The notes under the pieces are model-generated. The model had not been told where the DNA came from, made no database searches, and saw nothing but the letters and a program-made list of their open reading frames with translations. The position numbers were made by a program, and so were the translations under genes. Shown here piece after piece: positions 1-25,089 of a stretch of DNA of 25,089 bases. The DNA lies in IMG/VR virus record IMGVR_UViG_3300037189_019805, positions 1 to 25,089 of that record; one strand, given 5' to 3'. Origin of the DNA: a virus. Position 1 is the first letter of the stretch, and each line of letters starts with the position of its first letter.

Positions 1-1060
1 CCTTCTTAGGTGGTTTGTTTTGGTGGTGGACTGCGATTAGGGCACACCCTGTCCGCATCAGGCAGGGCTGAAGGATGTGACGCAGGAAGTGGCTGCAAAA
101 TTCCTGCTTGGACACATCCCCACCGGCGAACCCAAGCAAAGGGTCACACACCAGCAGGTCAGCAGAATGAGTCTTCACTAGGTCTTCAATCAGCTGGCCG
201 AAGGCATCACCGGTCTTAACTGCTTCCCGGTAGATGAAGACATTTTCAAACAGCATCTGACGCTCAGCTGTGGTAAGGTGCATTGCGTTAAGCACATCCT
301 GCCATTGCTCGCCCAAATCCCCGCCATCATTTTCACTTTGCAGCAGGACTATCCGCAGTGGCTTGACCGGCTTGATACCCCACAGGGGCTTCCCTAGCGA
401 CCAATTGACCAGCATAGAAGTCACTAGGCTGGACTTGCCGCACCCGGCTTGGCCTGAGAAAAGAAGGCTGCCACCCTTGCACAGCCACCGGTTACCAATC
501 AGGTTATTTTCGTCATTGTGCCGGTCAAAGTTTAGCAGGTCTTCCAAGGCCATCCGTTGCGTGGTGGTCTGGCCTGAGTTGGCATCAAGCAGGGCTTTGG
601 CTTGGGCTTGGAAGGAAGTGGCCAGCTCAGCCGGTTTGAAAGCCCCTGACAGTGCCTTGGCTGTAATGTCCCGGGCAATGTAGATGAGCTGCCGTGCTTG
701 GTGCTTCTCAGCTAGGATGCTGATGGCTGGCCGGATGTTAGGGGATGGGCTGAACAGGGTTGATGTTAGCTCATTAATGTAGGCCACCCCACCGGCTTGG
801 TCTAGGGATAGGGTGCTGCGTAGGTGGTTACCAAGGGTCAGCTCATCCGGGTTGATGCCTTCAGCAATCAGCTGCTGACAGGCTTGGTAGATGGTCTGGT
901 GCTTGGGTTCAAAGAAGGTGGCTGGCTGAAGGTTCAGCTCAGCACAGGTTTTGAAGATGCCGGAAGTCTGGCCAGCATCCACAAGGATAGATGCAAGCAC
1001 AGTCCGTTCCGCATCCAAGTCAGATGGCGGCAGCTGGCTTGGGGATTTATGTGTTGTCAT
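1..1060 (-). CDS. DnaB/RepA-like replicative helicase, C-terminus outside window
   Basis: The frame is open from an ATG at 1060 to the window edge, giving the first 353 residues without a stop. Residues 15-80 resemble the DnaB N-terminal helical domain (DAERTVLASILVDAG, then FFEPKHQTIYQAC). Residues 190-353 form a RecA-like ATPase core: Walker A GQAGCGKSS at 204-212, an acidic QSEND at 241-245 where the catalytic glutamate would sit, Walker B DLLVCDP at 301-307, and a sensor-like HHQ at 345-347. DnaB/RepA/RegA-type proteins of this layout are hexameric helicases that unwind DNA at the phage fork; some are fused to primase. The ATG overlaps the stop of the preceding methyltransferase gene as ATGA, so translation is probably coupled. 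Whether a primase or zinc-binding part follows cannot be seen. The family call is firm; the exact subfamily is inferred. Confidence 0.85.
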   Translation of the reverse strand, partial: MTTHKSPSQLPPSDLDAERTVLASILVDAGQTSGIFKTCAELNLQPATFFEPKHQTIYQACQQLIAEGINPDELTLGNHLRSTLSLDQAGGVAYINELTSTLFSPSPNIRPAISILAEKHQARQLIYIARDITAKALSGAFKPAELATSFQAQAKALLDANSGQTTTQRMALEDLLNFDRHNDENNLIGNRWLCKGGSLLFSGQAGCGKSSLVTSMLVNWSLGKPLWGIKPVKPLRIVLLQSENDGGDLGEQWQDVLNAMHLTTAERQMLFENVFIYREAVKTGDAFGQLIEDLVKTHSADLLVCDPLLGFAGGDVSKQEFCSHFLRHILQPCLMRTGCALIAVHHQNKPPKK

Positions 1061-1680
1061 AGCAATTTGCCCCATTGGTCGGCCATAGCTTCAGCAACGC
1101 CTTCAAAGGTCTTGCTGCTTTGCTTTGCGTTTTTACTGATGCCAATTGAGAAGCTTTGCCCTCTTTTCTTTCCACCGGTGTTGGATGGCAGATAGGGTCT
1201 GAATTCTGAAAGCACATTGGTTGGGATGAGCTGCGGAAGGTTTTTAAGCCAAAGCAAAGTCCGCTTTGAATAAGGATGGCCAAACTGATAAGGTTGAATG
1301 ATTTGTTGGGGGGGGGGTAGGTTGAACACCTTAAGTGGTGTTGGGTTTTCAACGCAAATCCTAGGGCAGTTAGCGTTAAGCATAGCTTCAAAGAAAGCTT
1401 TGCCTTCATAGCCTTGCTGCAACCGGTCTTGGTTGATTTGACCTGCGGAATAAAGCCACCTTGCACCGGCCTTGGAAAGATAAGTGCAGGGAGGGTGGGC
1501 AATTATCAAATCCCAACCTTGGTTGATGATTTCTAAGGCATCACCTTGATAGTGATGGCCGGGCTTGTCGCTAGGCATAAGGTCACAGCTGACGGCATAG
1601 AAGCCTTTGGCTGCAAACGCATCCCTAACAGTGCCTGACAGCTCACAGGCTATCAGCACCCTTGCTTTGTGGGTTGTCAT
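1057..1680 (-). CDS. putative cytosine-C5 DNA methyltransferase
   Basis: This 207-residue protein has hallmarks of C5-cytosine methyltransferases. VLIACELSGTVRDAF at 8-22 fits the SAM-binding motif I, HPPC at 62-65 carries the catalytic cysteine C65 of motif IV, and VENP at 110-113 fits motif VI with E111. Expected activity is methyl transfer from S-adenosylmethionine to cytosine in DNA. It is short: full restriction-type enzymes exceed 300 residues, and I see no clear motif VIII or X or separate target recognition domain, so specificity cannot be read. I chose the ATG at 1680 (MTTHKARV) because motif I follows at once and the next gene also begins MTTHK. A run of ten C (1308-1317 on the complement) encodes PPP near residue 122. 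The gene ends inside the start of the helicase gene. A distant non-DNA methyltransferase role cannot be excluded. Confidence 0.72.
   Translation of the reverse strand: MTTHKARVLIACELSGTVRDAFAAKGFYAVSCDLMPSDKPGHHYQGDALEIINQGWDLIIAHPPCTYLSKAGARWLYSAGQINQDRLQQGYEGKAFFEAMLNANCPRICVENPTPLKVFNLPPPQQIIQPYQFGHPYSKRTLLWLKNLPQLIPTNVLSEFRPYLPSNTGGKKRGQSFSIGISKNAKQSSKTFEGVAEAMADQWGKLL
1308..1317 (-). repeat. C10 homopolymer inside methyltransferase gene
   Basis: Ten consecutive G on the plus strand, meaning ten C in the coding strand, span codons for the proline triplet and the first base of the next glutamine. Runs of this length slip easily in replication, transcription and sequencing. It lies about 60 percent of the way through the gene, after the catalytic motifs. 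A neighbouring frame is open across the tract, so a one-base slip would replace the C-terminal third rather than stop at once. Confidence 0.9.
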
Positions 1681-1701
1681 TGGGTCTTGGGTGGCTGGCA
1701 A

Positions 1702-1721
1702 GCTGCCCTTGGGGTGGCAGC
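1702..1721 (-). other. hairpin in leader of methyltransferase gene
   Basis: On the coding strand GCTGCC and GGCAGC flank an eight-base loop in the 56-base gap between the DUF669-like gene and the methyltransferase start. No T tract follows, so it is not a classical intrinsic terminator. It could modulate translation or RNA stability. Only the inverted repeat is observed; the role is unknown. Confidence 0.35.
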
Positions 1722-1736
1722 AGGTCAACCTATTGT

Positions 1737-2174
1737 TTAAAATTCCGGGGCTTCAGTGGTGTCAACCTGTTGGGTGAACGGATGGAATTTGGTAACCTTG
1801 CAGATGGTCTTGGTAGTGCCGTCAGCAAAGGTAACATCTTCCTGCACCACAGTCACCTTAAGCCACTTGCCTTCCGCCTTGGCCAGAAAGGACTTCAGAC
1901 CTTCAGCAGACCGGACAGGCAGACCAACCTTCTGGCCGGTGGCTGTGCTGACAAAGGCAGCTGCACGCTTCAAAGCACCATCAGTGCTGGCAAAGAATAC
2001 ATCATTAATCTTCTGGCTGTCCTTTGTGGTCATCAGCACCTTGATTTTGGCATCACCCTTCTGGGTGGTGGAAATGTCTTCATCACGGATGCGGCAGATT
2101 TTCACCACATAATCACCGGGATTGGTGATGGCTGTGAGCTTAGGCCGGTTGGGGTTTTGGTTGTTATAGGTCAT
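1737..2174 (-). CDS. DUF669-like, possible ssDNA-binding accessory protein
   Basis: This 145-residue protein carries near its start NPGDYVVKICRIRDED and then KGDAKIKVLMTTKDSQ. That pattern, a glycine-containing turn into a beta strand and then a Gly-x-x-K-strand, resembles phage DUF669 proteins and OB-like single-strand binding proteins. Such proteins are typically encoded beside an ERF or RecT annealing protein and an exonuclease, which is exactly this neighbourhood (exonuclease at 2428-3306, ERF at 4034-4792). The second half (EGKWLKVTVVQEDVTF) is also beta-rich. The ATG at 2174 is two bases from the previous stop. No enzymatic motif is visible. The family assignment rests on pattern resemblance and synteny; a distinct SSB family is the main alternative. 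Confidence 0.55.
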   Translation of the reverse strand: MTYNNQNPNRPKLTAITNPGDYVVKICRIRDEDISTTQKGDAKIKVLMTTKDSQKINDVFFASTDGALKRAAAFVSTATGQKVGLPVRSAEGLKSFLAKAEGKWLKVTVVQEDVTFADGTTKTICKVTKFHPFTQQVDTTEAPEF

Positions 2175-2176
2175 AG

Positions 2177-2428
2177 TTATTGGTTGGTTTCGTTGGTGAA
2201 AGGTTTAACAGTCAGCTGCCCATCGTTAAGCAGCTGCTGAATAAGGATGGCAGTAGCAGGGTTATCAATGCGGACAAAGCCATTACCACTGTAAAGGTAA
2301 GTCTTCCCCTTTGTGATTATGCCAGCCGGGGCTTCCTCTTGGTGGCAGTGGAACAGATAGAAAGGGCTTTCACCTTCCTTCTTAGGTTGGAAGACTTCAG
2401 CCACCCAAACTTTTCTTAGGGTAGTCAT
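2177..2428 (-). CDS. hypothetical protein in recombination cluster
   Basis: An 83-residue protein that I do not recognise. It begins MTTLRKVWVAEV, has a central region rich in aromatic residues (SPFYLFHCHQEE, then TYLYSGNGFVRID) and ends in a polar tail. The composition suggests a small compact beta-containing domain. There is no signal peptide, membrane segment or metal-binding pattern beyond one HCH. Its ATG overlaps the TGA of the exonuclease gene by one base (TGATG) and its stop is two bases from the next ATG, so it is translated in the same coupled block. An accessory role in recombination is suggested only by position. Confidence 0.7.
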   Translation of the reverse strand: MTTLRKVWVAEVFQPKKEGESPFYLFHCHQEEAPAGIITKGKTYLYSGNGFVRIDNPATAILIQQLLNDGQLTVKPFTNETNQ

Positions 2429-3306
2429 CAGCTGAAAATGATGGCATCAGTTTCATCCTTGGACTTATAAGGTTCAATGATGTTGATTTGCTTGGGGTAT
2501 AGCGGCCAGCTGTTGAAGGCAGTGCAAGCCTTGTAGCTTTCCAAGGCCTGAGTCACTTGCAGCATCCCTTCGTTAATCAGCTCACCACTGATTTCATAGA
2601 TGCCTGTTGCGTAGGGCTTGGACTTTTCAACACAGACCATCCGGAAGCCCTTAGCCCGGATGCCAAAGACCTGCTTGAACAGAAGGCAATAGAAGGCGGC
2701 CTGAAACTGATAGCCCCACTTATAGACTGAGCTGCGGACTGTGTAAGGGCTAAGACGCTTCTCCATACTTTTCAGGTCATAAATCCATCCGTCTTCTGAA
2801 ATCAAATCCACCTGACCCTTCAGGGCAATGTCGCTGTAAGTGCAGGTTAGGGACAGCTCTTGTGCCACCGGCTTGACTCCCCAATGCTTCAGCTCAGCGG
2901 ACAGGGCAAGACCCATAGCCTTGGCCTGTTCCTGTTCATCTTGGTCAACAATGGTCTTACCCTTGGCCAGCTCATTAAAGTTATCCCACCAAGCCTTTGC
3001 CTCAAGGTGTTCCAGCTTGGGCTTCTTAGCGTTAAGCTGCTTCTCAGTGGGCTTCTTAGGTGCGTCTTCAGGGATGGTGATTAGCTCAGCGTTAAACCGG
3101 TCAGGTTCAAGGGTGGCCAGATGCACCAGCGTCCCCATCCGCAGGGCTGCCGTTTCCTTCCGGGGACTATCAAGGTAGTCCCTGAAGTGACCGGCACTGA
3201 CCAAGAGAAGCTTGGCAGCAGATTGGTTCAGGTTGGTGCAAGCGTCATAGTCAGCCCTTGTCCAAGTGGAAGTGGGCAGGGCATCAATCATCTGTTTAGT
3301 TATCAT
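2428..3306 (-). CDS. RecE-like PD-(D/E)XK exonuclease
   Basis: This 292-residue protein (from ATG 3306) matches the exodeoxyribonuclease VIII/RecE-type PD-(D/E)XK fold. An N-terminal GTLVHLATLEPDRF places H62, QEL gives E150, GQVDL gives D167 and YDLKS gives D177 and K179, followed by a helix with YQFQAAFYC as in the family. It would resect double-stranded ends 5' to 3', producing single-stranded tails for the ERF annealing protein encoded upstream at 4034-4792. An ATG at 3357 is also in frame, but it would add 17 proline-rich residues encoded over the end of the preceding gene. I prefer 3306, which leaves an 11-base overlap. The catalytic residues are inferred from spacing. Confidence 0.85.
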   Translation of the reverse strand: MITKQMIDALPTSTWTRADYDACTNLNQSAAKLLLVSAGHFRDYLDSPRKETAALRMGTLVHLATLEPDRFNAELITIPEDAPKKPTEKQLNAKKPKLEHLEAKAWWDNFNELAKGKTIVDQDEQEQAKAMGLALSAELKHWGVKPVAQELSLTCTYSDIALKGQVDLISEDGWIYDLKSMEKRLSPYTVRSSVYKWGYQFQAAFYCLLFKQVFGIRAKGFRMVCVEKSKPYATGIYEISGELINEGMLQVTQALESYKACTAFNSWPLYPKQINIIEPYKSKDETDAIIFS

Positions 3307-3547
3307 TGGGTTTGGGTGCTTTGGGTTTGTTGGTTGGGTTGCAGAAAGGAAAGTCAATGAAGCCGGTGTTGGCTAGCTGGCAAAACAAGGCAGCGTCTGT
3401 CTTGGTATCGAACCTGACCAGCACGCCATCCCAAGACAGGAAGCCGGGGCTGTGCTTGAAGTGGCCACCGGTGACCAAGATGAAATGCTTGGTGCTTCCG
3501 TTGCTGTCCCGGCCTTCTTCAACAGTGTATTTAATTGGCTTACTCAA
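3296..3547 (-). CDS. hypothetical protein, probable TTG start
   Basis: An 83-residue protein if it starts at TTG 3547, which overlaps the stop of the preceding gene in TTGAGTAA. The frame stays open further upstream, but that part lies inside the 69-residue gene and looks like shadow sequence. The protein has a beta-rich middle (KHFILVTGGHFKH, LSWDGVLVRFDTKTDAALF) and a lysine-proline tail. I do not recognise a family. The overlap with the genes on both sides suggests translational coupling inside the recombination operon. The start is uncertain because no Shine-Dalgarno is present to decide it; the C-terminal part and its stop are firmer. Confidence 0.6.
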   Translation of the reverse strand: MSKPIKYTVEEGRDSNGSTKHFILVTGGHFKHSPGFLSWDGVLVRFDTKTDAALFCQLANTGFIDFPFCNPTNKPKAPKPNDN

Positions 3548-3749
3548 TTGGGTATTTCTTCCGGTAGGCGGCAGCCTGACGCTCAAGGGCATCAACCCTA
3601 AGACGCAGCTCCCTGTTGTCCCAATCAAGTTGGCGGCAGATGCTGGCCAGCTCTTTCTGCCGTCCAAGCAGGTCAGCCATAATGTCTAGGATTTGACGCA
3701 GCTTAGACCGGTGTTCAGCCGGTTGCTGTCCGTTGGTTTCGTTAACCAT
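3540..3749 (-). CDS. small coiled-coil protein
   Basis: A 69-residue protein that is mostly helical and highly charged, with heptad-like spacing in DLLGRQKELASICRQLDWDNRELRLRVDALERQ that suggests a short coiled coil. The function is unknown. Its ATG overlaps the end of the 99-residue gene and its TAA overlaps the TTG start of the next gene, so it sits in a chain of overlapping reading frames. Small coiled-coil proteins in this position could be assembly or loading partners for recombination enzymes, but nothing in the sequence shows that. Confidence 0.68.
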   Translation of the reverse strand: MVNETNGQQPAEHRSKLRQILDIMADLLGRQKELASICRQLDWDNRELRLRVDALERQAAAYRKKYPIE

Positions 3750-4041
3750 TTGGGCAGATGGTGCGGATGGTCTTGATGTAAATGTCAGCAGCTTCCCGGT
3801 GTTCCCGGGAATAGTAAAAGGCTTTGTCGGCCAGCTCAGCCAGCTTCAAGGCTGCGGCCTGTGTGACCTTCAGCTGGTCAGCCAGCCCACCGGGTTGGTT
3901 GGCTTGCTTCAGCATCTGGACTTCTTCCAAGGCACGCTGGTAAAGCATCCAGACTTCATCAAAGGAAGCCTTGCTGATGTATTGTTCAGCCTGAGCTTCA
4001 AGGGCAGCTTCAGCCAGCTTGATGGGGATAAGGTTACCCAT
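3742..4041 (-). CDS. hypothetical helical protein next to ERF gene
   Basis: A 99-residue protein predicted to be almost entirely helical (KLAEAALEAQAEQYI, ASFDEVWMLYQRALEEVQML, then TQAAALKLAELADKAF). It has two cysteine-free halves and one cysteine near the end (TICPNG). There are no signal peptide, membrane or catalytic motifs. The start overlaps the ERF stop by eight bases and the stop overlaps the next start. I cannot assign a function; a structural or partner role for the annealing protein would fit the location but is only an inference. Confidence 0.7.
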   Translation of the reverse strand: MGNLIPIKLAEAALEAQAEQYISKASFDEVWMLYQRALEEVQMLKQANQPGGLADQLKVTQAAALKLAELADKAFYYSREHREAADIYIKTIRTICPNG

Positions 4042-4792
4042 TGTTGACTGCCTCCATAAACGCTTGGGTCATCTTGGGATTGCCGGTCAGCAGCTGCACC
4101 TTGTCTTCCGGCAGGAATTCCAGCAGCTCACCTTCGGCCAGCCAGCCCTTCTTCCACAGGATAGCTTCAGCAGACTTAACCTTGGCCACAGTATCAATGC
4201 CAATGGCCACCCACCAAGTGCTTGCCTTGGCTTCCGGCTGGGGCTTCTGCATCACCGGCTTGGCGTAGGCTTGGGCAGGGTAGGGCTTATGGGTGGCAGC
4301 GTTGCCGTCATCATCCAAGTCTGTATCCCCACTGATGCCAGCTAGGGTGCTGATGGAATACCGGCGTAGATAGGTTGTAATGCTACCCAGCTGCTGAAGG
4401 TTTGTGCCTTCAGACTTCACGGCCAATTCACCAAAGTCAAACCGGTGGCCGGTGTGGTGCAGCACTTCAGTCTTCAGGGCAATCCGGGTTTCAGTGGTGT
4501 AAGGGGTCTGAAGGATGGTCAGGCCATACTTCAGGAAGATGGGTTTAACTTCAGCCAGCAGGTCACTAAGCCCAAAATACTTGGACTTGAAATGTGGGTT
4601 GAATTTATCAGCAGCCACATTCTCACAGTGGGCAATGGCCAGCACCAAGGCTTCATTGGGGCTGAGCTGCTTGGCAGCTTCACTGATGCCTTCAATGGTA
4701 GGCTTGGTGATGTTATGCACTGTCTGTTTGATGGAGTCCAGCAGCTGTTGGCTGGCCGGGGTGTCTTCGTTTTGGTCTTTGGCTTTTTTCAT
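4034..4792 (-). CDS. erf: ERF-family single-strand annealing protein
   Basis: This 252-residue protein carries the ERF family core. CENVAADKFNPHFKSKYFGLSDLLAEVKP (56-84) with the F-x-S-x-Y-x-x-L pattern, a beta strand YGLTILQTP, and GSITTYLRRYSISTLAGISGDTDLDDDG (around 137-164), the signature block of ERF proteins. ERF proteins form rings that anneal complementary single strands during phage recombination and genome circularisation. The C-terminal part (from about 190) is a linker with KPQPEAKAS followed by a small variable domain. It is encoded upstream of a RecE-like exonuclease and a DUF669-like protein, the usual set. The start at ATG 4792 follows a C/A-rich leader without a Shine-Dalgarno. 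Confidence 0.93.
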   Translation of the reverse strand: MKKAKDQNEDTPASQQLLDSIKQTVHNITKPTIEGISEAAKQLSPNEALVLAIAHCENVAADKFNPHFKSKYFGLSDLLAEVKPIFLKYGLTILQTPYTTETRIALKTEVLHHTGHRFDFGELAVKSEGTNLQQLGSITTYLRRYSISTLAGISGDTDLDDDGNAATHKPYPAQAYAKPVMQKPQPEAKASTWWVAIGIDTVAKVKSAEAILWKKGWLAEGELLEFLPEDKVQLLTGNPKMTQAFMEAVNNG

Positions 4793-4807
4793 TGGTGTTA
4801 GGGGAAA

Positions 4808-5002
4808 TTAAAAGTGGATGGGAAAGAAACGGACAGCCTTGATGGTGATGACTTCCCGGTTGTCATCTGTGTCAGTGTCAACCTGACTGATGATGTAGGT
4901 GTTTCCAGCCCAGAAAACAGTGCTGGCAACCATCAGCTGACTTCCAAGGCTGAGCTTCTTCTTCAGCTTGGGCTTCTTCTTTTTTGTTTTGTTTGTCTTC
5001 AT
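4808..5002 (-). CDS. small basic hypothetical protein
   Basis: A 64-residue protein with a strongly basic N-terminus (MKTNKTKKKKPKLKKKLSLG) followed by a hydrophobic stretch (LMVASTVFWAGNTYIISQV) and a short polar beta-like end. The basic head could bind nucleic acid, or give positive-inside topology if the hydrophobic stretch enters a membrane, though that stretch is short and interrupted by asparagine and glycine. Later repeats of VDTDTDDNREVITIKAV look like a beta hairpin. It starts 20 bases after the tRNA gene. I do not recognise the family. Confidence 0.6.
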   Translation of the reverse strand: MKTNKTKKKKPKLKKKLSLGSQLMVASTVFWAGNTYIISQVDTDTDDNREVITIKAVRFFPIHF

Positions 5003-5022
5003 TTGTCTTGGGGAAAGTGGGG

Positions 5023-5094
5023 AGCTTCAGACAGGACTTGAACCTGCAACCGGTGGTTTACAAAACCACTGCACAACCATTGTGCTACTGAAGC
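5023..5094 (-). tRNA. tRNA-Thr (anticodon UGU)
   Basis: The complement folds into a full cloverleaf. The acceptor stem GCTTCAG pairs with CTGAAGC. The D stem GCAC/GTGC has a seven-base loop containing GG. The anticodon stem GTGGT/ACCAC has loop TTTGTAA, giving anticodon TGT for threonine codon ACA. The variable loop has five bases, and the T stem GCAGG/CCTGT carries loop TTCAAGT. The discriminator base is T and no CCA is encoded (CCCC follows), so the host enzyme must add it. It lies between two small genes in the recombination cluster and is probably cut out of the operon transcript. Confidence 0.95.
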
Positions 5095-5102
5095 GGGATG
5101 CC

Positions 5103-5312
5103 TTAGGCTTCCTTGATGACCTTCTGCGTAAGGGAAAGATAGTTGGTCAGGGCTTCCGGCTTGTTCAGGTTAATCCGCATAGTCTGACCGGCCTTGCCTG
5201 TGCCCAAATTCCACAGCAGCTGACCCTTGTGGTTGATGGGCTTGAGCTTCCGGGCAACAGTGCCACAGGGAAGGATGACATACTGCGTATTTCCAATGGG
5301 CTTGATTTCCAT
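5103..5312 (-). CDS. small hypothetical protein
   Basis: A 69-residue protein (MEIKPIGNTQYVILPCGTVARKLKPINHKGQLLWNL). The first half resembles the N-terminal beta region found in some phage endonuclease and DNA-binding modules (a sequence read-out followed by a kinked basic strand), but no HNH or zinc motif is present and it stops soon after. It sits between the RuvC-like resolvase gene and the tRNA, nine bases after the resolvase stop. Function unknown; a small DNA-binding protein is a guess only. Confidence 0.65.
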   Translation of the reverse strand: MEIKPIGNTQYVILPCGTVARKLKPINHKGQLLWNLGTGKAGQTMRINLNKPEALTNYLSLTQKVIKEA

Positions 5313-5321
5313 AGTGTGTGC

Positions 5322-5798
5322 TTAGTTTTGGTGGTTAGAAAAGGCGTAGTCCAAGAGCAGCAAGGCATCTGCCGTTGCCAGCGTAAGGTCATCTAGTGCC
5401 GGATACCTGCGTGCAGCTTCTGCTTTCAGGGCTGACTTCCACCGGCTTTGGGTAAGGCTGCCCTTGGCAATGCCAAGACCGGCTTGCCAGACCTGTGGGG
5501 CTATCAGGATAACCCGGTGCTGGCGGCCAGCAGCCCAACCCTCAAGCCATCCGCAGGACTTGCCTAGCTTGAAGGCAGCACTGCTGGGGATTAGGCGGCC
5601 GACAAAGGGAGGGACTTTTTCAATGAAGACCACAGCCCCAAAGGGGATGACCTGTGCAAGCTCCGTAGCGTCAGTGGGCATCTTGTGCAGCCGGATGACC
5701 AGCTTGCCATCTTCCTTAGTCGCTACGGCCACACCACCGGAAGCACCGGGGTCAATGCCAGCAACGGCAGGGAAGTTATCTAGAAGGCTTGTTTTCAA
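5322..5798 (-). CDS. RuvC-like Holliday junction resolvase
   Basis: A 158-residue protein with the RuvC/RNase H fold signature. AGIDPGASGGVAV holds D16, VVFIEKV holds E60, and LATADALLLLDYA near the end holds D144, with D150 close by. These would bind two Mg ions and cleave four-way junctions formed during annealing-based replication or before packaging. I chose TTG 5798, five bases after the previous stop, because the fold motif begins 12 residues later. An ATG at 5849 would add 17 histidine-rich residues encoded over the end of the transglycosylase gene. No Shine-Dalgarno decides between them. The length is normal for phage RuvC-like enzymes. Confidence 0.83.
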   Translation of the reverse strand: MKTSLLDNFPAVAGIDPGASGGVAVATKEDGKLVIRLHKMPTDATELAQVIPFGAVVFIEKVPPFVGRLIPSSAAFKLGKSCGWLEGWAAGRQHRVILIAPQVWQAGLGIAKGSLTQSRWKSALKAEAARRYPALDDLTLATADALLLLDYAFSNHQN

Positions 5799-5806
5799 GG
5801 GCGGGA

Positions 5807-6238
5807 TTATCTGAGCAGCTTGGACTTGCGGATGGTGATGGCAGGGCAACGCTCTATGTCAAATCCTCTTTTCCGGTATCCATTGAAGCCAAGATTGTGG
5901 ATGGCATACAGGTCAACCAGCGTAGCCTTGCGGCCGGTGGCTTGGGTGAACCTAGCTGCATTGATGGACAGCCAGCTGTGCAGGTAGTCCCTAGCCACAG
6001 ACGCATTAAGGGCATTGTGGTAGGGGAAGACCGGCAACCCCTGCTTGGCACGCCAAGCGGATGTGTCCTGCCAAGCTGCGTAGTGAAACTGTGCCAGCCC
6101 TAGGCCAGCACCCCGGTCACCGGTGGCTGAAGCCCGGCCGCTGCTTTCAATGGCAATGACCTTATCCAGCATAGCTGGGGTGATGGTAGCCTTAGCCAGA
6201 CTGCACATAAGGAACAGGGGTAGCAGGGCAGACTTCAT
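5807..6238 (-). CDS. secreted lytic transglycosylase-like protein
   Basis: From ATG 6238 the 143-residue protein begins with a signal peptide (MKSALLPLFLMCSLAKA), with a likely signal peptidase site after AKA. The mature part resembles a small lysozyme/SLT transglycosylase domain: LDKVIAIESSG with E31 as candidate catalytic acid, then GAGLGLAQFHYAAW in place of the usual G-x-x-QF block, and a later DLYAIHNLG helix. It would cut peptidoglycan glycan strands in the periplasm. It is encoded between DNA repair genes rather than beside the holin candidates. It overlaps the previous gene as ATGA. It may be the endolysin or a muralytic protein with another role; the fold is probable, the job less certain. 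Confidence 0.75.
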   Translation of the reverse strand: MKSALLPLFLMCSLAKATITPAMLDKVIAIESSGRASATGDRGAGLGLAQFHYAAWQDTSAWRAKQGLPVFPYHNALNASVARDYLHSWLSINAARFTQATGRKATLVDLYAIHNLGFNGYRKRGFDIERCPAITIRKSKLLR

Positions 6239-6543
6239 TTGCGGACAGGCATTGTGTAGCCCTTTTGTTCCTCCCCATCTTCCCAAGTCAGCCGGTAGCT
6301 CAGGGCGAGAAAGCCACCATAGGCAATGTGGGCATCAAGCCAGACTTCACGGATGTAGGGCAGGGTTTTCAGGTGGGCTTCCTCATCAGCCAGCATAGCC
6401 TTGGCCTTCTTCAGCACACCCTTTTCAGTCAAGTCACCTTGCAGCAGCCGGTCATTCAGGAAGTAGAATTCCTGAAGCAGATTGTGCAGGGTGAAGGTGG
6501 CTAGGTCTTTGCTCACTTGGGTTGGGGTTGGTGTGTATTGCAT
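6235..6543 (-). CDS. hypothetical helical protein
   Basis: A 102-residue protein from ATG 6543 (MQYTPTPTQVSKDLATF). It is mostly helical with charged residues (LQEFYFLNDRLLQGDLTEKGVLKKAKAMLADEEAHLK) and ends in YRLTWEDGEEQKGYTMPVRK. An in-frame start at 6672 exists, but that extension lies inside the ligase gene and is arginine/cysteine-rich shadow sequence. Its stop overlaps the transglycosylase start by four bases, so the two are probably co-translated. No known family. Confidence 0.68.
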   Translation of the reverse strand: MQYTPTPTQVSKDLATFTLHNLLQEFYFLNDRLLQGDLTEKGVLKKAKAMLADEEAHLKTLPYIREVWLDAHIAYGGFLALSYRLTWEDGEEQKGYTMPVRK

Positions 6544-6577
6544 AGGGTCATCAAAGGTAGGATGTGGGCAAGCCTTC

Positions 6578-7444
6578 TCACTTGTCCCAACGGATGCAGA
6601 CCAGCACCGGGTGACGCATAGACCCAGAAGGGGTGAGCTGCTGGCAAGCCACTTCAGCAGTCTTGCCAACATACTTCTGCGGATTGTCGTGCAGGTCTAA
6701 CCTAAGGCCATCATCAAGGCCAGACCCTACGGCAACCATAGTGCCGTTATGCTTCACCAACATAGCACCGGCAGCCCCATCATAGCGGCCTTTGCCGGGT
6801 GTGAAGCCAATGATGGTGCAGTCATAGGTTTCACAATTCTTCAGCTTGACCCAAGCCTTGCTTCTGCGGCCGGGGCTATAAGGGCTATCAACATCCTTGA
6901 GCATAATGCCTTCCCAGCCTAGGCCAATGGCCGTATCCAGCAGGGTTTCAGCATCAATGTCTTCACTGCTCAGGTATTCAAAGACCGGCACAAGCAGGAT
7001 GCCTTCAGCAGATAGGGACTCAGCCCCAATGGTGTTGAAGATGTGTTCAAGCATCTGCCGCCGGTGTTGGTAGCAGACGGCATCAGTGCCAGCCCAACCT
7101 TCAATCATAGGCACATCAAAGATGGCCAGCTTAGCCAGCTCAGCTTCACCGGTCTTCTTCATCAGCTCACCTACCCCGGTGAAGAAGTCACCCATAGCAA
7201 GGGCTTCACAGTCTAGGCAGATGGTCTGGCCGACAGCCTGACCAATCCGGAGCAGGGCAGGGGTGAGCTTGTTAAGGCTGGTGACGGCATTGCCGTTCCG
7301 GGTTTCATAGGTGACCCAACCCTGACTGTGGTTGATGGTGACCATAACCCGGATGCCATCCAGCTTGGGTTCAACAGCCCAAGTCTTGCCGGGCTTGAAG
7401 TCACCGGTGCTGCTGCTGGCCAGCATTGGCTTGATAGGTAGCAT
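6578..7444 (-). CDS. ATP-dependent DNA ligase
   Basis: This 288-residue protein has the nucleotidyltransferase motifs in order: motif I KLDGIR with adenylated lysine K27, TRNG (motif III), LDCEAL (IIIa), EGIMLKD (motif IV) and SKAWVKLK (motif V). The last part is an OB-fold (TIIGFTPGKGRYDGAAGAMLV). It seals nicks with ATP, using AMP-lysine and AMP-DNA intermediates. It is a minimal two-domain phage ligase without an N-terminal DNA-binding domain. It would complete strands after annealing, resection and junction cleavage by neighbouring gene products. The start ATG 7444 follows a C/A-rich leader. Family certain. Confidence 0.95.
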   Translation of the reverse strand: MLPIKPMLASSSTGDFKPGKTWAVEPKLDGIRVMVTINHSQGWVTYETRNGNAVTSLNKLTPALLRIGQAVGQTICLDCEALAMGDFFTGVGELMKKTGEAELAKLAIFDVPMIEGWAGTDAVCYQHRRQMLEHIFNTIGAESLSAEGILLVPVFEYLSSEDIDAETLLDTAIGLGWEGIMLKDVDSPYSPGRRSKAWVKLKNCETYDCTIIGFTPGKGRYDGAAGAMLVKHNGTMVAVGSGLDDGLRLDLHDNPQKYVGKTAEVACQQLTPSGSMRHPVLVCIRWDK

Positions 7445-7449
7445 AGGTG

Positions 7450-7644
7450 TTACTTCCGGTTAGGGGTGAACAGGGAACACAGGCTGACCCCAAGGATGAC
7501 CGGGATGAGCAGGGTGAGGAAGAAAAGGGCAATGCCGTAGCAGCCCTGTTCATAGTCGGCCTGAGACATAGGCTGTTCAGCTGCCGTGTGTTGGCTGACG
7601 GCCTTGCTAGGGGGCGTAGGCAGGGGCGGGATAAGGGTCTTCAT
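7450..7644 (-). CDS. small single-pass membrane protein
   Basis: A 64-residue protein from ATG 7644 (MKTLIPPLPTPPSK). A proline-rich head is followed by a short acidic polar stretch and a hydrophobic segment (GIALFFLTLLIPVILGVSLCSLF) that should span the membrane once, ending in a short basic tail (TPNRK). The frame is open upstream, but that part overlaps the previous gene. The leader is CAGACCTATG, the same CCTATG context as its neighbours. Function unknown; it is five bases upstream of the ligase gene. Confidence 0.65.
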   Translation of the reverse strand: MKTLIPPLPTPPSKAVSQHTAAEQPMSQADYEQGCYGIALFFLTLLIPVILGVSLCSLFTPNRK

Positions 7645-7661
7645 AGGTCTGGTGGCTAAGG

Positions 7662-7877
7662 TTACTTGGTGACCGGGTGGCCGTAGGTTTGGTGTTCCAG
7701 CCGGCACTGCCATTCAAGGCTAGCCAGCATCTGGTTAACAACCTTACGCTTTAGGGCATTGGGCTTCTGGCCAAGACTGTTCAGCCAGAAGATAGCCCGG
7801 TGCTTGGTGGAGGGAAGCACACCCGGCAGGGCAATGGCTTCAGTGATGGGGTGGGTTTTCATAGGTTGGGTGGTCAT
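7662..7877 (-). CDS. small hypothetical protein with tandem starts
   Basis: A 71-residue protein (MTTQPMKTHPITEAIALPG) of unknown family, basic and helical in its second half (ALKRKVVNQMLASLEWQCR). Two in-frame ATG codons lie 15 bases apart, at 7877 and 7862, both in a CCTATGA context. The upstream one is the last copy of a leader cassette shared with the genes at 8100 and 9397. Which start is used cannot be decided from sequence, because there is no Shine-Dalgarno. Confidence 0.65.
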   Translation of the reverse strand: MTTQPMKTHPITEAIALPGVLPSTKHRAIFWLNSLGQKPNALKRKVVNQMLASLEWQCRLEHQTYGHPVTK

Positions 7878-7880
7878 AGG
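7868..7880 (-). repeat. CCTATGACCACCC start cassette, copy 1
   Basis: An exact 13-base copy of the element that contains the ATG of the 7662-7877 gene. Identical copies lie at 8091-8103, 9373-9385 and 9388-9400, each containing a start codon. Confidence 0.8.
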
Positions 7881-7884
7881 GAAA

Positions 7885-8100
7885 TTACTTGGTCACCGGG
7901 GCTACGCTGGAAAGGAATTTCTTAATGCCGGCCAGCGTGGACTCAGACCCGGACTGCTGGCCACCACCATTGTCAGTGGCAAAGCCGGGCTTAAGATTGA
8001 TGAAGTAAGTCTTACGGCCAAAGTCTGACTCAATAAGGATTTCAGAAACGGCAGGATTAGACTTAAGGATTTGCAGGGTAGTCATAGGGCGGGTGGTCAT
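7885..8100 (-). CDS. small hypothetical protein with tandem starts
   Basis: A 71-residue protein (MTTRPMTTLQILKSNPAVSEI). The middle looks like a small beta unit (ILIESDFGRKTYFINLKPGF) followed by a glycine/serine-rich linker (GGGQQSGSES) and a short helix. Starts at 8100 and 8085 are in frame, 15 bases apart, each in a CCTATGAC context. No family recognised. It ends with SVAPVTK, close to the PVTK ending of the 7662-7877 protein, which together with the similar start suggests that these small genes arose by duplication of flanks or cassettes. Confidence 0.65.
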   Translation of the reverse strand: MTTRPMTTLQILKSNPAVSEILIESDFGRKTYFINLKPGFATDNGGGQQSGSESTLAGIKKFLSSVAPVTK

Positions 8101-8103
8101 AGG
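8091..8103 (-). repeat. CCTATGACCACCC start cassette, copy 2
   Basis: An exact 13-base copy containing the ATG of the 7885-8100 gene. A one-mismatch copy follows 15 bases further on, at 8076-8088, giving a second in-frame ATG. Confidence 0.8.
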
Positions 8104-8135
8104 TGATAAATTGGATGGTCAGGGCAGGGTTGTCA

Positions 8136-8164
8136 AAGCGTTTTGATTGGCCGGCAGGGTTAGG
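8136..8164 (-). repeat. 29-base direct repeat, copy 1
   Basis: A perfect 29-base match to 8363-8391. It contains the TAA of the 8160-8345 gene and continues into the gap before the next start. Its core GCCGGCCAATC also occurs at about 9404-9414, before another gene of this cluster. Confidence 0.9.
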
Positions 8165-8345
8165 CTTCAAGGCTAGCAGCATAAGCTAGGCTGTCCTGAT
8201 GGTTGACCTTGGCAGAAGCCTTCCGGCCGGCAAACAGGGCAGACCCAATCTGGTTGCCGTCAGCATCCTTAATCTGGGTGACCCATAGCCGGCTGGTGGC
8301 ATCCCACCAAGTTTCAATCCGGTGGCTGGCTGTGTCGTTTGTCAT
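8160..8345 (-). CDS. small hypothetical protein
   Basis: A 61-residue protein (MTNDTASHRIETWWDATSRLWVTQIKDADGNQIGSA) with a tryptophan-containing beta hairpin pattern, W-x-x-x-x-x-x-W, then DADGNQIG and a helical end (DSLAYAASLEA). The hairpin resembles small phage proteins of unknown function in which a two-stranded sheet is followed by an alanine-rich helix. It has no signal or membrane segment. Both its stop and the stop of the preceding gene lie inside copies of a 29-base repeat. Confidence 0.65.
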   Translation of the reverse strand: MTNDTASHRIETWWDATSRLWVTQIKDADGNQIGSALFAGRKASAKVNHQDSLAYAASLEA

Positions 8346-8362
8346 AGCTAGGATGGTCTAGG

Positions 8363-8391
8363 AAGCGTTTTGATTGGCCGGCAGGGTTAGG
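8363..8391 (-). repeat. 29-base direct repeat, copy 2
   Basis: Identical to 8136-8164 over 29 bases. It carries the TAA of the 8387-8938 gene and leads into the leader of the 8160-8345 gene, where a shared GACCATCC extends the similarity. Confidence 0.9.
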
Positions 8392-8938
8392 ACTGCACCC
8401 GGGCTTCAATGTCATCCCACACAGCAGCGTTGGCTTTGTTCCTGCGACCGGTGGCAGAAGTAGCCTTGGCCACATAGCCGGCTTGCTTCCAAGACAAGGG
8501 GTAACGCACTACCTGTTCAGCAAGGGAAGTGTGGAAGTCAGAATTACAGGCCATCAGAATAGCCACCACATCAGCAAAACGCTCAGTCCGTTCAGCAATC
8601 TTAGCATCTTCAGCATCCTTTAAAGCTTTGTATTCAGCAGCCCAAGCCTGACGCTTGGCATCCCGGGCTGCAATTTCCTCAGTGGTCTTCCGGTAGCGGA
8701 TGCTGTCGGCATCAACCCCAATCTTCTCAGCACAATCACTGCCAACAAAACGCTTCCGGCCGTCTTCATCCCGGATGACAATGTGATGGGTGATGCCCAT
8801 ACCACATTGGGAACAGCTGCCACAGCCTTCAGGCAAAGCCCTGACAAGGTTGTTATAGGCTTCCGGGTTATGTTCAGCCAAGGAAGCTGAAGGGATGCTG
8901 AAAAAGCCAATGACCTGAGCGTTACGAATAGATTTCAT
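8387..8938 (-). CDS. putative zinc-ribbon protein
   Basis: A 183-residue protein with a cysteine cluster C39-x2-C42-x2-C45, followed by ITHHIVIRDEDGRKRFVGSDC with C69. This looks like a zinc-binding ribbon of the sort seen in phage and host proteins that report CGxC..H..DG..FVGSDC. The C-terminal two thirds is a long charged helix region (EEIAARDAKRQAWAAEYKALKDAEDAKIAERTERF) ending in a second small domain with W and basic residues. The zinc-ribbon reading is from residue spacing. Nucleic-acid binding is plausible but not shown. The start ATG 8938 is in a CACCTATG leader. Confidence 0.7.
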   Translation of the reverse strand: MKSIRNAQVIGFFSIPSASLAEHNPEAYNNLVRALPEGCGSCSQCGMGITHHIVIRDEDGRKRFVGSDCAEKIGVDADSIRYRKTTEEIAARDAKRQAWAAEYKALKDAEDAKIAERTERFADVVAILMACNSDFHTSLAEQVVRYPLSWKQAGYVAKATSATGRRNKANAAVWDDIEARVQS

Positions 8939-8968
8939 AGGTGTATTATCTTGGGGGTTAAAGGGTGC

Positions 8969-9397
8969 TTAGAAGGTGGGCAGCTTGGCAACAAAGGCTT
9001 CAAAGCTGATGGCTTCCTTAGCCTTCATCCTCCGGTCATACCGGGCTTTGTCGTTATGCTGCTGCACAGTGCGGACATAAAGGGCATAGGCATCAGCCTG
9101 AAGCTCAGCAATCCGGGAACGATAGCTAGCAAGGTAGCCATCAACCTTGGCCTGTGACTCATCAAGGTTTGAAAAGTCGTGGGAAGACACCCGAGAAAGG
9201 ACACAGGCAATAGTGCAATCACCAACCTGATAGTGATTAAGCAGCAGCTGATAGATGGGGTAATTCTTTTCAAGGAAAGCAACCCGGGCTTCAATGTTGC
9301 CCTGCAAATGCTGACCAGAAACGCTGCCTTGGGTCAGCAGATAATTGAAATTAGCAAGGGACTTAATGGCTTGGGTGGTCATAGGTTGGGTGGTCAT
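8969..9397 (-). CDS. hypothetical protein with duplicated start cassette
   Basis: A 142-residue protein from ATG 9397 (MTTQPMTTQAIKSL); a second in-frame ATG lies at 9382. An upstream GTG at 9421 would also extend the frame but lies in the leader. The protein is helical with tyrosines (NFNYLLTQ, EKNYPIYQLLLNHYQVGD, QADAYALYVRTVQQHNDKARYDRRMKAKEAISF). No motif allows a functional call. A perfect TATAAT sits 55-60 bases upstream, so this gene may begin a transcript that covers the small-gene cluster and the enzymes after it. Confidence 0.68.
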   Translation of the reverse strand: MTTQPMTTQAIKSLANFNYLLTQGSVSGQHLQGNIEARVAFLEKNYPIYQLLLNHYQVGDCTIACVLSRVSSHDFSNLDESQAKVDGYLASYRSRIAELQADAYALYVRTVQQHNDKARYDRRMKAKEAISFEAFVAKLPTF

Positions 9398-9400
9398 AGG
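9373..9400 (-). repeat. tandem start cassette, two exact copies
   Basis: Two exact copies of CCTATGACCACCC (9373-9385 and 9388-9400) with a 15-base period, each carrying an in-frame ATG. This makes the N-terminus read MTTQPMTTQ. The same element serves two other small genes, at 7868 and 8091. Confidence 0.85.
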
Positions 9401-9454
9401 AAAAGATTGGCCGGCTGCCACCTGTCCGTCAAACCATTTACACAGGGGTAATTG

Positions 9455-9460
9455 ATTATA
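9455..9460 (-). promoter_or_regulatory. possible promoter -10 element
   Basis: The complement reads TATAAT, a perfect sigma70 -10 hexamer, in the gap between the 55-residue gene and the 142-residue gene. The -35 region at 16-18 bases spacing is poor (around CGTTAT) and no extended -10 TGn is present. It could still be a weak or activator-dependent promoter for the small-gene and replication block. Chance occurrence is a real alternative. Confidence 0.35.
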
Positions 9461-9475
9461 ACGGAAGGGGTAGAT

Positions 9476-9643
9476 TTATAACGCCTTAGCACCCTGTTGC
9501 CGTAGGGCTTGCCGGGCTTCCTGCCGTTTACGCAGCCATAGCAGCTTGGTCAGCCGGCCGGCCAAGGGCTTGGCCTTAGCCTTCTTTGCCTTCCTAAGCA
9601 GGGCTTCTAGGTCAGGGGTGGTAAGTCTAGGGGTGGACTTCAT
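9476..9643 (-). CDS. small basic hypothetical protein
   Basis: A 55-residue frame (MKSTPRLTTPDLEALLRKAKKAKAK), extremely basic and helical, with R/K-rich stretches and a second helix (LTKLLWLRKRQEARQALRQQ). It could bind DNA or RNA or the membrane surface; none of this is shown. The frame has normal codon choices for the phage, and the ATG 9643 is in a CCGGTATG context. It starts 40 bases after the membrane-protein gene. Confidence 0.6.
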   Translation of the reverse strand: MKSTPRLTTPDLEALLRKAKKAKAKPLAGRLTKLLWLRKRQEARQALRQQGAKAL

Positions 9644-9683
9644 ACCGGCCTAGGAAGCCAAGCCAGACCCCTGCAAGCAAGAC

Positions 9684-10025
9684 TTACTTCCCGCCCCGGC
9701 CTAGGGTAATCTTCCAGCCCAAAGCCCCAGCAATCATACAGCATCCCACCCCCAAGGCCAGACTTACATCCCGGCAGGTTAGCAGGGCTTGGGTGGCACT
9801 GTTCAAATTCCTTTCCAAGTTTTTATCATCAGCCACAAAGGTCTGGCCGGGTGTGTCCGTTATCAGCAGTGCCATCACATTGGCAGACCGGATGCTGGTT
9901 AGGATGAAGTCAGCTGTGAGATAGACAGTGATTGCACACAGACCGGCAATGAAGATGCACCCAATGACAGCCAGCAGCAGGTTGGCCGGGTGCATCCCAT
10001 AGGGTCTGGTTTCAGTGTCAGCCAT
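9684..10025 (-). CDS. two-helix membrane protein of lysis region
   Basis: A 113-residue protein from ATG 10025, which overlaps the TGA of the holin candidate as TGATG. Two transmembrane segments are evident, LLLAVIGCIFIAGLCAITVYL (about 17-37) and VSLALGVGCCMIAGALGWKI (about 87-106). They are separated by about 50 polar residues containing VADDKNLERNLNSATQALL. A short basic tail follows. With the preceding gene this makes a pair of small membrane proteins. It could be an antiholin or second holin, but no family motif is visible. Confidence 0.72.
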   Translation of the reverse strand: MADTETRPYGMHPANLLLAVIGCIFIAGLCAITVYLTADFILTSIRSANVMALLITDTPGQTFVADDKNLERNLNSATQALLTCRDVSLALGVGCCMIAGALGWKITLGRGGK

Positions 10026-10402
10026 CACTTAGTCTTCTTCTTTTTCTTAGGCTGCTTGGTGGCCTTGCTCAATCCCCTTTGTGCTTCCTGCACCTTGCCC
10101 TTCATCTTGGCTTCAAGGAATTGTAGGCCATAGTTTAAGATTTCCGGGCTGGCAAAACCGGCAACGCCACAGATGCAAACCCTAAGGTTTTCAGACTGCA
10201 CATAGTCCTTGCTGGCGAAGTTAACGAAGTAGGCAGTGACCATAGCGGCAATGCCTGACCTGACTAGATAGCCCCAACTAGGCCGGTCTGTGGACAAGAG
10301 CTGCCGGGCAACCATTGCAGACCCACCAAGGGCAGCGGAAATGACTCCCTGCTTCAAGGCTTCATCAGAAGTAACTGAGTCAAATGCCGGGGCTGCTGCC
10401 AT
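10025..10402 (-). CDS. probable holin (LydA/phage holin 3-like)
   Basis: A 125-residue protein with two or three hydrophobic segments (GVISAALGGSAMVARQLL, VRSGIAAMVTAYFVNFAS and LRVCICGVAGFASPEILNYGLQFL) and a strongly basic C-terminus (KATKQPKKKKKTK). The block CGVAGFASPEILNYGLQFLEAKMKGK resembles the GlaGylGpevLd region of LydA-type holins. Holins oligomerise in the inner membrane and release or activate muralytic enzymes. The basic C-terminal tail is typical. The start ATG 10402 lies 23 bases inside the end of the lipoprotein-like gene. Confidence 0.7.
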   Translation of the reverse strand: MAAAPAFDSVTSDEALKQGVISAALGGSAMVARQLLSTDRPSWGYLVRSGIAAMVTAYFVNFASKDYVQSENLRVCICGVAGFASPEILNYGLQFLEAKMKGKVQEAQRGLSKATKQPKKKKKTK

Positions 10403-11150
10403 TTTCTGTGTCCGTTACCTTTGCAGTTTCGGTCAACACAGGCACAGGCTTAAGCCAACGATAGGTCTTAACGCCCATAGCCAGCAACGCTTGGAAGGCT
10501 GCAACAGATAAGGTCACCCCAATAATCCAAGGGAAATAAGTGCTTTCAATTACCCAAGGCAGGGCTGCCGTCATAGCACCACCCAGCACCACCAGACCGG
10601 CAGACAGTTTGTTGACCCCAACCCAATGGCCGAAGGCCACCAGCAGGACACCAAGGGCAATCATCCCAGCACCTAGGCCGGTCAGGATGAGCAGACCCTT
10701 TTCCTTCCGGGCTGCCTCAAGCTCAATCTGCTTATCGTCACAGTGCTTCTTCAGTGCCGCAATCTCAGCCTGTGACTTCTTCTGCTCAGCTTCCATCTTC
10801 TGCCACAGGGCATCATTGTCAGCCTTCAGCTTCTTTCCGTAGGCCACAGCTTCAGCGTAAGCCTTGGGGTCACCGGCTGCACGCTGCCGGGCAAAGGCCA
10901 AATCCCCGGGCTGGGGGTTGGGCAAATAGGCCGCAGCCACAGACAGCTCAGCTTCCACCTTGTCCGGCTTCCCGGCAGTGTTTGCTTCCCTTGCCACCTG
11001 CACAGCAGAAGCCACCCGGCTATCAGCCTTGTCCAGCTTCTCACCCAGCACCTGTGCGGTCTGGGGCTGAGCTTCCGGCAAGGGGTCAGGCTTAACTTCC
11101 GGCTGACAGGATTGGAAGACAGCCAGCACTGCAACCAAGGCCAGACGCAT
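10380..11150 (-). CDS. lipoprotein-like protein with coiled coil and membrane segments
   Basis: A 256-residue protein beginning MRLALVAVLAVFQSCQPE. The hydrophobic head followed by C15 looks like a lipoprotein signal, although FQSC is an atypical lipobox. A long charged helix follows (about 60-145, including LKADNDALWQKMEAEQKKSQAEIAALKKHCDDKQ) and would form a coiled coil. Residues 150-235 hold three hydrophobic stretches (LLILTGLGAGMIALGVLLVAF, SAGLVVLGGAMTAAL and IIGVTLSVAAFQALLAMGV). An outer or inner membrane lysis role, such as a spanin-like or holin partner, fits the cassette but cannot be proven. The family is unknown. Confidence 0.65.
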   Translation of the reverse strand: MRLALVAVLAVFQSCQPEVKPDPLPEAQPQTAQVLGEKLDKADSRVASAVQVAREANTAGKPDKVEAELSVAAAYLPNPQPGDLAFARQRAAGDPKAYAEAVAYGKKLKADNDALWQKMEAEQKKSQAEIAALKKHCDDKQIELEAARKEKGLLILTGLGAGMIALGVLLVAFGHWVGVNKLSAGLVVLGGAMTAALPWVIESTYFPWIIGVTLSVAAFQALLAMGVKTYRWLKPVPVLTETAKVTDTENGSSPGI

Positions 11151-11154
11151 TGGC

Positions 11155-11292
11155 TTACTTCTTCAGGGTATCAATGGCAGCCTTGGCCTTCTGTTCAGTA
11201 GCCTGAAGCTTGGCAACATTGTTCCGGTAGATGGCAATGCCGGTGGCAGCACCAAGCAGGAAACAGACGAAGGAAGAAATGATTAGGAACAT
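11155..11292 (-). CDS. small holin-like or spanin-like membrane protein
   Basis: A 45-residue frame (MFLIISSFVCFLLGAATGIA). An N-terminal transmembrane helix of about 20 residues is followed by a short charged helix (RNNVAKLQATEQKAKAAIDTLKK). This N-terminal anchor plus coiled tail is like very small phage lysis accessory proteins, but the length is below that of classic Rz proteins. The ATG lies in an AAACCTATG leader and the TAA is four bases from the next start. It is the first gene of the membrane cassette. Confidence 0.65.
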   Translation of the reverse strand: MFLIISSFVCFLLGAATGIAIYRNNVAKLQATEQKAKAAIDTLKK

Positions 11293-11296
11293 AGGT

Positions 11297-11527
11297 TTAT
11301 TGGTTGGTTATTTTGGTCAGAAGAAATTGCACCTGAGCTTCAAGCTCAGCAATCCGGTCAGCGTCAGTCTTGATGGGAGTGGGATGCAGTTGGCTTTCAA
11401 TGAAAGCAATGATGCCTTCATCAGAAGCAGTAGGGTCAATGAAGATGACACCACCATTGGAAGCAGTGACTTTATCCCTGCCTTCATTTGTTTCCCAAGT
11501 GTTCCCTTGTGTGTCTGTGTAGGTCAT
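11297..11527 (-). CDS. small hypothetical protein after fibre gene
   Basis: A 76-residue protein (MTYTDTQGNTWETNEGRDKVTASNGGVIFIDPTASDEG). The first half looks like a small beta domain with polar loops. The second half holds an acidic/basic helix (DADRIAELEAQVQFLLTKI) that may form a short coiled coil. It lies directly after the collagen-like fibre gene, four bases past its stop, so a role as fibre chaperone or tail accessory is possible. No motif supports it further. Confidence 0.62.
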   Translation of the reverse strand: MTYTDTQGNTWETNEGRDKVTASNGGVIFIDPTASDEGIIAFIESQLHPTPIKTDADRIAELEAQVQFLLTKITNQ

Positions 11528-11531
11528 AAAA

Positions 11532-13118
11532 TCAGCAGAAGGTTAGGACATAGACAGCCCCATTAGCCCCAGCACCCCCAGCACCGGAAGCATAGCCATT
11601 ATCACTAGCTGAGCCACCCCCGCCACCACCTGCTGGCCAACCACCCTTGCCACCGGCCTGACCAATGCTGGCATTTTTATAGCCACCCCCGCCACCACCT
11701 GTGCCACCAAAATTGTAAGTGCCATCTACACCATTGCCAGCCGGGGTGGATGTGGCAGGGTTGCCGCCTGTGCCACCAGCAATGGCATTGATGATTGTGG
11801 ACAGCACATCACCGGCAGCAGCTGTTTTGCCACCAGCGTTGCCGCCAACATTGTTGGTCAGGATTGTGGCTGATTGACCATTTCCACCACCACCACCGGT
11901 GGCAGAGAAATAGAATTGGTAGGCGGTATTAGACCCATTGGGTGCAGTCATTCCAATCTGACCAGCACCGGCTGTGTTTGGCAGTGTGCTACCCAAAACA
12001 CCCCAAAAGGAATAAAAACCATTGGAAGTCATTGTGGCGGTAGAAGTGCGGCCGGGTGACCCACCATAGCCAAGGCCAGCTTGGTAATTTCCAAACTTGG
12101 AAGCAGTCCCCATCCCACCTGTAATGCCAAGGCTGTCATTGGTAGTAACACCCAAAGCCCCAGCACCACCAGCACCCACAGTGACTGTGACAGTGGAAGG
12201 CAAATCTGCGGCATTAAGTAGGTTGATGAAGTAGCCACCACCAGACCCACCAGCACCACCACCCCGGGAAGTGCTGATTGAATACCTAGCCCCAGACCCA
12301 CCCCCGCCACCCCCGCCAAACATAATCAGCAGGATGGTCTTAGCGTTGGCAGGTTTTGTCCAAGTGAAGTTTCCGGCACTTGTGCTAGAGCCAAATACCT
12401 GAAGGTCAGCCCCACCACCACCGGAAGGCGTAGCCCAAATGACATTGTAATCTGTGCCATCAACCTTGGTGGCCACCTGACCGGCAGTGCCTCCGGCCGG
12501 AAGGCCAGCACCGGTATCACCCTTAACGCCTTGGATGCCCTGCAAGCCTTGGATGCCTTGTGCCCCGGTAGCTCCGGTAGCCCCTGTATCACCGGTGTCA
12601 CCCTTATCACCCTTCAAGCCTTGGATACCCTGAATACCCTGTGCCCCGGTAGCCCCTGTAAGTCCGGTAGCTCCGGTGTCACCTGTATCCCCTTTATCAC
12701 CCTTCAGACCTTGGATGCCTTGGATGCCCTGCAAACCCTGTTCACCGGTATCACCCTTGTCACCCTTCAGACCTTGGATGCCCTGTGCCCCGGTAGCTCC
12801 GGTAGCCCCTGTATCACCCTTGATGCCTTGGATGCCTTGCAACCCTTGGATGCCCTGCAATCCCTGCACGCCTTGCTGACCCCGGGGAATTGTGAAATTC
12901 AGCAGGGCAGCTGCGGCATTGCCAGCGTTGGTGATGATGACGGATGTGCCGGGTTCACCGGTGGTCACTGTCCCAACTTCGATAGTGGCAGCAGCACCCG
13001 GGGTGTTGGCCTGAGCTGTGAAGCTTTCCACCGGGGAAGGGACACCGGTGATGGCGGCATTGTTTGCCGTAAAGCTTCCAATGTTTACGGCACTGTTAAA
13101 GGTGGCGTTGAATTCCAT
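11532..13118 (-). CDS. collagen-like, glycine-rich tail fibre / adhesin
   Basis: A 528-residue protein. Residues 1-79 form an N-terminal beta region that could attach to the tail. Residues 80-205 consist of 42 uninterrupted Gly-X-Y triplets (for example [18 protein letters not shown]), predicted to trimerise as a collagen helix. [28 protein letters not shown] motif, common in phage fibres, follows. The C-terminal 290 residues are a glycine-rich domain with runs such as [10 protein letters not shown] and [10 protein letters not shown], ending GAVYVLTFC, resembling glycine-rich adhesin tips. It is probably the receptor-binding fibre. The leader has no Shine-Dalgarno. Low-complexity stretches make alignment-based naming unsafe. 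Confidence 0.85.
12504..12881 (-). repeat. collagen-triplet coding repeat
   Basis: Codons for 42 Gly-X-Y triplets form imperfect direct repeats of 9, 18, 27 and 45 bases, with recurrent blocks for [13 protein letters not shown] and [10 protein letters not shown]. Such arrays expand and contract by recombination or slippage, so fibre shaft length may vary between isolates. Confidence 0.85.
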
Positions 13119-13120
13119 TG

Positions 13121-13423
13121 TTATTGGGTAACGCCTTCGGAGATTGTCACCAAGGTCTTAGGGAAAAACCACTTAACCTGACCGGCCTGAAGCTTCACAT
13201 CAAAGACAGCCTGACCAGCAGCCCAGCTTTCAGTGTCAGATGTGAGGGTGAAGCTAAGGTTGTCCACAGCCTTGGTCACAGTCAGGGTATGATAAGCCCG
13301 GCTGCTGTCCCTAAGACCTGATGTGATGGTGATGCTGGAAAGGTTAGCAGGGTCACCAGCACCCGGTGTATAACCATAGGTGATGGAGAATGTCCCCGGC
13401 TTGGTAACGATGAAGTCAGCCAT
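13121..13423 (-). CDS. small tail-fibre associated protein
   Basis: A 100-residue protein ([27 protein letters not shown]). It is beta-rich and serine/threonine-rich ([32 protein letters not shown]), like an immunoglobulin-like or beta-sandwich tail domain, with a last strand [11 protein letters not shown]. It ends three bases before the collagen-like fibre start. Together with the 69-residue gene upstream it may form part of the fibre base. No named family. Confidence 0.65.
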
Positions 13424-13424
13424 T

Positions 13425-13634
13425 TTATTTCAGGTTAAGCTGGGCAATCTTGGCATCCACTTGGGCAAGCGTCCCAACAAAAGAAAGATAGGAAGTGAAG
13501 TAACGCACAGGCTTGGTCACTGTGGCCTTAAGGATAACCTTTGTGCCATTGTGCAGCAGGACTGTCTGGCCGGTCTGAGCAGTCAGGTTATAGGGCTGGC
13601 CGTCAGCACCGGGCTGGGGAATGTTGGAAGGCAT
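13425..13634 (-). CDS. small tail protein
   Basis: A 69-residue protein (MPSNIPQPGADGQPYNLTAQTGQTVLLHNGTKVIL). It is beta-rich, with threonine-rich strands and an alternating pattern, and ends in a helix with QVDAKIAQLNLK. It sits between the large fibre and the 100-residue protein with only a few bases between genes. A function as fibre or baseplate accessory is inferred from location alone. Confidence 0.65.
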   Translation of the reverse strand: MPSNIPQPGADGQPYNLTAQTGQTVLLHNGTKVILKATVTKPVRYFTSYLSFVGTLAQVDAKIAQLNLK

Positions 13635-13638
13635 AAGA

Positions 13639-15555
13639 TTAAGGGTAATTGATGGGCTGGGTGCTGGTGATGGTCACGCCACCAATCACCATACGCACAT
13701 AAAGATTATCAAATTGTCCAGCATTGGTGGTGGTGAAGGTGGCTGTGCCACTTTGGGAAAGACCACTGACATTATCAGTGCCAGAAGCTGAATAAATCTG
13801 AAGATTACCACCAGCCATCAGATTGTTAAGGTGTGCATTGATGGGCTGAAATGTCATTGTCCAAGCACTGCCTGTCCAAGAAACATTGTGAATTGTGTGA
13901 GCTAGGCAGTCAGCCACATTTGCCATAGCAACAGCAGCTGTGGTCTGCACTGAGCTATCCGGGAAAGTGATGCCTGTGCTGGCCAATGTGGTGGTGCTGC
14001 CGGAAGCAGTGACTGAAACTGAATTGGAAACAGTGCCACCATTATAGGAAACAGCAGCTGTGGTTTGGTTTGTATTGTCACTGAATGTGATGCCACCAGC
14101 AGCTGCAATGTTAAGTGGGCTATCAACATACAATGTTTGTGCAGCCCCACTATACCAATTGACCAGCCTTCCACCCTGCCAATTCAATTCATAGCCAACA
14201 GCACAGGTAAGAGAAATGCCGTTATAACCACCGGTGCTGTTATCAAAAGTGCCTTTGTTGATGTTTTGTAAGCCTACTGCATCAAAGACAATTGCACCTG
14301 TCATAGTGCCACCAGCTAGGGGAAGGGAAGACCCACCACCACCTGAAGCAATGGCTGCATCAGTCTCGGCCTTGGAATAAACATCAAGTGTATCCCGGGC
14401 ATCAGGCACGCTTTCTAGGTCAGACAGATTGTTGTCCTGACGCAAGTAGCGGCCATCAGCTGTGCCTTCCGTCAGCACAGGGTCTAGCGTGACCGGATTA
14501 ACAGCAGCTTCATCAATGACAGCTGACCGGATGGTGCAGGGGATTTGAAGCACTGTCTGATGGGCAGCACCATCAGAAATTTCCACTTCCAATGTCGTTT
14601 CAAAAAAGTCCGCACCATCAAGGATGCTGATGGCGTTGGCAGTGTTCAGGTCAAGGTCACCTTCAAAACCGGAAAAGGACAACAGGCCAGAGTCATCAAC
14701 AGTCAGGCCACCGGTGTCAGGTTCAGCTGTAACGGCAATGTCATAGGCATAAGCCCCAACCTGCTGCACAGTCACCTTGTTTTCCAAGGCATCAATGCTA
14801 AGGGCATTTTGCACATCTAGGGCAGGGCTTCCAACGGCAATGGAGGAAGTGCTTACATCCGTCCCGGTGACGGCATCAAAGGCCAAGCTGAATGTGCCAC
14901 CCTTGGGGTCAGGGCTGATGGCCAGACGATAGACAGCCCGGCTTCCATCCCAAGCGGACAGGGTGCTGACTGTGGCTGTGCTGGCCGACAAAGCACTGAA
15001 GCTTGTGGCTAGGGCAGCGACATTTTGCTGAAGGTGGACAAGGACAATCTCAGGCTTACCAGCGTCACCTTCCTGCAATACGCTGATGCCAACACTGCTA
15101 AGCGGGATAAGGGCAGAAGCATCACCGGTGAAAGCACCCCGGCTGCCGTTGGTGTTGAATTTGATGGCGTAGTTATCCCCAATCTTGGTCACTGTCACAT
15201 CCCCGGCCGCATCAATAGAAGCCAGCTGGTTAAGCCGGGTTTCCATCATAGCAGCTGTGATGTTGTAATCAAGGGCAAGGGTGGTATTCCCACCAAAGGT
15301 CAGGTGAAAGTGTCCGGCCGTAGGGCTGGCATCAATCTCACCAACGGCAACCCGGATGCCGGGTGTCCCAAGGCCAGCCACTTCCTGCCGGGGGTATGTG
15401 CCTAGGCCGGTTTGTTCAATGAAGAAGATTTGCAGCTTGGCTAGGTCACCAAGGAAAAAGGACGGATTGCTGACCGGGCTGGTGCTGGCAAAGTTTGGGT
15501 AGGCTAGGCCAGCCTTAACATCAATGAACAGCTTATGGGTGGTAGGTAGTGGCAT
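13639..15555 (-). CDS. large tail fibre protein
   Basis: A 638-residue protein. The N-terminal half holds repeated beta modules, including GHFHLTFGGNTTLALDYNITAAMMETRLNQL and the related GGTFSLAFDAVTGTDVSTSSI with VQNALSIDALENKVTV. Then comes a fibre hinge, DGRYLRQDNNLSDLESVPDARDTLDVYSKAETDAAI, and the phage fibre motif LPLAGGTMTGAI. The C-terminal part is beta-rich with repeated TTAAVSYNGGTVSNS and FPDSSVQTTAAV, suggesting trimeric beta-helix or shaft segments. It likely forms a receptor-facing or side fibre. The start at ATG 15555 follows an AAGAAGCCA leader, one of the few with a purine-rich patch. Confidence 0.82.
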   Translation of the reverse strand: MPLPTTHKLFIDVKAGLAYPNFASTSPVSNPSFFLGDLAKLQIFFIEQTGLGTYPRQEVAGLGTPGIRVAVGEIDASPTAGHFHLTFGGNTTLALDYNITAAMMETRLNQLASIDAAGDVTVTKIGDNYAIKFNTNGSRGAFTGDASALIPLSSVGISVLQEGDAGKPEIVLVHLQQNVAALATSFSALSASTATVSTLSAWDGSRAVYRLAISPDPKGGTFSLAFDAVTGTDVSTSSIAVGSPALDVQNALSIDALENKVTVQQVGAYAYDIAVTAEPDTGGLTVDDSGLLSFSGFEGDLDLNTANAISILDGADFFETTLEVEISDGAAHQTVLQIPCTIRSAVIDEAAVNPVTLDPVLTEGTADGRYLRQDNNLSDLESVPDARDTLDVYSKAETDAAIASGGGGSSLPLAGGTMTGAIVFDAVGLQNINKGTFDNSTGGYNGISLTCAVGYELNWQGGRLVNWYSGAAQTLYVDSPLNIAAAGGITFSDNTNQTTAAVSYNGGTVSNSVSVTASGSTTTLASTGITFPDSSVQTTAAVAMANVADCLAHTIHNVSWTGSAWTMTFQPINAHLNNLMAGGNLQIYSASGTDNVSGLSQSGTATFTTTNAGQFDNLYVRMVIGGVTITSTQPINYP

Positions 15556-15578
15556 TGGCTTCTTATTATGCTAAATGG

Positions 15579-16463
15579 TCAATTTGTTGCGTCAGGGCTT
15601 ACCCCTGTTAGCACAGTGTTCCCAAATTCCACCCATACATCTTCACCCCCAATGATGCTATGGGTGACCGGGTTAACCACTTGGGGATTTCCAGCAAGGT
15701 AAAGCTCATAGTTAGCTAGCGTTGCTTGCACTGTAATAGGAATTTGGGTCACTGTGGCAGGGTTAACCACATAGTCATAACTGCCATAGGCGTTGGCTTG
15801 CCAGAAGCCGGTGCTGGTAAGCACTTCCAAATAGCCTGTGTAAGTCCGGCCAACAAACCAGAAGTGATTAAAAATAACTGTGTCCGCAGTAGTGATTTCA
15901 ATGGGTGCTAGGGTTGGTGGTGTCCTTGGTGGCATCCCGGGTGGGGCTGATTGATACCCATTATACCCATCACCAGCTGGCACTGTCCTTACCCCGGGTG
16001 ACCATTCAGGTTCATAGACCAGAAATGGTGTGACAGCTGTCCTTGTTAAAAACTCACTTTCAGGAAAAGGAATGATGGCCGCAGCTGGTGTAATTGAATA
16101 ATCAGTTTCAACTGTGAAGCTGGCACTGATAGAGTTATAACCATCATAGAAGTAATTTGATGTTCCTGAATAAACATCTTCATCATAATCAATTGTTCTC
16201 CCCATCTGGTTGCACAGGAATTGAACATTAAAACGGAAACCAGATGAAAGCCCTGTGTATGTGGCATACAGCGACCAAGTGCGGAAACCATCGTCATCAA
16301 CTTCTTCATCAGGTCTGCCTGTGCCGCCTGTATGCCGGCTGTTTTTTTGATACACTAGCCCATTAAGCTGAACGATAGAAAAGCCAGACGCAGCAGGTGT
16401 TCCCCAGACCGGTGGGGTGGTGGAGTTTGCAGGGTAATAGCCAGCTGGGTAAGTGTCAGACAT
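15579..16463 (-). CDS. tail structural protein
   Basis: A 294-residue protein rich in aromatic residues and proline (PAGYYPANSTTPPVWGTPAASG; later YFYDGYNSISASF and PPGMPPRTPPTLAP). Beta strands dominate. It probably belongs to the distal tail or carbohydrate-binding part, but no family can be named. The stop is 23 bases from the large fibre start, and the start overlaps the end of the 156-residue gene by eight bases. The sequence is less GC-rich than its neighbours, which may reflect a recently exchanged host-range gene; this is an observation by eye. Confidence 0.7.
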   Translation of the reverse strand: MSDTYPAGYYPANSTTPPVWGTPAASGFSIVQLNGLVYQKNSRHTGGTGRPDEEVDDDGFRTWSLYATYTGLSSGFRFNVQFLCNQMGRTIDYDEDVYSGTSNYFYDGYNSISASFTVETDYSITPAAAIIPFPESEFLTRTAVTPFLVYEPEWSPGVRTVPAGDGYNGYQSAPPGMPPRTPPTLAPIEITTADTVIFNHFWFVGRTYTGYLEVLTSTGFWQANAYGSYDYVVNPATVTQIPITVQATLANYELYLAGNPQVVNPVTHSIIGGEDVWVEFGNTVLTGVSPDATN

Positions 16464-16926
16464 TGAACCAATACCAAGCTGCTGATGTGTATGTGGCAGC
16501 CCGGCCGGTCATCAAGCTTGTCCTGACAAGCTGGGTGATTTGAAGGCTGTTGTTTGTCTTGGTAATGGAAGCCAAAGCAAAATGCCCAAGGCTTAGTGTG
16601 TCCGTTGGCACTGTGGCAGAAAACAAGATTTCCACATTGGAAGGGAAAGGTGACCCACTTGCCCTAGTTGCCTTCACATAGACATAGCCACTGCTGGAAA
16701 TTGTCAGCTTAGGCCGGGTGGCCGCATCAATGTAGTTGCCTGAAATCTTAGGGATGACCCCATTGACGCTTCCCGGCCAGACGCTGATGGCAGGGCTGCC
16801 GTTGTCAGGGTTGCTGTAAACTTCAAGCGGATGCCGTCTGCGTCCCTGCTGCTCAATCTGCAAGGAATGTCCCCGGCTGTCTGATGTAAAGGTGTAGCCA
16901 ACACCCGGCTGGATTTTGTTACTCAT
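16456..16926 (-). CDS. tail protein, beta-rich
   Basis: A 156-residue protein (MSNKIQPGVGYTFTSDSRGHSLQIEQQGR). Beta strands separated by polar turns dominate (PKLTISSSGYVYVKATRASG, FSATVPTDTLSLGHFALASIT). It ends with aromatic-rich TYTSAAWYWFNV. It overlaps the preceding gene by one base (TGATG) and the following one by eight, as is usual for co-assembled tail parts. The function is unassigned; a distal tail or baseplate hub component is plausible. Confidence 0.7.
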   Translation of the reverse strand: MSNKIQPGVGYTFTSDSRGHSLQIEQQGRRRHPLEVYSNPDNGSPAISVWPGSVNGVIPKISGNYIDAATRPKLTISSSGYVYVKATRASGSPFPSNVEILFSATVPTDTLSLGHFALASITKTNNSLQITQLVRTSLMTGRAATYTSAAWYWFNV

Positions 16927-17660
16927 CAGTTATGCTGCTCATAAATCAGGCTGTGCCAGCCACCGGTGGCAGTCCTGAATGTGTAACGCACCTTGTAAAC
17001 ATTGGCAAACTGTTCATAGGTCACAGCTGTCATCAGGCCAAAGCGGATGTGCAGATTGCTGATAGGGGATAGCACCGGAGGGATGACAATGTTTTCACTA
17101 CCTGCAATTGTCTGAAATGTCTTCCCAACCATCTTCTGATTATCCAGCAAGACCTGCTTGCTGTTGGTGTAATAAGTGCCGGTAAACTGAAGGTCAGGGA
17201 CTTGATAGGACTTGATGCCAACCAAGGCATTGCTGATTGCATCAGCATTGGACTCAGGGAAAGACTGTGAAGCTTCATCCCAGCCAAGGTCTTTCAAAGG
17301 CTTGCCGGTGCTTCCGGCCGTCCCCTTGTAAAACTTCGGGTGCGTCTGGATTGGCTGCGTTGCAAGGGCAATGTCACCGGTAATTTGGATTTTGGTAATG
17401 CTGCCTGTGCTAATACCGACATACTCAGCAGTTACTGTGGCAATCTCACTTTCATTGATGACATAGGAAGACCGGTGGCAAAGCAGTCTGCCGTCCTTGG
17501 GGTGGGCTTCATTCTCCTTAGGCTTCTTAGCGTCAGCACTTGCGGCATCAACCTTGAAGGTCAGCCGGGAAGTCAGCAGACCAAAGCCATCGTTTTCAAT
17601 GACCCAGCCGGGTTGCAGCTGAAGGCTTGTAAGCTTATTACCTTTTGCAAGTAGAGGCAT
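16926..17660 (-). CDS. probable distal tail protein
   Basis: A 244-residue beta-rich protein immediately downstream of the tape measure gene, where distal tail proteins are normally encoded. It carries an acidic-basic loop (AKKPKENEAHPKDGRLLC), several strands (VTAEYVGISTGSITKIQITGDI) and a late block VYKVRYTFRTATGGWHSLIYEQHN. I do not recognise a Dit or gpM-like signature, so the distal tail call is positional. The start ATG 17660 is three bases from the tape measure stop, in an AAATTATG leader. Confidence 0.62.
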   Translation of the reverse strand: MPLLAKGNKLTSLQLQPGWVIENDGFGLLTSRLTFKVDAASADAKKPKENEAHPKDGRLLCHRSSYVINESEIATVTAEYVGISTGSITKIQITGDIALATQPIQTHPKFYKGTAGSTGKPLKDLGWDEASQSFPESNADAISNALVGIKSYQVPDLQFTGTYYTNSKQVLLDNQKMVGKTFQTIAGSENIVIPPVLSPISNLHIRFGLMTAVTYEQFANVYKVRYTFRTATGGWHSLIYEQHN

Positions 17661-17663
17661 AAT

Positions 17664-19085
17664 TTAGGCAGTGAAGATTGTTTGGTTGGGGTCTTTGGTG
17701 AAGTCCACACCCGGCCGGGGCTGTTCATTGAAGATGTTGTTAAGCTTCTCAAGCTCCAGCAGCATCTTCTGTTCAATGGTCAGGCTTTCCTTCTGATAGT
17801 CAATGACAGGGGCTGTGCTTCCGGGCTGGAATTCACCGGCCATAGCACCACCAATTTCCCTAAGGCTAGACACTGTGAGCTTGTTGGCCTTCTCAGCCTT
17901 CTTAGCAGCGTCCTTGGCAGCGTCATCATTGGCCTTGGCTTCAGCGTCCAGAAGCTCAGTCAGGTCTTTCCTGCGTTTCTTCAGGGCTTCATCATCTTCC
18001 TTGGCTGTTTCCGTTACGCCTTTGGCCATTTCCTCATCAACAAGCTTCAGTGCCTGTTCATTCAGCTTCTGCATTTCAAGGTTATGCAGCTCAGCTGCAC
18101 GCTCAGCATTGGCGGCATCAGTGGTGGACTTCCTAGCCTGACGCTTCCTTTCTTCCACCACCTTCAGGGCGGCCAGCACTTCTTCATCTTGGGCAAGGTT
18201 GGTCTTACGGAAAGTGTCATCAGTCCGGTAACCATCCTTGTAATTAAATACCCTAGTGTATCCGGCCTGTGCAGCTGCTTCAGCTGTGCCAAACATTTCC
18301 TTCATCTTGGCTTCAGTAATGTCCCTAGGGAAAAGCTTGTTATACTCAGCCATAACTTCCGGGTTTTTCCGGGCTTCTTCCAAGGCACGCTGTCTGGCCA
18401 GCTTAGCCTTCTCTTGGTTTTCCTTCTGCTTGTCTGCCACCTTCTGCTGTTCAAGCAGGTCAATTTCTTCCTGAGAAATGCCGGGGTCTTCACCATACCC
18501 CTTAAGGATGTTGTCAGCCTTGGTCAGCAAGGGGATTAGCTCAGCTGCATTGCTGCCAAGCATTGCCGTAGCTACGCTGAATTTTTCAGTATTGCTGGTG
18601 GCACTGCTAAGGGTGTCAGCCATCACCTTGATTACTTCGGTAGGCTTCAGAAGGCCGGAAGCAATCTGCTCAGCTGAGAAGCCTAAAGCCTTAAGCATAC
18701 GCTCTTGGTCACTGCCGGACACTGTGGCCTGTTGGATGATGGCCGTAACTTCCCTGAACAGCTTGCCAACCTTTTCAACTGAAGTGCCGGACACATCAGC
18801 TGCGTTTTTCATCCTGATAAATTCTTCTGAGGCAACGCCAATTTCAGCAGCCTTTTCACCAATGCCTGAGTATTCAGCCACTGCTTCAGCTACCTTCTTC
18901 CGGTGTTCCTCAATCGCATTGCTGACATAGTTGATAGCACCCTGCACCAAAGCCATAGGCCCGGCAAAGGACAGGAAGCCCCTAGCCAAGTCTTTACCTA
19001 GGTCATTGATTTTCTTCTGAACAGTGCTGACAGCCTTAGATGCTTGGTCTTTGGCCGAAATGGTGAATTCAAGTCCGTCTGACAT
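17664..19085 (-). CDS. tail tape measure protein
   Basis: A 473-residue protein. It opens MSDGLEFTISAKDQASKAVSTVQKKIND, the typical tape measure head. A hydrophobic segment (FLSFAGPMALVQGAINYV) and long charged helices follow (for example LEQQKVADKQKENQEKAKLARQRALEEARK and RRKDLTELLDAEAKANDDAAKDAAKKAEK). By the established rule of about 0.15 nm per residue this sets a tail near 70 nm, which is short for a siphovirus. No peptidase or lysozyme domain is present. It lies after the assembly chaperone candidate. The start ATG 19085 is preceded by a perfect TAGGG/CCCTA inverted repeat. Confidence 0.85.
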   Translation of the reverse strand: MSDGLEFTISAKDQASKAVSTVQKKINDLGKDLARGFLSFAGPMALVQGAINYVSNAIEEHRKKVAEAVAEYSGIGEKAAEIGVASEEFIRMKNAADVSGTSVEKVGKLFREVTAIIQQATVSGSDQERMLKALGFSAEQIASGLLKPTEVIKVMADTLSSATSNTEKFSVATAMLGSNAAELIPLLTKADNILKGYGEDPGISQEEIDLLEQQKVADKQKENQEKAKLARQRALEEARKNPEVMAEYNKLFPRDITEAKMKEMFGTAEAAAQAGYTRVFNYKDGYRTDDTFRKTNLAQDEEVLAALKVVEERKRQARKSTTDAANAERAAELHNLEMQKLNEQALKLVDEEMAKGVTETAKEDDEALKKRRKDLTELLDAEAKANDDAAKDAAKKAEKANKLTVSSLREIGGAMAGEFQPGSTAPVIDYQKESLTIEQKMLLELEKLNNIFNEQPRPGVDFTKDPNQTIFTA

Positions 19086-19091
19086 AGTTGT

Positions 19092-19104
19092 TAGGGTATC
19101 CCTA
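19092..19104. other. short inverted repeat upstream of tape measure gene
   Basis: TAGGG and CCCTA flank a three-base TAT, seven bases upstream of the tape measure ATG. It could form a small hairpin in the mRNA leader and limit ribosome access. With a five-base stem it is weak and may be chance. Confidence 0.3.
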
Positions 19105-19122
19105 GTTTTGCCATTTAGTCAA

Positions 19123-19683
19123 TCAGCCCGGCTTGGGGCTGCCTGTTTCAGCCTTAAGCTGGTCAATCAATTCTTCATCATCCGTGGTCAGCAGATGCAG
19201 CTTAGCACCGGCCTGAATGTTGAAGGCTGTTGATAGCCAGATGGCCTTTGGTTCAGGCATAGTCATAGCTGCTTCATAGCTAACCCCATTCCGCATCAGG
19301 GTAGCCAAGACGCACAGCTGCCAAGGCATTTGCTCTTGGGCTGACCCTGCTTCCTTCTTCTCATAAAACTTAGGGTAGGTGTCCGGCTGATTGACATAGC
19401 GGACAAAGCTTAGGGATGCCTGTGCAAACAATTCTTTTGATAGGGTCATCCGTATCCCAATCCACCTATCCCATAGGGTGAAGCTATCTAGGCTTTCATT
19501 GGCACAAATCTTCAGTGCAATCAGAAGGTCAGCCGGGGTCAGCTCTTGGTCTGACTTCACATAGGGGCTGCCAATACCCTCTAGGAAAATCCGGTGCTTA
19601 AGGCTGAAGGGCTTAAGCTTCTTCCGTAAAATGATTGTCCTAGCTGGTGTCAGAAAGGCATTAAAAAAACGCTGGTCAGCCAT
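19123..19683 (-). CDS. probable tail assembly chaperone
   Basis: A 186-residue protein from ATG 19683 (MADQRFFNAFLTPARTIILRKKLKPFSLKHRIFLEG), placed between the tube and tape measure genes, where tail assembly chaperones lie. It is helical with an ELTPADLLIALKICANE block reminiscent of the helical chaperone region. The final part, EELIDQLKAETGSPKPG, is charged. I looked for a programmed frameshift: all frames close within about 15 bases of the TGA, so no longer fusion is evident. An upstream GTG at 19701 is in frame but less likely than MADQ. Confidence 0.62.
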   Translation of the reverse strand: MADQRFFNAFLTPARTIILRKKLKPFSLKHRIFLEGIGSPYVKSDQELTPADLLIALKICANESLDSFTLWDRWIGIRMTLSKELFAQASLSFVRYVNQPDTYPKFYEKKEAGSAQEQMPWQLCVLATLMRNGVSYEAAMTMPEPKAIWLSTAFNIQAGAKLHLLTTDDEELIDQLKAETGSPKPG

Positions 19684-19727
19684 TATGCCAACCAGCGTCA
19701 ATTTAATGGGCTAACTGTCAACCCGGC

Positions 19728-20075
19728 TTAGGCAATGTTTTCAAAGTCAACGGCCGTAATGCTGACACGCATAAAGCCCTTGGCTTCGCCACGCTCCTCA
19801 ATCTGCGTGATGCAACCCCCGGTGAAGGCAATGCCATTGCCGGTGAAATTCAGGGTATCACCAATAGCACCACCATAGGAAGTAGGCACAAGACCTTCAA
19901 CAGTCAGATTAACACGCTTGTCAGAATAACGGACAGCAATGACTTCACCAACAGAGTTGGTAACTTCATCAGCGTTTGCCCAAGAGCTGCTGACTGTGTA
20001 GCTCTGGACTGTCAGGCCGGTGACTGTCCCATTGATGCCGTAAATGTGGGCTGTGCCCTTTGTGGTGTTGGACAT
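19728..20075 (-). CDS. probable tail tube protein
   Basis: A 115-residue all-beta protein (KGTAHIYGINGTVTGLTVQSYTVSSSWANADEVTNSVGEV and later DKRVNLTVEGLVP). The pattern of long strands with a central loop and the C-terminal FMRVSITAVDFENIA agree with the small tube/virion beta-barrel fold of siphovirus tail tubes. The gene position (after the terminator, before the chaperone and tape measure) agrees too. It is short for a main tube protein, most being 140-250 residues. It starts at ATG 20075 in a CAATCCTATG leader. Confidence 0.68.
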   Translation of the reverse strand: MSNTTKGTAHIYGINGTVTGLTVQSYTVSSSWANADEVTNSVGEVIAVRYSDKRVNLTVEGLVPTSYGGAIGDTLNFTGNGIAFTGGCITQIEERGEAKGFMRVSITAVDFENIA

Positions 20076-20120
20076 AGGATTGCTTTAACTATGCACCCCA
20101 AGTCAAACAGCCTAGCCTGT

Positions 20121-20555
20121 TCAGGCCGGGGCTAAGACCATCAGCACTTCATACTCAAGGCTTGTGGTAAAAGCCCTATCACCCGGCCTGTAATTGATAC
20201 CTGACAGGGTAGTGTCGTAACAGCTGCCATCCCCAATGGCTGTGAAGGCTGCCTTGATTTTAGCCACATCATCAACAATGGCCATCACTTCCTGTGTGGC
20301 GTTTCTATGGGTGGTTTCAGTGTTGTCATCAATGTTGTTAGCCACCCCAAGCGTCACCCTGCACAAATAGTTTCCAAGCCCTTGGGCAATGTCCGGGGCT
20401 GGCTGTGCAGACTCGCAGCTGACAATGATGCTGGGAAGGGTCAGCTCAGATGTTTCCTCACCCCGGTAGATGGTGAAGGCAGACAGGCTGGCTTCAGCTT
20501 TCAGGGCATTTGTAATGGCATCTTCAACAATGTTAAGTGGGGACTTGGAAGGCAT
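20121..20555 (-). CDS. tail terminator-like protein
   Basis: A 144-residue protein (SPLNIVEDAITNALKAEASLSAFTIYRGEETSELTLPSIIVSCESAQPAP). It has an N-terminal helix, a central strand region around LPSIIVSCESA, and later the helix NATQEVMAIVDDVAKIKAAF. This order matches lambda gpU/HK97-type tail terminators, which cap the tail tube and join it to the head. The final DRAFTTSLEYEVLMVLAPA agrees with the last strands. The start is four bases after the minor tail gene stop. Confidence 0.68.
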   Translation of the reverse strand: MPSKSPLNIVEDAITNALKAEASLSAFTIYRGEETSELTLPSIIVSCESAQPAPDIAQGLGNYLCRVTLGVANNIDDNTETTHRNATQEVMAIVDDVAKIKAAFTAIGDGSCYDTTLSGINYRPGDRAFTTSLEYEVLMVLAPA

Positions 20556-20558
20556 AGG

Positions 20559-21533
20559 TTATTTAGGTGATTGATTTCTGTTAGCTTTATCAATGGCAGC
20601 TCTCATCAGATGGTTCATCCTTTTGGTCATTTTGCCAGCCCGGACAGCCATCACATAGGTCTTTGTTCCGGCCAGATAGCCTACCCCAAAGATGTTACCT
20701 AGGTCATTACGGACAGTCATCATCACATTGTTTGTGCCAGCACCCCGGTAAACATTTAGGCCAACAGCTCCGTGACCTGATTTGTGTCTGGTAATCCAAG
20801 CCGGTAATTTGCGTAGGCCAAAATTCTTAGGCACATCATTGATTTTGGGCTTACCAATCTTGTTGATGGCATCAACCCAACCAGCCTTCATAAAGCCAAC
20901 CTTTAGCTGCCGTTTCTTGATGTAGTCAGCAATCAGCTTCTTATCAGCGTAGGCCGGGGCTTCCCCTTTTACTCCACCCATAGGGCTTCTGCCACCATTC
21001 TTCCGGATGCGGCCTTTATAGTTTGCCCTAATTCTTTCGTGCCTAAGCTTTAGCTCAGTTTCACTACGGATAAGGTTAAGCCTTTGGCCAGCCCACCGGC
21101 CAAACAAATTCTGTGCCTTCCTGAAAGCCCTTTCATTATCTTGGTCTTCCCAAATCTTTTTAATGATGCCGGACACATTGGGTGCTTTGCCTGACTTCCA
21201 TTTGTTGAATTTCTGCCGGGCATTGCTTGGGGCACTGACGGCAGTGGCTAGGCTTTTGCTGTCATCTGACACCAATAGCCTGATGTCATTTTCTACGGCA
21301 TAGTTGCCCCACCTTTCAGCAATCTTCTTATCACCCTTGCCGCCACCACTACCCTTGTTGCCATCACCACCATCAAGGGGTGGGCTGTAATTGATGGCTT
21401 CACGGCAGGTCAAAGCCCCTTCCTCTTTAACTAGGTCTTCAACCAGCTGCTGTGTGTAGTCAGCAAAGTCACGATAGACCTTCAGCAGTCTATCCTGCAA
21501 AGCCCGGTTAACATTGATTTCAATGTCAGCCAT
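20559..21533 (-). CDS. minor tail protein (gpZ-like candidate)
   Basis: A 324-residue basic protein (MADIEINVNRALQDRLLKVYRDFADYTQQLVEDLVKEEG). The N-terminal helical part with a following Gly-rich linker (GGDGNKGSGGGKGDKKIAERWG), central basic helices (RLNLIRSETELKLRHERIRANYKGRIRK) and the C-terminal beta region VGLNVYRGAGTNNVMMTVRNDLGNIFG suggest a minor tail protein that links tail completion. The position between head-tail joining and terminator genes favours a lambda gpZ-like role. The start ATG overlaps the previous stop (TAATG). The family call is by position and composition. Confidence 0.6.
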   Translation of the reverse strand: MADIEINVNRALQDRLLKVYRDFADYTQQLVEDLVKEEGALTCREAINYSPPLDGGDGNKGSGGGKGDKKIAERWGNYAVENDIRLLVSDDSKSLATAVSAPSNARQKFNKWKSGKAPNVSGIIKKIWEDQDNERAFRKAQNLFGRWAGQRLNLIRSETELKLRHERIRANYKGRIRKNGGRSPMGGVKGEAPAYADKKLIADYIKKRQLKVGFMKAGWVDAINKIGKPKINDVPKNFGLRKLPAWITRHKSGHGAVGLNVYRGAGTNNVMMTVRNDLGNIFGVGYLAGTKTYVMAVRAGKMTKRMNHLMRAAIDKANRNQSPK

Positions 21534-21865
21534 TAACGCTGGTCAGCATCCTGACAGCTGAGCTGCACCCAGCCACTGCCGGGCTTGGTTGTCTTGGCAA
21601 CGATACGATAAACCCGGCCAGCCCAAGTGACCTTCTTACCAATGGCCATAAAGGACGCAGCAGCTAGGACGGCAGATGTGGCCGGGATTTTGATAACTGT
21701 ATCAATCTTGTCCATCACCCCACCCAGCTCAAAAGCCGGGGACAGGGTAGCGTCAGCAATCATACAGTCATAGTTGACGGCATTGATTGTCACAGTCTGG
21801 CCAGCTTCAGCAGACATAGCCTGTGCGTCAGCCAGCTTCATTGCTGCAAAGTTTGCATCCATCAT
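21533..21865 (-). CDS. head-tail joining protein candidate
   Basis: A 110-residue protein if it starts at ATG 21865 (MMDANFAAMKLADAQAMSAEAGQTVTINAVNYDC). An in-frame GTG at 21961 would begin inside the T-rich end of a large hairpin, so I prefer the ATG. The sequence has a helix then beta strands (VDYDC-like VNYDCMIAD, VIKIPAT, KKVTWAGRVYRIVAKTTKPGSGWVQLSCQD), as in lambda gpFII/head-tail joining proteins that cap the head or start the tail. It is the first gene after the 82-residue protein and a stable hairpin. Moderate confidence. Confidence 0.62.
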   Translation of the reverse strand: MMDANFAAMKLADAQAMSAEAGQTVTINAVNYDCMIADATLSPAFELGGVMDKIDTVIKIPATSAVLAAASFMAIGKKVTWAGRVYRIVAKTTKPGSGWVQLSCQDADQR

Positions 21866-21965
21866 AGATGCAGCACCGGACAAATGCCACCAGCCTTGCC
21901 GTCTGGCTTGGCCTAGGAAGCCTTTGGGCTGGCTGGGGTATGCCCTGCCTAGGCCAGACACAGAA

Positions 21966-21996
21966 AGACCCCACTAGGGGCTGCCTAGTGGGGTCT
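21966..21996 (-). terminator. 13-base perfect inverted repeat, candidate terminator
   Basis: AGACCCCACTAGG pairs perfectly with CCTAGTGGGGTCT over a five-base loop. On the coding strand the stem is followed by TTTCTGTG, a weak T tract. It lies just after the stop of the 82-residue gene and before the head-tail joining gene, so it could terminate part of the transcripts from the promoter at 22369-22396, or stabilise their 3' ends. Such a long uninterrupted stem is very unlikely by chance. Confidence 0.6.
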
Positions 21997-22008
21997 GGTG
22001 TATCCTGC

Positions 22009-22257
22009 TTAGTCTAGGCTGGGCTGTCTGTCGTTTCGGCCGTGGTATTCAATAGCCCACTGAGTTGACTCAGTGACCTTGAGCAGACCACACCTAGCGT
22101 GACCCCAGCTGCTGTTAGACCCTTCACACATCCACTTCACCACAGCTTCAGCCTGTTCCCTATTTTCATAGAAGGCTAGGTGAAGGTTGTAACCCCTAAC
22201 CAGCTTGATGGCCGGGAAGGGACAGGGTGGGTGCTTTGGGCTTTGGCGTTTTGTCAT
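22009..22257 (-). CDS. small hypothetical protein, first gene of tail operon
   Basis: An 82-residue protein (MTKRQSPKHPPCPFPAIKLVRGYNLHLAFYENREQAEAVVKWMCEGSNSSWGHARCGLLKVTESTQWAIEYHGRNDRQPSLD). It resembles a small RNP-like alpha-beta fold in pattern (strand, helix NREQAEAVVKWMCEG, strands). Four cysteine/histidine positions exist but with no clean zinc spacing. It is expressed from its own promoter and followed by a stable hairpin, which implies expression separate from the head genes. The leader is A-rich (CAAAAAACAAAATG) and lacks a Shine-Dalgarno. Function unknown. Confidence 0.65.
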   Translation of the reverse strand: MTKRQSPKHPPCPFPAIKLVRGYNLHLAFYENREQAEAVVKWMCEGSNSSWGHARCGLLKVTESTQWAIEYHGRNDRQPSLD

Positions 22258-22278
22258 TTTGTTTTTTGGTTGGTATCA

Positions 22279-22300
22279 GCAACCCGGTTGGCCGGGCTGC
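22279..22300 (-). promoter_or_regulatory. leader hairpin before 82-residue gene
   Basis: On the coding strand GCAGCCCGG pairs with CCGGGTTGC (eight Watson-Crick pairs and one G-T) around loop CCAA. It would lie in the 5' leader of the tail transcript, 21 bases ahead of the ATG. No T run follows directly, so a translational or stability role is more likely than termination. Confidence 0.5.
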
Positions 22301-22368
22301 CAAAGTGAAAGCAGGACTATCAATGAACAGGTGATGGTTAACCATTACAGCTAACCTTCACTGCTCAC

Positions 22369-22396
22369 ATCATAGCAAATGGTTTTATTTAGTCAA
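22369..22396 (-). promoter_or_regulatory. sigma70-type promoter of tail operon
   Basis: The complement reads TTGACT, 16 bases, TATGAT, each hexamer differing from consensus by one base. A TGC before the -10 makes an extended -10. It lies 35 bases after the capsid gene terminator, so transcription restarts here. Predicted start is near 22362, leaving a leader of about 105 bases before the ATG at 22257. It is the best promoter I can see in the window. Confidence 0.8.
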
Positions 22397-22430
22397 GCCA
22401 ATAATTTTACTGCATCCAAAATCTAGACAC

Positions 22431-22458
22431 AAAAAAGCCCCACCATTTCTGGTGAGGC
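22431..22458 (-). terminator. intrinsic terminator after major capsid gene
   Basis: The coding strand has GCCTCACC, loop AGAAAT, GGTGGGGC (eight pairs, one G-T) and then TTTTTTGTG. It begins 24 bases after the TAA of the capsid gene. Stem, loop and T tract are canonical. It would end the head-gene transcript and protect the abundant capsid mRNA 3' end. Confidence 0.92.
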
Positions 22459-22481
22459 TGCTTGCTGTAAGGAGCTTATCC

Positions 22482-23360
22482 TTACGCTGTCTTGATACGC
22501 TTACCGGCCGTCCCGCGAGCCTTAGAAACCCCGAAACGCATAGTGGCGGTAAGACGCACGATGCCATCAGTGCCCTGCGAACGCAGCACCTGAACGGACA
22601 GACCAGAAGGGTCAGTGGCAGTGGAAGACTCGCCCGGGAACATACCGGCATAAGGGGCGGCCATACCAATCGCCAAGGCATCAGCACCACAGGCAAACGC
22701 ACCAAGGTTCTCACCATTGGCAGGAAGGTCTGTGAATTCAAAGACTTGGAAACCGGCAACAGTGCCAATCAGACCAGAGCTGATAAGGGAAGACTCACCA
22801 GCCTGATTGAAGGGAGCTGTCAGGGTGGCATCCTTACGCAACGCACCAGCATAAGCACCATTCACCAGAAGGCAGCGAGGGTCACCGGCCTTAGCGTCAT
22901 TCAGGTCAGTGTTAAGGTCAACCACCTGAGAGTAGTTGAAGTTGGCGGCAGTGACCACTTCGTTGGCAGAGAAGTTGGCATTGGTGAGGGTAGCACCAAT
23001 TTCAGCGTGAACCTTCTTCACCAGCTGGTTGATAGCTTCCGGAACGAAAGCCCGGGCAAGGTATTCTTCGCCATACTCGCCAATTTCGTCAGGCGAAAAA
23101 TCCTTAGTGCTGTGCAGGTGTTTAAGCGTCACGCTGACGGCCGTAAGGTCGGCCGTGTCCGCTTCGTTGTAACCACCATTGGCCTTGGAAAATTCCTTGG
23201 CAGCACCACCGGACACAAGGCTGACCTGAATGGTCTTGCCAACAGCGTTGGTGGAAAGGTTGGTGGAGAAAGCGGAAAGGAAGGCCAAGCGACCCTTCAG
23301 ACCGGGGAGGATGATTTCAGACAGGGCAGCCGGAGCGGCCGAGAATGTGTTAGTAGCCAT
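22482..23360 (-). CDS. major capsid protein
   Basis: A 292-residue protein (MATNTFSAAPAALSEIILPGLKGRLAFLSAF). The early block SEIILPGLKGRLAFLS with a later TIQVSLVSGGAAKEFSK and EADTADLTAVSVTLKHLHSTKDFSPDEIGEYGEEYLA is like P22-type or HK97-fold coat proteins annotated in phages. The central part VVTAANFNYSQVVDLNTDLNDAKAGDPRCLLVNGAYAGALRKD matches the coat P-domain helix and the region seen in many capsid proteins. It follows portal, protease and scaffold genes and ends at a strong terminator. Its leader is TAACCT-repeat-rich and has no Shine-Dalgarno. Base use is richer in CG than its neighbours, and it holds the only CGCG of the window. No accessory domain is visible. Confidence 0.85.
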   Translation of the reverse strand: MATNTFSAAPAALSEIILPGLKGRLAFLSAFSTNLSTNAVGKTIQVSLVSGGAAKEFSKANGGYNEADTADLTAVSVTLKHLHSTKDFSPDEIGEYGEEYLARAFVPEAINQLVKKVHAEIGATLTNANFSANEVVTAANFNYSQVVDLNTDLNDAKAGDPRCLLVNGAYAGALRKDATLTAPFNQAGESSLISSGLIGTVAGFQVFEFTDLPANGENLGAFACGADALAIGMAAPYAGMFPGESSTATDPSGLSVQVLRSQGTDGIVRLTATMRFGVSKARGTAGKRIKTA

Positions 23361-23399
23361 AGTAGTATTAGGTTAGGTAAAGGTTAGGAAAGGTTAAGA
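23361..23399 (-). promoter_or_regulatory. pyrimidine-rich leader of capsid gene with repeated TAACCT
   Basis: The 40 bases before the capsid ATG contain three TAACCT motifs at about 11-base spacing on the coding strand, the first two as TAACCTTT. The leader is C/T/A-rich and has no GG-rich stretch for ribosome pairing. As the most highly translated phage mRNA, this may mark an initiation enhancer used instead of a Shine-Dalgarno. The element is seen; the function is inferred. Confidence 0.5.
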
Positions 23400-23833
23400 G
23401 GGTCAAGGATGGCCTTGTGCTTGCGGAAGAAAGCCTGCTTTTCAGTGCCAGCCTTCATCTTCAGGAAGGTAGCCCAGACGCTCTTGGCATCTGTGACTTC
23501 TTCAGTGGCAAGCTTGTCGGCCGGGGAAACATCAACAGGCTTCATCCCAAGATTGGAAATCACCTTGGCAGCTTCCTTGGAAGCAGTCACCTGATTGGCT
23601 TGGGCTTCAGCAAGCAGCTTAGCCAGCTCAGCCTTTTCAGTTTCAGCCTGAAGCTTGTGGGCTTCAAACTCAGCCTTGAGCTTGGTGGCTTCTTCAGTGC
23701 TGGCCATCTTCTCAGCAGCAAGGGCTTCAAAGGACTTCTGAAGCTCTGTCTTTTCAGCCTGAAGCGTAGTCAGGTTGGAAGCCAGCTTTTCAACCTGAGC
23801 TTCCGGGGTGAGGGTGTTGGTTTCGTTATCCAT
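23384..23833 (-). CDS. capsid scaffold protein
   Basis: A 149-residue protein from ATG 23833 (MDNETNTLTPEAQVEKLASNL). It has a long heptad-rich coiled coil (LASNLTTLQAEKTELQKSFEALAAEKMASTEEATKLKAEFEAHKLQAETEKAELAKLLAEAQ), as in phage scaffolds. Its C-terminus has a basic tail (GTEKQAFFRKHKAILDPLNLS), which in other phages contacts the coat. It lies between the protease and capsid genes, the usual position. An in-frame start at 23896 would add 21 residues encoded across the protease gene end; that is less likely. Confidence 0.82.
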   Translation of the reverse strand: MDNETNTLTPEAQVEKLASNLTTLQAEKTELQKSFEALAAEKMASTEEATKLKAEFEAHKLQAETEKAELAKLLAEAQANQVTASKEAAKVISNLGMKPVDVSPADKLATEEVTDAKSVWATFLKMKAGTEKQAFFRKHKAILDPLNLS

Positions 23834-23852
23834 CTTGCCTATGCACCTGAAG

Positions 23853-24671
23853 TCAAATGGTGACCTTTGTGGCTTGCTTGAAGGCCACAGGTTCAAGCTG
23901 CGTCATCAGCACCTTGAAGCTGTCAACAAGCCCGGTAGCCAAGCCCTTCTGGGCAGCTTCCCGGCCAGACATAGAAGCACCGGTCAGGTCAGCGTCAGCA
24001 ACCAGCTTACGCTTCATCTTCACATTGGCCTTAAAGGTATTGGCTGTGTCCATCACGGACTTTTGCAGGTAGGCTTCCTGTGCAGATGTGATTTGCGTGC
24101 CGGGGATGCCAATGCCCTTCAGCTCATCAGACCGGAAGACCTTAACGCTGATGCCCATAGCCTTGGCCTGTTCAGACAAATCCTTTACCACGGCAAAGAC
24201 CCCTACGCTTCCAACGGAAGCAGAAGGGCTGACCACCACCCGGTCAGCAGCACTGCCAATCCAATAGGCACTGCTGTTCATAGACCCAGCACTGAAGGCA
24301 ATAGTGGGGACTTTCAGGCCACGGATTTTGGAAGCCAATTCTTCAACCCCATCCACAGTGCCACCATCAGAATCGATGTTGAACACAATTTGCTTGGCGT
24401 TGGCGGCAACAGCTTGGTCAATCCAATCATCCAGCACTTCCACATCAGTAGCACCAATGGCTTCAATGGGACTAAGCCCCTTGCCAATCATACCGGCAAC
24501 CGGGATGACATAGGTGCTGCCAATCTGATAGGGCTTAGGGGACTCACCAAGCCACTTGGTAAGCAGGTCAGTGAAGCCTAGCTTTTCAGTGGTGGCCAGA
24601 TGCTGTTGGGCAATCTGGTAATCAACAAGGAACACCTTGTGACCTTGGATGGCTTTAATAAGGCTACGCAT
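23853..24671 (-). CDS. S49/SppA-type prohead protease
   Basis: A 272-residue protein of the S49 peptidase (SppA, lambda gpC-like) family. NIDSDGGTVDGV (98-109) is the oxyanion region, AFSAGSMNSSAYWIGSAADRV (125-145) carries the probable nucleophile S134, and SPSASVGSVGVFA (148-160) follows. RSDELKG (180-186) carries the general base K185. The enzyme would cut the scaffold and process the head during maturation. It sits between portal and scaffold genes. The first 50 residues are a family-specific lead. The start ATG 24671 follows an A/T-rich leader. Confidence 0.9.
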   Translation of the reverse strand: MRSLIKAIQGHKVFLVDYQIAQQHLATTEKLGFTDLLTKWLGESPKPYQIGSTYVIPVAGMIGKGLSPIEAIGATDVEVLDDWIDQAVAANAKQIVFNIDSDGGTVDGVEELASKIRGLKVPTIAFSAGSMNSSAYWIGSAADRVVVSPSASVGSVGVFAVVKDLSEQAKAMGISVKVFRSDELKGIGIPGTQITSAQEAYLQKSVMDTANTFKANVKMKRKLVADADLTGASMSGREAAQKGLATGLVDSFKVLMTQLEPVAFKQATKVTI

Positions 24672-24682
24672 AATTAAATGAT

Positions 24683-25089
24683 TTAGGAATTATTGTTGGA
24701 AGGCTTTTCACCGGCATCCTCATCTTCATCTTCAGTTTCATCTTCCACTTCATTCATTTGTCCGGTTTCCGGATTGGGCATCTGACCCATCTGGACTTCA
24801 GCAGCAGTGGGCTTGCCCTGTCCCTGCTGAAGCCAATTGAAGCCGGGCTTGTAAAGAGTCCAAAGCGGGATGCCTTCCTGCTCAGCCAGCTGCATAATAA
24901 ACTTAAAGTCAGCAGCCCGCTTGGTCATTTCAGTCCGAAGGTCTAGACCACGCTGGGCATAGATTTCAGACATAGACAGAAGGCCAAGCTCCACATCAGC
25001 CCGGTCAGAAGCAGCGTCCCGGCCAGCGTCAATGGTCAGACGCTTGGGGGTTGTCCAGCTGACCTTCCACCAATCAGGGCTGTCAGGCA
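24683..25089 (-). CDS. lambda-family portal protein, C-terminal part
   Basis: This frame has no start in the window: it is open from 25089 and ends at TAA 24683, giving about 135 residues. The visible part has the lambda-type portal C-terminal motifs: W-x-x-P-x-RLTIDAGRDAASDRADVELGLLSM, IYAQRGLDLRTEMTKRAADF and an EQEGIPLWTLY segment, ending in an acidic tail (EVEDETEDEDEDAGEKPS). Portal proteins form the dodecameric ring at the packaging vertex. A terminase gene should lie beyond the right edge. Codons upstream of 24994 continue the same frame without a stop. Confidence 0.85.
   Translation of the reverse strand, partial: PDSPDWWKVSWTTPKRLTIDAGRDAASDRADVELGLLSMSEIYAQRGLDLRTEMTKRAADFKFIMQLAEQEGIPLWTLYKPGFNWLQQGQGKPTAAEVQMGQMPNPETGQMNEVEDETEDEDEDAGEKPSNNNS

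Follow-up and report, generated by a model that had tools for sequence, protein, structure and literature searches.

Recurring double-ATG start cassettes at unrelated small genes of a tailed phage and its relatives

The small-gene array and its start cassettes

The window analysed here is a whole 25,089-base viral contig from a tailed phage. Nearly all of its genes, which were called by a simple ORF rule, are on the minus strand, and it also encodes capsid, S49 protease and tape measure proteins. Three small genes with a common cassette at their starts are placed between the lysis genes and an ATP-dependent DNA ligase. The features considered are as follows:

10025-10402, minus: holin-like protein on the lysis side of the array (phrog_6384; PF16083 below its cut-off)
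9427-9432, minus: TTGACG, a candidate promoter element 35 nt upstream of the first ATG in gene 8969-9397
9373-9385 and 9388-9400, minus: exact copies of CCTATGACCACCC
9380-9400, minus: double-ATG start cassette CCTATGACCACCCAACCTATG of the 142-aa gene, inside a perfect tandem of 15-nt period (9371-9400)
8969-9397, minus: 142-aa ORFan MTTQPMTTQAIK (MTTQPMTTQAIKSLANF...), whose L095 homologue starts at the second ATG only
8387-8938, minus: 183-aa array ORF with a single CCT|ATG start
8160-8345, minus: 61-aa array ORF with a single start
8131-8136, minus: TTGACA, a candidate promoter element 36 nt upstream of the first ATG in gene 7885-8100
8091-8103, minus: exact copy of CCTATGACCACCC
8083-8103, minus: double-ATG start cassette CCTATGACCACCCGCCCTATG of the 71-aa gene 7885-8100
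8076-8088, minus: copy of CCTATGACCACCC with one mismatch, in which the second unit of the preceding cassette runs on as CCTATGACTACCC
7885-8100, minus: 71-aa ORFan MTTRPMTTLQIL (MTTRPMTTLQILKSNP...), whose L094 homologue has the second ATG only
7868-7880, minus: exact copy of CCTATGACCACCC
7860-7880, minus: double-ATG start cassette CCTATGACCACCCAACCTATG of the 71-aa gene 7662-7877, beginning 7 nt past the preceding gene's stop codon
7662-7877, minus: 71-aa ORFan MTTQPMKTHPIT (MTTQPMKTHPITEAIALPG...), whose L098 homologue has the second ATG only
7635-7664, minus: degenerate cassette TAACCTTAGCCACCAGACCTATGAAGACCC, in which the first ATG is gone relative to L094/L099 and the second is retained
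7450-7644, minus: 64-aa probable small membrane protein MKTLIPPLPTPP... (membrane character predicted, judged from sequence), directly upstream of the ligase; its family begins MTxxTMK in L094 and L096-L099
6578-7444, minus: ATP-dependent DNA ligase, the fixed border of the array, with the start ACCT|ATG
5322-5849, minus: Holliday-junction-resolvase-like protein (phrog_1770)
4034-4792, minus: Erf-type single-strand annealing protein (PF04404; phrog_2324)
2428-3309, minus: exonuclease VIII (RecE)-like nuclease (phrog_412; PF12684)

A pattern scan recovered the four exact copies and the single-mismatch copy of the 13-mer CCTATGACCACCC at the positions given in the original prediction. When up to two mismatches were allowed there were 10 matches, compared with 0.8 expected and a maximum of 3 in 100 shuffles; at 7853-7865 and 7635-7647, weaker copies form second units of this kind. 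The original prediction gave the 13-mer only. The full recurring unit, read in gene orientation, is CCTATGACCACCC(AA/GC)CCTATG, which is 21 nt long and contains two ATGs 15 nt apart. At 9400-9380, 8103-8083 and 7880-7860 this unit encodes MTTQPMT, MTTRPMT and MTTQPMK respectively. The three genes have no Pfam or PHROG family match, and their products show no mutual alignment past the first 10-14 residues. The claim that three unrelated small genes share a common start, with no similarity of their products beyond the N-terminus, is therefore confirmed, and homology along the whole proteins is absent.

Other repeats were noted in and around this region. An exact 17-nt repeat, GGCCAATCAAAACGCTT, is found in two gene leaders at 8136-8152 and 8363-8379 (minus strand; 0.02 expected), and in L094 and L096-L099 the leader AGATAAAACGATT|ATG precedes unrelated genes. 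A TTGAC-N6-GCA-(TAATTAA-like) motif occurs at 19103-19122 and 15563-15582 (minus strand), and in relatives; it is located in intergenic gaps, 31-40 nt before many virion gene starts, a spacing unlike that of a sigma-70 promoter. Collagen-like GXX tandem repeats (12508-12866) lie within a 528-aa tail-fibre-like ORF (11532-13118).

Scanning IMG/VR with the double unit yielded eight contigs; a broader pattern brought in nothing beyond further records of this group and one chance match. Capsid relatives at 68-100% identity were found at 44 loci. The pre-ligase region was extracted from 19 related records and its genes were listed; in these relatives small genes form a variable array there. Ten families start MTxxxM with an ATG spacing of exactly 15 nt and are mutually unrelated by BLASTP after trimming of eight residues, although nine is the safer count, since a remote relationship is possible between the two families that resemble small membrane proteins. 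Of 458 non-redundant starts, 19 have an in-frame ATG at codon 6, the peak among all codons, and 17 of these 19 are the cassette or its variants. The motif is thus present across a group of related, uncultured IMG/VR phages, and the observation is more general than originally stated.

A scan of the genomes of 84,980 species gave no real cassette copy. The lone genome match (Butyricicoccus, L113) lies in another frame of a long ORF, and a further viral match (L115) is antisense to a 500-codon ORF. Both matches were attributed to chance on these grounds, and the cassette was rejected as a host or prophage element. No capsid relatives were found among the same 84,980 species genomes. The sole named phage relative in the capsid comparison is Verrucomicrobia phage P8625 (L118), and because its identity is 30%, a Verrucomicrobia host for the phage group is only likely.

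Start context and choice of ATG

SD-like tetramers were found at the Shine-Dalgarno (SD) position of 47 of the 458 starts, compared with 32 of 458 in a control stretch (Fisher p ~0.1). There is thus no clear SD enrichment at −20 to −4 in the phage group. The description of the cassette as SD-less agrees with this group-wide result. CCT precedes the ATG at 112/458 starts (24%) but at only 22/694 internal in-frame Met codons (3.2%; Fisher p ~2e-28), and at 113/2032 out-of-frame ATGs (5.6%). The base preceding the start ATG is T in 58% of cases and C in 2%, and AC commonly follows the ATG directly. The scarcity of C at −1 is explained by the near absence of CATG from the group, which however leaves unexplained the surplus of CCT over other T-ending triplets. 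CCT|ATG is favoured group-wide, genes outside the array included. Since this is the group's usual start context, the cassette amounts to two ordinary start contexts in tandem. The proposed reuse of an initiation module on unrelated genes is upheld by these results, while its standing as a special initiator is not, nor is a role as ribosome standby. The starts of P8625 are SD-poor and lack the CCT preference.

RNA folding of the three start regions was unremarkable (z-scores −1.4 to 1.2, no stable stem-loop), so that lack of structure is no special property of the cassette, and upstream-ATG depletion in the leaders gave no clear signal. A codon-level constraint on the CCT before the second ATG was also considered and rejected. 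It reached significance when overall codon usage was the reference, but not when the codons preceding internal Met were, because the Pro before an internal Met is CCT in 22/29 cases, CATG being absent.

Several palindromic tetramers do not occur in the window at all: CATG (123 expected), GATC (88), ATAT (38), ACGT (27), GTAC (27) and GCGC (24). Every relative (L094-L112) likewise has no or almost no CATG and GTAC, while other missing tetramers are phage-specific, such as GGCC in L108 (0/66) and CCGG in L036 (0/87). This looks like extreme restriction-site avoidance. P8625, though only distantly related, has no GTAC against 53 expected. The window also shows a strand asymmetry of CTATG, with 94 occurrences on the coding strand and 5 on the other.

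Which of the two ATGs is used can be addressed by comparing homologues. Within families the second ATG is always retained and the first is often missing. The same genes occur with and without the first ATG in the window versus L094, the window versus L095, L099 versus L098, L110/L111 versus L106/L108/L109, and L094/L099 versus the window. The first ATG was lost in different ways: by a 5-nt deletion in the window's ligase-adjacent gene and in the L095 homologue, by a 4-nt deletion in L106/L108/L109, by an ATG-to-AAG change in L096, by that same change plus the loss of 1 nt in L097, and by an ATG-to-TTG change together with a 1-nt deletion in L098. In L094 and L095 different leaders precede the second ATG. 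The distances between pairs of CCTATG peak at 15 nt. Because homologues keep the second ATG, often without the first, the second is probably the obligatory start, and the comparison suggests that the first is read when present. Judged from the same homologues, the amino-acid tag as such is dispensable.

Joints between neighbouring genes

Two relatives contain junctions at cassettes. In L110, 577 of 600 nt to the left of the cassette match the L108 region preceding gene A (MTTRPMKPTAPT), while gene B (MTTRPMKTHKS or MKTHKS) is matched by 137 of the 150 nt on the right; alternative alignments match at about 30%. With flanks that match the pre-A region and gene B, what L110 lacks is precisely gene A, from one cassette to the next. 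L095 has the stop codon of the 142-aa gene fused to the cassette of the 71-aa gene (left 377/403, right 209/216), a position at which the window carries three other genes. In the window and L094/L099 the joint is longer and takes in the preceding gene's end (GTGACCAAGTAATTTCCCTATG). Homogenisation within one genome is seen in G012, where three unrelated genes have a private cassette variant that is 93% alike over 30 nt, compared with 63-73% to the cassettes of their own homologues elsewhere. Over all genomes the effect is modest, the cassettes of unrelated genes being 0.76 alike within genomes and 0.68 between. The original prediction had the cassette spreading by duplication. Copying or recombination is supported, and the L110 deletion and the L095 junction indicate that the element also acts as a recombination joint.

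For Rad52-like phage recombinases, one of which is the Erf of phage D3, short stretches of shared homology suffice (PMC3945230). The Erf, RecE-like nuclease, resolvase and ligase of this phage suit recombination at short repeats, and we infer that Erf-type annealing, with the nuclease, resolvase and ligase, made these joints.

Explanations and comparison with known systems

We consider it probable that the cassette combines two roles, as an SD-less start module and as a joint for recombination. Its reuse as a start module is well supported, and both a function of the tandem in initiation and the annealing mechanism are plausible. The cassette would be a portable, SD-independent start site, in which two CCT|ATG + ACC ACC contexts are joined in frame at a distance of 15 nt. 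Of the two ATGs, the second would be the obligatory start, and the first, where present, would add an extra in-frame start and put a C/A-rich stretch where the SD of the second ATG would lie. Ribosomes would then initiate at either ATG, and the tandem would raise expression, although it may be that one of the pair is silent. Because the starts of neighbouring unrelated genes, often at stop/start junctions, carry the same 20-45 nt, small genes could be deleted, swapped or copied at these joints by the phage's own annealing recombination, and each incoming gene would bring a working start. A bolder version, in which this is a plug-in SD-free tandem-AUG module for SD-poor hosts, with both AUGs used, and doubles as a joint for accessory-gene exchange, is offered tentatively, as doubtful.

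The joints could also be all there is to the cassette, which would then be a recombination scar, a stretch of short homology that annealing or illegitimate recombination has spread and that supplies no more than an ATG. The L110 deletion, the L095 junction, the private variant of G012 and the recombination genes fit this explanation, as do the other leaders (AGATAAAACGATT|ATG and GGCCAATCAAAACGCTT) that recur before unrelated or different genes. However, the copies lie exactly at starts and carry CCT|ATG, a context favoured group-wide and in genes outside the array, and the exact 15-nt spacing is maintained in double forms; we regard a scar alone as unlikely. Transcription could instead be leaderless, running from a TTGAC promoter at about −36 with the transcript 5′ end at or near the first ATG and a CA-rich downstream enhancer, while the second ATG would serve on leadered read-through mRNA. 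TTGAC peaks 33-38 nt before starts, including 8131-8136 and 9427-9432, T|A at the start is compatible with a pyrimidine-purine transcription start, and E. coli can translate 5′-terminal AUGs alongside a downstream start (PMC4965119). On the other hand, no consistent −10 element was found; copy 7860-7880, like most of those in relatives, is 6-12 nt past a stop codon and has no TTGAC, and many TTGAC sites precede virion genes at other spacing. A sigma-70 promoter scan of the array showed no excess. Leaderless initiation is, in our judgement, decidedly improbable.

The remaining alternatives place the significance of the cassette in the proteins. That several small proteins have similar N-termini would be expected if MTTxPM were a peptide tag that acts in the protein itself (in targeting, co-injection or stability), but homologues lose the tag and begin at the second Met, the residues vary (Q/R/H/N, P/T/N), and in L094, L097, L098, L106 and L108 the DNA motif stays untranslated or out of frame, which makes a tag very unlikely. 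Descent of the genes from one ancestor, as old duplicates that diverged except at the start, is hardly credible: a length of 71 aa and the ending PVTK are common to two of the three proteins, but this ending is part of the repeated stop/start junction, the two 71-aa proteins have no local alignment once the N-terminus is removed, the third is 142 aa, and some ten unrelated families carry the cassette.

How starts are found without an SD in SD-poor bacteria is poorly known. The natural matched pairs found here, in which a gene occurs in single-start and double-start forms, together with the strong group-wide context, make the question testable with reporters. The cassette is also a clear example of a start signal as a joint for phage accessory-gene exchange. 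In a survey of SD-poor initiation, Akkermansia and Verrucomicrobia bacterium IMCC26134 are SD-scarce (PMC10783764), and the phage group resembles them in its lack of SD enrichment. That survey is not known to describe a CCT|ATG context or a tandem double start.

The closest described parallel is the start-associated sequence (SAS/ESAS) of cluster K mycobacteriophages, a 13-bp asymmetric repeat at the translation starts of different gene families, for which a role in initiation was proposed and within which the preceding gene's stop codon can lie (PMC3203893). SAS is GGGATAGGAGCCC, is located upstream of the start at the ribosome-binding position, has the SD core AGGAG and is present in 11-19 copies per genome (PMC3203893). 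The cassette is likewise found at the starts of several unrelated families (about ten) within one phage group. Its sequence, however, is CCTATGACCACCC, in a group without SD enrichment; it spans the start codon(s), whereas SAS is immediately upstream; and each contig has 1-3 double units, though contigs may be incomplete. As sequence, position, SD and copy number all fail to agree, the cassette is not a member of SAS.

T4-type phages reportedly (Arbiol and colleagues, 2010) have mobile regulatory cassettes, promoter-early stem-loops, between genes. These also are short expression signals that are repeated at gene borders and accompany small-gene shuffling, but the element described here has no stable stem-loop and includes start codons. 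As to an early promoter, TTGAC stands at −35/−36 of two of the three copies, with no −10 element. C/A-rich sequence near the start can raise initiation, as is the case for downstream CA repeats in enteric bacteria. ACA motifs enhance translation of SD-containing mRNAs in enteric bacteria (PMC3879156). Those effects were shown in SD-containing enteric mRNAs; the cassette resembles them in placing a C/A-rich sequence, ACCACCC, near the start, where it may act likewise.
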